From a virus: DNA of 64,000 bases. The first letter of the stretch is position 1; every line of letters starts with the position of its first letter. The notes under the pieces are model-generated. The model was given only the letters and a program-made list of their open reading frames with translations, did not search any database and was not told where the DNA came from. Below, piece by piece: positions 1 through 64,000 of this stretch. Where the stretch lies: positions 1 to 64,000 of IMG/VR virus record IMGVR_UViG_3300013132_000031. One strand, given 5' to 3'. Both the position numbers and the translations under genes were made by a program.

Positions 1-68
1 ACCCTGCGCACATTTTCAAACAAAGATCTTGAAATCCTGCACGGACCGGTGTGCAGTTTGATAGACAT
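1..68 (-). CDS. Possible partial gene running off the left edge
   Basis: An open frame starts at an ATG (complement of 66-68) and stays open for 22 codons to the window edge; the peptide begins MSIKLHTGPCRISRSLFENV. It follows the preceding leftward gene by about 30 bases, as expected for this tightly packed operon. It is too short to assign a family. No strong Shine-Dalgarno is visible, so it may not be a real start. Confidence 0.35.
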   Translation of the reverse strand, partial: MSIKLHTGPCRISRSLFENVRR

Positions 69-97
69 TGCTCGCAAAAAGAGCAAAAGAAAATCGA

Positions 98-676
98 TTA
101 CACTGGTTCGTCGACTTGATTGAGAATGTTCATATGTAGTGCAACTAATGCCGCGTAAGAAATTGAGTGGCTCTGTTTAAACGTATACCCACGCGATTCA
201 TCTCCATCCCATACTGACGCAAATACTTCTGCCCAGGGTCGACGTTGTAGGTGAGCCTTGCCTGGTCTAATTATACTAATAAACGCAGCCATCCTGGGTA
301 TGCTGTCAGGTTGCATTGCTGCCAACAAGTCCACATAATTGCCGATGTGAACCAGTTGCCGAGTCCAGACTGGATCTGTCCACAGTCGCGACCACGGAGG
401 TGTGGCTGATAGCATGTCTTCATAGTGCGAGGGATCGCGGATCAATTGGTACACACTCATGTTTAGCAGGTCAATTTTGAAGTAGCCACGCTGTTCTGCT
501 GACTCATAGTCTATGGCAGCACAGCCATGTTCTACGTCCCGGGGAATGTCTGTGACATAAATACCTGAATTGTGCCGGCGTGGCTGACCGTCTACCACCT
601 GTCTGGCAGCGGTATATTGAATCAGTTCTAAAATTTTATAACGATCTGGAACATCCAAATCTATGTCTGCACTCAT
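98..676 (-). CDS. DNA polymerase III alpha (DnaE)-like short protein
   Basis: 192 residues. The N-terminus (ADIDLDVPDR, residues 3-12) resembles the conserved P-D-I-D-x-D-F block of bacterial DnaE polymerases. A middle stretch (HNSGIYVTDIP, then RGYFKIDLLN around residues 63-72) resembles the part of DnaE that ends in K-x-D-x-L. A full DnaE exceeds 1000 residues, so this is at most a fragment or a compact derivative and cannot be a complete polymerase. It sits in a leftward operon with clamp-loader and helicase genes, which fits a replication role. The assignment rests on short motifs recognised by eye; a conserved phage protein of unknown function is the alternative. Confidence 0.45.
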   Translation of the reverse strand: MSADIDLDVPDRYKILELIQYTAARQVVDGQPRRHNSGIYVTDIPRDVEHGCAAIDYESAEQRGYFKIDLLNMSVYQLIRDPSHYEDMLSATPPWSRLWTDPVWTRQLVHIGNYVDLLAAMQPDSIPRMAAFISIIRPGKAHLQRRPWAEVFASVWDGDESRGYTFKQSHSISYAALVALHMNILNQVDEPV

Positions 677-724
677 ACCTTACACAGCGCCACTTTGCTG
701 ACTGTGTTGATTGATTTGATCATG

Positions 725-1414
725 TTACCATCCTGCTTGTTTCAATATTTCTCGAGCATACTCAGCATCAGCTGCATAGTCTGAGAACTTTTTTTGCCAT
801 ATATCCGAATCTATGTAAGGCCATATCATGGCCACTTGATCTGAAGACAGTTCACCCAAGAACTTTTGTCCCGATTCTGAATTGTATATCACCCAAGGAC
901 TGATTCGGCCTGTTGTGACAGCATGGCACATGGCATGTGGGCTGCCATAACGCAAACAATCGTTGGCAGCGGCTGAGTGCTGTTCACCCCAGTCTATACC
1001 AAACTCCACTGCTCGTGCAAGTGCATCTGCCACTGTTTCTACTTTCAAGTAATCCAATAGATAATCAGTGTAGATTTTGTCACTACCCCAATTGTCAATT
1101 TTCTTGTTGTGTTTCAGCAGCCATTCCAAGAACTGTCTGGGATTGATTACTCTAGTGGCAAAACAATATCTACCAAATTTTACGAATGCTCGGTAGTAAG
1201 GAGAATCAGCAAAGTTGTCAAAGGTTTTTAACTTTGCACTGCCTTGTGCTATTTCATAGAATCTGATGTAGGCCTGAAATCCCAGTTCCACACCACGTTC
1301 TGACTTTTCTGATCTACGACGTTTGGGCTCGCACATGTGCACGGCCATGCTTTCATGCCGCTTGAAAGTCCGGTGACAGTAGCCACAGGTCAGTTCACTT
1401 AGTGTCTCGGCCAT
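725..1414 (-). CDS. Conserved phage protein with N-terminal C2H2-like zinc finger
   Basis: 229 residues from the ATG at 1414; an upstream ATG at 1435 would add seven residues but overlap the previous gene more. Residues about 10-27 read CGYCHRTFKRHESMAVHMC, a Cys-x2-Cys...His-x3/4-Cys pattern of a C2H2/C2HC zinc finger. The rest is predicted soluble and helical, with tryptophan-rich motifs near the C-terminus (ISPWVIYNSESG, DSDIWQKKF). It overlaps the 3' end of the gp62-like gene and is probably translationally coupled to it. Nucleic-acid binding in replication or transcription is an inference from the finger and the location only. Confidence 0.7.
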   Translation of the reverse strand: MAETLSELTCGYCHRTFKRHESMAVHMCEPKRRRSEKSERGVELGFQAYIRFYEIAQGSAKLKTFDNFADSPYYRAFVKFGRYCFATRVINPRQFLEWLLKHNKKIDNWGSDKIYTDYLLDYLKVETVADALARAVEFGIDWGEQHSAAANDCLRYGSPHAMCHAVTTGRISPWVIYNSESGQKFLGELSSDQVAMIWPYIDSDIWQKKFSDYAADAEYAREILKQAGW

Positions 1415-1841
1415 GATCTCGAATGTACTGGTCAATTTCTTTTTTGGTTGTAATCTTGGCCAACAAATCTATTTCATCCGGTTTGTATGTGGGAAACAAT
1501 TCAGCCAGTTGTTTTTTCACAGCCGACGCACCTGCTTCTTTCTTTTTGGGTGAGATCCAATTGTGTCTGGGTGTGCCCATGTCTGGACTCACAGCAGTGG
1601 CACATAACCATTGCAGTTCAGGGTGCTGATTGATTGTGAAAAAGTGTTTGTTGAGTCGTTCATTGGTGGCAATCAAATAGAATTCTTGCATGTCTTTACT
1701 GCCTTCCACGCACGACGCCCAACGAATCATGAGATAGTTTGAGAACTTCTTGCGTTCTTCTTCTGTAAGTTCGCGATAGAAGTTTCTGTTTTTGCGATCC
1801 AGTTGTCGCATCTCATTCACAATGTTTAGTTTATCACTCAT
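1395..1841 (-). CDS. 62: Clamp loader small subunit, gp62-like
   Basis: 148 residues. The pattern (KFSNYLMIRW, then NERLNKHFF, a conserved W-L-C-A and R-H-N-W-I-S-P-K-K-K around residues 82-105, and a C-terminal PDEIDLL...EI-D-Q-YI) resembles the small T4-like clamp loader subunit gp62, which with gp44 loads the gp45 sliding clamp. T4 gp62 is 187 residues; aquatic T4-like versions are shorter. No gp44 or gp45 gene lies next to it in this window; in T4 they are adjacent. Similarity is remote, so confidence is moderate. Confidence 0.6.
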   Translation of the reverse strand: MSDKLNIVNEMRQLDRKNRNFYRELTEEERKKFSNYLMIRWASCVEGSKDMQEFYLIATNERLNKHFFTINQHPELQWLCATAVSPDMGTPRHNWISPKKKEAGASAVKKQLAELFPTYKPDEIDLLAKITTKKEIDQYIRDHGRDTK

Positions 1842-2551
1842 CGTTCAAATACCAGTCTAACATTTCCATCCAACCAGTTATCCAAGATATCTAAATTCAC
1901 ATCAAAAATTAAGTATTTGCAAGGCAAATTATCTAGCTGCGATCTTACGTACGATTCGTAATCTATTAGATGTACACTAGGCCTTGAAATACTCTCATGG
2001 TCAATCATGCGTTGTATGTTTACTGAAAGAAATCCTCGACCACCAGGTGCTACCATACTAATAAATTCTTCGTATACCAAACGAAGTTCAGTCAATGGTC
2101 TAAAATGCAAAGAATTGATTGAAAACACTGATTCAAAAAAAATCTGATGATTTCTAACATATTCTTTATCAATTAACTCTTCTATATCAGGATAAACTCT
2201 CCAACCTAGCCAATCAGGCTTGACCAGCAAAGGTCTAGTATGACTATAGCTCTTGTCAACTCCAATGATATTAGGAATATATTTTTTAAACAAGTTAGCC
2301 CCACATCCTAAATCATATATTGAATTTGGATTTTTTTCCAACAAATATCTCAAATAATAAAATGGTGTCATGGAAAATCCTGCATTGGTACCAGCTGCCA
2401 TTTGTCTAGGAGTGATGCTATCAAAAGATTTAATAAATTGTTGATCCCACCATAAATTATTAAAATCTTTGGCGACACTACGACATATATCTGTAGATTC
2501 AAATTCTTTTTTAAATTGTACAGGATCGTAAGGATGAATATTTTGTTTCAT
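1838..2551 (-). CDS. SAM-dependent methyltransferase-like protein
   Basis: 237 residues. Motif I of class I methyltransferases is visible at about residues 78-85 (IYDLGCGANLF), followed by the acidic end of strand 2 (IIGVDKSY) and a motif IV-like FESVFSINSLHF. The substrate is unknown. It overlaps its upstream neighbour by 4 bases and the gp62-like gene by 4 bases. The gene is visibly more A+T rich (many AAA, AAT, TTA codons) than the neighbouring core genes, a possible sign of recent acquisition; the FkbM gene at 2967-3674 shows the same bias. Confidence 0.65.
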   Translation of the reverse strand: MKQNIHPYDPVQFKKEFESTDICRSVAKDFNNLWWDQQFIKSFDSITPRQMAAGTNAGFSMTPFYYLRYLLEKNPNSIYDLGCGANLFKKYIPNIIGVDKSYSHTRPLLVKPDWLGWRVYPDIEELIDKEYVRNHQIFFESVFSINSLHFRPLTELRLVYEEFISMVAPGGRGFLSVNIQRMIDHESISRPSVHLIDYESYVRSQLDNLPCKYLIFDVNLDILDNWLDGNVRLVFER

Positions 2552-2847
2552 TTGTCTACCTTGATTAACCGGTATATCATTATAACACGTTCCAGGGCAT
2601 CTTGTAAAGCAGGCGTGGTCTTGGCCAGCCGCCGGATGTCAGCCCACATTTTATTTTCCTGGAGGTGATCAAACAAGGGCCTGCCATCTGATGTTCTGCT
2701 ATCGTAATCAATGTGATGCCCAGTCACAGGATCATATGAATGGCCTATTAACCGTCGAGTGCTGGGCTCAGCACCTGACTCACGGGCATACACTTCATTG
2801 CCCACACGCTCATAGATATATGTGGCACCGGGCTTAAGAGTTCCCAT
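2548..2847 (-). CDS. Small conserved phage protein of unknown function
   Basis: 99 residues from ATG 2847 (MGTLKPGATYIYERV); an ATG four codons upstream at 2859 is possible. The N-terminal half is rich in Gly, Tyr and charged residues (GHSYDPVTGHHIDYD) and the C-terminal 35 residues look like a helix (LQDALERVIMIYRLIKV). No catalytic motif is seen. It lies between a 47-residue ORF that overlaps its start and a methyltransferase-like gene. Function unknown. Confidence 0.6.
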   Translation of the reverse strand: MGTLKPGATYIYERVGNEVYARESGAEPSTRRLIGHSYDPVTGHHIDYDSRTSDGRPLFDHLQENKMWADIRRLAKTTPALQDALERVIMIYRLIKVDK

Positions 2848-2977
2848 ACCGGTATCCATATTGAGTATAAGCCCAGCGTAGGAAGCGTTCTAGTCCTTCC
2901 TGATCTTCTGGGTAACTTTCCAGATAAATCTTCACCAAGCGATTGAATGTTTCAAATATTTGGGGTTCAGTGTACAT
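2834..2977 (-). CDS. 47-residue small protein
   Basis: An ATG at 2977 (complement of 2975-2977) opens 47 codons ending at TAA (2834-2836). The peptide starts MYTEPQIFETFNRLVKIYLE and ends in an aromatic-rich tail (RFLRWAYTQYGYRYGNS). It overlaps the end of the FkbM gene by 11 bases and the start of the next gene, in the style of this operon. Composition is protein-like (amphipathic helix then aromatic tail). Function unknown; it may also serve to couple translation of its neighbours. Confidence 0.5.
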   Translation of the reverse strand: MYTEPQIFETFNRLVKIYLESYPEDQEGLERFLRWAYTQYGYRYGNS

Positions 2978-3674
2978 CTGTCTTTATAAAAATATAATCA
3001 TGTTTTGCTACCTTTGCAACACAATTGTAGCCTAGTTCATTTAATATTGTCACAGGATCAGGCATATCGATGTGTTGCCGATCTCTAATGCTTAGTTTAT
3101 TTTCTAACATTATTACTGGAGAATTGTTTTCTAAAAATTTTCTAGCACCATCTAATACGTACCCTTCATGACTGTCAACGTCAATTTTAAAAAAATCAAT
3201 ATTTTCAAAATTATAATCATCTAGTCTAATTGATTCGACTGCAATGGATGTTTGTTGATAAATTTCAGGAACATTGCCTTCAACAGTGTTTATCCATCCA
3301 CTGAATGTACCAGAACCATTGAACAGCAATTTCTGACCTGTAACATTGCTCAAACCTTTGTTGTATACCACAACGTTTTCAACTGTTTTTTCTTGTAAAT
3401 TCCTAATGCAACATTCATATACCACAGGATTTGGTTCAAATCCAATTACATGTGCAAATCGTCGACACATATATTCAGTGCTATCACCAATCCAGGTGCC
3501 AACATCAATGGCTCGATCAAAGTTTAAAACTTTTTCAAATGCTTGGTCTAACGAAGTATAGCATTGAAAATTATCTGACATAATCATATTCATTAATCTG
3601 CCACTGGCAACTTCAACATTCCACCAATTGCCGTCTTTTTTAATATTGTTAAACGCATACATAGGCATCACCAT
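2967..3674 (-). CDS. FkbM family methyltransferase
   Basis: 235 residues. Residues about 50-85 hold FDRAIDVGTWIGDSTEYM (SAM-binding motif I) and HVIGFEPNP (strand 2 acidic residue), then DFFKIDVDSHEGYVLDGA, the FkbM family signature K-x-D-x-[DE]-x-x-E-x-x-V-L-x-G. FkbM enzymes O-methylate sugars and small metabolites; the target here is unknown. A second FkbM gene lies at 13726-14385 in the glycan cluster. This copy is A+T rich, like the methyltransferase at 1838-2551. It overlaps the gene upstream by seven bases. Confidence 0.85.
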   Translation of the reverse strand: MVMPMYAFNNIKKDGNWWNVEVASGRLMNMIMSDNFQCYTSLDQAFEKVLNFDRAIDVGTWIGDSTEYMCRRFAHVIGFEPNPVVYECCIRNLQEKTVENVVVYNKGLSNVTGQKLLFNGSGTFSGWINTVEGNVPEIYQQTSIAVESIRLDDYNFENIDFFKIDVDSHEGYVLDGARKFLENNSPVIMLENKLSIRDRQHIDMPDPVTILNELGYNCVAKVAKHDYIFIKTDVH

Positions 3675-4168
3675 GATTTATTGTAGTCTACTATCTCACA
3701 ATTGCGGCTGATGTCTTTTACAAAGTACACACAGTCTGGATCTGGATCATCGTCTAATGGCACTGCCAACAACTGTCCATTTTTCAGTTTGGGCGCATAC
3801 CATGCTACTTCGTGATACACATCCAAGATTTCAATGTCAGGGAAACTGGGGCGGAAACTTGTGAGTGGATTGAACTGAAACACTCTAAAGCCACGATCAT
3901 TGATTGATGTCAATGGCAACACTTCCAAATCACCTATTTCGGGTTCTCCTATGAGTATTTGCCAGTCCATGGGCATCTTGATGGTGTTTTCTCCAATGCG
4001 TAGCACAAGTGCAGGAGCATTGAAACTTTCCAAAAAGATCAGCGGAATAAAATGATAGTCTGGCTCTTGTGGATTTGAGTTGTCTAGTATGGCAAATCGC
4101 ATGTCATCTACTTCTTCAGGCAGGTGATCTAGATCGTAATGAATGTTGTCTAGGGTTAAAATTCGCAT
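3668..4168 (-). CDS. Conserved phage protein of unknown function
   Basis: 166 residues, acidic, predicted mainly beta. Visible well-formed blocks include FIPLIFLESFNAPALVLRIG (residues about 40-59) and KMPMDWQILIGEPEIGDLE, followed by LTSINDRGFRVFQFNPL. It has no signal peptide or membrane segment and no known catalytic motif. The compact, conserved look suggests a core accessory protein rather than a degraded gene. Function unknown. Confidence 0.65.
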   Translation of the reverse strand: MRILTLDNIHYDLDHLPEEVDDMRFAILDNSNPQEPDYHFIPLIFLESFNAPALVLRIGENTIKMPMDWQILIGEPEIGDLEVLPLTSINDRGFRVFQFNPLTSFRPSFPDIEILDVYHEVAWYAPKLKNGQLLAVPLDDDPDPDCVYFVKDISRNCEIVDYNKSW

Positions 4169-4191
4169 GTGTTTAGTTTACAGGGTTTGTG

Positions 4192-5091
4192 TCAATAAGT
4201 CAACCGCCAGTTGCGTATCTGCGGATCATAACGAAACTCAATGTCGGTGGTGGCTCCCATGATGTGTTTGCTGATATTGCCAAACCAAACATCTCTACAG
4301 TCCATTATTATCTCGCCGTATTTGGCTTGCCAAAAAAACACCACATACATGCTGTGTTGGAATTTTTTCACGTCATTGAAGGGGATAGTGACAGTGATGT
4401 CTGACTCAGTGTTAAACTGATTTAAATCAATAGTGATGGGTCGAGTTTGATAATATTTTGTCAGTTTTAGATCAGTAAACTGTGGCAACATTGTAAACAA
4501 TCTATTGAGTTGATTGGCCCGGTAACGTGGGTCATTCAAGCTGTGCTGTTGTTGAAAATCAGTATTAATGATTTTGGCAAAAGCAGGATCAACATCAATG
4601 TCAGGTTGATATTCAAATGCTTCTGATCCTGATTGATCGACTACAAATATTGGATGCATTTGATACACTTCTGCATGAATTTGAAATTGTCCGGGTATGA
4701 ACTCGCCGCCATGTCGCTGTGCATGGTTGGATAATTTTATTATATCTTCGCCGAATATTTGTGTGTTGATAGTTTCTGACACGTACACATCTGCTTTGAT
4801 GTCAAGGTTGAGAAAATCCCCGTGGATCAATTCAATGCGGTCGGTCATCTGCAATTTTTCAATGATTGATTTGGCATATTGATATCTTTGCAAATCTCTT
4901 TCAACTGCAATCACGTGCTTTGCTCCAGCATGTGCTGCCAGCACACTTAAAAATCCTGTGCCTGTGCCAATGTCGCATACTGTTTTCCCTGGTACTGCTG
5001 CTTCAATAGCAGTTTTATAAAAAATATTCCGCCCAGTGTCATTGAGCATGGGCATGAATATTCCGTCATCGTTAAACCAATCCATGCTCAT
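4192..5091 (-). CDS. Protein arginine methyltransferase (PRMT)-like enzyme
   Basis: 299 residues. SAM motif I VCDIGTGTGFLSVLAAHAGA lies at about residues 37-56, post-I VIAVERD follows, and then DVYVSETINTQIFGEDI, which resembles the PRMT double-E loop (S-E...x8...E) that binds the target arginine. The C-terminal half is beta-rich, as in the PRMT beta-barrel. PRMTs are largely eukaryotic, and a phage copy could modify host or phage proteins or, if the specificity differs, another substrate. It overlaps the next methyltransferase-like gene by 4 bases, so the two are co-translated. Assigned from motifs by eye. Confidence 0.65.
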   Translation of the reverse strand: MSMDWFNDDGIFMPMLNDTGRNIFYKTAIEAAVPGKTVCDIGTGTGFLSVLAAHAGAKHVIAVERDLQRYQYAKSIIEKLQMTDRIELIHGDFLNLDIKADVYVSETINTQIFGEDIIKLSNHAQRHGGEFIPGQFQIHAEVYQMHPIFVVDQSGSEAFEYQPDIDVDPAFAKIINTDFQQQHSLNDPRYRANQLNRLFTMLPQFTDLKLTKYYQTRPITIDLNQFNTESDITVTIPFNDVKKFQHSMYVVFFWQAKYGEIIMDCRDVWFGNISKHIMGATTDIEFRYDPQIRNWRLTY

Positions 5092-5678
5092 AATTCAATC
5101 TCCAAAGGGTATTGCATAATTACACCGCAATCTAGTGTTTGATGTACCACTTGCCAGCCTTGTGCCTTTAAGTAAACCACAACAGGTCCGCATTTGCCAA
5201 TCCAGCAATCGTTGATGCAGTAAGTGTCATCCATGACTATTGTGCTATGCCGATTTAAACAACCACGCAGTGCAAGAATCTGTGCCATGTGTTCTGTTTG
5301 ACAGGCTTGGTTGCTCATCACTTGTCCACGACTGTTGTATTCTTCCATTTGCCTTTGTATAGCCGGACGTATGTCATTTATGTCCCAGATATAATCAAAA
5401 TTGTCCAAGTACAGGCATGCAATATCTGTGGGTATGTTGCCAAAATCCTGAGCCCATGCACTGCCCGGAGCCACAACAAATTCCACATCAGGCAATTGTG
5501 TTTGATATCTGTTTTTTGCTGAGTCAGAAATGTCCACACTGATCAACTTGGTGCCGTGCAGTTTGGCCAGTCTGTCCAGTTCATGTGTGCTGCCTTCGCC
5601 GCGCTCTGACCCAATTTCCACAAACACACCCGAAGTTGGTTTGACAAAATTTTTTATTTCTTTAAATATGGTGCCCAT
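5088..5678 (-). CDS. Class I methyltransferase-like protein
   Basis: 196 residues from the ATG at 5678 (MGTIFKEIKNF); longer upstream extension would run through the SGNH-like gene and looks spurious. GVFVEIGSERGEGSTHEL at about residues 15-32 is a SAM motif I variant, followed by KLISVDISD and a later ACLYLDNFDY. Cys-rich segments near residues 135-165 (MDDTYCINDCWIGKCGP) are unusual for the fold. It overlaps the SGNH-like gene by 17 bases. Substrate unknown; it is likely part of the same modification module as the PRMT-like gene. Confidence 0.6.
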   Translation of the reverse strand: MGTIFKEIKNFVKPTSGVFVEIGSERGEGSTHELDRLAKLHGTKLISVDISDSAKNRYQTQLPDVEFVVAPGSAWAQDFGNIPTDIACLYLDNFDYIWDINDIRPAIQRQMEEYNSRGQVMSNQACQTEHMAQILALRGCLNRHSTIVMDDTYCINDCWIGKCGPVVVYLKAQGWQVVHQTLDCGVIMQYPLEIEL

Positions 5679-6345
5679 TGAGTTTGTCCTTGATATATCG
5701 ATCAATGTTGGCAGCAACAATTTCTTGTGTGGCTCGATCTGTGTGAAATGGAGTATCGTAGTTGGTGTTGGCGTCACTAAATTCATAGGCCACTGCACCT
5801 ATTGTTTCATCATTGAATTTAATTGGCAAGATACCGTGTTCTATTGTGCGTTTGTGCCAGTAATCCAGCAACCACCCATCAATGATCTGTTGTAGTCCTT
5901 CATCAAACATGTATTTGATACGCAACTTCAATGCCAACACTTGTTCGTGACTCAACAAAGCATTTTGTTCTGCTCCTTGCCACACAGTAGACAACACCGG
6001 AGAGCTCTGATTTCCTACCAAGTCGCTGTGTGTGGATGGATGATGCACATTGTGATAATAAAAATTTTTCAAACCGCGGCGGTCATCGAACCCTGACCTG
6101 ATCATTTCAAATCTGCCAGACCATGTTTGATTGTACACAATCACATCCACTTGTTGATTCACAGCTTCTTGTATTTGAAACGCTATGGCAGTGTTGCTGA
6201 ATCCGCCGTGTGCTAAATGCAATACTTCATAGCCATACACATCTTCCAAAATCTGACTGAAGTGCGCACGTTTTCCTGCGCCTGTTTTGACCAAATCCTC
6301 AGTACAGGCTGTGCAAAAACTATCTCCGCATACTGCTATTTTCAT
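5662..6345 (-). CDS. SGNH hydrolase-like protein
   Basis: 227 residues, starting at ATG 6345, whose A-TGA overlaps the uvsW stop. The N-terminus MKIAVCGDSFCTACTEDL carries block I of SGNH/GDSL hydrolases (G-D-S). HLAHGGFSNTAIAFQIQ resembles block III (G-x-N) and the C-terminal FHTDRATQEIVAANI supplies the block V histidine. Such enzymes de-esterify lipids or acetylated glycans. A second SGNH-like protein is at 27871-28629. Location next to methyltransferases suggests a part in envelope or glycan modification, which is inference. Confidence 0.65.
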   Translation of the reverse strand: MKIAVCGDSFCTACTEDLVKTGAGKRAHFSQILEDVYGYEVLHLAHGGFSNTAIAFQIQEAVNQQVDVIVYNQTWSGRFEMIRSGFDDRRGLKNFYYHNVHHPSTHSDLVGNQSSPVLSTVWQGAEQNALLSHEQVLALKLRIKYMFDEGLQQIIDGWLLDYWHKRTIEHGILPIKFNDETIGAVAYEFSDANTNYDTPFHTDRATQEIVAANIDRYIKDKLNGHHI

Positions 6346-7811
6346 CCCAGTTTCATCCAATCCAGTTTCTCTTGTGTAAAAGGATAGTTGGCTTCTTTGT
6401 AAAATTGTTTGCGCTTGGTCAAGTGACGCTTGGCAAATTTGCACGTTGATGTTATGTCCCAGATTTGAACATGGTCTTTGTCTTCTGCTCGGCGTATGCC
6501 ACGACCAATACTCTGGATGACTCTAACAAAGCTCTTGCCAGGTTCAACAAGCACAAGATTAAAAATCCTAGGAATATTAATACCCACGGCAGCAACACCA
6601 TAAGTTGCCACAATAATTTTATCGGTTGCATCAGCCACTTCGTCATATTCTGCTTGCCTTTTTGCGCCCTTGGTTGCTCCTGATATAAAAACAGCACGGT
6701 CGCCTAGACGTTCCGCCAAGGCTTGACCAGCTGCCACACGGTCCACCAGCACCAAGGTATTGCCAGTTTCATTTACACGCTGTACAAGATCAGCCATGGT
6801 GTCCAAGCGTCCAGACTCTTCCAGCAGGTATCGGAGTTCGCTTTGATAGTCTCGGTACTCCACATGATCAATTAGTTGCACAATGTTCACATGGCAGCGG
6901 GCCAGCACACCTTGTTGTTGCAATTCGTTGGCACTGAGTCTGCCAATCACAGGACCTAAACTGACCAGCAGTGCTTGGCTTTCAAACTTTTCTTTGGGCA
7001 CTGTGCCAGTCAATCCCCAGCGAATTGGCACCCTTGCCATGACACCTGTGAGCAAGGTTTTCAAGGCATCTGCCTTGGCCATGTGTACTTCGTCTACTAT
7101 CACACATATCACATCTTCCAGGAATTCGCCTATGGTGCAGTCGCCCACTCCTGCCTTGGTATTCTTCAAGAGATTGTTGAGGCTTTGCCATGTGCATATT
7201 GTGTGCTGACGTCCGTATTCTTTTCTATCTCCAAAGTACACGCCCACATCCTGTTGCATGTTGATATAATCTGCTTCGGTCTGTGTCACAAGACTCTTGT
7301 TGGGCACAATAACAATACTGCGTCCATAAGGAGTAACAGCATTGCTCAAGGCCGCTGTCATGATTGTTTTACCTGCACCTGTGGCCACTTCTTGTATGCA
7401 CTGCGGGTTGGCCAAAAAGTTGTTGATGATTTCCACTTGATAGTCACGTAGGGTGATAGGCTCACCTGCAGCCGGATGTGTTCGAGGCCACTTCACATGT
7501 TCAAAACTTGTTTCAGTCACTTGCTCAAAATTGAATGTGTTTGAGTAGTCGCGTTGGTCATCCAATTCAATGTCATAATTGAACCTCTCCAATATGGGCA
7601 TGATCTCTGGCAACAGGTTCACATAGGTACTGCCACCAAGTTGGAAATATGCTACCTTGCCGTCCCAACGACCCAGTCGCACTGCTGGCAAATAACGTGC
7701 GGCAGGGTTTTCGTATTTGAAAGCTGTGACTAGGGCCTTGCGAGCATCCAAGTCTAGGCCTTCGATCTTGATGTTTACTTCGTCTTTAATAACAATAGTT
7801 GCTTGTTTCAA
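6342..7811 (-). CDS. uvsW: UvsW-type DNA/RNA helicase
   Basis: 489 residues, close to T4 UvsW (503). Superfamily 2 motifs are in order: N-terminal substrate-binding domain with GRWDGKVAYF (residues 47-57), Q-like LRDYQ (121), Walker A ATGAGKT (143-149), DEVH box (240-243), motif III GLTGT, and motif VI SIGRGIRRAEDKDHVQIWD. In T4, UvsW drives branch migration, unwinds R-loops and regresses forks, shutting off origin-dependent replication late in infection. It overlaps the preceding unknown gene by 4 bases and the SGNH-like gene by 4 bases. Confidence 0.92.
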   Translation of the reverse strand: MKQATIVIKDEVNIKIEGLDLDARKALVTAFKYENPAARYLPAVRLGRWDGKVAYFQLGGSTYVNLLPEIMPILERFNYDIELDDQRDYSNTFNFEQVTETSFEHVKWPRTHPAAGEPITLRDYQVEIINNFLANPQCIQEVATGAGKTIMTAALSNAVTPYGRSIVIVPNKSLVTQTEADYINMQQDVGVYFGDRKEYGRQHTICTWQSLNNLLKNTKAGVGDCTIGEFLEDVICVIVDEVHMAKADALKTLLTGVMARVPIRWGLTGTVPKEKFESQALLVSLGPVIGRLSANELQQQGVLARCHVNIVQLIDHVEYRDYQSELRYLLEESGRLDTMADLVQRVNETGNTLVLVDRVAAGQALAERLGDRAVFISGATKGAKRQAEYDEVADATDKIIVATYGVAAVGINIPRIFNLVLVEPGKSFVRVIQSIGRGIRRAEDKDHVQIWDITSTCKFAKRHLTKRKQFYKEANYPFTQEKLDWMKLG

Positions 7812-8665
7812 AATATTTTTACTTCACGCACAAGTTGTTGTGACCTTATTTGGGATATTAGGTGTTCCTGAGTGCCTGCATATTCTAAATCTGCCACAGG
7901 AAATCGCAATGGTAGTGCTTGTACATTATACACATTTTCAATGCTGTGAGCAAGAAAAAATTCTTGATGTTGCTGAATGTATTGTTGCATGCCGGACAGT
8001 TTTTGATTTAGGTCTTGATCGTAAAATGCCACATTAAAATCTGCACTGTAGTGGCCAAATGGCCGGAATGCATCATTTTCTATGTATATATCATTGTCGT
8101 GTGCAAGGTCTTCCACAGTCTTGCCAATCTCACAGTAGTTGAGATACACTGTACCAAATTTGATTTGTAATTCGCCATGTGTTTGTATTGTTTCAACGTC
8201 TAACTGTTTGGTCTTGGGCATGCCAAACCAAGTGCAAACGAATCTTGGGCAAGGTGCAACCATGGCTGTTTCACATCTATGCACGGCTAAATTTAAATTG
8301 GCCAATGCTTGTCTAACTGTGTCGGGTGCTGAGTGCCAATATTTAGATGTTTGCTGATCTAGTAGACCGTGATAGCGTTCAAATATATTGTGCAGATAAT
8401 TGAGACCATCTTGTGTGTATTCAAACTCTCGATCAATAATTGGATCATGTGCATTGATTGTGACAATGCATTGTTGAATCATGTCAACTGCACGTTGTTG
8501 TTCTTGTTGGGCGGTGTGGAATCCGTAAAACCTATCTGGATTGTCCATGGGCCAAGCATGCCGCATGCGCATGCGTTCAATCCACAACTCAGCCAAGAGT
8601 GTGTCTCTTATTTGAAAACGTAGTTCAAGATCATGGCCTAATTTGATTACAAGGTACTGAGACAT
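7808..8665 (-). CDS. Conserved phage protein of unknown function
   Basis: 285 residues from ATG 8665 (MSQYLVIKLG). An upstream ATG at 8692 would lie upstream of the likely transcription start and is rejected. The protein is rich in His, Tyr and Gln, with helix-forming heptads (QQYIQQHQEFFLAH) and a possible metal-binding spread of His residues, but no family motif was recognised. It is the first gene after tandem terminators and has its own sigma-70-like promoter, with the -10 box only five bases from the ATG. It overlaps uvsW by 4 bases. Confidence 0.65.
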   Translation of the reverse strand: MSQYLVIKLGHDLELRFQIRDTLLAELWIERMRMRHAWPMDNPDRFYGFHTAQQEQQRAVDMIQQCIVTINAHDPIIDREFEYTQDGLNYLHNIFERYHGLLDQQTSKYWHSAPDTVRQALANLNLAVHRCETAMVAPCPRFVCTWFGMPKTKQLDVETIQTHGELQIKFGTVYLNYCEIGKTVEDLAHDNDIYIENDAFRPFGHYSADFNVAFYDQDLNQKLSGMQQYIQQHQEFFLAHSIENVYNVQALPLRFPVADLEYAGTQEHLISQIRSQQLVREVKIF

Positions 8666-8670
8666 AGCAC

Positions 8671-8699
8671 AGTATATACTCTTGCAAAACAAAAGTCAA
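8671..8699 (-). promoter_or_regulatory. Sigma-70-like promoter for the uvsW operon
   Basis: On the - strand, -35 TTGACT (8694-8699), 17-base spacer, -10 TATACT (8671-8676). Only five bases (GTGCT) separate the -10 from the ATG at 8665, so transcription would begin at or within the start codon. It lies directly after the U-tract of the upstream terminator and restarts transcription. Confidence 0.6.
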
Positions 8700-8702
8700 A
8701 AA

Positions 8703-8722
8703 AACAGGGACCACAGTCCCTG
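8703..8722 (-). terminator. Intrinsic terminator (second of a tandem pair)
   Basis: Perfect 8-base inverted repeat ACAGGGAC/GTCCCTGT with a 4-base loop. Read leftward it is followed by seven T residues, the classic rho-independent form. It ends the transcript of the AAA ATPase and the 29-residue peptide. Confidence 0.85.
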
Positions 8723-8730
8723 TGTAAAAA

Positions 8731-8758
8731 CCCGAGGCGGAGCCAACCAATCCTCGGG
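8731..8758 (-). terminator. Intrinsic terminator (first of a tandem pair)
   Basis: Stem CCCGAGG/CCTCGGG around a 14-base loop, followed leftward by TTTTT. It sits 10 bases upstream of the second terminator, giving tight insulation between the early genes and the uvsW operon. Confidence 0.75.
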
Positions 8759-8765
8759 GTAAACC

Positions 8766-8855
8766 TTACTCAACCATCAAAATCAAAAACGTCAACAATA
8801 CTGCTAACATGGGATGGCCGAAAAACACTAGCATTAATACAGCCACCCAAGCCAT
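8766..8855 (-). CDS. 29-residue hydrophobic membrane peptide
   Basis: ATG at 8855, TAA at 8766-8768, beginning one base after the AAA ATPase stop codon. The peptide begins MAWVAVLMLVFFGHP and continues with another hydrophobic stretch ending in Val-Glu; nearly every residue is hydrophobic, so it would form one membrane segment with a kink at the central His-Pro. It is preceded by AAGG about ten bases upstream and followed within 10 bases by tandem terminators, which places it as the last gene of the transcript. Function unknown; a small inner-membrane regulator or lysis/exclusion peptide is possible but unproved. Confidence 0.5.
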   Translation of the reverse strand: MAWVAVLMLVFFGHPMLAVLLTFLILMVE

Positions 8856-8856
8856 A

Positions 8857-9885
8857 TTAGGCTGCCTTCATACATGTAGTTTCAGCCATGCGCTTCCAGT
8901 TGCCTTCAAAACTCTTGCGCAGGTCCGCAATCTTCAATGCCATGCGCAGACTCATCTCACGCAAGCGATTCTGATTTGTTTCCATAAACTCCACAATCTC
9001 GTCCTGCACACAGGGCTCAAAGTCATAGTCTGCAAACAGCACACCGTCTCGGGCAATCTGCTTGATACGGAGTACCTTGTCACGCATGGTGTCAAGTGTC
9101 AAGTCAAGATAGTGACAGCGACTTTGCAGTGCATCCAAGTGATCACGCAATTTTTGCGACTTCATACCATCAAACTTCAAGTTGGTGATAAAGATTACAG
9201 AGCCTTTGAACTCAAAGCCATCAGGGATGCCGTCACGACGCAGAGCACTAGATTCACTCAACCATGAAATGGTACGCTTTTTGCCGGAGTCCAATGCACC
9301 CTTCAACAAATTCAGGGCCACGTCGTCCAGTAGGATACTGTCACAGTCATCAAACACCAACACACAATTGGCATCAGAATACTTGTACAGGGTTTGGTAC
9401 AAGCCAATGGGTGTTGCTGAGCCTTTGACAACTTCGGCACGAAGGCGCTTGCCTGCCAATTTGTCAAACAAGGTGGCCTTTTCAATCTCTTGCTCAACAC
9501 CAAACGATTTGCCAACTCCGGGAGGGCCTGACACAATCATGGCGCGGATGTCACCGTTGACACAGGCCTTGGTCATCTCATGCAGGATGTCAAAACGCTC
9601 ACGAATACGTGTCATGATTTGTTCTTCTGTTTCAGCTTCTGCTTGGGGGGCAACGAATGCCACTGTATTTTCTTTGCTCACTGCTTCTCCATTGACATAC
9701 TCGATGTCGCTAATGTTGTTGACTCGGATACGGATAGTGTCGGGGCAGTTGGGAAATACACCGTTGTTTTCTACTGTCACGAAATTGCCTTTGGCGCCAG
9801 ATTGAAAGCCTGACACTAGATTGAAAGCGATGTTGCGCACGGGTCGGTTGCGATACTCACCTTTGATAACACGAATTGCACTCAT
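8857..9885 (-). CDS. AAA-type ATPase
   Basis: 342 residues. An N-terminal beta-rich domain (1-80) precedes Walker A GPPGVGKS (120-127), Walker B VLVFDDCD (175-182), a sensor I-like FITNL (about 232) and an arginine-rich lid region near LDALQSRCH. The sensor and lid layout is AAA+. It is not the T4 clamp loader gp44, which has a different N-terminus. It has a near-consensus early promoter and a strong AAGGAGCC ribosome site, so it is probably expressed early and abundantly. Its partner and substrate are unknown; a replication or host-takeover remodeller is plausible. Confidence 0.85.
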   Translation of the reverse strand: MSAIRVIKGEYRNRPVRNIAFNLVSGFQSGAKGNFVTVENNGVFPNCPDTIRIRVNNISDIEYVNGEAVSKENTVAFVAPQAEAETEEQIMTRIRERFDILHEMTKACVNGDIRAMIVSGPPGVGKSFGVEQEIEKATLFDKLAGKRLRAEVVKGSATPIGLYQTLYKYSDANCVLVFDDCDSILLDDVALNLLKGALDSGKKRTISWLSESSALRRDGIPDGFEFKGSVIFITNLKFDGMKSQKLRDHLDALQSRCHYLDLTLDTMRDKVLRIKQIARDGVLFADYDFEPCVQDEIVEFMETNQNRLREMSLRMALKIADLRKSFEGNWKRMAETTCMKAA

Positions 9886-9928
9886 TGTTGGCTCCTTAGA
9901 AATGCGGTTGTTTACTGTTTATGTCTCT

Positions 9929-9957
9929 ATTATAGCAAATTGTGACTTATTCGTCAA
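9929..9957 (-). promoter_or_regulatory. Early sigma-70 promoter for the AAA ATPase
   Basis: -35 TTGACG (9952-9957), 17-base spacer, extended -10 TGC-TATAAT (9929-9934 for the hexamer). The leader carries AAGGAGCC just before ATG 9885. It overlaps the end of the 60-residue gene upstream. Confidence 0.85.
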
Positions 9958-10129
9958 CCGGAGCAAACAGTTCTTGCCCTTGTTGCATAAAAACAACAAA
10001 CGCTTCCATTGTGCGCTCACTGTACATCATGCCACCATGTTGTTTGATGTCTTGCAGTGTTTCCAACAGGCCCATGCCCTGGAACTCTGCTTCTTTTTGT
10101 ATTTGTTTGATTGCTGTGGTGATCTGCAT
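9947..10129 (-). CDS. 60-residue early protein, unknown function
   Basis: 60 residues from ATG 10129 (MQITTAIKQIQKEAEFQGMG), chosen because AAGGAGCC lies eight bases upstream and because the promoter at 10160-10188 would exclude the longer frame. Predicted helical and acidic at the C-terminus (FMQQGQELFAPVDE). Its own consensus promoter suggests a high-dose early protein; small early phage proteins often bind host targets, but nothing in the sequence identifies one. Confidence 0.7.
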   Translation of the reverse strand: MQITTAIKQIQKEAEFQGMGLLETLQDIKQHGGMMYSERTMEAFVVFMQQGQELFAPVDE

Positions 10130-10159
10130 TGCTGGCTCCTTTTTGCTTTGTATGCCATT

Positions 10160-10188
10160 ATTATAGCATTTCGGGAATATTCGGTCAA
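10160..10188 (-). promoter_or_regulatory. Early sigma-70 promoter for the 60-residue gene
   Basis: -35 TTGACC (10183-10188), 17-base spacer ending TGC, -10 TATAAT (10160-10165). The leader (GGCATACAAAG, then AAAAAGGAGCCAGCAATG) closely matches that of the next gene upstream. Confidence 0.85.
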
Positions 10189-10212
10189 CCAAAAAACAGT
10201 ACTACAAAAGTA

Positions 10213-10422
10213 TTACTTTTTGAACTGTTCAAAAAAGCGGGCGTTGATCTCGTCCATTTCTGCCTGCTCCACATAGAAGTCAGTAGCGGGATCGTAGTAC
10301 TGACCTTGTTTGTTGTCATAATACAACACACGACCTGAGAAGTTGAACGGACCTTCCAGTCCTGCACGAGCACTGTATCGGTTGCGCATGACGTCTATGG
10401 TGTCGACTACACGATATCCCAT
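10213..10422 (-). CDS. 69-residue early protein, unknown function
   Basis: 69 residues, starting MGYRVVDTIDVMRNRYSARA after an AAAGGAGCCAGCA ribosome site. It mixes beta-prone aromatic segments (VLYYDNKQGQYYDP) with a C-terminal helix (EMDEINARFFEQFKK). No family motif is recognised. It has its own early promoter and a leader nearly identical to that of the 60-residue gene downstream. Confidence 0.7.
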   Translation of the reverse strand: MGYRVVDTIDVMRNRYSARAGLEGPFNFSGRVLYYDNKQGQYYDPATDFYVEQAEMDEINARFFEQFKK

Positions 10423-10454
10423 TGCTGGCTCCTTTTTTTGTTTGGTATGCCACT

Positions 10455-10483
10455 AGTATAGCAGAATAGGATTTATTGGTCAA
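10455..10483 (-). promoter_or_regulatory. Early sigma-70 promoter for the 69-residue gene
   Basis: -35 TTGACC (10478-10483), 17-base spacer ending TGC, -10 TATACT (10455-10460). Third promoter of the same design within 550 bases. Confidence 0.82.
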
Positions 10484-10497
10484 GTACTACCAAAGTA

Positions 10498-11241
10498 TTA
10501 CCGCCAAAAGTTTTGTATCACAGGATCATTTATTTCATGCGGCTTGGGACGTCCGTGAAATATCAACACACTGGCCTGGCTATTGAGCTTGGCACCACTG
10601 CCTGGGTTGATGGCTTTTCGTTGTTGGAAATTGTAACCACCGTCGGCCACTTCCCAGCGCCAACTTTGCACACGCGGTGTTTCAAAATATCTACGCCGAT
10701 TGTGATCAATCACCACACCTAAATAATCCTGATCACCTTGGTATTGACGCACAACATTGTCAATGGGTATCTTGCAAAAATCTTGCCATATGTGTTCAAA
10801 ATTTTTAGTGTTCCACCACATTATACTGCTGTTCATTCCTGTGTATGCTGATTTCTGTAGATATCTAAAGTCTTTTATGGTCCAAAAATAATCTGTGTGC
10901 AAGCACGGAATCCAAGACACATCATCAATAATGACCACATCCAAGTCCATGTACAACAAATTGCCCGAATAGTGCTCAGGATTGAACAACTGCATCTTGT
11001 ACCACCACTCGCGTTTGGGTCCTGCTATGCCTGGCCATTCTTGCAAGGCATGTTTTATCATATGATTGGGCACAGGTCTTGTGGCTTCGGTATACACATG
11101 AAAACGTATGCCATTGGGCAAATTACGGTTCAGCATGTTGTAGAGTTTTTCCACATATTGCCAGTCGTATCCTGTGCCGTGTATCACACAAGCACAATCA
11201 GTTATGCTGTCAACAGTGCGGGCTCGATTCTTTTTAGCCAT
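10498..11241 (-). CDS. Glycosyltransferase (DxD type)
   Basis: 247 residues. CACVIHGTGYDWQYVEKLYNML at residues 17-38 resembles the nucleotide-sugar-binding start of GT-A enzymes, and LLYMDLDVVIIDD (about 94-106) holds the D-x-D metal-binding motif; later MNSSIMWWN and GDQDYL are typical of GT8-like or capsule sugar transferases. The acceptor is unknown. It overlaps the upstream KpsS-like gene by 40 bases. First gene of the glycan cluster read leftward toward the early genes. Confidence 0.7.
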   Translation of the reverse strand: MAKKNRARTVDSITDCACVIHGTGYDWQYVEKLYNMLNRNLPNGIRFHVYTEATRPVPNHMIKHALQEWPGIAGPKREWWYKMQLFNPEHYSGNLLYMDLDVVIIDDVSWIPCLHTDYFWTIKDFRYLQKSAYTGMNSSIMWWNTKNFEHIWQDFCKIPIDNVVRQYQGDQDYLGVVIDHNRRRYFETPRVQSWRWEVADGGYNFQQRKAINPGSGAKLNSQASVLIFHGRPKPHEINDPVIQNFWR

Positions 11242-12056
11242 AGTCCTTGTCTTAGTTCTTCCACAGTGTATTCAGTGTGGCATATTTTTGCCAACCACAA
11301 TTCTCTATCTACCGTGTAAGGTTGTTCAATGTCAGGCATGCCCACTGCCACAGGATATGCCAAACTGCTGTGTGCCACAATAGGCCTGCATCCTGCAATG
11401 CCTGCTTGTATGCCCGGTCCTGAGTTGTGGTTAACCACAGCGTGACAGTTGAAGTGCATGTCAAAACTGTCGTAGGTGTTGGCCACGGGTCTAACAACTT
11501 CCATCATGGTATTTTCAGGCATGTATGGCATACGCAGTGGGCTTCGTGGATGTGCTCTGATGCGTATGGGACGATCAGTTGAGTTGCGTAACTGTTGAAT
11601 TTGCATCAACACCCACGATTCCATGCTGCCTATGCCAGCCACTTGCAGGCTGTTTTGGTGTTGTGCGGCAATGATGATTTCTGGTCCAGGGTTAGTTTGT
11701 GTTGCCAGGCTTATTTGCAGTTTTCTAGGACGACTCATATCTAAATTGTGCTGGTGTCCATAGTAACCATCCCTGGTGACGTGGTTAACTGCCACTTTCC
11801 AAGTTTGTCCGCGATACAACGCACCAATGTCTATTACAATTACCGGTCGATGTTGACTGCGATAGTGTTCGTATACCCCTTGGTTGGGTCGCATTCGACC
11901 ATGCCACAACACTGACCAAATCACAGCAGCATCTGCAGTCATTGAATTCTCTTGTGTTTGTATGCCCGCGGCTTGGCAACAATCCAAGAATGCACTCATC
12001 ACAGGCTTGGAATTCAATGCACATTGGGCAGGAAAATAGGCTATGCTTTTGATCAC
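11202..12056 (-). CDS. KpsS/KpsC-like glycan biosynthesis protein
   Basis: 284 residues using GTG at 12056 (MIKSIAYFPAQCALNSKPVMS), a natural N-terminus; an ATG at 12098 would overlap the divergent gene. IRIRAHPRSP, then HAVVNHNSGPGIQAGIAGCRPIVAHSSLAYP in the last third, resembles the C-terminal nucleotide-sugar site of capsule-export-type transferases (HP...S-S-x-x-x-E/Q-A-x-x-x-G-x-P). Three other genes in the cluster share this architecture (12867, 14940, 15865). Only 13 bases separate its start from the divergent gene at 12070. Confidence 0.55.
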   Translation of the reverse strand: MIKSIAYFPAQCALNSKPVMSAFLDCCQAAGIQTQENSMTADAAVIWSVLWHGRMRPNQGVYEHYRSQHRPVIVIDIGALYRGQTWKVAVNHVTRDGYYGHQHNLDMSRPRKLQISLATQTNPGPEIIIAAQHQNSLQVAGIGSMESWVLMQIQQLRNSTDRPIRIRAHPRSPLRMPYMPENTMMEVVRPVANTYDSFDMHFNCHAVVNHNSGPGIQAGIAGCRPIVAHSSLAYPVAVGMPDIEQPYTVDRELWLAKICHTEYTVEELRQGLWLKRIEPALLTA

Positions 12057-12069
12057 TGTAAATACGCTT

Positions 12070-12870
12070 ATGAAATACACTGTAGTTACCACTTTCAACG
12101 CCGAAGGTTACAACAATTACGGTGCCAGAATGATTGAAACGTTTTTGGCCACGTGGCCCAACACTGTTGAACTACTGGTGTATGCTGAAGATTGTACGGT
12201 GCCAACTCAAGCCAGCAACTTTCAAGTAATTGATTTGCACACTGCCAGTCCTGAATTGGTGGCATTCAAACAGCGTTATCATCTGGATCCCAGAGCCAAT
12301 GGACAAAGTCCAGATCCCAAACGACGTGATGCTCACAAACCATTCAAATGGCATGCCATAAGATTCAGTCACAAAGTCTACAGCATCATGGCTGCTGCCA
12401 AAACGACCAATGCAGATTGGTTGATATGGATGGATGCTGACATGGTGTGTCATACTGCCATAATGCAACAAGATCTTGACCGTATGTTGCCCGCGGATCG
12501 TGATTTGTGTTTTTTGGGTCGTGCAAACAAATTCAGCGAATGTGGACTGTACGGCATGAACTTGCGATCGCCTGCCACACAAGATTTTTTACAAAAATTC
12601 CAACGCATGTATGATCAAGCCGAAACAGGAATTTTTACATTGATAGAATGGCATGACAGTTTTGTGTTTGATGCTGTGAGAAAACAATGTGCTTTGAAAG
12701 AATTAGACTGGACCGGACACATGATCACTGGCGAAGGCCATCCCTTGGTCAACTGCGAATGGGGTCGCTGGCTGGACCATCTCAAAGGCGCAAGGAAAAA
12801 CAGCGGACAAAGCTGGGCCAAAGATTTTAAAATTCCCAGGTCTGAAAGTTATTGGCGCAACATCAAATGA
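12070..12870 (+). CDS. Glycosyltransferase (DxD type)
   Basis: 266 residues from ATG 12070 (MKYTVVTTFNAEGYNNYG). WLIWMDADMVCH at about residues 122-133 holds the D-A-D metal-binding motif of GT-A transferases, after a KPFKWHAIRFSHKVYSI block; the conserved GLYGMNLRSPATQDFL and WHDSFVFD follow. This is the first of four + strand genes inserted among leftward genes. It ends with ATGA, overlapping the next start, so the pair is co-translated. No promoter was recognised in the short divergent gap. Confidence 0.7.
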   Translation: MKYTVVTTFNAEGYNNYGARMIETFLATWPNTVELLVYAEDCTVPTQASNFQVIDLHTASPELVAFKQRYHLDPRANGQSPDPKRRDAHKPFKWHAIRFSHKVYSIMAAAKTTNADWLIWMDADMVCHTAIMQQDLDRMLPADRDLCFLGRANKFSECGLYGMNLRSPATQDFLQKFQRMYDQAETGIFTLIEWHDSFVFDAVRKQCALKELDWTGHMITGEGHPLVNCEWGRWLDHLKGARKNSGQSWAKDFKIPRSESYWRNIK

Positions 12871-13691
12871 CCAACTGGATCTATCTCAGCAAAAAAGGCG
12901 ACGATGAATACATGGACTTGTTGGCTCAGGGTGCTGGCACACAGCCCACTGAGTTAGAAACTTGGCAGTACGAATCCAGCACTGATCCTTTGGTGTTGCG
13001 TGGCATCATGAAACACAAGATCATCAAACAGTGCTGGCAAGACAGTCGTAGATTTAGATACATGGATTCTGGCTATCTAGGCAATCGTCCCAGTTATCAA
13101 AATCCACATGGATGGAAACACTGGCATCGCATAGTGGACAACGATCTGCAACACAACACTGTGTTGCCCAGACCCAGTGACCGTTGGAATCGACTGGGCA
13201 TTGAACTGCATGCTCGACGCCGTGGCAGCAAGATTCTAATTGTAGCGCCAGATGAAAAACCCTGTGTGTTTTACGGCATTGAATTGGCTGCCTGGCTGCA
13301 ACAAACCACAGATACCATCAAGACATTTACTGATAGACCCATAGAAATTCGTGATCGTGCTCGCAGTCGTACCAGTCGTAAAACCAACACGGTGGAACAT
13401 GCTTTGCAAGATGTACATGCTGTGGTCACATTCAATTCCATAGCTGCCACTGAAAGTGTGATTGCCGGCGTGCCTGTGTTTGTGCTGGCTCCATGCAATG
13501 CTGCTCGTCCCATGGCCAATGTCAGTCTTGATCGCATAGACGATCCCTGGTTTCCCAATCACGACGCCAGGCTGGCCTGGGCACATCATTTGGCCTATGG
13601 GCAATTTCACATTGATGAATTAAAAAATGGCACTGCTCTAAGGATATTGAAACAGACCGAAGAGCTGATGCTGGACAAAATAGATCAATAA
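12867..13691 (+). CDS. KpsS/KpsC-like glycan biosynthesis protein
   Basis: 274 residues from ATG 12867, overlapping the previous stop. Blocks shared with the protein at 15865-16941: VLRGIMKHK, a D-x-GY-x-GN segment, RP-x-DR, RGSKILI, a Y/F-TDR-[EP]-[IV] segment, then VVTFNSIAATESVIAGVPVFVLAP and a C-terminal AHHLAYGQF...GTALRIL. These mark true paralogs in opposite orientation. The S-x-A-A-T-E-x-x-x-x-G-x-P segment is typical of capsule polysaccharide KpsS/KpsC-type sugar transferases. Role: probably adding or transferring sugars on a phage or host glycan. Confidence 0.6.
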   Translation: MTNWIYLSKKGDDEYMDLLAQGAGTQPTELETWQYESSTDPLVLRGIMKHKIIKQCWQDSRRFRYMDSGYLGNRPSYQNPHGWKHWHRIVDNDLQHNTVLPRPSDRWNRLGIELHARRRGSKILIVAPDEKPCVFYGIELAAWLQQTTDTIKTFTDRPIEIRDRARSRTSRKTNTVEHALQDVHAVVTFNSIAATESVIAGVPVFVLAPCNAARPMANVSLDRIDDPWFPNHDARLAWAHHLAYGQFHIDELKNGTALRILKQTEELMLDKIDQ

Positions 13692-13696
13692 ATAGG
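13689..13696 (+). promoter_or_regulatory. Possible T4-type late promoter (AATAAATA)
   Basis: AATAAATA differs from the T4 late consensus TATAAATA at one base and lies 29 bases before ATG 13726, overlapping the stop of the previous gene. A TTAAGGAAC ribosome site follows. The same AATAAATA form precedes gp13 and the gene at 36660. Confidence 0.4.
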
Positions 13697-13725
13697 CAAG
13701 AAATAAAAATTCTTTAAGGAACAAT

Positions 13726-14385
13726 ATGTATCAAAAGCACGAATGGTGGTTTCCCGATGGAGAAACTCATTTCCCAAAAATGCTAGAAAAAAGTGTCAGC
13801 AAAGGGCTTCCCCCTGAATATCAAGTGGCTGTGAGGCAACTGAGTATGAAGTTTTGTAAACAACGGGGACTGGCATTGGACATTGGTGCCAACGTTGGTT
13901 TATGGTCACGGGACCTGTGCAAAGAGTTTGACACAGTGATAGCTGTGGAACCTGTCAAACAGTTTCGTGAATGCTTGACCCGCAATGTGCCTGCGAAAAA
14001 TTTCACTGTGGTCAATTGTGCGTTGGGAGCCGAAAATTCTTGGATTGACATGGTAATTGATAAAGACAACTCAGGTCACAGTCATGTGAACACACAAACC
14101 ATGGGACAAGGACAAATACAAATGATGACCCTGGATGAGTACATGGAAACCATTGAACGTCCCAAAGTGGACTATGTAAAAATTGACTGCGAAGGTTACG
14201 AATATCAAATCATCCAAGGCGGCAAGCAAACACTGACCAGAGACCGTCCCATCATGGTAGTAGAAGACAAGAAACACCAGGATGTGGGTCATGTGTTTTA
14301 CGATCGTGCCATAGCCACATTGATATCTTGGGGAGCCAAAGAACTGGGTCGTGTCAGAGCCGATGTGATATTGGGATGGTCATGA
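13726..14385 (+). CDS. FkbM family methyltransferase
   Basis: 219 residues. ALDIGANVGLWSRDL (about residues 49-63) is SAM motif I, VIAVEPVKQF the next, and DYVKIDCEGYEYQIIQGGKQTL is the FkbM signature (K-x-D-x-E-x-x-E). The role is likely O-methylation of a sugar in the same glycan made by neighbouring transferases. A TTAAGGAAC ribosome site precedes ATG 13726. It overlaps the next methyltransferase by 4 bases. Confidence 0.87.
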   Translation: MYQKHEWWFPDGETHFPKMLEKSVSKGLPPEYQVAVRQLSMKFCKQRGLALDIGANVGLWSRDLCKEFDTVIAVEPVKQFRECLTRNVPAKNFTVVNCALGAENSWIDMVIDKDNSGHSHVNTQTMGQGQIQMMTLDEYMETIERPKVDYVKIDCEGYEYQIIQGGKQTLTRDRPIMVVEDKKHQDVGHVFYDRAIATLISWGAKELGRVRADVILGWS

Positions 14386-14939
14386 TAGATCCAGCATATC
14401 AATTACAACTTCGCGAATTGCATGGTCAAAATCGTTTTGATCGAGGTCGAAAAACCTATGGCATAGTAAAAGATTTTATACGCACTTACCGGCCAGTCAC
14501 TGTGTTGGATTTTGGTTGCAGCCAAGGTGGACTGATGTCAGTGATCAATCAAGAACATCCTGACATAAAAACCACTGGATATGATCCAGGTGTGCCTGAA
14601 TATCAACACTGGACTGGGCAATTGGTAGACGCTGTGATCAGCACAGATGCCATAGAACACATAGAACCTCAGCATCTCACAGAGACTTTGATCAAAATAA
14701 ATTCAGTCATGCGGATGGGTGCTTGTTTTCGTATTGCTTGTTACCCAGCCAAAAAGTTCTTGCCTGATGGGCGCAATTGCCATCTCACTGTGCAGCATCC
14801 TGACTGGTGGAGACAACAACTGTTGACTCACATGCAGGTGTCAATTGCCAAAGAAACTGTGAGTGTGGTAGATGAACGTCACAAATGGTCGCATGTGGTG
14901 GGTCACAATTACGATGTGGTCTTGGTCAAAAAACCTTAA
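14382..14939 (+). CDS. SAM-dependent methyltransferase
   Basis: 185 residues from ATG 14382 (MIDPAYQLQLRELHGQNRF), overlapping the FkbM stop as ATGA. TVLDFGCSQGGLMSVI (residues about 37-52) is motif I; TTGYDPG is motif II-like; DAVISTDAIEHIEPQHL resembles motif IV/post-I of UbiE/COQ5-type enzymes. Last of the + strand islet; it converges with the leftward gene ending at 14940 with no intergenic space. Confidence 0.75.
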   Translation: MIDPAYQLQLRELHGQNRFDRGRKTYGIVKDFIRTYRPVTVLDFGCSQGGLMSVINQEHPDIKTTGYDPGVPEYQHWTGQLVDAVISTDAIEHIEPQHLTETLIKINSVMRMGACFRIACYPAKKFLPDGRNCHLTVQHPDWWRQQLLTHMQVSIAKETVSVVDERHKWSHVVGHNYDVVLVKKP

Positions 14940-15875
14940 TTATTTTTTTATCAACGGCAAAAATTTCTGGTAGATTCTACCAGTGCGGCCGTCTTCGTCA
15001 CTCCAGTGTGCCGCAGCCAAATCATACAACCACTGCTCGCGCTCAAACTGTTTGGGATTTTCTATGTTGTTGATGGCATGATTGGCCACTTGCCAACTCA
15101 CACAACTTTGATCATCCACAAACACAGGAATGCCTTGTAGCACCGCAGCCACGCTGGCGCTGCTGTTGAAAAATACAGCACTGTGAGCTCCTGCAAGATT
15201 GTTCAACAATGATGTGTTCACACAGTCTAGCACATGCACATTCATTTTTTGAAAATATTTGGTACGGCGAAATGGATCAAAATCTACAGCTCGATAGTCC
15301 CCAGGATGTGGTCTTATGTAGATTGTTCTGTTGGACACTTGACGAATCTGTGAGATTTTTTCTGCCAGCCATGTCATGGGCTGCAGACTTTTCATTGCAA
15401 AGCCGCCATCACGTTGCATGCAAATCAACACATGGCCGTTTTTTGCACTGTTGTACGGCTGCATACCTACTCCCACTGCGGCACTGATTTCTTGCCATTT
15501 GTGTGCAGTGCTGTTGGCATTGGCATACTCAGCACGATCATAAAATGGACCATTCAAGCTGTATCTTAGATAGGTTCCGGCATTGTCAAGATATTTCCAA
15601 CACGAAGCATCAATGCACAAAGTATGGAAACCTCTGCGTTGTTGTTCGGCAATGATTTGTTTGCGTAGAGTTATATTGGGACCACCAGTGTTGGTGGTAG
15701 CCCATCCCAGTATCACCGCCAATCGACTGGGTCGATACTGTGTGTCCCATTCTGTGATCACAGTGTCGCCTGTGGCTACCACACCCTGTGCAAAATTTTC
15801 CAAACAAGAAATTTTACGTGGATGCTTGCGTGGATTGGCCACACTGCTTATGTAAACTGTGCAGTCAGTGGTCAT
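14940..15875 (-). CDS. KpsS/KpsC-like glycan biosynthesis protein
   Basis: 311 residues. Residues about 175-260 carry TIYIRPHPGDYRAV and then HSAVFFNSSASVAAVLQGIPVFVDD, matching the R-P-H-P and N-S-S-A-S-x-x-A-x-x-x-G-x-P blocks of capsule polysaccharide KpsC/KpsS-like proteins, which use nucleotide sugars. It overlaps its upstream paralog by 11 bases. Compared with the 12867 and 15865 pair it retains the HP motif, so it may be the more canonical enzyme. Confidence 0.62.
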   Translation of the reverse strand: MTTDCTVYISSVANPRKHPRKISCLENFAQGVVATGDTVITEWDTQYRPSRLAVILGWATTNTGGPNITLRKQIIAEQQRRGFHTLCIDASCWKYLDNAGTYLRYSLNGPFYDRAEYANANSTAHKWQEISAAVGVGMQPYNSAKNGHVLICMQRDGGFAMKSLQPMTWLAEKISQIRQVSNRTIYIRPHPGDYRAVDFDPFRRTKYFQKMNVHVLDCVNTSLLNNLAGAHSAVFFNSSASVAAVLQGIPVFVDDQSCVSWQVANHAINNIENPKQFEREQWLYDLAAAHWSDEDGRTGRIYQKFLPLIKK

Positions 15876-16941
15876 TCAATATTCTCCAGGCAGTGCCATC
15901 TCTCATGTCTTGCTCTGTGAACTGACAGTAGGCCAAATGCGCTGCCCATTCTTCAACTTCATCCATGGTGGGTATGTTGAGATCTTCAATGGCCGACACT
16001 GTCCGGCTGCACAAACTCTGCGCAGCATTGGGTCCTAGTGTTATGGCCGGTTTACCAAACAACAATGCTTCTGTGGCAGCAATGCTTGAAAATGTGATCA
16101 AACAATGTATGTCATTGCTCAGAGCCATTTCCATGGTATCTGTATTCACACGCACACTCCGACTTTGTTTGCGTCTCACAACAACTTCTCGATCAGTGTA
16201 AGCATTGATTTCTGCTTGCACTGATTCTAGCCAGGTGTCCAAATTGATGTCATAGAGATTCAGCAGCTTTTGGCTGGGAGGTGCCAACAAAATTTTACTG
16301 CCGCGAGAGAACTTCTTGGGTTGCCACCCAGTGGCTGCCAGGCGGTCTCTAGGTCGAGATATAACCGGCCCAACGTTTTGAACGTCATTGCGTGTGATAC
16401 GGTGATAGAGTTTTTTCTTGCCGTTGCCAAAATATCCAGTGTCGATGTAATAAAAATCTCGTCCTACTTCACGGCATGCGTTCATTTCTTTGCGTTTGGT
16501 TATACCACGCAACACTGCTGGGACCGCTGCACTTTGGCTCTTGGCCCATGTGGTAATTTGTCCGCCACAGCCTTGAACAAAACTTTGCAAAATAGGGTCA
16601 AACATTTGACCTTTCCTTTCATATCTATATTCACTGTCTATGGCATGTACAGTTTGGGTGTCTAATGCTTGTATTTTTTCAGTCAACACTTCCAAACTCA
16701 ATCCATAATAGTCGCCTGCTGGGTCCACACGATATTTGATTAAATCTCTGAACAGTTGTGCCAGTGCTGGTGGCACCATGTCCAGTTCATGCTGGGGCAG
16801 TGGTGCTAGTTGTTGTTCTAGTTCTAGTTCTGGTGCCACTACATCTAGTTCTTGTTCAGGCAGTGGTGCTAGTTGTTGTTCTAGTTCTGGTGCAACTACA
16901 TCTAGTTCTTGTTCAGGCAGTGGGTTTTGTTCTTGTTCCAT
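15865..16941 (-). CDS. KpsS/KpsC-like protein with repetitive N-terminus
   Basis: 358 residues. The first ~57 residues are tandem copies of a Pro/Glu/Gln/Leu unit (PLPEQELDVVAPELE). The remainder aligns by eye along its length with the + strand paralog at 12867: VLRGITKRK, DTGYFGN, RPRDRL, RGSKILL, YTDREVVVR, LITFSSIAATEALLFGKPAITLGP, AHLAYCQF, GTAWRIL. The repetitive leader is absent from the paralog and may be a flexible tether or interaction arm. It overlaps the upstream glycosyltransferase by 29 bases. Confidence 0.6.
   Translation of the reverse strand: MEQEQNPLPEQELDVVAPELEQQLAPLPEQELDVVAPELELEQQLAPLPQHELDMVPPALAQLFRDLIKYRVDPAGDYYGLSLEVLTEKIQALDTQTVHAIDSEYRYERKGQMFDPILQSFVQGCGGQITTWAKSQSAAVPAVLRGITKRKEMNACREVGRDFYYIDTGYFGNGKKKLYHRITRNDVQNVGPVISRPRDRLAATGWQPKKFSRGSKILLAPPSQKLLNLYDINLDTWLESVQAEINAYTDREVVVRRKQSRSVRVNTDTMEMALSNDIHCLITFSSIAATEALLFGKPAITLGPNAAQSLCSRTVSAIEDLNIPTMDEVEEWAAHLAYCQFTEQDMRDGTAWRILNDH
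16771..16941 (-). repeat. In-frame tandem repeats at a gene start
   Basis: About three units of 57-69 bases encoding P-L-P-[EQ]-x-E-L-D-[VM]-V-[AP]-P followed by an E/L/Q run. On the + strand the repeats read CTAGTTCTTGTTCAGGCAGT and CTAGTTGTTGTTCTAGTTCT. Unit lengths differ by extra Glu-Leu pairs, typical of slippage. Confidence 0.8.
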
Positions 16942-17626
16942 GTGATGTTCTTTGCTGACAGTAGTCAGTTAGTAGTCTTTCCTTGTGCCAATCTTCTGCA
17001 AAATCTCCTGCATTAGCAAACTCATGAAAGCAAGGTGTGCCCAAGGTATAGTGTACCAATTTGGCCAGGGGATTCCATTCATATTCGACATCCAACCAAT
17101 TCCATTCTGGGGGCAGTTCTCCAATGCGCTCATCTTCTATCCAGGAGAATCTGTGCAGTTCTGCACCTGTTGATTTCTGTACAAACTCAGGAGTTAATTT
17201 TCGATTAGGAAAACTGTTGCAGTTCCATAGTATGACACTTGACCAGTTCTTGCGTGGATAATCTTCGTTCTTTGAACCTAGATACTTTTCGGTCATGCAT
17301 GTTTTGTAATCATGCTTGACTACCATGACATCTTTGAAAGGATTTTGTAAGTTCCACAGTTTGACAATGTCGTCACGTAGGATCATGTCGCCGTCAATGA
17401 ATATGGCCCAGCCGTGGTAATCCATCAGGTGCGGTACAAGAAAGCGGCTGTAGATAAATTGATTGCTGCCGTCAGTGTGTGTTTCGTCGTAGTCCCGGAA
17501 CAAGTTCAAAGCCACAGGAACGATGGCTACTGGCCTACTGGCATGTCTAATGATTGAATTCACGCATGTGTGATATGCAATGGCTTCTCGTGGATCGTAT
17601 CCCACAAAAACAGGAATTGGTGTCAT
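16913..17626 (-). CDS. Glycosyltransferase (DxD type)
   Basis: 237 residues. PVFVGYDPREAIAYHTCVNSI is the classic start of GT8-like phage transferases, WAIFIDGDMILRDDI (about residues 71-85) holds the D-G-D metal site, and VILWNCNSF and the WNWLDVEYEW segment follow. Substrate unknown. It overlaps the cytidylyltransferase-cupin gene by 4 bases and the KpsS-like gene by 29, so it is part of one translational unit of the glycan cluster. Confidence 0.78.
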   Translation of the reverse strand: MTPIPVFVGYDPREAIAYHTCVNSIIRHASRPVAIVPVALNLFRDYDETHTDGSNQFIYSRFLVPHLMDYHGWAIFIDGDMILRDDIVKLWNLQNPFKDVMVVKHDYKTCMTEKYLGSKNEDYPRKNWSSVILWNCNSFPNRKLTPEFVQKSTGAELHRFSWIEDERIGELPPEWNWLDVEYEWNPLAKLVHYTLGTPCFHEFANAGDFAEDWHKERLLTDYCQQRTSHGTRTKPTA

Positions 17627-18390
17627 TTTTTACGTTCTATGTCATCTTCAACACAGCGGTCACCGTATTGTATTTCAATCAACTTCAAGGGTTGATCAGT
17701 TTCGTTGCACAGTTGATGCCACTCATTGACTTTGATAAATGTATGCTCATGCATGGTCAGTTGGCATTTGACTTCTTGATCAGTTGATGCTTCATCTAGT
17801 GTGTACACTGTGGCTTCGCCTTCAGCCACAAACCAAAACTCTGCACGACTGTCGTGTCGTTGCATGCTTAGGCATGTCTTGGGCATCACAGTGAGTTCTT
17901 TGAGTTTGGTGTTGGCGCCTACTTCGTGCAGCACACGATAGTATCCCCAGGCACGATCAGTTCGGGGTGTTTTCCACTCTGTCAGTATCCATGAACTTGA
18001 ATTCATTTTGTTCTCGCCACCAACACCAAATTGAAAGTCCACATCATCAATCACCATTTCTGGAATGTTGTCAGCAGTGCGATCACCACCATTGGCAAAG
18101 ATAAACTTGGTTCTAGGCACAGTGTAGTATGTGCGAGCAACACGTATGGCATCAATAGCAGTGTTGTCTGAGTCGTCAAACTCAATCACACGATCTACCA
18201 TGCGTAGGTTGTCAATAATGGCTCGGCGTTCGCTCATGGGCATGAATGGTCGCCCTTTTTTTCGTGTGAGCCAGGCGTCAGAGTTGATGCCTACCACAAG
18301 CCTATCTCCCAAGGCTCGAGCTGCTTCAAAGTAGGCTATATGCCCAGAATGTAGCGGATCAAAGCCGCCGGTGACAATTACTATTTTCAT
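17623..18390 (-). CDS. Cytidylyltransferase-cupin fusion
   Basis: 255 residues. Residues 1-125 are a nucleotidyltransferase of the cytidylyltransferase-like family: GFDPLHSGH (9-17, the H-x-G-H-type site), GINSD, and MSERRAII (about 52-59, the I-S-x-E-R equivalent). Residues about 145-250 form a cupin like the C-terminal domain of mannose-6-phosphate isomerase type II: RAWGYYRVL, KELTVMPKTCLSMQRHDSRAEFWFVAEGEATVY, HEHTFIKVNEWHQLCN. It may activate a sugar phosphate for the transferases next door. Confidence 0.75.
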   Translation of the reverse strand: MKIVIVTGGFDPLHSGHIAYFEAARALGDRLVVGINSDAWLTRKKGRPFMPMSERRAIIDNLRMVDRVIEFDDSDNTAIDAIRVARTYYTVPRTKFIFANGGDRTADNIPEMVIDDVDFQFGVGGENKMNSSSWILTEWKTPRTDRAWGYYRVLHEVGANTKLKELTVMPKTCLSMQRHDSRAEFWFVAEGEATVYTLDEASTDQEVKCQLTMHEHTFIKVNEWHQLCNETDQPLKLIEIQYGDRCVEDDIERKK

Positions 18391-18398
18391 GTGGGTAT

Positions 18399-18512
18399 TT
18401 AACTCTCATGATGCACACACCACCAAAAAGCCACCCAGGCTTCAAAAAAGAACAGCAGCAGAAAGATTTCCATTTCTGCTAAATCTCGCTGCCAGCGTTC
18501 TTCATCCGTCAT
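18399..18512 (-). CDS. 37-residue membrane protein
   Basis: ATG at 18512, TAA at 18399-18401. The N-terminal 14 residues are charged (MTDEERWQRDLAEM), then about 20 strongly hydrophobic and aromatic residues (F-L-L-L-F-F-F ... W-V-A-F-W-W), then a short polar tail with two His. This is a plausible single-pass membrane protein between a methyltransferase and the cytidylyltransferase fusion, filling an otherwise empty 120-base gap. No strong Shine-Dalgarno is seen; it may be translated by coupling. Function unknown. Confidence 0.5.
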   Translation of the reverse strand: MTDEERWQRDLAEMEIFLLLFFFEAWVAFWWCVHHES

Positions 18513-18513
18513 T

Positions 18514-19167
18514 TTAAGTTAGTTTTATTTCCACTGTGGCTCTTTTTTTGCCGCCAGCATGTGACACTACATCAACAACTTCAAACCCATCCACACCTAT
18601 GAAATTAGTTTTGGTGCCTTTGCATCGTATGTCCAATATAATGCGGGTGTTTTCGTGCGAATGCTTTTTCATTAGATCAATATAGGTCTTTACAGGATAG
18701 TGATGTCCACAGCTGAGCCAAGATGTGATCAAATCAAATTTACAATTTTCATCAATATTGATGTTGTTGGCATCAACCAGGTGATAATTTTTTGTGCCAA
18801 GTTCTTGCAGTTTGGCATCTAAAAAGTCAAAAGTGTGATAAAAATACAGATCATCTGCGGTGGTATTCCACTTGCCGTAGGAGGCTGTGTTGGACTTGTC
18901 AACGTTGTGTTTTTGATTACCGTCCAACAGCCATAACTCTGTGCCGTACTTTTCCCCAAACCAGCGTGATTCGTGAGCAAATCCGCAACCAATGTCCAAC
19001 AACTTGCCAATGGGTTGAGACAAATAAGAATCAACCAACTCGAAGTTGGCTCGTTTTTTGGCAGTGTATCTTTCTGTGGTCCATTTTCCTGACCATTGTG
19101 CAGAGTCGTGTGCGCCTTTGTCTGGATTGTCTACGTAATTGTTCAAAGGATCTTTTGTTTGAGTCAT
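18514..19167 (-). CDS. SAM-dependent methyltransferase-like protein
   Basis: 217 residues. PIGKLLDIGCGFAHESRWFGEKYGTELWLLDG (about residues 51-82) holds motif I and the acidic strand-2 end. DLITSWLSCGHHYPVKTY resembles motif IV of class I methyltransferases. An ACTAAATA late-promoter-like box lies 10 bases upstream of ATG 19167. Substrate unknown; it closes the glycan cluster next to uvsY. Confidence 0.7.
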   Translation of the reverse strand: MTQTKDPLNNYVDNPDKGAHDSAQWSGKWTTERYTAKKRANFELVDSYLSQPIGKLLDIGCGFAHESRWFGEKYGTELWLLDGNQKHNVDKSNTASYGKWNTTADDLYFYHTFDFLDAKLQELGTKNYHLVDANNINIDENCKFDLITSWLSCGHHYPVKTYIDLMKKHSHENTRIILDIRCKGTKTNFIGVDGFEVVDVVSHAGGKKRATVEIKLT

Positions 19168-19185
19168 AATAATATATTTAGTTTA

Positions 19186-19638
19186 TCAAACCGTTATATC
19201 TTCCATGCCTGCTGTGCGCAGTCGAACCACGTGACCCATTTGCCACTGCTTGGTATCCAGGCCCTTCATGATACCCAGCCAACGATTGCGTAACAGTGCC
19301 ACTTCGTTGATGATGGTTTCAAAGTCCACAACTTCTTCTTCACCGTCCACATACTTTTCAGCATCACGTGCTGTCAAGGCACGAGCATAACCTTCCAGAT
19401 ACTTCTTGAAATGTCGGGTACGTATCTTTCTCAGTTGAATGTTGAGGTAGTTCAACACAGCTTCAATCTCTTGTAGCTGGTTGAACCTGTGCTCAGTTAT
19501 GCCTGGTAAGGCTGTGATGTTTTTTTCTACCAGGCCGCCAATTCGGCAGTCACGTTTGGCATCCGTGATTTCTGACTCAAAATGTGCAATGAAGTCAGGT
19601 ATGTTGCCAAGGTCTGCTACAACTTTGCTATACCACAT
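19186..19638 (-). CDS. uvsY: Recombination mediator UvsY
   Basis: 150 residues, near T4 UvsY (137). Recognised by the cyanophage-type pattern ARALTARDAEKYVDGEEEVVDF followed by NEVALLRNRWLGIMKGLDTKQWQMGHVVRLRTAGMED at residues 84-146. UvsY helps UvsX replace gp32 on single-stranded DNA during strand invasion. Here it is separated from uvsX by a radical SAM gene and an acidic small gene. It overlaps the radical SAM gene by 11 bases. Confidence 0.8.
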   Translation of the reverse strand: MWYSKVVADLGNIPDFIAHFESEITDAKRDCRIGGLVEKNITALPGITEHRFNQLQEIEAVLNYLNIQLRKIRTRHFKKYLEGYARALTARDAEKYVDGEEEVVDFETIINEVALLRNRWLGIMKGLDTKQWQMGHVVRLRTAGMEDITV

Positions 19639-20869
19639 ATTTTTTATATTCCGTTAGCCAGGGAAACAACGTCGGCCAATGTGTGCCACGCCTGCGATCT
19701 TTTTCGTCAAGAAAATCCAATAACTTAACTACTTCTTTAACATCTATGGTTGATTTTGTAACTTTAGAAGCTATACTGGCCATGTAATTGTAAGTAGTTT
19801 TATCCTCATCAGACACTTGAGGCATTAAATTTAGGATTTGATCAAAATCATCTTTGAATTGATCGCCGCCCAGTACACCTGGTTCAAAATAACTTGGTCC
19901 CGGTGATGCTATGCTAAAATGTTGATGAACTGGACGTGTGCCGTTCCATTCTTTTATTTTTGCTAGCAACTCAGGCATGGTTTTAATAGTTAGTCCAGTA
20001 ATAGTCTGATTGATACTGAGATACAACCATTTGTTGTTAAGTAGTATTTCAAAGTTTTTTTGCCATTGATGTAGTTGAAGTCCCCAACGCACATATTCTT
20101 GTTGAGGTCCCCAACAATCTATACTGCATGTTACGTCAATTTTTTTTATTTTTTTTGTTAGTATCAATTTTTTAAATCGATCAATAAACATACATAACCT
20201 ATCAGTTCCAACCATGAGATTGGTCACAATATACAATTCACAATCAGGATTGGGATATTGTTCTATCATGTCTAACAATTTTTCAAATTCTTTTTGATAC
20301 AACGGTTCGCCACCTAACGCACCAAACCTTTTGAGTTTTGGAAATCCAGTAACAAACCACTGCCAAAAATAAGGAGTTAGATCTTTGTGATGAGTTTCTA
20401 CTTTTGTAAGCTGTAAATCGCCTTTGATAAACGTACCAAATTTTTGATTTTCGTTGTTGATAACAGAACTCAAATATGGCGAACAATACAAGCAACCTAA
20501 ATTACAAGTGTTGTCAAAAAACACTTCTACTATGGTTGGAGAAACTACCAATGCAGTAGCATCACTGTCCAGTTCGGGTGGCACCTGATTAGGAATGTCA
20601 AGGTGCCTTAGTCTGTCGCTAAACCCACCAGCTTTTTCAAGATTTTTGCAGTAAGAACAACTTTTTTCAGGCCATAATCCTTGTAGCATTCTTCTACGAT
20701 CATCTAACACAACTTCAGTATTATGAAAGTTGTTAAAATTTTCAGGTGTCAATGCAGTTTCGGCAGTGCGATGACAGGTCATTGACACTCCACCATCTAA
20801 ATATAATGTTGTCCAATTCCATTTTAGTTGACATGCAGTAGCAGTCCTAATAGGAAAAAACTTTTGCAT
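19628..20869 (-). CDS. Radical SAM protein
   Basis: 413 residues. The 4Fe-4S site CNLGCLYC is at residues 122-129 and is followed by GALGGEPLYQKEF (GGE motif). Extra cysteines upstream (C32, C71, C74) could bind an auxiliary cluster, as in twitch/SPASM enzymes. Substrate unknown. The gene is A+T rich and sits between uvsY and the uvsX side of the recombination operon, which argues for later insertion. Related enzymes are at 28626, 30292 and 47312. Confidence 0.85.
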   Translation of the reverse strand: MQKFFPIRTATACQLKWNWTTLYLDGGVSMTCHRTAETALTPENFNNFHNTEVVLDDRRRMLQGLWPEKSCSYCKNLEKAGGFSDRLRHLDIPNQVPPELDSDATALVVSPTIVEVFFDNTCNLGCLYCSPYLSSVINNENQKFGTFIKGDLQLTKVETHHKDLTPYFWQWFVTGFPKLKRFGALGGEPLYQKEFEKLLDMIEQYPNPDCELYIVTNLMVGTDRLCMFIDRFKKLILTKKIKKIDVTCSIDCWGPQQEYVRWGLQLHQWQKNFEILLNNKWLYLSINQTITGLTIKTMPELLAKIKEWNGTRPVHQHFSIASPGPSYFEPGVLGGDQFKDDFDQILNLMPQVSDEDKTTYNYMASIASKVTKSTIDVKEVVKLLDFLDEKDRRRGTHWPTLFPWLTEYKKYVV

Positions 20870-21135
20870 TAGTAATCATCTTCTTTGTTGTAGTTGTCCT
20901 CATCATCAAACTCTTCTTCTTCCTCTTCTTCTGCATAGTCTTTGTCATTGTCAAGATATGCGGCCAAGGCTTTTTTGATGTCTGAATCACCTTTGAAGGC
21001 TTCCCGGATTTCTTCAACGTCATGGTCATGATCAATCAGGATGGCCACAATGCTTTCGGCAGCGTCTATACGATCTACCACATTGACATATCTTTTTAGT
21101 TCGCCCCAAATTTCGCTTGCTACTTCTGCTGACAT
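20869..21135 (-). CDS. Small protein with acidic tail, next to uvsX
   Basis: 88 residues. A helical domain (AEVASEIWGELKRYVNVVD, about residues 3-60) is followed by a long Asp/Glu run with Tyr (residues 66-88). Acidic tails can mimic DNA or bind basic proteins, and gp32 itself has one, but no specific role is known. Its stop and the next start overlap by one base (20869), and it follows uvsX by one base. Confidence 0.7.
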   Translation of the reverse strand: MSAEVASEIWGELKRYVNVVDRIDAAESIVAILIDHDHDVEEIREAFKGDSDIKKALAAYLDNDKDYAEEEEEEEFDDEDNYNKEDDY

Positions 21136-21136
21136 T

Positions 21137-22192
21137 TTATTCCTCCACAGCGTCGGCTGTACTTACCTCGGCCTTTTGATTGCCAAAATCTGCCATCACA
21201 CGGTCCAAGCACCCGTCTTCATTTGACTCCCAGGCCTTGCGAAACTGCTTGATGATTTCGCCATCGCTGGTGGTAAAAGTCAATCTGTTGCCGTCTTTTT
21301 TCAGCATGCCTTTTTTCTCAGCCAGGTCCACCAGGCCTGAGTAGGGATTCATGCCTGTTTCATAGGGAATTTTGACCTGCACACCTTCAAAGGGTTTGGC
21401 ATAGCGTGTTTTCATGACCTTGCAGGCACTGCGTATGCCCATGACTTCCGACACTTTGTTGCCGTCCTCGTCCTCTTTGAGTTTGAGTTTTTTCATGGCC
21501 ACCACAATCGAACTGGCATAGATAAAGCCTTGCCCACCACTGATCTTGTCATCGGGGTCAAACATGTCCTGGCTGGCATAAGTGTGATTGGTACAAACCA
21601 AGCCCACATTGTAGGAGCCAAACATGTTCACACAGTTACGAACCAAGGCTGTCAGTGCTTTGGGTTTGCGACCCAGATCGCCCTTCATCTCGCCAGCATC
21701 AAACTGGTTCACATCAGTGGGAGTCAACAACATGCCCAGTGAGTCAATCACAAACATGACCTTGGGACGTTCGCCATCGGGCAAGGCCTTGTAGTCGCTC
21801 ATGAATGTACTAATGGTCTTGGCCACGTCGTCAATCATGGCCATGCTCAATTTCAGCAATTTGCTTTCTGATGTATCTACACCCAAGGCCCGGAGCCAAT
21901 CTTCATCCAAGGCATTTTCCGAATCAATCAGCACCACAAAAATGCCTTGCTCTTGTGCGTTCTTGATGATGTTGCCTGAACAGATGTAACTTTTACCTGC
22001 TCCAGACTCACCAGCAAACACAGTGACCTTGCCCAAGGGAATGCCACGATTGAAATCGCCAGAGATCAAATAGTTCAAGGCATAGTTACCTGTAGAGATC
22101 CAGTCTGTGGGATCATTGAAGCCAATTGACAATCCGTCAATGCTTTTTGTTATTTCTTTACGGAATTTGGAAACGTCGAAAGGTTTTCCCAT
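21137..22192 (-). CDS. uvsX: RecA-like recombinase UvsX
   Basis: 351 residues (T4 UvsX is 391). Walker A GESGAGKS at 61-68; Walker B VMFVIDSLGML near 145-155; a Lys-rich loop and ACKVMKTRYAKPFEG follow. UvsX forms the presynaptic filament on single-stranded DNA and drives recombination-dependent replication. It lies directly downstream of gp32 with a strong RNA hairpin between them, and upstream of the acidic small gene, the radical SAM gene and uvsY. Confidence 0.95.
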   Translation of the reverse strand: MGKPFDVSKFRKEITKSIDGLSIGFNDPTDWISTGNYALNYLISGDFNRGIPLGKVTVFAGESGAGKSYICSGNIIKNAQEQGIFVVLIDSENALDEDWLRALGVDTSESKLLKLSMAMIDDVAKTISTFMSDYKALPDGERPKVMFVIDSLGMLLTPTDVNQFDAGEMKGDLGRKPKALTALVRNCVNMFGSYNVGLVCTNHTYASQDMFDPDDKISGGQGFIYASSIVVAMKKLKLKEDEDGNKVSEVMGIRSACKVMKTRYAKPFEGVQVKIPYETGMNPYSGLVDLAEKKGMLKKDGNRLTFTTSDGEIIKQFRKAWESNEDGCLDRVMADFGNQKAEVSTADAVEE

Positions 22193-22217
22193 GTATCACC
22201 TATGATAATAATTTGAG

Positions 22218-22242
22218 ACACAGAGGGAGCACCCCTCTGTGT
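22218..22242 (-). terminator. Strong RNA hairpin between gp32 and uvsX
   Basis: Perfect 10-base inverted repeat ACACAGAGGG/CCCTCTGTGT with a 5-base loop. No T-run follows it leftward, so it is not a standard terminator; partial attenuation, mRNA 3'-end protection for gp32 or processing are more likely. Confidence 0.6.
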
Positions 22243-22254
22243 GATTGCTGTCAA

Positions 22255-23250
22255 TTACTTGGCTTGACGGCTACGGATCATGGCCAGGATGTCCTGGGCA
22301 TTTTGACCTGAAGCGGCAGGCCGGGCCACAGGGGCTGATGCTGCAGGAGTGTCGTCCTCGTCAAAGTCGCTGACCGGTGCAGGTGCTGCCACTTTGAGTG
22401 CAGGCCGGGCTGCTGGTGCAGGAGTGTCCTCATCCGCATGTGCGGCTCCGGCACCACCAGGTGCTTGCACACCAGCAGGACGGAAGTATTGACCCCAACG
22501 TTCTGTGTCGTATGGTTGTCCATCCACTGATGCCTCAAACATCTCTTTGATCACCTTCAACTCAACGTCGCCTGGTTTCTTGGGCAGGAATGTGCTCAAG
22601 TCAAATGCACCATGTGTGGCAATTGCAGCCTGTTCTGCTTCTGTGAGTGCTGACTCTTTACGTGCCCACTTTGAAGTTGAGTAGTCAGCGTAGCCACCTT
22701 TGGCAGTTTTGGTGACGCGGAAGTCCAGGCCACGCAGGGTGTCTGTGGGCATTTCTTCCAGTTCAGGATCCATCAATGCGCCCTTGATAGTGGCAAAGAT
22801 TTGTGGTCCAATGATGAAACGTCTGATGGGGTTTTCTGGAGCCTTGTCGTCGGCCAAGGGATTCTCACGCACAAAGCCTTGGAAAATGTAACTGCGTTTC
22901 TTCCAGTATTTGCGACCCATTTCTTCAAGGCTCTTGTCCTTGAACCAGGTGCGTACTTCGGCCAAAATCGGACATGCTTCGTTCCACATTTCCACACAGG
23001 GTACTTGTACGTAGACCTGTTTGGATTCCATTTCACCTCGGATGCCAGCGAAAGGCAGCCGAATCATCTGTCGTTCTTGCCAGAAAAATGTGTTTTTGGT
23101 GTTTGCGTCGGGAAGGAATCGCAGTGTTGCACTTTGCCCTTCTTCCATGTTCCAGTGTGGGTAGATCGAATTGTCTCCACCTGTTTGTCCGCCGCCTTTG
23201 TTGCTTTCTGCTGCCTGTAGTCTTGCTCTAATCTCCGCCAATGATGCCAT
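22255..23250 (-). CDS. 32: Single-stranded DNA-binding protein gp32
   Basis: 331 residues. N-terminal basic cooperativity segment (MASLAEIRARLQAAESNKG), then an OB-fold core with VPCVEMWNEACPI and WFKDKSLEEMGRKYWKKRSYIFQGFV that matches aquatic T4-like gp32, and a long Ala/Pro/Asp tail ending in QDILAMIRSRQ. gp32 coats replication intermediates and contacts UvsX, UvsY and polymerase. A cysteine pair is visible, but the full T4 zinc motif is not. A TTAAAGGAGAA ribosome site precedes ATG 23250. Confidence 0.92.
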   Translation of the reverse strand: MASLAEIRARLQAAESNKGGGQTGGDNSIYPHWNMEEGQSATLRFLPDANTKNTFFWQERQMIRLPFAGIRGEMESKQVYVQVPCVEMWNEACPILAEVRTWFKDKSLEEMGRKYWKKRSYIFQGFVRENPLADDKAPENPIRRFIIGPQIFATIKGALMDPELEEMPTDTLRGLDFRVTKTAKGGYADYSTSKWARKESALTEAEQAAIATHGAFDLSTFLPKKPGDVELKVIKEMFEASVDGQPYDTERWGQYFRPAGVQAPGGAGAAHADEDTPAPAARPALKVAAPAPVSDFDEDDTPAASAPVARPAASGQNAQDILAMIRSRQAK

Positions 23251-23266
23251 AGTTTTTCTCCTTTAA

Positions 23267-23315
23267 GTTGCCTATGTATGTTGCCTATCTAATGTTTAGA
23301 TCTTTTGTTGCCTGT
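23267..23315 (-). repeat. Three direct repeats in the gp32 mRNA leader
   Basis: GTTGCCTAT (23267-23275), GTTGCCTAT (23280-23288) and GTTGCCTGT (23307-23315) on the + strand, i.e. three AGGCAAC boxes in the mRNA just before the ribosome site. T4 gp32 represses its own translation by binding a structured and repetitive leader, so these are candidate operator elements. Confidence 0.6.
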
Positions 23316-23326
23316 GCCACAAAAGA

Positions 23327-23361
23327 AAAAGCGCAAACACTAGAGTAGTATATGCGCTTTT
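23327..23361 (-). terminator. Intrinsic terminator upstream of gp32
   Basis: Nine-base perfect stem AAAAGCGCA/TGCGCTTTT with a 17-base loop, followed leftward by a T-rich tract. It would end the transcript of the large modular protein gene (stop at 23387). The gp32 -10 box lies inside its loop. Confidence 0.7.
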
Positions 23362-23375
23362 GTCTACTGTGTCAA
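23347..23375 (-). promoter_or_regulatory. Sigma-70 promoter for gp32
   Basis: -35 TTGACA (23370-23375, full consensus), 17-base spacer, -10 TATACT (23347-23352). A CATAAATA box at 23378-23385 just upstream is one base from the T4 late consensus, so gp32 may be transcribed both early and late, as in T4. Confidence 0.8.
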
Positions 23376-23386
23376 GAGTATTTATG

Positions 23387-26293
23387 TCATTTGATCAAAG
23401 CCAGTGATTTTATTCTTGCCAAAAGTGCATCGCCGTCTTTGGATTCATAGTATGCGCCAGTCATTGCACTGTTTGAGTTTATGGGGTCGTCGTTGCCTTC
23501 CGCCACATCTTGCTCTGGTAATACACCTTTGGGACCTGCCATGGGTTTTGTTTGAATTCGCTTCTTAATCTGACTTTGTTTTGTTTTAGTCCAAGAATCA
23601 TCTGGTGTGCCAAAAATATCATCTAACTCGGTTTCTGCACGGCGAAGTCTTTCCATGTCTTTGTTGGACCATTGACGATCTTTTGCACTACCTTCCGCCA
23701 TGCCTTGCTGTTTGGCCGTCTTAAACGTGCCAACACCAGTATTCATATTGTATTGACCTATCAGTTTATCGCCTATCATGGCAACACTTTTTACATGTCT
23801 GCCATCTTCGGTGCGTTTCTTGATGATCCTGACCTGAGCCGGGTGATAGGCATCTTTGACATTATCTACCCATTCACTGTGTTCGACACCTTGAGTGACT
23901 TCGTTCAAGGAACCTTCCGCCACACCTTCGTCTATTTCGGGTTCATAATACCAGCCCATTCCAGGATCATTGTCGCCGTTCTTTGCAGGGTTATCAAATT
24001 TGAAATAACCAATCTGAATCAGACCGTTAGGAGCATCTTGATCAAACCAATATCCTTTGAATACACCTGTCTTTTCATCAAAGTCTTCTCGGTCAAACCA
24101 ATTGGCTTCAAACTGCGAAAAGTAATCTATGCTACGACGATAATGTTCTGGCTTGGGATATTTGTAAAAAGAATCATCATCTGGGCCGTCATTGCCGCCC
24201 CAAGGATCGCGACCTCGTCCACCTGGCCCGCGAGGTGTGTTGCCGCCGCCGCCAGCAGGAGCAAATTCATTCAATTTGCCTTCGCCCATGCTGTAGGGCA
24301 TGCCCACTGCACCACCATCTTCATACATGCTGCCACATTCTGCCAATCCGTGTTCTGGGCAGTATTGACCTTCCATGGTCATGTTGCAAGAGCCTTCGCT
24401 CACAGGCATGATCTGTGGTGCAATTAGGTTTTCATCTAGGCCAATGTCTTGAGCAAAACGGTCTGCTACCCATTCATAGGGATCACCGGTTCGGGCTTTC
24501 TTTGTGCCATAGGGCATGTCATCAAAGTAGTAGTCATATAGTGCATCGTACAAATCGTTGTCCATGTCGCCAGATTGCATGAATTTTCTCACTTCGGGAC
24601 CAAAGCGGTCCTGGATGTGGTCCAAGGTGTTGCCTGTGGAATCTGTGAGCACACCTTCGCTTACTGGCACGCCGGCGTGACGCAGCATGCGAGTCAAATC
24701 TGCTTCTACGAATGTGGCTGTGTTGTCGCCTTCCGCCACACCTTGCTGATTTATTCTTTTGAATACTAAACTGGCTACACGATTATAAATTGTTTCTGGA
24801 ATATTATTCTTGACAAAATAACGATCTAACGCACGATATACGGTACTGTCATAAGCCATACCACGTAATCTTTCTAGATTTTTTCCAGTTGTTAACTTGT
24901 CAGCAATCTCCATGGCCTGTGATGAGTCATCAGTGTTCGCCACAGTTCCTGGTGAAGTAGTATCTCGTGATTTGCTAGGGAACTTCAAATTAACGCCTTC
25001 CGCCACACCTTGCTCTTTTATTTCAGGTGCAGTGTCTTGGTCAACATCAGCAGGTTCTGATCGAGTGCTTTCGGGAGTTTGAATGCCCAGTTCGGCCAGT
25101 CTGCGTTGCACATCTGAATCCGCCCAGATGTTGGCTCTTGGATCATTGTCAGCCAAGTCGTTTAGGATGTCAAACAGCTCGTCATCGCCAACCAAATCAT
25201 ACAACTGTTCAGTGGCATTCATGGCGTCGGCGCCTACAATGAGTTCGCCGGTCATGAGCTGTTGTAGTTTTTCATAAGCTTCGGGAGTGTCGGGCAAGGC
25301 CCAAGTGCCTTCGCTCAAACGGTTCATGTAATTTTCAAATATTTCGGCTTCTTTCATTTTGGTTCCTTGCTGTTGTATCTTGGCTAAAGTTGGCAATGCT
25401 GCTTCAATTCTAGTGTCCAATGTTTGTTGCACAAACATGTTTTTTAAATCTTCAACCAGACTCTCTTGTTGATCAATTTGATCTGGTGCCCACGACTCAA
25501 AGTAGGTGTGATATCCACGTGACGAAGACAGTCGTTTTAGATTTTCTTGAAGGCTGCGATAGTAATGTGCAGCCGATTCTACCAGTTCTTGTGTGATGCC
25601 TTCATACACATGATGTTGCTTGGCACGATTGAATCTTGACAGCACTGACAGCTCTTGAACCATTTCGTTGATATGGTTGCCGCGCACATCATAGGGGCGG
25701 CCACCTTGTCGCACATGTTCCAACATGGCACGACCGTGTATGAGACGATTGCTCTGCAGTTTGAATCGTTCTCCGTCAGCAGTTTCAATAAAAATGCTTT
25801 CAATGTAGCGATAGCGTTTGTCATCTTCGCCAATTATTTTGTTGTGTTTGATCAGTATTCTGGCCTCTGTGGGCTCGCCTATAAAGCTCTCACGGCGGCT
25901 GCCATAGTAGCCTTCAAACAGGCCTTCTTTTACAGCAGCCTGCCCAGCCAATGAGTGTTTGAGTCTGCTGAGATTTTGAGGGCTAAAGGTGTATCTGTGT
26001 GTTTGAGCCAACTTGCGCATTTGATTCAAAAACGCAAACCATTCGTCTTTGTCTTGGTCTTGCATGCTGCGACCAAGATTGTCTCCAAAAAACAACAGCA
26101 GCTCGTTGTCATCGCCTATCACTGCCACAGCAGATCCATAGTTGTTGCCGCTGGTGCTGCGATAGTCAAAACTTATGATATTGGCATCAGCAGGACCACT
26201 GCTTTGGCCACCTTCGTCCCGATATTCAGGATCAAAGTTGTTTGTGACCAGCAGGTCCGCCAGTTCTTGGGAGATTGAATTTTCTTGGGCCAT
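23387..26293 (-). CDS. Large modular protein with repeated VAEG linkers (candidate capsid-internal polyprotein)
   Basis: 968 residues from the ATG near 26293 (MAQENSISQELADLL), 11 bases after the terminase stop. An N-terminal domain of about 330 residues (ISFDYRSTSGNNYGSAV, ELLLFFGDNLGRSM, IFIETADGERFKL) is followed by several short modules, one with a Gly/Pro/Arg linker. Modules are joined by near-identical hexapeptides G-V-A-E-G, G-M-A-E-G or D-V-A-E-G at about residues 427, 516, 788, 862 and 927, plus looser S-E-G sites. V-x-E|G resembles T4 prohead protease sites (hydrophobic-x-Glu, cut after Glu). Function unknown; packaging inside the capsid and processing is the hypothesis. Confidence 0.75.
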   Translation of the reverse strand: MAQENSISQELADLLVTNNFDPEYRDEGGQSSGPADANIISFDYRSTSGNNYGSAVAVIGDDNELLLFFGDNLGRSMQDQDKDEWFAFLNQMRKLAQTHRYTFSPQNLSRLKHSLAGQAAVKEGLFEGYYGSRRESFIGEPTEARILIKHNKIIGEDDKRYRYIESIFIETADGERFKLQSNRLIHGRAMLEHVRQGGRPYDVRGNHINEMVQELSVLSRFNRAKQHHVYEGITQELVESAAHYYRSLQENLKRLSSSRGYHTYFESWAPDQIDQQESLVEDLKNMFVQQTLDTRIEAALPTLAKIQQQGTKMKEAEIFENYMNRLSEGTWALPDTPEAYEKLQQLMTGELIVGADAMNATEQLYDLVGDDELFDILNDLADNDPRANIWADSDVQRRLAELGIQTPESTRSEPADVDQDTAPEIKEQGVAEGVNLKFPSKSRDTTSPGTVANTDDSSQAMEIADKLTTGKNLERLRGMAYDSTVYRALDRYFVKNNIPETIYNRVASLVFKRINQQGVAEGDNTATFVEADLTRMLRHAGVPVSEGVLTDSTGNTLDHIQDRFGPEVRKFMQSGDMDNDLYDALYDYYFDDMPYGTKKARTGDPYEWVADRFAQDIGLDENLIAPQIMPVSEGSCNMTMEGQYCPEHGLAECGSMYEDGGAVGMPYSMGEGKLNEFAPAGGGGNTPRGPGGRGRDPWGGNDGPDDDSFYKYPKPEHYRRSIDYFSQFEANWFDREDFDEKTGVFKGYWFDQDAPNGLIQIGYFKFDNPAKNGDNDPGMGWYYEPEIDEGVAEGSLNEVTQGVEHSEWVDNVKDAYHPAQVRIIKKRTEDGRHVKSVAMIGDKLIGQYNMNTGVGTFKTAKQQGMAEGSAKDRQWSNKDMERLRRAETELDDIFGTPDDSWTKTKQSQIKKRIQTKPMAGPKGVLPEQDVAEGNDDPINSNSAMTGAYYESKDGDALLARIKSLALIK
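23495..25015 (-). repeat. Five copies of a ~21-base in-frame repeat encoding QGVAEG
   Basis: Copies on the + strand: 23495-23515, 23691-23710, 23913-23930, 24728-24748 and 24995-25015, all variants of GCCTTCCGCCACACCTTGCT. Three share at least 19 of 20 bases although the flanking modules are unrelated, so DNA identity exceeds what protein constraint alone requires. Confidence 0.85.
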
Positions 26294-26303
26294 AGTGCAA
26301 TAT

Positions 26304-27890
26304 TTACCTAAGTATAGAAATGAACGGCATTGGATCAATGTGATTGTCTGTGTGATCTTTGAGATGTGTGTCCAGTTCTGCATGATAAGTCTGCAGCAAC
26401 ATCAGCATGCGGACCGCCAACAACGAGCTCATCACCAAATCGTCTGTTTCTCCAGGTTTGGCAGCATAACTGCCGCCGTTGGCCACAAACGTTTTGAGTT
26501 CACTGATCAAGGGTCTGCTGTACAGCTTCATGCGTCCAGATTCTACTAAGATTTTTAACTTGCTGCAGGCAGTGAGTTTGGCTTTGTTTGTGGTGTTGAA
26601 TCCTTTACGAAATCTACGTCCTGTAGTGCCTGTTACTGAATTGTCGCTGAGAAAATACCCTCGGATGTTTTCTTCTCCGTACTCGTTTATGCTGATCAGG
26701 GCGGCTTCGCCAATGGTATTGTTTTCTACTGAGTAGTATATCTTTTTGTCATCTTTGGTAATTTCATACAATTCATTCACAATATCAGCCAACAGTTTGA
26801 CCTGTGTAGGAATATCTGTTCGGTTGTGGCGCCATTCAGCCACTTGCTCTGTGGTGTCTGCTTCGAACACTTGTATGGCTGCAGGGTCGCCGCCGGTGCC
26901 CAGGCTAGGGTCTAGAGCTACAATATACATTTTGTCTGGGTTTGGTGTTTTGTACCAGCGCACTTGTCCTGTGCGGCGATTGGGTTCTACCCCTTCCAAG
27001 TCCAGCAGTCGGGTGGGAGCAATTAGTGTTTCATCATTGATAACAAATTCACATTCCATTTCTCGACGGAATCGATCTTCGCCCAGTTGTGCCAGCTGTT
27101 CCAGTCCCCATTGTTCATCACGATCTGGGTGCTCGCGCCAGTTGCTTCTAAATGCGCGGAATCCATTGATACCTAACTTTGTGGTGTTGCCATGTTCGTC
27201 TTGAGTCTTGTTAGCACCTTTCCACAAATACGCAAATTGATCTTCGTCTGAGTTGGGGGTACTTGTAATAATAGCCTTACCACCTGTGGCCAAAGTAGGG
27301 CTGATAGAAGTCCAAAATTCTCGAGCAATTGTGGGCCTTACAAACGCAAACTCGTCAGCGTACAGGAGTGAAATACTCATACCCCGTCCAGTCGTTTCAG
27401 TCGTGGTCTGCGCCACAATACGAGATCCGTTTTCAAACTCTAGACTGTTTTTGTTGTAGCTGGTGGCACCAGCACGTATGTGATTGGGGCACAATTCATA
27501 GGCATAGCGGATACGTTGCATGATCTCCTGTGCGCCGGTGTATTTGTGTGCGGCTACTAGAATAGTTGAATCTGGTACAAACATTGCATACCACAACAGG
27601 TAGCCAGCAGCTGAGGTTGACTTGCCTGTTTGTCGAGGCATCAGACTGATACTGTATCTGTAGTTGTGATAGGTTTCAATCAGTCGAGTTTGATACTCAA
27701 ATGGATGATACAACATCTTGCCGCGTGTGGGATGCTGAATATTAAAGAAGTTGTCCATAAAGTACAATGGACCATTCACAGGATCTGCACAGGCAGCAAA
27801 CTCCAGGAGTTCTTGTTCGGTGTATATTTCTTTCCGGTGCGGTGCTTTGACCAACACTGTTTCTAAATTTTTATATGGCGGCAAAATCAT
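26304..27890 (-). CDS. 17: Terminase large subunit gp17
   Basis: 528 residues (T4 gp17 is 610). ATPase: Walker A MPRQTGKS (84-91), Walker B LLYADE (175-180), coupling motif TSTPNS. C-terminal nuclease domain begins near VALDPSLGTGGDPAAIQVFE, with the RNase H-type metal Asp, and ends in a conserved helical region. It powers DNA packaging through the portal and cuts concatemers. The small subunit gp16 lies 9.4 kb away at 37289, with a large insert of modification and internal-protein genes in between; in T4 they are adjacent. Confidence 0.95.
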   Translation of the reverse strand: MILPPYKNLETVLVKAPHRKEIYTEQELLEFAACADPVNGPLYFMDNFFNIQHPTRGKMLYHPFEYQTRLIETYHNYRYSISLMPRQTGKSTSAAGYLLWYAMFVPDSTILVAAHKYTGAQEIMQRIRYAYELCPNHIRAGATSYNKNSLEFENGSRIVAQTTTETTGRGMSISLLYADEFAFVRPTIAREFWTSISPTLATGGKAIITSTPNSDEDQFAYLWKGANKTQDEHGNTTKLGINGFRAFRSNWREHPDRDEQWGLEQLAQLGEDRFRREMECEFVINDETLIAPTRLLDLEGVEPNRRTGQVRWYKTPNPDKMYIVALDPSLGTGGDPAAIQVFEADTTEQVAEWRHNRTDIPTQVKLLADIVNELYEITKDDKKIYYSVENNTIGEAALISINEYGEENIRGYFLSDNSVTGTTGRRFRKGFNTTNKAKLTACSKLKILVESGRMKLYSRPLISELKTFVANGGSYAAKPGETDDLVMSSLLAVRMLMLLQTYHAELDTHLKDHTDNHIDPMPFISILR

Positions 27891-28629
27891 TTAATATTCT
27901 TTCTGCAAACAGTTCATGCCCAAGTGGGCCAGCATGCATGCGATCTCTAGCATACTCCACTTCTTCGCGACTTTTGGCAAACCAGTCGTGTGCATTGTAA
28001 GTTAAACAGCGTATGCCTAATCGAGCGCACAGGCCTTCCACTGCCAGTCGATTACGTGCGTTATTTAAGTCTGCATTGCGGTCATTCAAGAACCAAGTTT
28101 TTATAAAATTGTCAGTGTCTGCTTGACCAATTTCGCTGCCTGGCAAGTAAGTGTCGTGATTGTGATTGACGTTTTCTGATATCAGATCAAATCTGTGTTT
28201 GGGCGGTGCTGCCATTACCACCAACTTTGGGCGTAGTACAGGCAACCAATAGTCTGCCAGCATGAAACAGGTATCTGCACTGGTTCCGCCCCAAGCCAGA
28301 TTGTAATTTTTCAAACCCAAGGCCTGTGCGACCAAATGACTCCATGTGGACTGTTCTGGCAGACCAATGCCAATGGTATAGCTGCAACCCAATGATATCA
28401 TACTGTTGGTTTGCGGATCAAACTCTTCTGATCTGAATCCCTCACTGTTTATACGGTATGTTATGGCATCAGGCTCAAGCCATCCTTTGGCGCGAAAATA
28501 CTCACGGTATTCTTCGTTTTGTACCAGCTGCTGAAAACTTTCTGCTGTGTCAGTTGGCAACCATTTCAAAGTCTGGTGGCGATATTTTGACATCATACCA
28601 AAATGCCAAGGAGGCTGATTATTGGTCAT
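27871..28629 (-). CDS. SGNH hydrolase-like protein
   Basis: 252 residues from ATG 28629 (MTNNQPPWHFGMM), since this overlaps the radical SAM stop by 4 bases as is usual here. ISLGCSYTIGIGLPEQSTW is block I with the Ser nucleophile in G-x-S, NLAWGGTSADTCF is block III-like (G-G-x-S), VVMAAPPKHRF block II-like, and the C-terminal ARDRMHAGPLGHELFAERI supplies D-x-x-H of block V. Likely an esterase or deacetylase acting on glycans. It overlaps terminase by 20 bases. Confidence 0.72.
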   Translation of the reverse strand: MTNNQPPWHFGMMSKYRHQTLKWLPTDTAESFQQLVQNEEYREYFRAKGWLEPDAITYRINSEGFRSEEFDPQTNSMISLGCSYTIGIGLPEQSTWSHLVAQALGLKNYNLAWGGTSADTCFMLADYWLPVLRPKLVVMAAPPKHRFDLISENVNHNHDTYLPGSEIGQADTDNFIKTWFLNDRNADLNNARNRLAVEGLCARLGIRCLTYNAHDWFAKSREEVEYARDRMHAGPLGHELFAERILNDFAAI

Positions 28630-29780
28630 TGTAATCCTTTTCCTATGTTGGGCCACAAGTCCACAAACCTTGTGGTTTTTTTCAATGTTGTTTCCATGTC
28701 CTGGTGCCAGGTCAAAATATCTGGCACAAAATCTTGATTGTTTAGATAACTGTTGTTTACCAAAGTTACACGATATCTTTCAAGCACATCAGTGCTCAAC
28801 TGTTTTTGATCTTGATATTTGGCCACCACACTATCAATTTCTGCTATGGCAAGTTGTCTCAGTCTAGTAGACTGCCTTCTGATATCCAAGTCCCAGGGGT
28901 TGGTCAACTCACACCAAAAAATATCTAACTGTTGCTCAGCACAAAAGTCATAATACTCCATCAGATCCAATGCACAGTAAACAGAATAAGCAGGATGTGC
29001 TTGAACTTTTTGTTGATCGCTCTTCATTACTTGTATGTTATCAACAAACTGTGTCCAACTGGCACCGTGCCGCACATATTCAAATTTGTCCTGGTCAGCA
29101 TTGTCAAAGCTGATCATCCAACTCACGTTGGGCCAAGTTTTTAGACGTTGATAGATGGCATTGTTGTTGAGATCCATGCTGAGGTTGCTTGTGACCATCA
29201 CGCTGACTTTGCTGGCATCAATGTAGTCTAAAAACTTCTCTAGTCCCCGTTGCAACAGCGGCTCACCTCCGCCCAGGCTGAGTCCTTGTATGTTGTGTCC
29301 TTGAGTGCGAGCCAGTTCAATTAGATCAGCATGTTCGTTTTTGACATGATTGATGGGAATCTTCTTTATGCTTTGCCACGCTGTGCTGGTTTCTGGATTG
29401 CAGTACACACAAGCAAGATTGCACAAGTTGCTCCAGTTGACCACTAGGTGTTCCAGTTTGAAAAAGTCTGGATCTGTGTTAATAGCAGCTAGGGTTTCTT
29501 TACTAGTAGTGCGTACAGTTCTACCACTGACTCCTGTGGTTTCTTCCAGACGTTTACACCATGAGCACCCTGGTGCCCACTCACCACGTGCCATGGCCTG
29601 TTTCATGCCTGTGACTATGGGCCCTGTGATAACTTCTTGTATGGTGTTTTGCTTGATGTTGCCAATCATGTCCACGCAATGAAAGCAAGGACTTACTTCC
29701 CCAGCTTGATCAATGTTGAGGCTGGTCCAAGGTGCAGGACAGAACGTGGGACTATCGGATATCATTGTGGTGTCATCCAT
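28626..29780 (-). CDS. Radical SAM protein (twitch/SPASM-like)
   Basis: 384 residues. The canonical CxxxCxxC is at C120, C124, C127 (CNLACVYC), followed by SLGGGEPLLQRGLEK. An N-terminal Cys-rich module (FCPAPWTSLNID, PCFHC at 32-35, CSWC at 72-75) precedes the radical SAM core, as in the paralog at 30292; it may bind a second cluster. The enzyme would generate a 5'-deoxyadenosyl radical, but its substrate is unknown. It forms a block with the 2OG-oxygenase-like gene and the second radical SAM gene. Confidence 0.87.
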   Translation of the reverse strand: MDDTTMISDSPTFCPAPWTSLNIDQAGEVSPCFHCVDMIGNIKQNTIQEVITGPIVTGMKQAMARGEWAPGCSWCKRLEETTGVSGRTVRTTSKETLAAINTDPDFFKLEHLVVNWSNLCNLACVYCNPETSTAWQSIKKIPINHVKNEHADLIELARTQGHNIQGLSLGGGEPLLQRGLEKFLDYIDASKVSVMVTSNLSMDLNNNAIYQRLKTWPNVSWMISFDNADQDKFEYVRHGASWTQFVDNIQVMKSDQQKVQAHPAYSVYCALDLMEYYDFCAEQQLDIFWCELTNPWDLDIRRQSTRLRQLAIAEIDSVVAKYQDQKQLSTDVLERYRVTLVNNSYLNNQDFVPDILTWHQDMETTLKKTTRFVDLWPNIGKGLQ

Positions 29781-30319
29781 GTGTATGAAGTCACTCTATA
29801 AGAGTCTACGGGTGTGAGCATGGCATGCCACAACAGCGGTCTATAACCCGTTGCATCTGCTTGATTGATCATGATGTAACCAGCGTTGGGTTGCGAAGGT
29901 GTTTGATACCGCAAGGTTGAGGGATTCTTGTGCCAGTAAAAAGCTGTGCCCGGGCCGCGCCAGGTCAAGTGCATGCTGCCTGGCATTTCTCCATCAGTAT
30001 GCATGCCGCAGGTAAATCCTGGTTCGTCCACCCACCATGCTGTTCCAAAATAAGGTTGTAATTGTCTGCCAATTGTTGATTCAATTGTTGACCATTGCTG
30101 GCCAAGTTCACGGTGCCACTGGTCAATCCATGGTATGGCTGTGTCAGTTATACGTCTACGCGACCAGTTCTCTTGTCCTTCCTGACGTTGCCAAGGCAAT
30201 GCTAACCAGTCTGTTGTCACAACCAATTCTGCCAGGTCAGCACTTACAGCATGCTCTACCCTAAACAAATTGTTTTCCGCATCCACAGGGGTCACAAGCA
30301 CAATTGTATCTCCGGCCAT
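29762..30319 (-). CDS. 2-oxoglutarate/Fe(II) oxygenase-like protein
   Basis: 185 residues. GMHTDGE supplies H107-x-D109, LLWHAML gives H165 and SYRVTSY R175: the 2-His-1-carboxylate triad and the 2OG-binding Arg in the order and spacing of prolyl-4-hydroxylase-type oxygenases. Substrate unknown. It overlaps the two radical SAM genes on either side (19 and 28 bases), so the three are co-translated and may act on the same substrate. Confidence 0.65.
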   Translation of the reverse strand: MAGDTIVLVTPVDAENNLFRVEHAVSADLAELVVTTDWLALPWQRQEGQENWSRRRITDTAIPWIDQWHRELGQQWSTIESTIGRQLQPYFGTAWWVDEPGFTCGMHTDGEMPGSMHLTWRGPGTAFYWHKNPSTLRYQTPSQPNAGYIMINQADATGYRPLLWHAMLTPVDSYRVTSYTWMTPQ

Positions 30320-31431
30320 AACTGCTCAAACTGCCCCTGTGTGTCAGGGTGATACTTTGTTTCAATGTCTTGTATGTGTTGTTGAAACTGGCGTGTGATG
30401 CCTGCTTGTTCTTGCGTTATCTCACGATAGTTATCCAATGCCTGATCAAAAAACTGTTGCTCAGCAGGTGTGGCGATTCCTAGTGCATAAAACCGTTCAA
30501 TCTCTGCGGCTGCTAATTTGGCCACAGCAGGTCCGTGCAAGAATGGATCCAAGTATGCAGGCTGAAACAAGTTTTGCCATAGCACTGTGGCACCGGCTGA
30601 TTCCGTAAACTGTCTAAACTCACACAATCTTGTGGCATTATAGATACTGTAAACTGCATGCACACCACCCCACTGTCCTTGTGACTGCATCAAGCCTTGT
30701 ATGATTTTCAAGTTTTCCTGCAACATGGCCCATGAGCCACCATACCGCACATATTCAAAACGATTGCTAATGTTGTCAAAGCTCATTGACCAACCTACAC
30801 GGTTGCGTTCGGAGAGTTTGCGAAATATCCGGTTGCTCTGCAAATCAACATTTAAGTTTGTGATCAGTGTGACAATGGCAGACTCGGGTATCACATCCAG
30901 CAGTCGTTCATTCTCGTGCAGCAACAAGGGTTCGCCGCCCACCAGTGCCACTTCGTGTATGTGGTCATGGTGTTGTTCAATGAAATCACACACTTGTTCA
31001 TAGTAGGGTCTTGAGCCTGACTTAAACGAAACTTGCTTTAGCTGTGCCCACTTGGAACTAGCACTGGGGTCGCAGTAGTTGCAACTGAAATTGCATGTGG
31101 TGTTCCATCGCACATCCACTATCACAGGATAGTGATATCGATCTCCAGCGGCAGCATAATCAAACTCGGAATTGACATTGTTGTGCCAGGCACGTTCTGA
31201 GTCTGCACCAAAACGTTCTGCTCGCACACAGTTAGAGCAATAGTCATGTGCTTGTCCTTGTGAGAGACTGGTGCGTATTTCTGTCATCAACTTGCTGTTG
31301 AGTATTTGTTCAATGCTCTGTGAGTTGAGGTTGCCCAGCATGTTGGGATTGCCAGCACAGCAGGTTTTGACATCACCACGGGGATTGATGTGCAAACCCC
31401 GCCAAGGGGCTGCACAGTAAAAATTGCTCAT
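30292..31431 (-). CDS. Radical SAM protein (twitch/SPASM-like)
   Basis: 379 residues. C113, C117, C120 (CNFSCNYC) bind the 4Fe-4S cluster, with VALVGGEPLLL as the GGE motif. N-terminal module: FYCAAPWRGLHINPRGDVKTCCAG and CSNC (65-68), like the paralog at 28626, with which it also shares FDN...FEYVR-[HY]-G-[GA]-SW. The pair arose by duplication. A TGTAAATA box ends four bases before the ATG. Confidence 0.87.
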   Translation of the reverse strand: MSNFYCAAPWRGLHINPRGDVKTCCAGNPNMLGNLNSQSIEQILNSKLMTEIRTSLSQGQAHDYCSNCVRAERFGADSERAWHNNVNSEFDYAAAGDRYHYPVIVDVRWNTTCNFSCNYCDPSASSKWAQLKQVSFKSGSRPYYEQVCDFIEQHHDHIHEVALVGGEPLLLHENERLLDVIPESAIVTLITNLNVDLQSNRIFRKLSERNRVGWSMSFDNISNRFEYVRYGGSWAMLQENLKIIQGLMQSQGQWGGVHAVYSIYNATRLCEFRQFTESAGATVLWQNLFQPAYLDPFLHGPAVAKLAAAEIERFYALGIATPAEQQFFDQALDNYREITQEQAGITRQFQQHIQDIETKYHPDTQGQFEQLWPEIQLCL

Positions 31432-31438
31432 GTCTTAT

Positions 31439-32509
31439 TTACAGGTTGCTCAAGGCTTGGTGTAGTTTTGGTTGATACCTTGCGTACCATCCAGTGGCTT
31501 GATATGAATCATTACCAAAATCAGCCCAGTTGTAGTTGTGTTGTATTTGACGCATTTGTTGCTGTCGATAGTCCATGGCCAGTGCTTCGGTATCAATTTG
31601 TCGGCACAGATTGATCAAAGGTTTGATGTTGGTATCATGTGCATGATCACGAAAAAATCTAGGTTCAAATCCCAGTTGTTCCAACACGCGATAGCCCACA
31701 TCACTCATGTATATACTAAAACAACTTTTACTCAAGATTCCTTTGGCTGTTTTTTCTGACAGAATGGTGTCCTCTCCAGGTTCTGTTTCGGTAATAATTG
31801 ATATGCCAGTACCCCATGCAGGATGATTTATGGTGTAGTCATTGGGGAAATTGTCAGGGTTGGTGGCAAACGAGCTGGGCCCTTGTCTAATTTCATCATT
31901 GATGCGGACGTCAATATTGCCAGCAGATTTCAACCAACCCTCAACATCTATGTACGCATTGTCATACAGTCCAACGTGACTCACGCTGTACACATCTCTT
32001 TCAGCGTCAATCAACTTGTCCCGCATCAAGGTGTGCATGAGCCAGGATCTGTGTGATTTGGCATTGCGGTTCAAACACCCAATACGTCCCGAGCGTGGAT
32101 GGTCTGCAAGATTTTGCCAATTTGGATATTGGTGATAAGGGATCATCAAGAAGGCTGGATAGTACACACAATTGGGCATATTGTCAAACCAGTGTTGAGC
32201 ACGTGAACTCAACAGCACTATGCGAGATTTTGGAAAATACGGTTTTAACTCTTCAAGATAATTTTGTATCTGCTTGTTGCTTAGTCGTATTGGATCCCAG
32301 GTAGCATCAATGAAAATCAGTCGAGCATGACTGATGCTGTCACGCAGTGCTCTGCACTTGGAAAAAAAGGCAGGGAAGTCAGCTTTTTTCAAACTGTGTA
32401 AAAAAGGAGTGTTTCTAAAAATCACACTGTGCTGTGGCAGTGCCCGTCCTACCTGCCACGGGGTTTGGTCAAGTTCAGCTTGACTGTTGCTAAAGGAAAA
32501 TACAAGCAT
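31439..32509 (-). CDS. Putative glycosyltransferase-like protein with SEKT motif
   Basis: 356 residues. The C-terminal third has ILSEKTAKGILSKSCFSIYMSDVGYRVLEQLGFEPRFF, resembling the S-E-K-[TI]-F/A...LGF block of many phage and marine proteins related to fucosyltransferase-type GT-B enzymes. The middle has IGCLNRNAKSHRSWLMHTLM, compatible with a sugar-nucleotide site. The same SEK...LGF block is in the otherwise different protein at 46249. Both genes neighbour radical SAM enzymes. Function is inferred. Confidence 0.5.
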   Translation of the reverse strand: MLVFSFSNSQAELDQTPWQVGRALPQHSVIFRNTPFLHSLKKADFPAFFSKCRALRDSISHARLIFIDATWDPIRLSNKQIQNYLEELKPYFPKSRIVLLSSRAQHWFDNMPNCVYYPAFLMIPYHQYPNWQNLADHPRSGRIGCLNRNAKSHRSWLMHTLMRDKLIDAERDVYSVSHVGLYDNAYIDVEGWLKSAGNIDVRINDEIRQGPSSFATNPDNFPNDYTINHPAWGTGISIITETEPGEDTILSEKTAKGILSKSCFSIYMSDVGYRVLEQLGFEPRFFRDHAHDTNIKPLINLCRQIDTEALAMDYRQQQMRQIQHNYNWADFGNDSYQATGWYARYQPKLHQALSNL

Positions 32510-32526
32510 GAAATGCTGTCAATGAG

Positions 32527-32964
32527 TTATTGGCACCAGGACGTTTTGGCTTCGCCGTAGTATTCTCTGGCATAGCCATTGGCGATCAGCATCTGTCGCA
32601 GACTTTGGCCATTTAGAATGACATCTCCCAGTACACGACCACCGTACTTGTCCCAATCCATGAGAATGATCTGACGCTGGGTGGCCTGTGCAACAGCATT
32701 TTTAGTGAAAGCGGAGGCGGCTTGCCCTCGAGCGTTTTCACTTTCGCATTGAGCTCGATGTCCTTTTTCTGGAGTATCAACGCCAAACACTCGGATTGAG
32801 AGTTCAGGCTTGAGTGGGGCTGGTAGAAAGGGTGCGCGAAAGGCCACTGTGTCACCGTCTATGACTCTGGTGATTTCAGCGTCATAGGTCACACCAGGTC
32901 GTTGTTTGGGTTGTGCTAGAGCCAATGTAGGCACTATGAGTAACAGCAGGAGTAATTTTTTCAT
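32527..32964 (-). CDS. Secreted-type thermonuclease (SNase family)
   Basis: 145 residues from ATG 32964, which gives a clean signal peptide (MKKLLLLLLIVPTLALAQ); the longer upstream frame lacks one. SNase motifs: VIDGDTVAF, SIRVFGVDTPEKG with catalytic Arg and Glu, and DKYGGRVLGDV with the second catalytic Arg. The family degrades DNA and RNA using calcium. A phage protein with a signal peptide would act in the periplasm or outside the cell, perhaps on host or extracellular DNA. The signal could be a type I or lipoprotein-less form, as no lipobox Cys is seen. Confidence 0.85.
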   Translation of the reverse strand: MKKLLLLLLIVPTLALAQPKQRPGVTYDAEITRVIDGDTVAFRAPFLPAPLKPELSIRVFGVDTPEKGHRAQCESENARGQAASAFTKNAVAQATQRQIILMDWDKYGGRVLGDVILNGQSLRQMLIANGYAREYYGEAKTSWCQ

Positions 32965-32968
32965 AATG

Positions 32969-33355
32969 TTATCGAGGATATCCTGCAAAGGCTTTGACAG
33001 GACTGGTGGTGGCCACAAAATCAGGCTCCTCACTGTCTGGAGTTGAGACCGGGCGTTTGCCGCCAGGAGTGTCGGTCATGGTCAAAGCAGCGTCAATGAT
33101 TTTTTCAATGCCCCCATTGAATCCGGCTACCACAGCATGCTCACCAAATGCAGTTTCTGCAGACCATTCGGGCATGTGTGGGTTTACCCCATCCTTGCGA
33201 TATTCACTTCTGGCACGAGCCATGGCCACGCCCATGCGATATGTACGATAAGGATCGCTAGAACCCAACCCTGGCAACGTGTAGGTCCAACGCATGGGCT
33301 CTCGGCTCTCATCTGGCAACTCACGTTGCTCTGTGATAAATTCTTGAGCTCTCAT
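32969..33355 (-). CDS. Small protein with capsid-targeting-like N-terminus
   Basis: 128 residues. It begins MRAQEFITEQ, resembling the T4 internal-protein capsid-targeting peptide (M-K-T-Y-Q-E-F-I-[AT]-E), which prohead protease cuts after Glu. The last 12 residues, TSPVKAFAGYPR, are identical to those of the neighbouring 33352-33723 protein, while the middles differ, with a GVAMARARSEYRKDG helix here. The two genes overlap by 4 bases. Probably a paralogous pair of capsid-internal proteins; function after DNA ejection is unknown. Confidence 0.65.
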   Translation of the reverse strand: MRAQEFITEQRELPDESREPMRWTYTLPGLGSSDPYRTYRMGVAMARARSEYRKDGVNPHMPEWSAETAFGEHAVVAGFNGGIEKIIDAALTMTDTPGGKRPVSTPDSEEPDFVATTSPVKAFAGYPR

Positions 33356-33393
33356 CTGGGATACCCTGCAAAGGCTTTGACAGGGCTGGTGGT
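32976..33393 (-). repeat. Pair of 35-base direct repeats encoding a shared C-terminal tail
   Basis: 32976-33010 and 33359-33393 share 33 of 35 bases (GGATAYCCTGCAAAGG and onward). Each is the 3' end of one of two adjacent small genes and includes their last 11-12 codons. Confidence 0.8.
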
Positions 33394-33723
33394 GTGCACC
33401 GCAGGATGTTCTTGACTGCGCAGGTCACCGTGATTGATATCAACATAAGTGCTGCCAATGGCTTTGTATGCCATGTTTAATTTTTGTTGATCTTGCTTTG
33501 TGTATGCTGCTGCAATATTGTGGCGTCCTGCCCATGACTCGCCATCCAGGTCAGGAACAAATGTGCCGTCAGTTGAGGCCGCTGCCATCATCACACGGTT
33601 GAGTTCGTACACACGGTCAGCAAACTTGTTGTCGCGAAACTTGTTCAAGCCCACCGTGGCCTGATTCTGACGCTTGCTCATTTTGCCCACCGTGTCTTCG
33701 GTCACAAACTCAGTTGCTCTCAT
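33352..33723 (-). CDS. Small protein with capsid-targeting-like N-terminus
   Basis: 123 residues. It begins MRATEFVTED, a second capsid-targeting-like peptide with a V-T-E site, and ends in the same TSPVKAFAGYPR tail as the downstream gene. The middle (QNQATVGLNKFRDNKFADRVYELNRVMMAAA) is helical and basic, as T4 internal proteins are. Translationally coupled to its paralog (4-base overlap). Likely a capsid-internal, ejected protein; inference from the leader peptide. Confidence 0.65.
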   Translation of the reverse strand: MRATEFVTEDTVGKMSKRQNQATVGLNKFRDNKFADRVYELNRVMMAAASTDGTFVPDLDGESWAGRHNIAAAYTKQDQQKLNMAYKAIGSTYVDINHGDLRSQEHPAVHTTSPVKAFAGYPR

Positions 33724-33724
33724 A

Positions 33725-34072
33725 TTATGTGGCTGGAGTTGCTATACCATTACTGGCTGCTGTGGCACTTGATGCAGTGCCCAAGGCAGTGGCAGTAAAG
33801 CCGCCTGCACCTGTGAGAATGTTTAGGTAGTTGCCTGTACCCACATAGTATTGTGTCACAGTATTACCTGGCACAGCAATGGCATTGGCATACAAGTTGC
33901 CCACTGGTGTGGTCATGGTGGCGTTGGCAGGTGTGCCATTGACCTGTTGGTACGTCAACTGCACAGCACTGACTTGGAATGTTACATTGCTCAAAGTGGT
34001 GGCAAACTCTACCCGGTCAGTGGTCCATGCCACATTGCTGACTGCGTTGACTACTTGTACTGTTGTGGCCAT
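33725..34072 (-). CDS. Small beta-rich structural-type protein
   Basis: 115 residues, Thr/Val/Ala/Asn-rich and poor in charged residues (MATTVQVVNAVSNVAWTTDR, LTYQQVNGTPANATMTTPVG), the composition of virion surface or fibre-tip proteins in this genome such as those at 56962 and 60560. No family recognised. Its start overlaps the preceding stop by one base. Virion component is an inference. Confidence 0.6.
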   Translation of the reverse strand: MATTVQVVNAVSNVAWTTDRVEFATTLSNVTFQVSAVQLTYQQVNGTPANATMTTPVGNLYANAIAVPGNTVTQYYVGTGNYLNILTGAGGFTATALGTASSATAASNGIATPAT

Positions 34073-34245
34073 TATTTGTCACCTTGAGGTTTGGACACAA
34101 CTGGTTGAAGCAGTTCTCGTGCTTGATACATCACACCTGGGATTTCCACAGGTGTTTGTTTTACTGCAGGGATTGAGGGTGGCACATAGTTGTTGGCTTT
34201 GCGTTGTGCAATTTCTGCGGCTACTTCACTGTAAGGTCTCATCAT
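34072..34245 (-). CDS. 57-residue protein of unknown function
   Basis: Starts at one of two tandem ATGs at 34245/34242 (MMRPYSEVAAEIAQRKANNY). An ATG at 34272 would overlap the end of the 800-residue gene and is less likely. A basic helix is followed by a Pro/Val-rich extended half (PPSIPAVKQTPVEIPGVMY), which could be a binding arm. Unknown function. Confidence 0.5.
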   Translation of the reverse strand: MMRPYSEVAAEIAQRKANNYVPPSIPAVKQTPVEIPGVMYQARELLQPVVSKPQGDK

Positions 34246-34250
34246 GATGG

Positions 34251-36653
34251 TTATCCCTTGTATGTTTTCCATTGGTTGGTGAGAGCAAAAATGCTTTCAC
34301 GAACTTTTTCCATGTCGCCGTCACCGTCTAAATCAGCTTGTTTTTTGCCGGCTGCTTTGGCTTTCAGTACATTGTGTGCAAACTTGTTGCCTTCTTCCAT
34401 GTCGGCTTCGTCAACTTCTTTTTTGGCTTCGCGGATGCCGGCCATTTCACGCATGCGCTGAATGCTTTCTTTCACGCTGTCTTCTTCGTTCATATCATCA
34501 GCAGCGTCTTTCATGCTTTCTTTTTTGTTGCCATCTTTGTCCATGTCCAAGAAGTCAGGCTTGGCTGCTTCTGCCAGTCCAGCCATTTCTATCATTCTAC
34601 GCAAGGCATCTTCGTCTTGTGTGTGAACTGCTGTGTTGGGAATGGTAGTTTGTCCATCACCAGCAACATCTGTCTTGGGCTTGTTAATGCCACCTGCGTA
34701 TTGCAGTGCATCACTGGAAGTTTGAGTGTTGGTAGGATAGTCTGGAGCATTTTCATCCACTGCTTCGGCCATGCCACTGTGCATGTCATGATCATGACCG
34801 CCCACACCAGCTGATTTCAGCATCATGGCCAATTTCAAGGCGTCTTCGTCTGTGGCTGTGACTGTGAGGCTTTTGCCGCCTTCGGTTGAGTTACTCATAT
34901 TGATGCTCATGCTTTCGGCAATCATGGTTTCCAATTCACGATTCATTGAGTCGTAAATGCCTTTGCCAAAACTCATGCCTCCAGATTTGGCTGGTTTGAC
35001 ATCTACTTTGCCTTTGTCTAATGTGGTACTGATTCTACCGGTGCTGGAACTGGTTGAAGTTTTTCCTGGTCCAGTTTGTGTAGTAGTCAATCTACCGTCT
35101 TTAGAGTTCTCATCAACTTCTTTCTTGTCGACCTTGTCTGGCAGGCCTTTGTGCTTGGTCTTGGCAAAGTCTTCAGTGTCTTTTGGCTTCATGGTCCGGG
35201 CAACTTTTTTCAGCTCTTTGCTGGCGCCTTTGATCTTTTCACCTTTTTGCATGGCATGTGCCATGCCCATGAACTTTTGTTGTTGCTTGCTGACAGCTTT
35301 TTCAGCAATGGGTTCTTGATCATTGCCTTGTGCTGCCATGTAATCACGTGCGGTGTCCAGGTAATCCATGGCCTTGTTGATCTTGCTCTGCACCCATTCT
35401 GGCAAGTTGTCGTCAGCGTCAATGATGCTTTGCAGTTCGTTGGCTGCTGATTCAATGGTGTCAATGTCATCAAGAGCCATGTCGCCTTCGCGATCGTATT
35501 CGCCTTTTTCTGCTGGATCGTCTTCACCTTCCCGGGTCATCAACTTGGATTTTCTCTGAAAAACTTTTGCCTTGCTGCTGACATTTTTGGAACCTTCAGG
35601 ACGACCAGCTTTGGTCTGCTTTTGTTTTTTGTTGCCTTCGTCATCGGTTTCAGGATCCACACTGAGACCTTGATCATCTGTACGACGTGTCACAACACGG
35701 CCTGTGGCTGTGTGTTTGATGTCATGCTTGTGACCACGTTCAACTGAACCAACCTTGGGTGCATCTTTTCTTGGTGACTTGTAGTCAAATGCGTTGTCTT
35801 CATCCATCTCAGCGTCACGACCTCGACCGCCACCCAGGGCACTGCGCATGGCTTCGGCAGCCACATCGCCTAGCATTTCGTCAACTTCTTTTTTGGCGCC
35901 GGCAATCTTGTCGGCAAAAGTGATTTTGTCGGCAGGTGGTGCCAGTTTGGCAAATGACTTTTGCTTGGCAGTCATCGGAGCACCGGCTTCAGGCAAGTTG
36001 GGTTCTGCATGGGTGCCACGTGCGGCTTTGATGCTGCCTTTGAGACTGGAGATTTGATCTCTTGATGGCATGCCTTTTCTTGGTCCACGATCTAATATGT
36101 TATTTTTTATTCCTGAGCGACCAATACCTTGTCCTCTTTTTAACGGGTCAGTACTGGGAAATTCGCCTCCACCTATTTTGCGTTTTCTACCAGCATAGTC
36201 ATCGGGTTTTGGATTATAGTAGGCATCATCCATATCAGGACCGTACGTGTAGTCTGGTGGTTCCTGGGTGTACAACTTGTCTTTGTACTTGGGGGCGCGG
36301 TACTTGGCTGCTTCTGTGGTTTTTTGTTCAGGTTTCTTGTCTGTTTCCTTGACGGGTCTGCCTTGCTCAGCAGCCTTGCGCTTATAGGCTGGAATGTTGA
36401 CGGGGTTAGTAGGGTCCAGATCCTTTAAACGATCTTCGATACCTTCATCGTACTTGTCGTATTTTTTTCTAATGGGATCAAGAGCTTTGCCTTCGCGACC
36501 AGCCTTGGCCAATGCTTCCATGCCTTGTTTGCCATACTTTTCATAGCCCTTGGCAGCACGACTCATGTCACGCTCATTTAGTTGTTGATGTGTGACTTCG
36601 GGTGTGGCACGAATGCTGTCTAGTTTTTTATTTAAATCGTAAAAGAAACTCAT
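34251..36653 (-). CDS. 800-residue charged, low-complexity protein (candidate head-core/internal protein)
   Basis: 800 residues, very rich in Lys, Asp, Glu and Ala, mostly disordered or helical, with Gly-rich and Thr/Ser-rich segments (TQTGPGKTSTSSSTGRIS). It contains several hydrophobic-Ala-Glu sites followed by small residues: IAE|S near MIAESMS, MAE|A in SGMAEAVDE, LAE|A in AGLAEAAKP, matching the prohead protease consensus. The C-terminus ends FALTNQWKTYKG. The composition recalls T4 prohead core proteins. No enzymatic motif. It lies between gp16-side genes and the capsid-targeted pair. Confidence 0.6.
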   Translation of the reverse strand: MSFFYDLNKKLDSIRATPEVTHQQLNERDMSRAAKGYEKYGKQGMEALAKAGREGKALDPIRKKYDKYDEGIEDRLKDLDPTNPVNIPAYKRKAAEQGRPVKETDKKPEQKTTEAAKYRAPKYKDKLYTQEPPDYTYGPDMDDAYYNPKPDDYAGRKRKIGGGEFPSTDPLKRGQGIGRSGIKNNILDRGPRKGMPSRDQISSLKGSIKAARGTHAEPNLPEAGAPMTAKQKSFAKLAPPADKITFADKIAGAKKEVDEMLGDVAAEAMRSALGGGRGRDAEMDEDNAFDYKSPRKDAPKVGSVERGHKHDIKHTATGRVVTRRTDDQGLSVDPETDDEGNKKQKQTKAGRPEGSKNVSSKAKVFQRKSKLMTREGEDDPAEKGEYDREGDMALDDIDTIESAANELQSIIDADDNLPEWVQSKINKAMDYLDTARDYMAAQGNDQEPIAEKAVSKQQQKFMGMAHAMQKGEKIKGASKELKKVARTMKPKDTEDFAKTKHKGLPDKVDKKEVDENSKDGRLTTTQTGPGKTSTSSSTGRISTTLDKGKVDVKPAKSGGMSFGKGIYDSMNRELETMIAESMSINMSNSTEGGKSLTVTATDEDALKLAMMLKSAGVGGHDHDMHSGMAEAVDENAPDYPTNTQTSSDALQYAGGINKPKTDVAGDGQTTIPNTAVHTQDEDALRRMIEMAGLAEAAKPDFLDMDKDGNKKESMKDAADDMNEEDSVKESIQRMREMAGIREAKKEVDEADMEEGNKFAHNVLKAKAAGKKQADLDGDGDMEKVRESIFALTNQWKTYKG

Positions 36654-36659
36654 TTTGTA

Positions 36660-37268
36660 TTATCCTCGGGGTTGTGCGCCAGTGCTTGGCTTGGGTGGAC
36701 GTTTGATATTGCTCATTGGACTCTTGTTGCCCGTTGGAATATCATTTGTGGTTCGGGCTGCAGGTGTTCGACCACCAGCCACTGTGAAATCTGTACGGTA
36801 TGCGTTTTTCAACACAGCATGATCGTATGGACCGGTAGCATAGTCTTTCTTCAGGGCTCGCTGTTCAGCATCGAGCGCAGGATAATCAGTGTCAGTCAAC
36901 AGGTCTTTGTTTTCTGCTTCAACCTTGTTGGCCTCGTCAACCAGGCCGTCAACATAATTTTGTGTTTGCATCACAATGTGATTGGGATCAAAGCCCAACA
37001 ATTGTGCCAGTTGTTTAATCTGTGGCTCAATGGCTGGATACTTGAAACTTACATCAAACATGGACACACTGTCATTGGGATTGTTGGGAAAGTCAGTCAG
37101 CACTTTTTGTATGGGTGTGGTTTTTACGTCGCCCATGCTCACTGGATCAAATTGATCCAGTTTTTGTTTGAGATCACGAATCAACTCCGCAGACGGTTTG
37201 CCCAGAAGTTTAATACGATAATCGTAAGTGCGCTCACTTTCGGCTAGGTATTGTGCAAATTTTTTCAT
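36660..37268 (-). CDS. Conserved phage protein with capsid-targeting-like leader
   Basis: 202 residues. MKKFAQYLAES at the N-terminus resembles the T4 capsid-targeting peptide with an L-A-E|S cut site. The first domain (TYDYRIKLLGKPSAELIRDLKQKL...) looks like a small alpha/beta fold; the last 60 residues are Pro/Gly/Lys-rich and disordered. An AATAAATA late-promoter-like box at 37285-37292 and an ACAGGAACC ribosome site precede ATG 37268. Probably a virion-internal protein. Confidence 0.6.
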   Translation of the reverse strand: MKKFAQYLAESERTYDYRIKLLGKPSAELIRDLKQKLDQFDPVSMGDVKTTPIQKVLTDFPNNPNDSVSMFDVSFKYPAIEPQIKQLAQLLGFDPNHIVMQTQNYVDGLVDEANKVEAENKDLLTDTDYPALDAEQRALKKDYATGPYDHAVLKNAYRTDFTVAGGRTPAARTTNDIPTGNKSPMSNIKRPPKPSTGAQPRG

Positions 37269-37288
37269 GTCAGGTTCCTGTAGGGTAT

Positions 37289-37810
37289 TTATTCTTTTTT
37301 GTCATTTTGATCTTTGCTGAGTCGCAATCGGTCCAAGAGATCATTACGACTCAGCACCATGCCCTGTGCTGTTTGCATGGCTTCGCCCGTGCCAGCATCT
37401 GCTGCTTTGGCGTCTATAACTTGTTGTTGCTGATCCAGGCGCATTTTTTTCATCTGCAGATCAATCATCTTGAGCTTTTTGTCTAGCTTGGCTGTTTTTG
37501 CTGTGATTGCATGCCCCAGCATGTTGCTGGCCACTGAGAATATTTCGCTGGCAAATCTTGAATCAACTTGCATGCCAAGGTCCATGAGATCTTTGTAGCT
37601 GTCTTTGGCCAGTTCAGCCAGGCCGTCCATTTCTTCATCACTGCTTTCAAGTCCGCGCACACCAGGTAAAGCAGTGTCTATTTTGTCTATGTTTTCGTCC
37701 AGGATTTGCAGTTGTGTGCGCAGGTCCGCCACAGGGGGGCTGCCAGCATCAGTTTCGGAGGAGTCCTCTGATGGGGGTAATTCAAACAGTTCTTCCAGTT
37801 TACGAGTCAT
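37289..37810 (-). CDS. 16: Terminase small subunit gp16
   Basis: 173 residues, matching T4 gp16 (164) in length and plan: an acidic Ser/Pro N-terminal segment, a central pair of long helices (SRFASEIFSVASNMLGHAITAKTAKLDKKLKMIDLQMKKMRLDQQ, about residues 83-128) that form the oligomeric coiled-coil ring, and a polar tail. It recognises DNA and stimulates gp17. A TAAATA box lies four bases before ATG 37810, suggesting late transcription with little or no leader. Confidence 0.75.
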   Translation of the reverse strand: MTRKLEELFELPPSEDSSETDAGSPPVADLRTQLQILDENIDKIDTALPGVRGLESSDEEMDGLAELAKDSYKDLMDLGMQVDSRFASEIFSVASNMLGHAITAKTAKLDKKLKMIDLQMKKMRLDQQQQVIDAKAADAGTGEAMQTAQGMVLSRNDLLDRLRLSKDQNDKKE

Positions 37811-37824
37811 GCCATATTTAGTGG

Positions 37825-38256
37825 CTATTTTTTTCCGTTATGAAACATTTGGTCTTCAGTGATCACTCTAAAAGTGATGCCATTTTTCTGAGCCCATTTG
37901 GTTGCAGCCGCCCATTTGGCATAGTTGATGGCCACAACAGCACGGTCTCGACTGCTCATTTTTGATTCAACCACACTTTGTTTTTTGGGTTTGATTTCAA
38001 TCAACTCTGCTCGCATGATGTTGTCACGTGTGCGATAAGTGATCAGAAAGTCTGGAATGTACTGTGTGCCTTTGCCAGTGAGTGGGTGCCGATAAGGTAT
38101 GGCAATGCTTTCACTGGCCCATTGCAAGATATGATCATTGGTGTCGCAGAATTTCATAAAACTGAATTCCCAACCAGATCTATAACGCGGCTTGCCTTTG
38201 CCCACGTATTTGTCTGCGTTCAGCACTTCATAATATCCCTGGGCCCAGTGACTCAT
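37825..38256 (-). CDS. 4: Head completion protein gp4-like (TnsA-type nuclease fold)
   Basis: 143 residues. YRSGWEFSFMKFCDTND (E in strand 1), YIPDFLITY (PD motif) and AELIEIKPKKQ (E-x-K) form the PD-(D/E)-x-K nuclease pattern of T4-like gp4 head completion proteins, which are related to TnsA N-terminal nucleases. gp4 is needed to finish filled heads before tail joining. It overlaps the upstream gene by 4 bases. Confidence 0.8.
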   Translation of the reverse strand: MSHWAQGYYEVLNADKYVGKGKPRYRSGWEFSFMKFCDTNDHILQWASESIAIPYRHPLTGKGTQYIPDFLITYRTRDNIMRAELIEIKPKKQSVVESKMSSRDRAVVAINYAKWAAATKWAQKNGITFRVITEDQMFHNGKK

Positions 38257-38612
38257 GGCAGTACATTTCTGGCTTGATAAAAGTTTGGCACCACTGCTGA
38301 CCCCACGCCCAGCAGTGTGGCTCGTGATCGTATGTTGTTGAGATAGTAGGCTAAACTGACATCAATTTTCAATCCTGTGTTGGACTGCATTTGTTGCAAC
38401 AATGTCAGTGCTGAGATTTGGGTTTGTTCAGCAACTCTAAACAAGCTCACAGTAAAATTTCCTGCGGCTTGTTTGGTTTTCATCACGCTTAAAAAATAGC
38501 TGTACACAATGTCATATTCAGCAGCAGGAATGTTGGCGTCATAGTCATAAAAACTGTCAAACACACGCACAGTTTGATCAATGTTGGTATTGGCATAATT
38601 TACTGTGGTCAT
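38253..38612 (-). CDS. Conserved T4-like structural/morphogenesis protein
   Basis: 119 residues. The pattern VRVFDSFYDYDANIPAAEYDIVYSYFLSVMK...NFTVSLFR-x-A...LAYYLNNIRSRATLLG...PNFYQARNVLP is the sort found next to gp4 and tail-tube genes in aquatic T4-like phages. Probably a small virion or assembly protein; no T4 counterpart is obvious. It overlaps gp4 by 4 bases. Confidence 0.65.
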   Translation of the reverse strand: MTTVNYANTNIDQTVRVFDSFYDYDANIPAAEYDIVYSYFLSVMKTKQAAGNFTVSLFRVAEQTQISALTLLQQMQSNTGLKIDVSLAYYLNNIRSRATLLGVGSAVVPNFYQARNVLP

Positions 38613-38615
38613 GAT

Positions 38616-39818
38616 TTAGATAGCCCCAGGGTTTTGTCTTCGAGCAGCGGCTTCGTTGGCTTGTTTGGTGGCTTGATCACGCTCAGCCTGTGCTCGAGGA
38701 AACAACCAACCATCAGCTTTGTTGGTCACTGCTTTTGTGGCGTCAGGAAGACCTTGAACCAAAACATTCTTGCCCAGGGCCTTGGCTTCACTGCGAGCAA
38801 TGGAGGAAATGTTTTTGTTCTTGTATGTTTGATTTAGTCTGGCACCTTTTTGCACAGCACCAATCAAGCCCAGCACTGAACCACTTTGCAGATCGCCAAT
38901 GATGCCAGCGCCAGTTTCCAACAGCCCGCCTTGTCCAAACACTGTGGTAGTGCTGCCTGGTCTAGCAATAGGACTGGTGGTTTTGTCATAGTGTGCAGGA
39001 TCAGCAAAACCTATCACATTGGCGTCGCCACCGTTGCGTGGATCTCCAACTGCACCAGAATAATATTTCACAGTTTCGTAAGCCACGGTCATTGAATTTT
39101 GCATGATGCCGCCACCTTCAGCATAGTTGTATTGGTCATGACTCCAGTTTGTAATCAAGGGATTGATCAAGATGTACTCAGCAAACTTGTGCTGATCCAT
39201 GCCGTAGATTCTGATGTCGCGGAAGAAAGGTGGCTTGCCTGAAGTCAATGTTGATGCGCCATCATTGTATGCTTCACCAATATAGCCCCAGTCGTTGACA
39301 TTGCCCAGACGTTGTTGACTGTAGAGGTCGCGACCAGTGTAGCCAAATCCGGCCACGCGACTGGCATCTTGCCCGTTGCTGCCGTTGTTGTTGTTGGGTT
39401 CTAAATATCTTTGAGCTGGATCTTTGTAGTAATAGCTCATGTAGTAGTACCAAAGTTTTCGTATAAGGTCGTTGCTGGTGTCATGAAACACCACACTCAC
39501 AGGTTCATAGTTTAACTTGGTCTGTACGATTCTTTTGCGATTGTATTGATTTAGTGTTTCTGTTTCAATGTTGTACTTGGGCAAGTCCACAGTTTTCACT
39601 GCTAGGCTTATGTTTTTGATGTCGTCTGGATCAGCAAAGGCGCCGCGCAAAAAAGGCACTTCGGCTGTGTTCAAAGTAAAACTCACATGGAAAAGAAACT
39701 TGAATCTGGGTTTGAGTTCGTAGGCGTTGGTGGTAAACGTTTTGCTTGCGTGAGTGTAATCACGCAAGCTGTTGTTGCCTACGAACCCTTTTAAGAAGTC
39801 CTGGCCAAATGACGGCAT
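38616..39818 (-). CDS. Tail-tube family protein, candidate baseplate tube initiator (gp54-like)
   Basis: 400 residues. Residues 30-140 (PRFKFLFHVSFTLN, LAVKTVDLPKYNIETETLNQYNRKRIVQTKLNYEPVSVVFHDTSNDLIRKLW) have the tube-fold pattern shared by gp19 and gp54, and 210-265 (DIRIYGMDQHKFAEYILINPLITNW...) is the second half. It is twice the length of gp19 and ends in a Gln/Ala/Arg-rich helical tail. T4 gp54 (320 residues) starts tube assembly on the baseplate, so that identity fits, but a second tube-like virion protein cannot be excluded. Confidence 0.6.
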   Translation of the reverse strand: MPSFGQDFLKGFVGNNSLRDYTHASKTFTTNAYELKPRFKFLFHVSFTLNTAEVPFLRGAFADPDDIKNISLAVKTVDLPKYNIETETLNQYNRKRIVQTKLNYEPVSVVFHDTSNDLIRKLWYYYMSYYYKDPAQRYLEPNNNNGSNGQDASRVAGFGYTGRDLYSQQRLGNVNDWGYIGEAYNDGASTLTSGKPPFFRDIRIYGMDQHKFAEYILINPLITNWSHDQYNYAEGGGIMQNSMTVAYETVKYYSGAVGDPRNGGDANVIGFADPAHYDKTTSPIARPGSTTTVFGQGGLLETGAGIIGDLQSGSVLGLIGAVQKGARLNQTYKNKNISSIARSEAKALGKNVLVQGLPDATKAVTNKADGWLFPRAQAERDQATKQANEAAARRQNPGAI

Positions 39819-39820
39819 GT

Positions 39821-40447
39821 TTAGACGCCTGAGCCAGTTACCACATCACCTAACGCACGCCCAATTTCAGTGCCAACGCCAGAGCCTTCAGGAGTCTGAT
39901 TGGCATTGTCGTAAGCAATGGTCATGGCAATGGTCACAGCTTCGTTGGTGCCATAATTGAGTTCACCGTAGTCAGCACCTTTGAGGTAGCAGCCATACAA
40001 TTCCCAGGTTTCAAGTATCACAGGTGCATTGGCACCGTTGCCACCATCCAACACTTCAATCTTGGTAAGGAATTTGTAGTCAATGCCAGCTGCGGCTGAA
40101 CTCATTTCCAAGAAGTCCATTTGTTTCTGGAACTGCTCGCCGATCAAACGGCTCACTGCGCCTGACGCATCATCTCGTATGGTACAAGCAATGTCTGTCC
40201 AGGTGTGTCGACCAGCCAGCTTCAATGTTGAGTTGTAGATGGGCAGTGCAATTTCTTCAAAGGTCAAGTTGGGTCGTGCCACGCTGAGCACTTGTTTGGT
40301 TAATTCAGTTCTTGGAGTGCTTACCCCAAAGTTTTCAAACATCACTCTAAAGCGATATCTAAGTTTGGGCATCAACAGGCCTTGAGTGGTAGAACTTTGA
40401 TCACTTGCCAAGGGTACTGTCATTCGCTGTAATGATGAAACGGCCAT
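39821..40447 (-). CDS. 19: Tail tube protein gp19
   Basis: 208 residues (T4 gp19 is 163). MLKPRYRFRV-type start (LMPKLRYRFRVMFENFG, about residues 26-42), SVARPNLTFEEIALPIYNSTLKLAGRHTWTDIACTIRDDA in the middle, and WELYGCYLKGADYGELNYGTNEAVTIAMTIAYDNANQ at the end are the tube-fold hallmarks. It polymerises into the inner tube inside the gp18 sheath. A TATAGGAGATAACAA ribosome site precedes ATG 40447, and a strong hairpin separates it from gp18. Confidence 0.9.
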   Translation of the reverse strand: MAVSSLQRMTVPLASDQSSTTQGLLMPKLRYRFRVMFENFGVSTPRTELTKQVLSVARPNLTFEEIALPIYNSTLKLAGRHTWTDIACTIRDDASGAVSRLIGEQFQKQMDFLEMSSAAAGIDYKFLTKIEVLDGGNGANAPVILETWELYGCYLKGADYGELNYGTNEAVTIAMTIAYDNANQTPEGSGVGTEIGRALGDVVTGSGV

Positions 40448-40479
40448 TTGTTATCTCCTATATGTTTATTTAGCTGAAT

Positions 40480-40505
40480 AGGTGACCGGAAAAATCCGGT
40501 CACCT
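40480..40505 (-). terminator. Strong RNA hairpin between gp18 and gp19
   Basis: Perfect 11-base stem AGGTGACCGGA/TCCGGTCACCT with a 4-base loop, right after the gp18 stop. No T-run follows leftward, so readthrough into gp19 is expected; partial termination, processing or 3' protection of the sheath mRNA is likely. Confidence 0.65.
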
Positions 40506-40508
40506 TTA

Positions 40509-43500
40509 TCATTGTCCAGCTGCAATGGCTCCAGTATTCTTGATACGCAGTGGAATGTAAATGAATTCCACGGACTTTACAGGTTCAATGGCCACATCCA
40601 AATAAAGTTCATTGCGATCAATTCTAGCAGGTGTATTATTGCTTTCGTCACACACCACCAGATAGTCATAGATGGCACGTTTGGCTATCAAGTCAATCAT
40701 CAGACTATTTGTGGTGTTGAGTATTTCATTGCGTGTGATCTGATCATTGGGTTCAAACAAGTACAGTTTGCCAATTTCTTCCAGGCGTCCACGCAAGAAC
40801 ACTATGAGTCGGGCCACGTTGATACGATCCAAGGCCGTGGTCGTAGTCTGACGTGTTTTGTTGCCAAAGTTGGTTATACCCACTCCTGGAATAAAGGTAA
40901 TGGGGTTGATGTTGTTTTCGTACAATACATCACGCAGTCCTTGACCTATGGCAGTTTGCACAAATTCACCTGTGGCAGAGTCAATGTAACCAATTGCACT
41001 GGCATTGTCAATCACACCGCGGCGTGTGCCAGCTGGTGCCAACCATGGAAAACTAACAGCATCACTGCGCAGTATGGTGCGTACCATCATGTGACTGGGC
41101 GGTGCAACCACTGTGTTGCCTGACAGATCATTAGTTTGACAGCTGGGATAGAACACAGCAGCATAAGCTGATCCAATGGTCAATCCATCTTCTGTTGGCA
41201 ATCCAAGTCCGCCATTGTCGGTGGCATAGGTTGCAAGGTCAGTGCCATTGGCTGCAAGACGCATGGGAGTGTCACCCACAACAAACAATGTGTTTGATCG
41301 TTCATTGCTGAGCGCCACTAGATTGGTGGCCAGTTCAGGATACCCAGGTGCTGCTATCAAATTGAATTGATTTTGTTCTTCTCTGGCAGATAAGCTGGTA
41401 TCTATACCAGCTCGCATGGCTCTGATTACCAGTGCTCGTTGGGCTTGACGTCCTGCATACATGCTACCGTTGTCTTTGTTACCGCTGGTGGTAACCCAAG
41501 TGTAACTGTACAATGGCAAGTTGGCATTGTTTGTAGGGGCAGCAGGATTGTAAGCACCAGCATCAGGATAATTGGCTGTGGTAAAGTAGTTGGTTGTAAA
41601 CTCTTTTACATTGTAACCGCTTCTACGTGTGTTGAACAACAGCATGCCTTGGGGATACAGTGCAGGATCGGGCGCATCCAGATCCAAGTGGTCGCTGGTC
41701 AACAAACTCTCAATGGTAGGAATGTCATCAGTCACAGGATTGGTGGCGCCTGTTGTGCTCCAACGTGCATCAGCAAACAAGATACCATTTTGTGTCACTT
41801 GGTCTGTGGTATCCACTGCTACCCATTGCTCCAGTCCGTCTACCTGTTCCCAACGATACAGGGCAGGATACGCTTCTAGGTCACTGGTGTCAATCCAAAG
41901 GTCGCCCAGTTCTAGTGGTGACTCAGCTGTGTCATTTTGTGTGAGCGGAGCCGATGCAGCCACTATGGGACCACTGGCATTGGTCAAGCTGAGATCAAAG
42001 CCGCGAACATCATTTGTGACGTTTTGATAACCAAGCCAGGCGCCATTTTCTTGTATCATGATGTCTGCTTCGTCCACAGTGCTGTAGTACCACAATCTAC
42101 CGTCGGTAGGATTTTGATCTGGTGCATTGTCGCTGGCAGTGTAGGTGAACAGTGGGCTTGTGACCCAATTAGACAACACAAGATAGCTGCCGCCCAATGG
42201 ATCAGCTCTGACGTATGTGGTGTTAACAGAAAATCCTGCAGTGGCCAATGGTGTACCAGTGTCGGGTCCCACAAAAATAGTACCGCCTTGTGAATGTGTG
42301 AACACAATCTTGCCTGCGCTGTTTACACTGGCGCTGACAAATGGCACATTGGCCAAGCTCACTGCTGAGATAAAGTTGGCCACTGAGCCTGTGCCTGCAA
42401 TGGTCACTGTGGCTGTGGTCGTTGTGGCTGTGCCAGCTTCTGTACCAATCAAAACAAAAGTATTGCCTGGAGTAAATGCGTTGCCAGTGGGAGTGGTTGT
42501 GCCTGTGACCACTGTGGCCCCCAATGCAATTCTTTCCAACAGAAGGAAAGCACTGTTGGCATTTGGTGCAGTTGTTGACGCCAAGCTGTTGTACTGTGTA
42601 TAAGTTGTGCCTACAGGTATGTTCTTGCCGCCGCCTGTGGGGTCAAGACTGAATATGGCCTGTGCATCGTCTTGGAACACAAGAGAATCTTGACTCACAA
42701 ACACATCCAATGCAGCTGAATATTTTTTAACTTTGAGACTCATGCCTGCATTAACAGGGCTGAGATTTTGCCACACACTGCCGGTGGGATGCGGTGCTGT
42801 GCTTACGCCAGTGCCTGTGTCTGTGGTTCTCCAACGTGGAGCCTGATAACTGTAGCCTGGGAAATAAGCAGGTGAACGATATTCCAACGCTGTGATACCC
42901 AAGGCAGTCAACAGTGCTGAACCACCATTGGGACCAGGGATGATAGAAACCAGTCCGCCAGACGCAGTGGATCCGTCATTGGTGGCCAGGCTGTTGGCAT
43001 AGATGGCCAGGCTGCCGCCCACATTCGCAGCACTCACACCAGTGATGGCTGCTGCATTGATGGTGTTGGCAAATCCTGTCACAGTGTTGGTAGCACCCAC
43101 CGCAATCAAGTTGCCGTTGATGTAGATATTGGCGCCAACGGTTAGAGTGGTCGGAGTGGTTGATCCAACCACTGCTGGCCAAGATATTTTCCAAGCGTCT
43201 GTGCCCACTTGTACCCAGTCATTGTCTTCGTTTTTGTAGTACATGGGGTTGTTTAACGCCACCGCACTCACTGCATAGTCTCCAACACTGCCAAATGATG
43301 GGATGGGAGTATAATCGTCAGCATCAAAGTCTACTACATTCACAGTGTCTACAATTACCAGTGGAGTTTTTGTGGTAAATGTTGCCGAAGTTTGATTCCA
43401 TTCTTGTACTCCCCACACTGTGGTAGAAGTATCCAACCAATAAGTTCCGTTGTCGGGGTTGCCAGTGGGACGACTGAGAGTAGCTGTCAATTCAGTCAAG

Positions 43501-43844
43501 TCAATGTCAACACGTTGAATATAAGCACGATTTGACACGCCCAGTGCAGAGTATGCTGCCAACAAACCGTATTCGTTGAGCTCGTAGCCGTTGATGGGAG
43601 TACCAGTGGTAGTGCTGTAGAAAAATGGCACGCCAAATGTGGCTGCAAGATCACGTTGACTGGTTATGAGATATGTTTTGTTGGCGTTGGCAGCAGTAGT
43701 GCCTGCTGCAATGCCTATACCTGCAGCATCAGCTTTGTTTTGTGCTGTGGCCACAAGAAAATAGGGTACTGTGTTTACCGCGGAAGGGATATATTGACTC
43801 TCGTCAATTACTGTTACTTCTACGCCAGGTGATGTTAGTGCCAT
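40509..43844 (-). CDS. 18: Tail sheath protein gp18 with large insertion
   Basis: 1111 residues against 659 in T4. The N-terminal ALTSPGVEVTVIDES and SQRDLAATFGVPFF...NEYGLLAAYSAL and the C-terminal 450 residues (SGNKDNGSMYAGRQAQRALVIRAMRAGIDTS to NVARLIVFLRGRLEEIGKLYLFEPND and SVEFIYIPLRI) are typical sheath. Between about residues 115 and 660 lies a beta-rich Thr/Gly/Val/Asn insertion with repeated W-[YI]-D-T/S-like blocks (GTYWLDTS, GRLWYYST, GDLWIDTS). Such domains decorate the outer face of the contractile sheath. A perfect late promoter precedes it. Confidence 0.93.
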   Translation of the reverse strand: MALTSPGVEVTVIDESQYIPSAVNTVPYFLVATAQNKADAAGIGIAAGTTAANANKTYLITSQRDLAATFGVPFFYSTTTGTPINGYELNEYGLLAAYSALGVSNRAYIQRVDIDLTELTATLSRPTGNPDNGTYWLDTSTTVWGVQEWNQTSATFTTKTPLVIVDTVNVVDFDADDYTPIPSFGSVGDYAVSAVALNNPMYYKNEDNDWVQVGTDAWKISWPAVVGSTTPTTLTVGANIYINGNLIAVGATNTVTGFANTINAAAITGVSAANVGGSLAIYANSLATNDGSTASGGLVSIIPGPNGGSALLTALGITALEYRSPAYFPGYSYQAPRWRTTDTGTGVSTAPHPTGSVWQNLSPVNAGMSLKVKKYSAALDVFVSQDSLVFQDDAQAIFSLDPTGGGKNIPVGTTYTQYNSLASTTAPNANSAFLLLERIALGATVVTGTTTPTGNAFTPGNTFVLIGTEAGTATTTTATVTIAGTGSVANFISAVSLANVPFVSASVNSAGKIVFTHSQGGTIFVGPDTGTPLATAGFSVNTTYVRADPLGGSYLVLSNWVTSPLFTYTASDNAPDQNPTDGRLWYYSTVDEADIMIQENGAWLGYQNVTNDVRGFDLSLTNASGPIVAASAPLTQNDTAESPLELGDLWIDTSDLEAYPALYRWEQVDGLEQWVAVDTTDQVTQNGILFADARWSTTGATNPVTDDIPTIESLLTSDHLDLDAPDPALYPQGMLLFNTRRSGYNVKEFTTNYFTTANYPDAGAYNPAAPTNNANLPLYSYTWVTTSGNKDNGSMYAGRQAQRALVIRAMRAGIDTSLSAREEQNQFNLIAAPGYPELATNLVALSNERSNTLFVVGDTPMRLAANGTDLATYATDNGGLGLPTEDGLTIGSAYAAVFYPSCQTNDLSGNTVVAPPSHMMVRTILRSDAVSFPWLAPAGTRRGVIDNASAIGYIDSATGEFVQTAIGQGLRDVLYENNINPITFIPGVGITNFGNKTRQTTTTALDRINVARLIVFLRGRLEEIGKLYLFEPNDQITRNEILNTTNSLMIDLIAKRAIYDYLVVCDESNNTPARIDRNELYLDVAIEPVKSVEFIYIPLRIKNTGAIAAGQ

Positions 43845-43869
43845 GATTACTTCCTTTTCAAGTTATTGA

Positions 43870-43877
43870 TATTTATA
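43870..43877 (-). promoter_or_regulatory. T4-type late promoter for gp18
   Basis: TATAAATA on the - strand, the T4 late consensus recognised by the gp55-gp33-RNA polymerase complex, 25 bases before ATG 43844, with an AAAAGGAAG ribosome site in between. Confidence 0.85.
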
Positions 43878-43940
43878 GGCATACCCAAAAAAACTCAGTT
43901 TACACTGCCCTTTGCCCAAGGTCCAGGCGCTAAATATCGT

Positions 43941-44285
43941 ATGAGACCCATTTGTCAAGCCTGCAATCAACGGCCATGTGCTGTGAATTACATTAAGGAA
44001 GATACAACACACTATCGCAGTCGTTGCGAAACTTGCCAGCGCCGGGGACGAGGAATCAAGCCCAGGGAGCCACGTTGGAAATCTTCAGGATACAAGAAAA
44101 AACCCGCATGTGATAGATGCGGGTTTCGAGCAAGACTTGCCAGTCAGTTGTTGGTGTATCACATTGACGGAGATCTCAACAATGTTGCATTGAGAAATCT
44201 CAAAACAATCTGTAAAAATTGTGTAGAAGAAGTGTCACGCACAGAAGTTACTTGGCGGGCGGGTGATCTCGAACCAGACGCTTGA
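43941..44285 (+). CDS. HNH-type endonuclease/zinc protein
   Basis: 114 residues from ATG 43941 (MRPICQACNQRPCAVNYIKED), chosen because a TAAATA box ends four bases upstream and the longer frame begins with TTG. Four Cys pairs: CQAC, CETC, CDRCGF and CKNC. LLVYHIDGDLNNVALRNLKTICKNC is an HNH core (H-x-D...N...N-L-x-x-[IL]-C-x-x-C). T4-like phages carry HNH proteins as homing or packaging-associated nucleases. It is divergent from gp18 and converges with the dNMP kinase gene, overlapping it by 38 bases. Confidence 0.7.
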   Translation: MRPICQACNQRPCAVNYIKEDTTHYRSRCETCQRRGRGIKPREPRWKSSGYKKKPACDRCGFRARLASQLLVYHIDGDLNNVALRNLKTICKNCVEEVSRTEVTWRAGDLEPDA

Positions 44286-44898
44286 CCTGCTGGTACAAGT
44301 CATCTAATGTACCGTTGTTGTCCAGTACCACATCGAACTTAGTGCCCACCCAAGCAGTTTCTGACGCATGCACACCCAGTTGCTCTAATTTTCTGCCGCT
44401 GAGAGCCCAGGTTGGATTGCCATCAGGGCCACGATTACGACTCACAGCCGCATCGTACCACTCGGGTTCGGGTCCGCGCACCACACGTACCACCCGGCCG
44501 CCAGCAGCACGAATGGCATGAATTTCGTTGGGAAATCTGCAATCGCTTATGACCACATCATCCCGGCTGTTGCGCAATTTGTTTTCTAGGCTGGCAATCC
44601 AGATGTCATCGTGGAAGCCTTTGCGGCATACTTCGGTGCCCCACTGTTGCAGGATCCAACGCGGGGTCAAGTGTGGTATGTCCAGTCGTTGGGCCCACCA
44701 GGGATCCACCTGCTCGCGCCACTCACGGGCCATCTTTGTACGGCCCTCCAGCATGGTTCTGTCCCAGCCAAACACCTGTGCCACAGCGTCTTTGAGTGTG
44801 TTGGCAAAACTTTCTCGTCGAAAGTGATGTAGGTTCACTAGATAGTCTGCAATAGTATCTTTGCCTGAGCCAATAAATCCACAAACTCCAATGATCAT
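44248..44898 (-). CDS. 1: Deoxynucleoside monophosphate kinase gp1
   Basis: 216 residues (T4 gp1 is 241). P-loop GFIGSGKDT at residues 7-15, FANTLKDAVAQVFGWDRTMLEG, RWILQQWGTEVCRKGFHDDIW and VISDCRFPNEIHAI are hallmarks of T4-like dNMP kinase, which phosphorylates dTMP, dGMP and the modified dCMP before DNA synthesis. A TTTAAATA late-type box and AAGGAAC lie before the ATG. It overlaps the exonuclease gene by 4 bases. Confidence 0.88.
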   Translation of the reverse strand: MIIGVCGFIGSGKDTIADYLVNLHHFRRESFANTLKDAVAQVFGWDRTMLEGRTKMAREWREQVDPWWAQRLDIPHLTPRWILQQWGTEVCRKGFHDDIWIASLENKLRNSRDDVVISDCRFPNEIHAIRAAGGRVVRVVRGPEPEWYDAAVSRNRGPDGNPTWALSGRKLEQLGVHASETAWVGTKFDVVLDNNGTLDDLYQQVKRLVRDHPPAK

Positions 44899-45416
44899 GC
44901 CAGTTCCTTGATATTTAAATGAATCAGGGTTGCTTGCAACATGTCAATTTGTCTGCGGCAGTCTTCCAACGCATGATGGCTGGTAGGCGGTCGGGGCAAC
45001 CCTGGATACAGCTTATATACCGTTCGTGCATCACAGATCTTATAATATTGCCATGGTAATGGTTTACCATAACTCTTGTAGGCATGCTCTAGGATGTTGG
45101 CATCGTATGTGGGACCATTCATCCAGATGCGATTGCACTTCCAACATAATTTATGCAGTTCATCCAAGGCTTGATCCAGTGGGATACGACCCTGTTCATT
45201 GAACGCTTCGTCACGTGCGGCTGCAGGTTGTGTGGTCCACCAGTTGATGGTGCCTTGTTCAATAGTACGGTTTTCTTGGCTTTCAAAATCAACTCTGGCA
45301 TAATACTTGTGCTCGTAGTAACCAGTGCCAAGGGGATCAAATGCCTGGGCCGCAATGGTTAGAATTGTGGTCTCAGGGCCTGTTGCCAAACCTTCAATGT
45401 CGATCATTAGGTCCAT
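44895..45416 (-). CDS. dexA: DexA-type 3'-5' exonuclease
   Basis: 173 residues (T4 DexA is 227). LMIDIEGLAT holds the D-x-E pair (D6, E8), TINWWTTQPAAARDEAF matches the DexA family, IWMNGPTYDANIL gives the second Asp, and SHHALEDCRRQ the H-x-x-x-x-D of DEDDh exonucleases. It degrades DNA or RNA 3' ends. A TATAAT box lies five bases upstream of ATG 45416. Confidence 0.8.
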   Translation of the reverse strand: MDLMIDIEGLATGPETTILTIAAQAFDPLGTGYYEHKYYARVDFESQENRTIEQGTINWWTTQPAAARDEAFNEQGRIPLDQALDELHKLCWKCNRIWMNGPTYDANILEHAYKSYGKPLPWQYYKICDARTVYKLYPGLPRPPTSHHALEDCRRQIDMLQATLIHLNIKELA

Positions 45417-45421
45417 GCTGT

Positions 45422-45427
45422 ATTATA
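45422..45427 (-). promoter_or_regulatory. Extended -10 promoter for dexA and gp1
   Basis: TGC-TATAAT, the same extended -10 as the early promoters elsewhere in the window, but with no recognisable -35 at 17 bases. Five bases separate it from the ATG at 45416, implying a very short or absent leader. Confidence 0.5.
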
Positions 45428-45456
45428 GCAGGAATTTTGATAAAAGTGTGTGCAGT

Positions 45457-46227
45457 TTAGCCAATAACCCAGGTGATTGGTTGTGACCCATCCACATAGT
45501 TTACCAATTGAACAACCAGCGCATCCATCTGGGCCTGTGCTTCGGTTTTCATTGCAGTGCCATTCAACGCACTGCCGCCCTGCGGTCCAGCAATGGTACC
45601 AAACTTTTCACGTGCTTCGCCAATGATCATTTTGCAGTTGGCCACCATGTAGTCTCGTAACCATTGTTTTATTTGGTGATCACTCAACAGGTTGAATTCA
45701 GGTTTCAAGTTGTAGGTCCACAGCAACACAGTTTCGCCGGAGCCTTTGGGATCACGAATCAGTTGCAATTTTTTGGTCACAGGATTCCAGGTGTAGTTCA
45801 TGTAGGCGCCAAACATGCGTCCGGCCAGCTCAATGTATTGACTGTAGAAATCATATGTGGCCAGGCCTCCTGCCACGTTGAAGTTCATGAGATACACATT
45901 GATACTTGCTTGTGCAAACGGGTCAAAGTTTGACGCAAACGGTCCCGAACTGTCGCCAAATGTTCTGCGGAATATTTGACGCACACTCACAACTTCTTGA
46001 GGCAGTTCGTAGATGTTGACATCTTGTACCAACTGCATGAAACTGTAACTTTCCTCGTAGGCGTTGTTGGCTCGTTGGCGATAGGTGCCAATGGTTTTTT
46101 GATAGGCCGCTTCGTAGTGTGAGGGGTCTAGTTCTAGGTCAATGATATCCCCGCCCAACTGAAGTTTGACATACTCTATCAAGTTTTGTTTCAGTGTAGG
46201 CAGTGATTGCTGTTGCTGTTCTGGCAT
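45457..46227 (-). CDS. 13: Neck protein gp13
   Basis: 256 residues (T4 gp13 is 309). LKQNLIEYVKLQLGGDIIDLELDPSHYEAAYQKTIGTYRQR near the N-terminus and IKQWLRDYMVANCKMIIGEAREKFGTIAGPQGG near the C-terminus match T4-like gp13, which forms the head-side ring of the neck with gp14 and joins head to tail. An AATAAATA late-type box and CCGGAG ribosome site precede ATG 46227. gp14 lies 3.5 kb away on the other strand; in T4 it is the next gene. Confidence 0.88.
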   Translation of the reverse strand: MPEQQQQSLPTLKQNLIEYVKLQLGGDIIDLELDPSHYEAAYQKTIGTYRQRANNAYEESYSFMQLVQDVNIYELPQEVVSVRQIFRRTFGDSSGPFASNFDPFAQASINVYLMNFNVAGGLATYDFYSQYIELAGRMFGAYMNYTWNPVTKKLQLIRDPKGSGETVLLWTYNLKPEFNLLSDHQIKQWLRDYMVANCKMIIGEAREKFGTIAGPQGGSALNGTAMKTEAQAQMDALVVQLVNYVDGSQPITWVIG

Positions 46228-46248
46228 CTGGAACTCCGGTTCCTGTAT

Positions 46249-47319
46249 TTATTGAAGTTTTGCTATCGTGTTGGGCAACCATTGGGCAAAATCCACGGGC
46301 CACTGGCGTTGCATTTGTGCCAACAGTTGTTGATTGTGTGTGGCCGCTGCGTGACATCTCACAGCCAATTTGATTTGATCAGAATTTTTTATGTTGTGAT
46401 AATTTTGTATGTTGAGTCTGACAAATTCTGTGATTTTTCCATGCCCGTACATGGTGTTACTTTGTGTCAAACGGTCATAACTGTGATCTACCACATCATC
46501 CAACACATCAAACCCCAGTGTTTTCAAATACTCCACAGCGTGTTTTGCTGAAAACACAGCCCAAGGTGCTGGCGTTACCAGTGCTCTAAATATCTTTTCG
46601 CTGAATGCTACAGTGGCGTCTCCAGCATAGGTTTCAATTACCAAATTGAGGCACGCACCAACCTGCGTTTGCTCAACTGTTAGTGCATGGTTTCTAATGG
46701 GTATGTGGGGTCGGGTTTGATCAAACCACTCGGCATATTCGGTGTTGTGCAATTGATTCAACTGTGTCCAACAATGTGCAAAACTGTGTTGAGCATGTTC
46801 AGCAGTGTGCTCATTGCCCTGTGCTCGTGCATTGAAATTCACATGATCCAATTGTTGCACTTGATCAATCCCGCCCGACTGTTTTGTCAATTCTAATAGA
46901 ATCAACTGTCGCTGACTGTCTAGCCTGTTGACTGAAAAATTAAATCGCCGACTTGGTGTCCAATTTTGATCTGCTGGCACATAACTAAACACTCCAAAGT
47001 AACTTGATGGCAACTTTAGAATCTCATAATTGGTAGCAAAGGGCATGTGGTTGTCAGTGACGATTGTGGTGTCAGTATCAAACCACTGATCAGGTGGCAG
47101 GCTCCAATCATCTCGGTTGACTCCAAAGTCATCGGCCAAACACACAATGACCTTGCGACTACCGCGCCCCCATGCTCTGGCACTGCCGGGTATTTTTCGA
47201 TAGCCCATGTTCATCAACACACTTGAAAACAAATGAACCATTGCATGCTCATGATACATGCAGTGACTTTGCTGAAATATTTCTCCAAGATCAATTCGAT
47301 AAAACTCTTGGTCAAACAT
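46249..47319 (-). CDS. Putative glycosyltransferase-like protein with SEK motif
   Basis: 356 residues. The C-terminal third, VAFSEKIFRALVTPAPWAVFSAKHAVEYLKTLGFDVLDDVVDHSYD, is the S-E-K-x-F...P...LGF...D-x-S-Y-D block seen in phage and marine relatives of fucosyltransferase-type enzymes. NTMYGHGKI and TDNHMPFATNYE are other conserved-looking parts. It overlaps the radical SAM gene by 8 bases. Activity is inferred. Confidence 0.5.
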   Translation of the reverse strand: MFDQEFYRIDLGEIFQQSHCMYHEHAMVHLFSSVLMNMGYRKIPGSARAWGRGSRKVIVCLADDFGVNRDDWSLPPDQWFDTDTTIVTDNHMPFATNYEILKLPSSYFGVFSYVPADQNWTPSRRFNFSVNRLDSQRQLILLELTKQSGGIDQVQQLDHVNFNARAQGNEHTAEHAQHSFAHCWTQLNQLHNTEYAEWFDQTRPHIPIRNHALTVEQTQVGACLNLVIETYAGDATVAFSEKIFRALVTPAPWAVFSAKHAVEYLKTLGFDVLDDVVDHSYDRLTQSNTMYGHGKITEFVRLNIQNYHNIKNSDQIKLAVRCHAAATHNQQLLAQMQRQWPVDFAQWLPNTIAKLQ

Positions 47320-48211
47320 TGCTGGTTCCTTTGATCACTGGAAATATTTTTTGAAATGTGTACTGCTCAGGACAAAATTTACACTGTGCAATGGGATTAT
47401 CCAATTGAGCAAAAAATTCTTGTTGATAAGTTTCAAAATTGTCCACGCTCAGTGGCTGATACGAATTTAACAATGCTCGGTCTGCAGCAGATATATCCAA
47501 TGTGTGTTGTTGATCAAACTCGGGCATCAGTGCCACTGGCGCACACTTGTACAACTGGCCGCGTATGAAATGATAACTTTTGAATGTGGCAAATCCACAA
47601 TTTTGATGTGCAAAAAATGGATCGCTGTTGTGCAATTTGAACACTGGTTGGGTGCTGTTTTGCCAAGAATGAGTGATGGCGGCCGAATGAAACGTATCAA
47701 CGTTCATCACCGTTACCACTATGCCATTGCGGTCAACAAACAAATAATCACTACTCCAAAAATTTTTTGGATGTCCTTTTGGATATATTTGCACTGGTCC
47801 TTTAAGGAACCATAGTATGTCTTCTTTTAATTTTTCAAACTGATCAGGGTTGTGCAAACTCACACCAATGTAATTGTGCGGACGAGTCTGATGTGGAAAA
47901 AACAAAGCATCATAAAGATCAGGATTGTGTCTAAATCTAGTACCATTAGTGAGTATTTGTACTTCAATTCCAAATATGCGATTAATGCCACGCACCCAGT
48001 CTATCAGGGTGGGGTTCAAAAAAGGTTCCCCGCCCATGATAGTGACTGCTGTGAGATTAACTAACTTACCCCACTGCTGGTATTGATCTTCATAGTCGCC
48101 CCAACGCTGCCAACCTTTAAAATTGAAATTGTTAAATCTATTGCAGTGCTGGCAGGTTAAATTGCATACGTTGGTAATGTATACGTCTACTTTGTTGGGG
48201 ATTACATGCAT
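47312..48211 (-). CDS. Radical SAM protein, compact form
   Basis: 299 residues. The cluster motif is at C16, C20, C23 (CNLTCQHC), almost at the N-terminus, followed by VTIMGGEPFLNPTL. A C-terminal cysteine group (CPVAL region, HQNCGF, CKFCPEQY at about residues 283-290) may bind an auxiliary cluster (SPASM-like). Unlike the three other radical SAM proteins it lacks the N-terminal Cys module, so it belongs to a different subgroup. Substrate unknown. Confidence 0.85.
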   Translation of the reverse strand: MHVIPNKVDVYITNVCNLTCQHCNRFNNFNFKGWQRWGDYEDQYQQWGKLVNLTAVTIMGGEPFLNPTLIDWVRGINRIFGIEVQILTNGTRFRHNPDLYDALFFPHQTRPHNYIGVSLHNPDQFEKLKEDILWFLKGPVQIYPKGHPKNFWSSDYLFVDRNGIVVTVMNVDTFHSAAITHSWQNSTQPVFKLHNSDPFFAHQNCGFATFKSYHFIRGQLYKCAPVALMPEFDQQHTLDISAADRALLNSYQPLSVDNFETYQQEFFAQLDNPIAQCKFCPEQYTFQKIFPVIKGTSNV

Positions 48212-48218
48212 CCACTAC

Positions 48219-49355
48219 TTACCAGGCTTTTAGCACCACCAAGTTCTCTGTACCACGCCCGTTGAATGGAGTCTCAGTTGTGGTAAGGTCTTTGTAGATC
48301 TTACGTGCGGCTGGCTTGCCTGCGGCTTGCACTGCTTTCACAACATCTGCTGGCTTGCGCACAGTTTTTTGCATGGTCTCAATGGTACTGAAACCAATGA
48401 TGCTGTTTGACTTCACAGTAAACGCCTGTGTGTGACTGTCGGCCACAATGTGGATCAACTTGCGCTTCTTGGTATCGTACAACCATGCTTCGGCTTTGTC
48501 CACAAGACTTGCGGCTGGCAAGCCTCGGAGTTTGAGTTCGGCAAATTCCATCATGACTTTGAATTTTGCGGCACGTTTTTCAGGTGGCACTGACCGGACC
48601 TTGCGTGGCTTGCGTTCCACTTTCTTGATTTGTACGTATGCACCGCAGTCATTGATCACTGCTTCGCAAAACTTCACAATGTTGCGCATTTGAATCTTTG
48701 AAAAATTGCTGTAGCCTTCCGCGAGTTGTGCGTCTTTGCCTTCCATAGCAGTTTCAAATTCTGCCAGTTTGGCCTTCCACAAGTTGGCAATGTCCGAAAT
48801 CATTTGCGGTGCTACATTTAGCCCACGGATCACTGTGATAGGTTTGTAGTCTGCTGACATCTTGACACCTGCAACCACAAACTCATCAAACATGCCATCC
48901 AGTTCTCCAGCACATTCTGATACCTTTTCACGCAGGCGATCCTGAATGTTGGGCTTGGTCACTGGGGGTGCGGCGTCTACTACTACCACTTCGGGTTCAC
49001 GTGCTCGTAAAATTTCTTGAATGTAGCCTTCTAATCGAACTGTCTCAGTGTCTGTGAGTTCCAGGCCTACCATACTCATACGGCAAAGCCATGCAGTGGT
49101 CAAACGAACTGCCGAGTCAGGCACGCCTTTCAATGCACGAACATCTGCTCGGCGTCCGTTGTGCTCTAAGTAAGCCACCAACATCTCACGTGCGTCTTTT
49201 TTGCCGTAGAAGTAATTGTACCATGAAAAGGCAGCACTGAGCTGGCTGGTGCGATCATCTGTGGGTTGCACACGCCATGTTGGTTCCAGTCCTGTGTATT
49301 TGGTATCGGGACTGCGAGGGTTCAGTGGCTTGACAACGGCTCGTGTTGCGTTCAT
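48219..49355 (-). CDS. Conserved early phage protein, unknown function
   Basis: 378 residues. The N-terminus includes RTSQLSAAFSWYNYFYGKKDAREML, and the C-terminal half is strongly basic (KKVERKPRKVRSVPPEKRAAKFKVMMEFAELKLRG), ending in RKIYKDLTTTETPFNGRGTENLVVLKAW. The basic region suggests nucleic-acid binding. A consensus early promoter and TTAAGGAGCC site give early, strong expression. No family recognised. Confidence 0.72.
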   Translation of the reverse strand: MNATRAVVKPLNPRSPDTKYTGLEPTWRVQPTDDRTSQLSAAFSWYNYFYGKKDAREMLVAYLEHNGRRADVRALKGVPDSAVRLTTAWLCRMSMVGLELTDTETVRLEGYIQEILRAREPEVVVVDAAPPVTKPNIQDRLREKVSECAGELDGMFDEFVVAGVKMSADYKPITVIRGLNVAPQMISDIANLWKAKLAEFETAMEGKDAQLAEGYSNFSKIQMRNIVKFCEAVINDCGAYVQIKKVERKPRKVRSVPPEKRAAKFKVMMEFAELKLRGLPAASLVDKAEAWLYDTKKRKLIHIVADSHTQAFTVKSNSIIGFSTIETMQKTVRKPADVVKAVQAAGKPAARKIYKDLTTTETPFNGRGTENLVVLKAW

Positions 49356-49378
49356 CGGGGCTCCTTAAATTATATGTA

Positions 49379-49407
49379 ATTATAGCAGAATGGCCATTGT
49401 TGGTCAA
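49379..49407 (-). promoter_or_regulatory. Early sigma-70 promoter for the 378-residue gene
   Basis: -35 TTGACC (49402-49407), 17-base spacer ending TGC, -10 TATAAT (49379-49384). The -35 overlaps the stop of the preceding 97-residue gene. Confidence 0.87.
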
Positions 49408-49697
49408 CCCATTCTTTTTGGCAAATCTTTGACTAGATCGAACAAATACGAAGCTCGATTGATATTGAAGTTTTTGTGTCGATACATGTATGCTTTTTTG
49501 CGCTCGGCTATCTCTAGTGCGTCCATGAGTTGACATTTCAATTTGAAATCTCGTGTGCTCATCATCTCTGATTGCATGTCTTTCACATCTAGTGCATACT
49601 CCACCCATTTTTCGGTGGCTTTTACTTTGTCATATGGCACTATTGCTTTGCTGCCATTTGAGGTAGCATATTTGCTTACAAAATTGTGTGCTTTCAT
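49404..49697 (-). CDS. 97-residue early protein, unknown function
   Basis: Starts at ATG 49697 (MKAHNFVSKYATSNGSKAIV) after an AAGGAGTGAG site. Lys-rich and helical (EKWVEYALDVKDMQSEMM, CQLMDALEIAERKKAYMYRHKNFN). Basic charge and early promoter suggest a nucleic-acid or host-protein binder. No homologous family recognised. Confidence 0.7.
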   Translation of the reverse strand: MKAHNFVSKYATSNGSKAIVPYDKVKATEKWVEYALDVKDMQSEMMSTRDFKLKCQLMDALEIAERKKAYMYRHKNFNINRASYLFDLVKDLPKRMG

Positions 49698-49723
49698 CAC
49701 TCACTCCTTTGTTGTCAAGCTGT

Positions 49724-49752
49724 ATTATAGCAGTTTAGGAATATTTGGTCAA
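49724..49752 (-). promoter_or_regulatory. Early sigma-70 promoter for the 97-residue gene
   Basis: -35 TTGACC (49747-49752), 17-base spacer ending TGC, -10 TATAAT (49724-49729). It is back to back with the rightward late promoter at 49779, forming a switch point between early leftward and late rightward genes. Confidence 0.87.
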
Positions 49753-49778
49753 CCCATTCAATGGTAAACCCAAAGTAC

Positions 49779-49786
49779 TATAAATA
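49779..49786 (+). promoter_or_regulatory. T4-type late promoter for gp14
   Basis: Perfect TATAAATA on the + strand, with only TAGC between it and ATG 49791. With the normal T4 late start about six bases after the box, transcription would begin at the start codon. Confidence 0.8.
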
Positions 49787-49790
49787 TAGC

Positions 49791-51131
49791 ATGCCACGCT
49801 TATCCCTATACCGTCCAAATCGCACTAAAGATTATCAATTTTTTGACCGCACCATTCGTGAAATGTACACTGTTGGCGGGGTCGACATGTATGTTCACAA
49901 ATATATGGGTCCACAAGCAGGCGGTGCAGACTCTACTCTAAGCGGCAATTTTGACGCCACACAGCCTGTGTACGAAGATCAAAGTGAGTTGAACATTCAA
50001 GACTTGCTGTTGTTGGAAAACCGTGATCGGATCTACTCCACAGACATATATACCATGCGTGGTGTGTTCAATCATCAAGACATTGATTTTGATTTGACAC
50101 AATTTGGATTGTTTTTGAACAACGACACCCTGTTTATTACGTTTCACTACAACACCATGATTGACGAATTTGGGCGCAAGCTCATGAACGGTGATGTGTT
50201 GGAACTGCCCAATTTGAAAGACTATCATCCGCTGAACAGTGACATACCCCTGGCTATTCCTAGATACTATGTGATACAAGATGCTGACTTTGCAGCTGAA
50301 GGATTTAGTCGCACCTGGTTGCCGCACTTGTGGCGTGTAAAAGCAACACCGTTGCAAAACCAACAAGAATACAATGACATACTCAAACGCCCATTCATGC
50401 CCGAAAACATCTGGGACAACGGCAATTACTATCCCACTGGCACAGTGGTCAATTACGGTGATGTGTACTACACTGCTCAAAAAAATGTCGCAGCAGGCAC
50501 TGACATCACAGACACCACGGCTTGGCTACCAGTGACCAATCCGCCCAGCATCAGTGATGTGATCAGTACCAGAAGCAAAGATTACCAGATCAACGATGAC
50601 ATTTTGATTCAAGCCGAGGTGGAGACTCCTGCATCTGGATACGACAGTAGCAAATTTTACATTGTGCCCACACAAAACGGCGAGCCAGCCAACCCCAGTG
50701 GCATCACTGCCGATGGCACTACCACAGTGGATGGCACACAAGGTGGCATGGATGTTACGCCAAAAGGCCAAGGCTATGCCGCAGGTTACATGACTGGTGG
50801 TGCAGTGGCACCCAATGGCCTGCCTGTGACACCAGCTGTGTCATTCCCGCCCAGTGCTGTGGCTGGCGATTATGTGTTGCGCTTGGACTACAAGCCCAAT
50901 AGACTGTTTCGTTATGATGGCAAACGTTGGGTCAAGATTGAACAGAAAGTCAGAACTTCTCTTGACAACGGGCCACAAAATCAAAGCCTGCGCAGCACTT
51001 TTGTAAATAACACAGCCACGGTGAATACCAAAGATCTAGGCAACATTCCAAGTAGACAAAGCCTTAGTGAAGCATTGAAACCCAGAGCCGACAATGGCGA
51101 TCAGGGTGGCTTCTTACCGCCTGGCACCTAA
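49791..51131 (+). CDS. 14: Neck protein gp14 with inserted carbohydrate-binding-like module
   Basis: 446 residues (T4 gp14 is 256). The start MPRLSLYRPNRTKDYQFFDR-type peptide is the known gp14 N-terminus; an upstream ATG at 49761 lies before the promoter and is rejected. Residues about 20-205 match gp14 (TVGGVDMYVHKYMGP, DIYTMRGVFNHQDIDFDLTQFGLFL, LPRLWRVK-type). Residues about 207-248 (NYYPTGTVVNYGDVYYTAQ...TAWLPV) resemble a CBM5/12 chitin-binding-type module. The C-terminal 60 residues are polar (TKDLGNIPSRQSLSEAL). It completes the neck with gp13. Confidence 0.85.
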   Translation: MPRLSLYRPNRTKDYQFFDRTIREMYTVGGVDMYVHKYMGPQAGGADSTLSGNFDATQPVYEDQSELNIQDLLLLENRDRIYSTDIYTMRGVFNHQDIDFDLTQFGLFLNNDTLFITFHYNTMIDEFGRKLMNGDVLELPNLKDYHPLNSDIPLAIPRYYVIQDADFAAEGFSRTWLPHLWRVKATPLQNQQEYNDILKRPFMPENIWDNGNYYPTGTVVNYGDVYYTAQKNVAAGTDITDTTAWLPVTNPPSISDVISTRSKDYQINDDILIQAEVETPASGYDSSKFYIVPTQNGEPANPSGITADGTTTVDGTQGGMDVTPKGQGYAAGYMTGGAVAPNGLPVTPAVSFPPSAVAGDYVLRLDYKPNRLFRYDGKRWVKIEQKVRTSLDNGPQNQSLRSTFVNNTATVNTKDLGNIPSRQSLSEALKPRADNGDQGGFLPPGT

Positions 51132-51180
51132 CGAAAGACCATAGACTGTAAACGAGTGTATATGGACTAGGAGAATTAAA

Positions 51181-52578
51181 ATTAATCAATATTTTTATGA
51201 CGCTCAAATACGCAGATTCCTGTTGCAGTTCACTAGAATTTTTTCAGGGTTTCAAGTGGAATATGGCAACGAAACCGACGGTGTGAACGCTGCTGCCTTG
51301 TTGCGTGTGCCTGTGCGCTATGGTGATGCCAGTCGCAATGCTCAAACAATCATACAAGAAAACAGTCGCAATGCTTTGCCGTCAACTCCCTTAATGACTT
51401 TTTACATCACTGGATTGGACTATGAGCAAACACGTTTGCAAGATCCAACTTTTGTCAGCAGAATCAATGTTCGGCAACGCACCTATGACTCGGCCACAGA
51501 AAGCTATGAAACCACTCAAGGCAATGCATTCACAGTTGAGCGACTCATGCCTGTGCCATACAAGCTCACTATCAACTTGGATATTTGGACATCTAACACC
51601 AGTCAAAAACTTCAATTGCTGGAACAGGTACTGACCATGTTCAATCCCAGTTTGGAAATACAAAGCACAGACAACTACATTGACTGGACCAGTTTGAGTG
51701 TGGTATTTTTGGAACAGGTCACTTGGAGTTCAAGAACCATTCCTGTGGGCACTGACAATCCCATTGACATAGCCACTTTGAGATTTAGCTTGCCAATTTA
51801 CATCTCACCACCAGCCAAGGTACTGAAACTGGGTGTGATTGAACGAGTGATAGCGTCAATCTATGACGCACAAGGCGACCTAAATGATGCTGTGCAAAAT
51901 AATGATTTGTTGTTGGGCACCAGACAAGTTATCACTCCTTACAACTATGCCACTGTGTTGATTGGCAACAAGATTCAAGTTTTGCAGGCCAGAGACCTGG
52001 CACAAGAACCTGACAATGACCTGCTCACCCCTGCAGGCATTGTGTCTGACAGTAATTTGATGTGGCCTTCAGTGATCGATTTGTATGGATCCTTACGACC
52101 AGGTGTGAGTCAAATCAGACTGATCCAAGCAGACGAATCTGAAATTGTGGGCACTGTGGTACTGGATCCCAATGACGATAGATTTTTATTGTACAGTGTG
52201 GACATTGATACTACCCCACAGAACACCCTGGAACCTGTGGATGCTGTGATCAATCCCCTGACTTCAGGTCCAAGACCCGAAGACAGTGTGCTAGCCGGTG
52301 TGCGGTACCTGCTGACCGAAGACACTGGCGAAGGCGTCAATCAAGATCCAGCACAGGCCTGGGTAGGCGAAAACGGTCGGCCTCTTGTGGCCCATGCCAA
52401 TGACATCATTGAATATCGCAACGGTGCCTGGCGAGTGGTTTTCATGGCCAGCACTGCCAACGAAATTCAGTATGTCACAAACATAACCACAAGTCTGCAG
52501 TATGAATGGACTGGTGACAGTTGGGTCAAAAGTTATCAAGGTGTGTATCCAGGAGGCACCTGGAGGCTGGTACTGTGA
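51181..52578 (+). CDS. 15: Tail sheath terminator gp15, apparent ATT start
   Basis: 465 residues from ATT 51181, reading INQYFYDAQIRRFLLQFTRI, which matches the T4 gp15 N-terminus (YFYNSSFRRY...LFSNIQI). An AGGAG lies seven bases upstream at 51169-51173. No ATG or GTG is available in frame; a TTG at 51223 would cut into the conserved region. gp15 caps the sheath and tube and binds the neck. The C-terminal extension (GVRYLLTEDTGEG...WVGENGRPLVAHANDIIEYRNGAWRVVF...YPGGTWRLVL) is of the kind in aquatic T4-like gp15. Confidence 0.85.
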   Translation: MNQYFYDAQIRRFLLQFTRIFSGFQVEYGNETDGVNAAALLRVPVRYGDASRNAQTIIQENSRNALPSTPLMTFYITGLDYEQTRLQDPTFVSRINVRQRTYDSATESYETTQGNAFTVERLMPVPYKLTINLDIWTSNTSQKLQLLEQVLTMFNPSLEIQSTDNYIDWTSLSVVFLEQVTWSSRTIPVGTDNPIDIATLRFSLPIYISPPAKVLKLGVIERVIASIYDAQGDLNDAVQNNDLLLGTRQVITPYNYATVLIGNKIQVLQARDLAQEPDNDLLTPAGIVSDSNLMWPSVIDLYGSLRPGVSQIRLIQADESEIVGTVVLDPNDDRFLLYSVDIDTTPQNTLEPVDAVINPLTSGPRPEDSVLAGVRYLLTEDTGEGVNQDPAQAWVGENGRPLVAHANDIIEYRNGAWRVVFMASTANEIQYVTNITTSLQYEWTGDSWVKSYQGVYPGGTWRLVL

Positions 52579-53006
52579 AGGCCGTGGGTGTTTGGTTCCG
52601 CAGTGTGGTCACTGGACGTTATCTCTATCTCCTACGCAATGACGCAAAAAATCCCAGTACCTGGGGCTTGCCTGGCGGCAAAGTAGAATCAGGCGAAACA
52701 CTACTTGGTGCCATGGAACGTGAATGTATTGAAGAACTGGGTCACATGCCTGAATATCAACGCCTGGTTCCCTTGGAAAAGTTCACATCAGCTGACGGTG
52801 TGTTTGAATATCATACCTGGATATGTGTTGTATCTCAGGAATTTGTGCCCACACTCAATCACGAACACCTGGGCTGGGCTTGGATTGATCGAGGCACCTG
52901 GCCTCGACCCATGCATCCAGGTCTGTGGAACACAGTGAATTTAACCACTGTGCAAGACAAGATACACACTGTAGAGCAGTATCTTGCTGCAGATTCTCAA
53001 GCCTGA
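52575..53006 (+). CDS. Nudix hydrolase
   Basis: 143 residues from GTG 52575, which overlaps the gp15 stop as GTGA. The Nudix box G-x5-E-x7-R-E-x-x-E-E-x-G lies at about residues 36-58 (GGKVESGETLLGAMERECIEELG). Nudix enzymes cleave nucleoside diphosphate derivatives such as ADP-ribose, dinucleoside polyphosphates or oxidised dNTPs; T4 encodes one (NudE) too. It is the last gene of the rightward operon and overlaps the end of the large leftward structural gene by 10 bases. Confidence 0.88.
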   Translation: MKAVGVWFRSVVTGRYLYLLRNDAKNPSTWGLPGGKVESGETLLGAMERECIEELGHMPEYQRLVPLEKFTSADGVFEYHTWICVVSQEFVPTLNHEHLGWAWIDRGTWPRPMHPGLWNTVNLTTVQDKIHTVEQYLAADSQA

Positions 53007-56000
53007 CTTTCTTGGAATTGCAACTGCACTTCGCCAACTGGAGTGACGCTGGTTGTCAACGCTGTGATGGTCACTGCCAACACTTCGGGACCATTGGGAT
53101 AGGTACCTATGCCAGGAACAGCACTGGTTCCAATCTGCTTGACGTTGGTCAAGTCCAGCACCCCAGAATTGGTTGTTGAAATAGGTATGGCAAACAGTCG
53201 TTCGCCTCCTGAAATTTCTGCTGAAATATTTTGCACAATCAATGACATATCATTTGCAGGGGTAGAACCACCTATCACATTGCCAAGGATCTTCAGTGTA
53301 TCGCCCACCGCATAGCCTGTTCCTGGATTTTGAATCTGTATGGCTGTGGTGGTAATTCCATAGGAGGTGCCTGTTCGTGTCAACTGCACAGTAAGGTTGG
53401 CTCCTGTGCCTGCACTGGATACCACAACTGGAGTCAAGTTAGCAAAACTCTGATTTGAACTGAATGTAACCTTGGTGCCTGTGCGAGTAAAACCGCCTGT
53501 AGTACTCAATGGTGCAGATTGCACACCGCCAGTACTGACACCTGAGAAAACTGGCGCTGTGGAAAACTGTGTAAAGCTGGGCTGGAAACCACCGCCTGCA
53601 TTGTTTAGTCCTGCCCATACAGTGTTGGCTGAGTCAATGTTGTTGGGATTCAAGATACCAGCTACCAAGAATCTACCAGCAGTGATGTTGACAGTAATAT
53701 TTACTAGTGTCAACTGTGCTCGATTTATAAGATCTTTAATGCCTAGATTTCCAATCACGCCATTGCTGACACTGGGGCTGAGACGCATAGCAAACGCCAC
53801 TTGTTGTGCGCCCACTGTGGCAGGGAGGCCATAATTGGTGCGGTTGAACTGGAAGCTGTAGCCTTCGTCGCCGTCAAAGTTGCCGTCCATGATAATGGCT
53901 GAACCCCAGTGATTTACCAAGGGTGTACAGGTGTTGCTGATCAAAATCACACCGGTGTTGATGGCATGTGTGGCAGCCGCTGAGCTGGTGTAACTGCGAC
54001 TTTGTCCTTCTTGCCATTGAACAAACGTTGCAGCTCTAGTACATCCAGTCAAATTGTTGCCTGCTTTGCCAGAATATTTTATAACTTCACTGTCAATCAT
54101 CACAAACACTGGATAAGTCACTGACGCTGAGGGATAATCTGTAGCGTCTACTAGAGTAATTGTGGTCTGGCTGGCGTCAATAGCACTGGCAAGACTGCTG
54201 TTGGGTGTTTCATTGATGGCTTCATAACGTGCTGGCAAGTTACCTGAACGCATGAATGCTTCGTTGTTAAAGTTGTTGTTGGGACGACGATGTGCATGAA
54301 TAAATCTACCATCTTGACCACGTACCATCCACGTTATATAACCCGCACCGTACCATGAATATTCAATACCCAACATCTGCATTTTGGTGGCGTTGATGGT
54401 GTATCCTGATTGACCTGTTCCGTCTATCTTGTCTATGTTGAAACTGGATTGTCTCACACGTAATTCAGTACGCAAACACATTTTTACACGACTTTGATTG
54501 CTGACTCCGCGAAACGGAGGAATCACTGTCATTCTGTTGTTGTTCAGAATGCTGGTAACATAGTGTGACATACCTTTGATAATGACCAAATCACCAGTGT
54601 TGATTTGATCTTCAAATCTACAAGTTCCATCTCCTGTGACAAGATTAGATCCTACCCCTACACTGACCAGGCCAGACAACTGATTGGTTGAAGTACGCAG
54701 AACTGCGTTCAAACTTTGCCCGTCATGTTCCCAAAACATGCCGTTTTGGTCGTCAAACATGCCGGCACGAATACTGGCACCATGCCAACTTGATACGTTG
54801 ATTCTTGGTTGTTGACCCAGTGTGGGAGTAGCACTGCCCAAGATAGCAATTGCATTTACTGTGAAAGAGGTGTCGCTGACAATGGCAGTGACAGTGTAGC
54901 CAGATTGGTCGTAGCCCGATGTGGTAATTCCACTGAGTACAATCACTGCTCCAGCATTGAGACCGTGTTCAAGATCAGTTGTGATGGTTATGGCAGATCC
55001 TGCTGCGGTTCCTGCTGCGGTCACTGCTGTCACATCCAGGGTTGGCTGTAGCATGGTACCTGAGGTAAACAACAGGCCTTTACCTGATTGGTAACGGAAA
55101 TATTTTTTTGTTTGTCGCACAGCACTGGCACCACGAGTGGGATTACCAGGACCAATGATCACACCACCGTCAAACGGTCTGGGCAAAAAGCTGGCATTGC
55201 TGCGTATGTTGATTTGTCCCACTGCTGGGCTAACAACTATTGCACCGGCTTTGGCGGTGTATTGGAATGTGGTAGTACTGGGAATAGCAGTGACAATAAA
55301 CGAACCTTCAGCATAAGACTGGTTGGTTCCTGCACTGAGAACACAAAGAATAGGAGTGCCTGGAACCAGGCCGTGGGCAAACGTTGTGGTCACTGTGATA
55401 ATACTGGGGTTGCCGCCATCGCTGGCCATGGAAATCACATCAAGGTCAGCACCGGTGTAAGGGAAGGCCTGACGCACAGTGCTGTCAGTTTGATTGAGTG
55501 GGTATCCCACCGCCACACCAGGGTTGCGTCTTGGGTAAAAGCTAAAATTGTTGGTTTCTGCAAAGTTGACCAAGCTCGTACCCTCAGCATTGCTGAGCAC
55601 AGTGTTCAAAACACTGACATAATTGTCTGTGACCAAGGCACTGTCTGTATAGTTTACTGCCACTTCAGGAATGTTAGAGTTGCCAGTGGCATTGAAAATA
55701 CCAGTCATGCGAATGAACGGTGATCCGACCCCGGCACCAGTGAGTATGGTGCTGTTGAATTGTCCACGGGTGATAACCTGACTGCCGTTGACTGCGGTGC
55801 TAACTGTGGTGTGTTTGACCAGTTCAACATTGCCGCTGAGTCTTTGAAACACGGAACCTGTGGCGTATGAATTGGCCGCTGAAATATTGTACCAGCCACG
55901 ATTGAGTTGCAGAGTAGTGGCATCAGTGACTTCTTGAACCTGTGCAATTTCTAAGGTATTGACTGCATAGATGTTGGCACCAATTATGATGTTGGCTGCC

Positions 56001-56959
56001 CCAGAATTGGTACCATTGCTTTGACGCACCACTGTGAGTGCATTGGCGGCCACACTGGTCACAGCCATGACTTCATACACGTTGTTGGTGATGGTTTCAG
56101 CAATTACATAAATGCCAGCTCCAGCCACTATTGTTGCAGCGTTGGCCACGTTCACAGTGGTGGTAGCATTGCTGGTAATGTTGGCCACTGCAATGGTAGT
56201 ACCGCCTGAGGTGGGACGACCAATCAATAAAATATTGTCCAGTGCTGTAACGCCAGTGGTTGATGCCACAGTGAATGTGCGTTCAGCTGAACTGGCCACT
56301 GCAGAAGTAAGGTGACTGGTCACAAAAGGCGCAACGTTGCCTTGTGTTTGACTGATCATCAATGCAAAGTCATTGGCTAGCCAAGGTGCTGTGCCTTGGT
56401 TGCTCAAGCGCACCGCAGTGTCCACGTTACTGGCAATAAAATCAGTACTGGCCAACAATGTTGCGTATCCGTTGGTGTTGTACACCAAATCTGCACCAAT
56501 GTCTTCGAAAAAACCTGGAACATAATTTATCAAGCTGACGTTTTGCCATTTGGTATTTTGCAAGCCGTATTCAAAGTCAGCGTCAATCAAACTTTCTGGT
56601 TGACCCACACGAGCTCGACCAATTGCATCTTCACCGAATGACCAAGGCTGTGAGGTCAGGCCGTTGTAGTCTTCTACATATATGGCCAGGTCGTCTGAGC
56701 TGCTCAGTGACGAAGTATCAGCGTACAACGACAGTGTGGTCACTCCAGCATAGGCTGCAGGGAAAGTTGCAGTGGTTCCTGCTGCCCATGTGACAGAACC
56801 GCCCAATGTGGGCTCGGCAAAATTGTAGATATTTTGATCAGCAGTTGTATCATACACAGCAAGAAAATCTGCCAGGTTGTAACGATTTGGCACTTGGATA
56901 GTGCCCAGTCCGCTGGTACCTGGTGTGAACGAATATTCGTATAATCTTTTTCTAGCCAT
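52997..56959 (-). CDS. Large virion structural protein, baseplate/tail-fibre type
   Basis: 1320 residues, Thr/Ser/Val/Gly/Asn-rich and predicted almost wholly beta. Aquatic T4-like blocks include ARKRLYEYSFTPGTSGLGTIQVPNRYNLADFLAVYDTTADQNIYNF at the N-terminus, WHGASIRAGMFDDQNGMFWEHDGQSL, YSWYGAGYITWMVRGQDGRFIHAHRRPNNNFNNEAFMRSGNLPARYEA and GSAIIMDGNFDGDEGYSFQFNR. The proteins of this type are virion components near the baseplate or fibres. It is last in the leftward fibre operon, and its 3' end overlaps the Nudix gene by 10 bases. Confidence 0.8.
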   Translation of the reverse strand: MARKRLYEYSFTPGTSGLGTIQVPNRYNLADFLAVYDTTADQNIYNFAEPTLGGSVTWAAGTTATFPAAYAGVTTLSLYADTSSLSSSDDLAIYVEDYNGLTSQPWSFGEDAIGRARVGQPESLIDADFEYGLQNTKWQNVSLINYVPGFFEDIGADLVYNTNGYATLLASTDFIASNVDTAVRLSNQGTAPWLANDFALMISQTQGNVAPFVTSHLTSAVASSAERTFTVASTTGVTALDNILLIGRPTSGGTTIAVANITSNATTTVNVANAATIVAGAGIYVIAETITNNVYEVMAVTSVAANALTVVRQSNGTNSGAANIIIGANIYAVNTLEIAQVQEVTDATTLQLNRGWYNISAANSYATGSVFQRLSGNVELVKHTTVSTAVNGSQVITRGQFNSTILTGAGVGSPFIRMTGIFNATGNSNIPEVAVNYTDSALVTDNYVSVLNTVLSNAEGTSLVNFAETNNFSFYPRRNPGVAVGYPLNQTDSTVRQAFPYTGADLDVISMASDGGNPSIITVTTTFAHGLVPGTPILCVLSAGTNQSYAEGSFIVTAIPSTTTFQYTAKAGAIVVSPAVGQINIRSNASFLPRPFDGGVIIGPGNPTRGASAVRQTKKYFRYQSGKGLLFTSGTMLQPTLDVTAVTAAGTAAGSAITITTDLEHGLNAGAVIVLSGITTSGYDQSGYTVTAIVSDTSFTVNAIAILGSATPTLGQQPRINVSSWHGASIRAGMFDDQNGMFWEHDGQSLNAVLRTSTNQLSGLVSVGVGSNLVTGDGTCRFEDQINTGDLVIIKGMSHYVTSILNNNRMTVIPPFRGVSNQSRVKMCLRTELRVRQSSFNIDKIDGTGQSGYTINATKMQMLGIEYSWYGAGYITWMVRGQDGRFIHAHRRPNNNFNNEAFMRSGNLPARYEAINETPNSSLASAIDASQTTITLVDATDYPSASVTYPVFVMIDSEVIKYSGKAGNNLTGCTRAATFVQWQEGQSRSYTSSAAATHAINTGVILISNTCTPLVNHWGSAIIMDGNFDGDEGYSFQFNRTNYGLPATVGAQQVAFAMRLSPSVSNGVIGNLGIKDLINRAQLTLVNITVNITAGRFLVAGILNPNNIDSANTVWAGLNNAGGGFQPSFTQFSTAPVFSGVSTGGVQSAPLSTTGGFTRTGTKVTFSSNQSFANLTPVVVSSAGTGANLTVQLTRTGTSYGITTTAIQIQNPGTGYAVGDTLKILGNVIGGSTPANDMSLIVQNISAEISGGERLFAIPISTTNSGVLDLTNVKQIGTSAVPGIGTYPNGPEVLAVTITALTTSVTPVGEVQLQFQESQA

Positions 56960-56961
56960 TG

Positions 56962-57354
56962 TTAAACTCCAAAAATAATCTGATTAGCAGTCAATCTTGC
57001 CTGAGTAATACTGCTAAACTTGTTGTAACTGATGGTGCCCACAGCAATCTTGCTGTCTGTAACTGTGCCATCACTGGGTGTGCCTGTATATAGTGTGTCT
57101 CCAAATATCAACGCAAAGAAAGGAGTCAATGCCGCAGGTGCCACTGCAAAACTCAGGTCAGCTGCTGATATTGAAAAATTGATACCAGGATTTTGTGGCA
57201 CGCCGTTCAGTACCACCAGCATGGCAAACGCAGTTGAGGGTGTGACACTGACCCCATCAATGGTCATGGCAAACGTGGTCTGCACACCATTGAACACAAG
57301 ATTGTCCAACTTTCGATACTGGCCAATTGGTGGCTGATTTCCCAAATAACTCAT
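56962..57354 (-). CDS. Small tail-fibre-associated protein
   Basis: 130 residues beginning MSYLGNQPPIGQYRKLDNLVF. Shares the MSY-[IL]-G start with the larger fibre protein at 57354 and the hydrophobic Phe/Ala/Thr pattern of fibre-tip or trimer-base proteins. C-terminus VTDSKIAVGTISYNKFSSITQARL recalls the helical segment after fibre heads. Overlaps its upstream neighbour by one base. Confidence 0.68.
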   Translation of the reverse strand: MSYLGNQPPIGQYRKLDNLVFNGVQTTFAMTIDGVSVTPSTAFAMLVVLNGVPQNPGINFSISAADLSFAVAPAALTPFFALIFGDTLYTGTPSDGTVTDSKIAVGTISYNKFSSITQARLTANQIIFGV

Positions 57355-60300
57355 TATAGTCTTCCCACAACAATTTCAATCATGCCTGAACCGCCTGGAT
57401 GATCTTGTGCGGCTTTACCAATCACACTTCCCATTCGGGGTTCAGCACAGGCCTGCGCCACACCGCCGCCGGCAGTGACCATCATGTCACCTTTGCGTAC
57501 GACTCCTATCACTGAAGTTGGCACACGACCAGTCAGTGCAAGAGCCGCGGTGTGAGCACTTTGCAAAGTGCTGTTCATCAAGTGAGCAGGGTTGGTACTG
57601 ACCACTCCAGCCACTCGCACACTGTTGATACCAATGCTCAATGTGACTTCATTGGCACCGCCAAAATCCAATACTGTTCCTGGTGCATATTCTGCGTCCG
57701 CAGCATACAGCTCGGCCAAGTCAGCGTACTCTGCTGTGGTTGCTTTGGCAAACACTGTGTTAAAACCAGTTGTGCTGGTTCCAATATTGCCCACACCGTT
57801 GGTGCCGCCATTTACAATGGCCGTGACTGCATTACCGCTGTTCACTGTGATTGCGCCGCTGACTGCCAGTGCGGTGAGTGTGCCCAGTGATGTGACATTG
57901 GTCTGTGCGGCTGTGGCCAAAGTGCCGGTTAAGTTGGTAGCTGTGACATTGCCACCTGTGATCAAGCCTGTAACTGAAACTGTGGTGCCTGTGTGTGTGG
58001 TGGCATTGACATTGGCACCACCTAATACATTGCCACCAATAATATTGCCTACTGCACTGATCAAATCAGCAGAATTAATATTGCCGCCAGTGACATTGCC
58101 AGTCACATTCAAGCTACTGATCACATTGCTGGTCAAGCTCAATCCAGCTGCATTGAGGTTTCCTGCAACAACATTGCCTGTGGCACTGAGTGTGGCAGCT
58201 TGTAATAAATTGGCAGTGACCAAATTGCCAGCAATCACATTGCCAGCAGATGTTATGTTGCCAGTGGCTGTGATCAGCCCGGCTGTTTGAATATTGCCGC
58301 CAGTGACATTGCCAGTGGCACTGATCAAGCCGCCTGTCCGCACGTTGCCACCAGTGATGTTGCCTGCGGCACTGTAACTACCTGCGGTACTTGCACCTGT
58401 GGTGCTGCTGGTTCCTGTAGAGATCAAATTACTACCTGTGACATTGCCTACGGAATATACCTCCGAGTATGCATAGAGGGTGCTGCCAATTACAAATCCT
58501 GTAGCTGATACTTGTCCAAGAGTGCGAAAATTGCCACCAGTGATGTTGCCACCTACACTCAGTGCTGATCCACCAGTGTTGGCAACAACCACTTTGGTGG
58601 CGGTGTTGAATGTTGCTGTGCCTGCTGCTGTGGTTGCTGTCACAGGACCAATGCCAATCAATGTAGTTGAGCCAGCAGCACCGCCAACACCAATGTGAAC
58701 GCTCTTTGTGCTGCCCGAACTGGCCACACCGTTACCAATGCCCACAGTCTGACTGCCTGTGCTTTGCCCAATTAAAATTGTTCCAGTCTGTGCTGTGCCA
58801 CCTACTGTGGTTGTGCCTGTGGTCTGACTGGTTCCAATGTCGATATTTTGTGTGGTACCTGAGAATGTGACTGTGCCAGTTGCACTGAGATTGGCCGCAT
58901 TTGTGGTACCTGCAATGGTGGCACCCAGCGGGCTGAACACTGCTATATTGGCCACTCCGTTCACTGTCACGGCCACATTGCCAGCTGAACTGACCACTCG
59001 CACATTGCTGTTGCCAAACTGTATGCTGGTAGCATCAATGCCTGTGAGTGCAGCACCGTTGCCTATGAAATAAGGTGCAAGTATGTTGCCTGTGGCTGAC
59101 ATGATGCCAGAACTCAACACATTACCAGCTATGACATTACCAGTGACACTGGCATCAAGGGGCACATTCAAATTGGCAGACAGATTGAAATTGGCACCAA
59201 ATATATCGCCGGCTGCTGACACAAAACCGTTGGTTTTTATGTTGAGACCAGTGACATTTCCGCCTGTGCTCACAGCCGAGGTACCTATGATGTTGCCACC
59301 GGTGATGTTGCCTGCGGCACTGATCAATCCGGTGATCAGTGCATTGCCTGCTGAAACATTGCCTGAGACCGTGGTTATGTTGCCAGCGGCACTGATAATA
59401 TTGCCTGCGTTTACATTGCCTGCCACAATGTTGCCAGTGATGCTGGCAGTGGTTGATCCAGATATGGCCCCAGTCACTGCCAGGCCGCTGCTGGACACAG
59501 TCACAATGTTCACGTTGTTAACATTGCTGAGAATGTTGCCGTTTATGGTTGGTATATTCACAGCAGAATTGCTGTTGAATATGGTGGTGGTCAACTGTGC
59601 AATTCCGGAGAGTTGACTACCATTACCGGTAAAAAATGCAGCCTCCACATTGCCAGTGGCGCTGACATTGGCCAACACTAGATCTGTCAGTTGAAAACTG
59701 GGATCAGTGGTATCAACCACTGTGGTGGGTTCTGTCAGTAGATTGGTAAACAACTTGTATTTGGCATCAGTTACATCTCTAAACAAGCCGTTGTATCTGG
59801 TATTGGCACCATCATAGTACTGTGCCACTAGACCTGTGTCAAATGTGTCTCCAGGATTGTTTGCAGCCAAAAAGATAAATGGATCTGCCACTGCAAGACT
59901 GTCTACACCAGTGGTGGTAAAGTTGCCATTGACCACAAAGTCGCCCACGCAAGTTAAGCCTCCACCCACATTGATATTGCCTACTACGCCTACGCCACCG
60001 GCTACCAACAATGCACCACTGGTAATGCTGGTGCTGTTGCTGGTACTGCCTACTACAACTTGTCCGCCAGCGTATAAGTTACCAGTTATGCCAGCACCGC
60101 CAGTGACTCGCAAGGCTCCTGTAGTGCTGCTGCTGGCGTTGATGTTGGCGCTGAATGTGGCACGATTGGCTCCTGCTGTGGTCACTATCACTGTTTGTGC
60201 ATCAGACCAATACAGTCCCGAATTGTTGGCAGCTACTGAGTACACACTGGGCGCACCCACTGTGCCTGCGCCAAACGCATTGGCTGCTTGTAGATCCAAG

Positions 60301-60560
60301 CTGTTGAGCGCACCAGCACGATATGTTACCGCAATGTTGTCGCTGCCAGAAGCAGGTGGAGTGGTGAATATCAGTACAACATTGCCTGCTATGTAATCAG
60401 TGAATGGTACTTTTAATACATTGCCCACAATTACATCAAGGTCACTGGCTGACGCTACACTTCTATTGAGGTTGAACTGTGTGGCCACTGAATTGCCACT
60501 GAAAAACTGTGTGCTAGTATTCAGCAGTGTTTGCTGAGGATTAAGACCAATATAACTCAT
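57354..60560 (-). CDS. Tail-fibre-type protein with 17-residue repeats
   Basis: 1068 residues. N-terminal domain of about 95 residues (MSYIGLNPQQTLLNTSTQFFSG...VTYRAGAL), a second module (VVGSTSNSTSITSGALLVAGGVGVVGN...GDFVVNGNFTTTG), then repeats of GGN-x-x-[TS]-x-G-x-[IV]-S-A-[TA]-G-N-[IV]-T, and a C-terminal domain YADLAELYAADAEYAPGTVLDFGGANEVTL...GRVPTSVIGVVRKGDMMVTA...IEIVVGRL, typical of aquatic T4-like fibre proteins. The repeats likely form a beta-helical shaft. Confidence 0.85.
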   Translation of the reverse strand: MSYIGLNPQQTLLNTSTQFFSGNSVATQFNLNRSVASASDLDVIVGNVLKVPFTDYIAGNVVLIFTTPPASGSDNIAVTYRAGALNSLDLQAANAFGAGTVGAPSVYSVAANNSGLYWSDAQTVIVTTAGANRATFSANINASSSTTGALRVTGGAGITGNLYAGGQVVVGSTSNSTSITSGALLVAGGVGVVGNINVGGGLTCVGDFVVNGNFTTTGVDSLAVADPFIFLAANNPGDTFDTGLVAQYYDGANTRYNGLFRDVTDAKYKLFTNLLTEPTTVVDTTDPSFQLTDLVLANVSATGNVEAAFFTGNGSQLSGIAQLTTTIFNSNSAVNIPTINGNILSNVNNVNIVTVSSSGLAVTGAISGSTTASITGNIVAGNVNAGNIISAAGNITTVSGNVSAGNALITGLISAAGNITGGNIIGTSAVSTGGNVTGLNIKTNGFVSAAGDIFGANFNLSANLNVPLDASVTGNVIAGNVLSSGIMSATGNILAPYFIGNGAALTGIDATSIQFGNSNVRVVSSAGNVAVTVNGVANIAVFSPLGATIAGTTNAANLSATGTVTFSGTTQNIDIGTSQTTGTTTVGGTAQTGTILIGQSTGSQTVGIGNGVASSGSTKSVHIGVGGAAGSTTLIGIGPVTATTAAGTATFNTATKVVVANTGGSALSVGGNITGGNFRTLGQVSATGFVIGSTLYAYSEVYSVGNVTGSNLISTGTSSTTGASTAGSYSAAGNITGGNVRTGGLISATGNVTGGNIQTAGLITATGNITSAGNVIAGNLVTANLLQAATLSATGNVVAGNLNAAGLSLTSNVISSLNVTGNVTGGNINSADLISAVGNIIGGNVLGGANVNATTHTGTTVSVTGLITGGNVTATNLTGTLATAAQTNVTSLGTLTALAVSGAITVNSGNAVTAIVNGGTNGVGNIGTSTTGFNTVFAKATTAEYADLAELYAADAEYAPGTVLDFGGANEVTLSIGINSVRVAGVVSTNPAHLMNSTLQSAHTAALALTGRVPTSVIGVVRKGDMMVTAGGGVAQACAEPRMGSVIGKAAQDHPGGSGMIEIVVGRL

Positions 60561-60892
60561 TAGGTAATTTCCAATATGCTCATCACGGTATCAATGCTGG
60601 TACCTGCGCTGCTTTGAACGTACATTGTGTCGCCAGTTATCAGTACCAATTTCTGATCCCCACCGCCCACTACCAAACTGGAACCAGCCGGCACTGGACC
60701 TCTAGCAATTATGTAAGTGTTGGCCACCCCGTTGTTGATAAACACATTGGCTGTGATAGCACTGCTGGTGGTGTTGGTCACGCTGAGACCAACCACTATG
60801 GTTTTGGTGCTGGCTGGCACCGTGTATGCGCCCACTGGATCAGCCGTAGTACCAGTGTTTTGTTGTAGTTTTCTCGTGAAGGTATTTGCCAT
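60560..60892 (-). CDS. Small beta-rich fibre-associated protein
   Basis: 110 residues (MANTFTRKLQQNTGTTADPV...). Beta-sandwich-like, with VVGLSVTNTTSSAITANVFINNG and a polar edge strand GSSLVVGGGDQKLVLITGDTMYVQS. Proteins of this size and composition sit among aquatic T4-like tail-fibre genes and may be a knob or attachment module. Overlaps the downstream fibre gene by one base and lies 3 bases from the next. Confidence 0.65.
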   Translation of the reverse strand: MANTFTRKLQQNTGTTADPVGAYTVPASTKTIVVGLSVTNTTSSAITANVFINNGVANTYIIARGPVPAGSSLVVGGGDQKLVLITGDTMYVQSSAGTSIDTVMSILEIT

Positions 60893-60895
60893 TTT

Positions 60896-63800
60896 TTATC
60901 CTAATGCTATTGATAATGCTATTGCATCATCCACAGTGGCTGCCACTGCTCCTGCAATATTTATGGAGGTTGTGGCTGCGATGTTGTTGGCTGTGATGTT
61001 GCCTGTGGTAGTGATGTTGGTGGTCATGTTCAGCGCACTAAGCACATTTCCACTCAAACTCAATCCTGCAGCCCGTAAATTGCCACCAGTGATATTGCCA
61101 GTGGCCGAAATTGCCCCATTGGATATGACGTTTCCGCCAGTAATATTGCCAGTTACACTGATTGCAACACCCTGCAATTGACTTGTGGCATTGATCACAC
61201 TGCCAACTATGTTGCCAGTGGCTGTGATAGAACCTGCTGTGTTGATATTGCCACCAGTGATGTTGCCGGTGGCTGTGATTAATCCTGCTGTGCTAACATT
61301 GCCACCTATAACATTGCCTGTGGCACTGATTGTTAATCCTTCAACCAGTGCGCTTGTTATGATGTTGCCGCCTGTTACATTTCCTGTGGCTGTGACCAGC
61401 CCCGCAGTTTGAATGTTACCGCCGGTGATGTTGCCTGTGGCACTGACTGTGCCAGACTGCATCAAGGCAGCAGTGACTAGATTTCCACCTGTGACATTGC
61501 CAGTTGCTGTAATCAGTCCAGCTGTGACAATATTGCCGCCTACAATGTTTCCTGTGGCAACGACTTCACTTGCAGCATTTAAATTTCCACCGGTGATGTT
61601 GCCCACAGCAGTGATCAAACCTCCAGTTACCAAATTGGCACCAACTATGTTGCCTGCTGACGACAGCAGTGTGGTAGCCAATATATTGCCGCCATCAATA
61701 TTGCCAATCACTGTGCTGATATTGCCTGTTACTGTGGTTTTACCAGCCACAGTCAAATCTCCACCGCTGGTTGTGGTTATTGCACCAGCTATGGTCAATG
61801 CATTGGCTGCGTAGTCAAATACCAATCCAGCGCCGCTGCCAATGGATCCCAACTGGTTATACAACACTTGACTGTTGGCGCCAGTGAGAGTCAAACTGCC
61901 AGTTACGTTACCAATAAATGTATGAGCCTGAATATTACCTGATGAAAAGATATTTCCAGTAGCACTGATTATACCATTGGTCAGTACATTGCCTGTCACA
62001 CTAACTTGACCTGCAGTGACTATGTTACCACCAGTTACATTGCCTGTGGCGCTGACTTGTCCTGCTGTTAAAAAATTTGCACCAGTGACATTGGCTGCGG
62101 CAGTGATTTGCCCCAATGTACTGATGTTTCCGCCAATCACATTGCCTGTGGCATTTACAATTGCTGCAGATACATTGGCCACGGCCGACACATTGCCACC
62201 AGTGATGTTGCCAGTAGCAGTGATTGTGGCAGTGCTTACTGAATCAGAACTCACAGCAAGAACAGCTACTAAGTTCCCGCCAGTGATGTTGCCTGTGGCA
62301 CTGACTTGGCCTGCTGTACGCACATTGCCTGATTGAGTGTTGCCAGTTATGCTAATGCTGGACAGCACTCCCACATTCACAGCCGTGACATTGGTAACCA
62401 ATGTGCCATTGCCGATCAAATTGTTGCCAGTGATATCAGCTGACGTGGTAATGTTGTTGGTTGAATTCAACACACTCAATACATTGCCAGTGAGACTGAG
62501 ATTGGCTGCATTCACTGCGTTGGCTGCCACGTTGCCTGTGGCACTCACAATGCCTGCAGTGATTATGTTGCCGCCAATCACGTTGCCCACTGCTGTGACT
62601 CGATCAGTTGCAACTAAATTTGCGCTGGTGATATTGCCAGTGGCAGATATTGATGCCACTGCAATTGTACCTGTTGTGATCAAATTACCGCCAGTGATGT
62701 TGCCAGTGGCCACCATGGACGCTGCTGACACTGCTGATATTGCTATCACATTGCTGCCAGTGATGTTGCCTGTGGCTGTGACCAGGCCTGTGGTGATCAA
62801 ATTGCCACCAACAATGTTGCCAATCACAACTCCAAATGCTGCACTCAACGCAGCGCCAGTTATCAAATTCCCACCAGAGACATTGCCAGCGGCTGCTACA
62901 AATCCTCCAGTGGTGATATTGCCAGCCAGTAATGCTCCTGTAGCAGACATTGATGCAGCTGAAACTGCTCCTGATATCACTGCATTGCCGCCAGTGACAT
63001 TGCCACTCACTGACGCAGACTGTGCATAAATTCCTAGATTGGCATTGACGTTGGAACCACTAACATTGCCGGTCATTAAAGTAGAAGTGCCAGTGAAGAA
63101 CTGTGCGTTTATAGTGTCAGCTGCTATTACGTTGCTGCCGCTGATGTTGCCTGATACTGACACTGTAAACCCAGTGTGTGTGACAGCATTGACATTGGCT
63201 CCGCCTTGAATGTTACCACCAATGATGTTGCCCACTGCTGAGATCAAGCCTGCTGTGCGCAAATTTCCACTGTTGACGTTGCCTGTAGCACTGACTGCCG
63301 CAGCTGACACAAGAGATACAGCTATCACATTGCCGCCTGTGACATTGCCTGCAGCCGAAATCAATCCTGCTGTCAAAATATTGTCGCCAGTGATGTTGGC
63401 TCCAGTAATTGCGCCTGTAGCCGAGATAATACCACCAGTAAGCACATTGCCACCGGTAATAGTTCCTGTGGCTGTTATTAGTCCAGCAGTGCGAACATTG
63501 CCACCAGTGACGTTGCCTGTGGCGCTGACGGCTGCATAGCTGTTGACGTTGCCGCCTATGACATTGCCACTGGCACTCAAAGATACCGAAACCACCAACA
63601 CATTGGCTTGAATGTAATTGGTAACAAAATTGTTGGCACCAGTGATGTCATTGATCACAGCCAAGTTGTTGCTGACTATGTTGCCTGTGACATTCAACGG
63701 AGTCAACACATTGCCCGACAGGCTCAATCCTGTGGCTTGCAAATTTCCGCCAGTGATATTGCCTACGGCGCTTATTTGTCCCAGTGAATTGAGATTACCG

Positions 63801-64000
63801 CTTGTAACATTGCCAGTCACACTCAAACTGGGCAACACTCCCACATTGGTAGCCACCACACCAGACAGTTGTGAACCGTCACCAACGAACACTCCGCCTA
63901 CTATGCTGCCAAGTGCAGTGATTTTGCCTGCTGTGATAATGTTGCCACCAGTGACATTGGCCAAAGTAGTGATTGCGCTGACACTGTTTAGTGCTGACAT
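60896..64000 (-). CDS. Giant repetitive tail-fibre protein, partial
   Basis: At least 1034 residues and open at the window edge (an ATG sits at the last codon, but the reading frame is likely to continue). Almost the whole chain is the 17-residue repeat GGN-x-x-T-A-G-x-I-S-A-T-G-N-V-T in about 50 variants, with short breaks such as VFVGDGSQLSGV and GLSLSGNVLTPLNVTGNI. It ends after a short Ala/Ile-rich tail without the C-terminal domain of its neighbour. A long fibre shaft is the natural reading; the head domain and N-terminus are outside the window. Confidence 0.8.
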   Translation of the reverse strand: MSALNSVSAITTLANVTGGNIITAGKITALGSIVGGVFVGDGSQLSGVVATNVGVLPSLSVTGNVTSGNLNSLGQISAVGNITGGNLQATGLSLSGNVLTPLNVTGNIVSNNLAVINDITGANNFVTNYIQANVLVVSVSLSASGNVIGGNVNSYAAVSATGNVTGGNVRTAGLITATGTITGGNVLTGGIISATGAITGANITGDNILTAGLISAAGNVTGGNVIAVSLVSAAAVSATGNVNSGNLRTAGLISAVGNIIGGNIQGGANVNAVTHTGFTVSVSGNISGSNVIAADTINAQFFTGTSTLMTGNVSGSNVNANLGIYAQSASVSGNVTGGNAVISGAVSAASMSATGALLAGNITTGGFVAAAGNVSGGNLITGAALSAAFGVVIGNIVGGNLITTGLVTATGNITGSNVIAISAVSAASMVATGNITGGNLITTGTIAVASISATGNITSANLVATDRVTAVGNVIGGNIITAGIVSATGNVAANAVNAANLSLTGNVLSVLNSTNNITTSADITGNNLIGNGTLVTNVTAVNVGVLSSISITGNTQSGNVRTAGQVSATGNITGGNLVAVLAVSSDSVSTATITATGNITGGNVSAVANVSAAIVNATGNVIGGNISTLGQITAAANVTGANFLTAGQVSATGNVTGGNIVTAGQVSVTGNVLTNGIISATGNIFSSGNIQAHTFIGNVTGSLTLTGANSQVLYNQLGSIGSGAGLVFDYAANALTIAGAITTTSGGDLTVAGKTTVTGNISTVIGNIDGGNILATTLLSSAGNIVGANLVTGGLITAVGNITGGNLNAASEVVATGNIVGGNIVTAGLITATGNVTGGNLVTAALMQSGTVSATGNITGGNIQTAGLVTATGNVTGGNIITSALVEGLTISATGNVIGGNVSTAGLITATGNITGGNINTAGSITATGNIVGSVINATSQLQGVAISVTGNITGGNVISNGAISATGNITGGNLRAAGLSLSGNVLSALNMTTNITTTGNITANNIAATTSINIAGAVAATVDDAIALSIALG
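60896..64000 (-). repeat. 51-base imperfect tandem repeats
   Basis: Units encode 17 residues and carry recurring + strand words such as GCCACCAGTGATGTTGCC and GTGGCACTGA. Related units also fill about 57,900-59,700 in the neighbouring gene, interrupted by unique segments, giving extensive sequence identity for recombination. Confidence 0.85.

Follow-up and report, generated by a model that had tools for sequence, protein, structure and literature searches.

The internal proteins IPI, IPII, IPIII and Alt of phage T4 carry capsid-targeting sequences that are cut by the prohead protease gp21 (PMC9026906). Polyvalent proteins, described by Iyer and colleagues in 2017, are shuffled multidomain chains thought to be delivered along with the DNA and then freed by proteolytic cleavage (PMC5512222). 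In the giant phage SPN3US, according to the part of the published account drawn on here (PMC10052503), the prohead protease cuts gp245 several times after Glu within the one protein, and the multiply cut head proteins include abundant ejected proteins; the motif given there is A-X-E, the cuts are reported to remove or fragment propeptides and not to release several mature modules, and a repeated DNA linker is not described in that part.

The gene described here, a candidate cargo polyprotein of a T4-related phage, resembles the T4 internal proteins (PMC9026906) in its association with a gp21-type protease, hydrophobic-x-Glu sites, short capsid-targeting N-termini, and small, varied putative cargo. 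However, whereas those proteins are encoded by separate genes and lose an N-terminal propeptide, here many modules are strung together in one chain, and the sites are repeated, near-identical, and appear to serve also as exchange points. As the polyprotein ORF itself lacks a capsid-targeting N-terminus, we do not class it as a T4 internal protein, but only as working like one. With polyvalent proteins it shares the shuffling of several unrelated domains among mobile genomes: 42 of 46 homologous internal module pairs had unrelated neighbours on both sides.

The DNA analysed (the window) comprises positions 1 to 64,000 of IMG/VR virus record IMGVR_UViG_3300013132_000031; the virus's own contig (G000) is 108 kb long and may be incomplete. 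The candidate gene, its parts, and its neighbours are listed below, with a slash marking the predicted cut and mismatches counted against the DNA consensus of the linker, AGCAAGGTGTGGCGGAAGGC.

26304..27890, minus strand: large terminase (TerL; PF03237, phrog_36964)
23387..26293, minus strand: candidate cargo polyprotein gene, 968 aa; open frame with ATG at 26293, five linkers, conserved locus
25229..26293, minus strand: conserved N-terminal domain, about 355 aa; phrog_13484 'virion structural protein'; 49-99% identity in relatives
24995..25012, minus strand: linker 1, QGVAE/G, predicted cut after residue 432; 0 mismatches
24731..24997, minus strand: module 2, 89 aa, mobile; blastp homologues in L187 (76%), L120, L111, and L178
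24728..24745, minus strand: linker 2, QGVAE/G, predicted cut after residue 521; 0 mismatches
23915..24730, minus strand: module 3, 272 aa, partly ancestral; AGVPVSEGVLTDSTG..., with a Cys/His CPEHG motif
23912..23929, minus strand: linker 3, EGVAE/G, predicted cut after residue 793; 3 mismatches
23693..23914, minus strand: module 4, 74 aa; counterpart absent from the aligned near relatives L204, L209, and L212
23690..23707, minus strand: linker 4, QGMAE/G, predicted cut after residue 867; 3 mismatches
23498..23692, minus strand: module 5, 65 aa; relative in L174
23495..23512, minus strand: linker 5, QDVAE/G, predicted cut after residue 932; 1 mismatch
23387..23497, minus strand: C-terminal tail DDPINSNSAMTGAYYE...LARIKSLAL, 37 codons with stop; conserved in L204-L212
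22255..23250, minus strand: single-strand DNA-binding protein (SSB; phrog_1192, E 2e-65)
21137..22192, minus strand: RecA/UvsX-like recombinase (PF00154)

The polyprotein gene comes directly after the large terminase gene, and the order TerL, polyprotein, SSB is kept wherever the relatives' contigs reach far enough, mostly with UvsX next. Five linkers of the form [Q/E][G/D][V/M]AE/G split the 968-aa chain into pieces of 432, 89, 272, 74, 65, and 36 residues. The original prediction of five [GD][VM]AEG sites in a single chain was confirmed in an ORF open throughout, and a chance origin was ruled out by shuffling its residues, since 20,000 shuffles yielded a mean of 0.0067 such sites and a maximum of two. 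The looser S-E-G sites mentioned with them are also present (LSEG once, VSEG twice), and no linker was detected in the other ORFs of the 64-kb window. An N-terminal domain had been proposed as well; it is indeed a conserved unit, but the predicted size of 330 residues needs a small correction, as the first linker starts at residue 428 and conservation covers about 355 aa of the 432-aa piece that precedes the predicted cut.

This N-terminal domain is encoded at fifteen loci, further loci having been met through the linker, and the relative of the domain in Pseudomonas phage PA5oct is listed as a structural virion protein on the basis of ESI-MS/MS. Its AlphaFold model reached a pLDDT of 69, matched nothing in the PDB at E <= 0.001, and found viral matches that were mostly uncharacterised phage proteins, so that the fold is uninformative on function. 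Among near relatives, the N-terminal domain and the C-terminal tail are constant and the modules in between vary. For instance, L207 and L209 are 99.7% identical across the first 1,251 nt, and after the matching stretch L209 has one extra module, flanked by PVAE/G and PMAE/G. L207 has VAEG, and L209, L211, and L218 have both VAEG and MAEG following Pro, sites that fall outside our linker search pattern. The end of module 3 (KLNEFAP...YKYPKPEHYRRS) is common to L064, L132, and L150.

The same linker, which the original prediction proposed to seek in related phages, was found widely. The 17-mer CARGGTGTGGCGGAAGG occurred in at least 120 stretches of viral contigs, with every copy found reading in frame as QGVAEG within an ORF of at least 100 codons; with later fetches, the set grew to 371 sites in 190 non-redundant ORFs of environmental phage contigs, most of these being incomplete pieces of genomes, at a median spacing of 80 aa. 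Linker-like sites lay in frame within ORFs of at least 80 aa in 580 of 587 cases. The 20-mer gave 10 single matches in cellular genomes, which we dismissed as chance. Our search of the open-access literature yielded neither 'GVAEG' in phage papers nor an earlier report of a linker-joined phage cargo polyprotein.

We propose, with a probability of roughly 0.77, that the gene encodes a cargo polyprotein of a T4-related phage that is packaged in the prohead and cut by gp21, and whose linkers double as recombination joints for cargo. The conserved N-terminal virion domain would bring the chain into the prohead core, presumably providing the way into the head for an ORF that has no targeting N-terminus. 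A gp21-type protease would then cut past the Glu of each [V/M]-A-E/G linker and release several small proteins, roughly 65-270 residues in length, and at infection some of these would accompany the DNA out of the head. Recombination between linkers would add, delete, duplicate, or swap whole modules. Because every linker comes from the same sequence of about 20 nt in the same frame, each recombined joint would automatically be in frame and cleavable.

The original prediction depended on a prohead protease being encoded in this genome, and G000 carries one: a gp21-family gene (Peptidase_S77, PF03420, E 2.1e-23, 75110-75562; phrog_207, E 1e-55) that sits in a T4-type portal/core/protease/scaffold/major-capsid cluster. 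We compared its expected specificity with variant linkers, defined as sites within three bases of the consensus that match no search pattern (n=235). Of the 232 located in ORFs of at least 80 codons, 230 still have the P1 Glu and 231 a hydrophobic residue at P3; counted over the first two codon positions, changes at the residues Q, G, V, A, E, and G numbered 97, 32, 26, 34, 2, and 119, respectively. This retention indicates that the linker follows the gp21 rule of hydrophobic-x-Glu, and P3 and P1 are, to judge from this pattern, under selection as gp21 determinants. The published gp21 motif is L/I-X-E (PMC9026906), from which Val at P3 of the linker is a mild departure; near the end of the propeptide, the position of which was placed by analogy with T4, [L/I]-x-E was present in 11 of 11 gp23 sequences examined.

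A link to head cargo was also evident in N-termini of the T4 capsid-targeting type, which were carried by 20% of linker ORFs as against 7% of the remaining ORFs, as recognised by a pattern (M-[RK]-x-x-[EDQ]-F-[IV]-x-E and similar) composed after examples had been seen. Among internal Met residues, the pattern was matched at 0 of 1,992 within linker ORFs and at 5 of 7,636 within the remaining ORFs. Some of the targeting N-termini lead straight into a linker (e.g., MRATEFITEQGVAEG). Further, 98 post-linker segments are related to standalone ORFs bearing a capsid-targeting N-terminus, and in eight of these the match begins directly past the linker and the targeting sequence, the best with 87% identity over about 225 residues. 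Within the window, the ORFs relevant to this comparison are:

32969..33355, minus strand: small ORF starting MRAQEFITE, T4-type capsid-targeting N-terminus
33352..33723, minus strand: small ORF starting MRATEFVTE, T4-type capsid-targeting N-terminus
36660..37268, minus strand: ORF starting MKKFAQYLAE, phrog_14802 virion structural protein

Cleavage of the polyprotein at its linkers is well supported by these sequence comparisons, because a gp21 gene is present, diverged linkers keep P3 and P1, targeting N-termini are enriched, and the PA5oct relative is structural. The packaged-and-cut part of the original prediction stands on the same observations, packaging in the prohead being reasonably supported as a reading of them; its last step, ejection of the modules with the DNA, we infer by analogy. 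It is unlikely, in our estimation, that the linkers are plain spacers between the domains of a stable protein that always stays whole, in which the module shuffling alone would be real. Modules do shuffle as domains do, and we found no virion proteomics of any linker phage; however, a mere spacer would not retain P1 Glu and a hydrophobic P3 in all but two and one, respectively, of 232 sites amid drift elsewhere, nor does such a reading sit well with genomes that encode both capsid-targeting N-termini and gp21.

A protease other than gp21 could in principle free the modules, either a host enzyme acting after infection or an embedded peptidase, as embedded metallopeptidase domains are thought to release polyvalent proteins (PMC5512222); we consider this highly unlikely. 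The gp21 gene was not seen in 20 of 30 long contigs, which would favour another enzyme, but a complete T4-type major capsid gene was present in none of those 20, and such contigs are uninformative because their capsid genes too are missing or cut; gp21 was found in all 10 of the long contigs in which the contig end does not truncate the T4-type capsid gene. Linker specificity fits gp21, and no embedded peptidase of the polyvalent type was met: the 968-aa ORF has no Pfam match, and the families obtained for 47 scanned polyproteins (full Pfam list, E <= 0.001; 25 of 44 PHROG families listed) include no peptidase domain. Families that did appear in some of the 47 were GNAT acetyltransferase, T7-like kinase, cytidylyltransferase, and nucleotidase. 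For polyvalent proteins an embedded peptidase is proposed, whereas the cutter proposed here would act in trans, and its target would be a uniform linker whose DNA sequence is conserved as well.

This DNA conservation, and the role of the linkers as breakpoints of module exchange, go beyond the original prediction. About 20 nt are conserved, and in a search that left codons free (52 distinct linker sites) Ala was encoded by GCG at 47 of 52 sites, against a background of 10%, and Val by GTG at 44 of 52, against 24%. The motif is sharp-edged, with information content at background within a few bases outside it, in a set gathered partly by the exact 17-mer but with the edge positions lying outside that pattern. 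Linkers are where homology shared by otherwise unrelated genes begins and breaks off. At the protein level, homology among linker ORFs ended at linkers in both partners for 140 of 1,688 N-side and 107 of 1,491 C-side ends (0.4% expected), and DNA homology did so for 165 of 9,462 ends (about 2e-5 expected), although these counts include related pairs, so that the events are not independent. Base-level views revealed sequences that were unrelated up to a linker, identical from that linker onward, and lost identity right after the next one. In L104 a 67-aa module is duplicated exactly, in tandem and together with its linker; the near relative L061 has it once. Recombination presumably uses the linker as a short homology; alternatively, the DNA conservation could reflect recent spread by ordinary recombination instead of a recombination role. 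We see an even chance that the linker is an evolved double code, its roughly 20 nt being kept both as prohead-protease site and as recombination joint, with a large group of aquatic T4-related phages drawing on a common set of interchangeable head-cargo modules, each able to fit into the polyprotein of any member. We judge it highly unlikely that the linker is instead a piece of mobile or selfish DNA, comparable to the in-frame palindromic elements of Rickettsia, or a DNA signal lying in genes by chance, with the peptide a by-product: its DNA-level conservation, sharp edges, and dispersal across many phages would suit such an element, but it is always in the same frame within long ORFs with nearly no out-of-frame or intergenic copies, its decay tracks the peptide and not the DNA, the moving units are diverse modules and not one element, and the 20-mer has only the 10 single matches in cellular genomes.

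The sets of proteins that phages inject, and how these sets change, are known mainly from a few model phages. With a recognisable linker, cargo modules of uncultured phages could be flagged from sequence alone, and it would become visible how cargo, in which anti-defence factors may be included, moves between phages as a unit. If the proposed cargo polyprotein is real, it offers a clear example of a sequence that is at once a processing site and a recombination joint, and exchange at linkers would let these viruses trade the proteins carried inside their heads. Two cultured cyanophages may provide a system for proteomics. Gp123 of Synechococcus phage Bellamy (L240 4989-6845), whose gene is directly beside the large terminase gene, has module families in common with linker polyproteins, and a multi-module protein of BUCT-ZZ01 (L241 3416-5254) has one short stretch in common with them; both, however, have varied Glu-rich linkers and not the uniform QGVAEG DNA unit.

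Several other ORFs of this virus were noted. An 800-aa ORF (34251-36653, minus strand) contains a DUF3008 module and several hydrophobic-x-Glu sites with no uniform linker, and its start, SRAAKGYEKYGKQGMEALAKAGREG, resembles the module after a QGVAEG linker in L031; this ORF is possibly a second cargo chain. A Pro/Gln/Thr-rich ORF of 213 aa beyond the window (G000:70472-71110) starts MDPRFFRKYIDIINEA, a targeting-like N-terminus. A Staphylococcal-nuclease-like protein with an apparent signal peptide is encoded at 32527-33033 (minus strand). The window also encodes three radical-SAM proteins (19628-20869, 28626-29780, and 30292-31431, all on the minus strand), which are unusual for a phage, with a weakly GDSL-like protein nearby (27871-28656); two of the three have an N-terminal SPASM-like iron-sulfur domain, the first below Pfam's cut-off.
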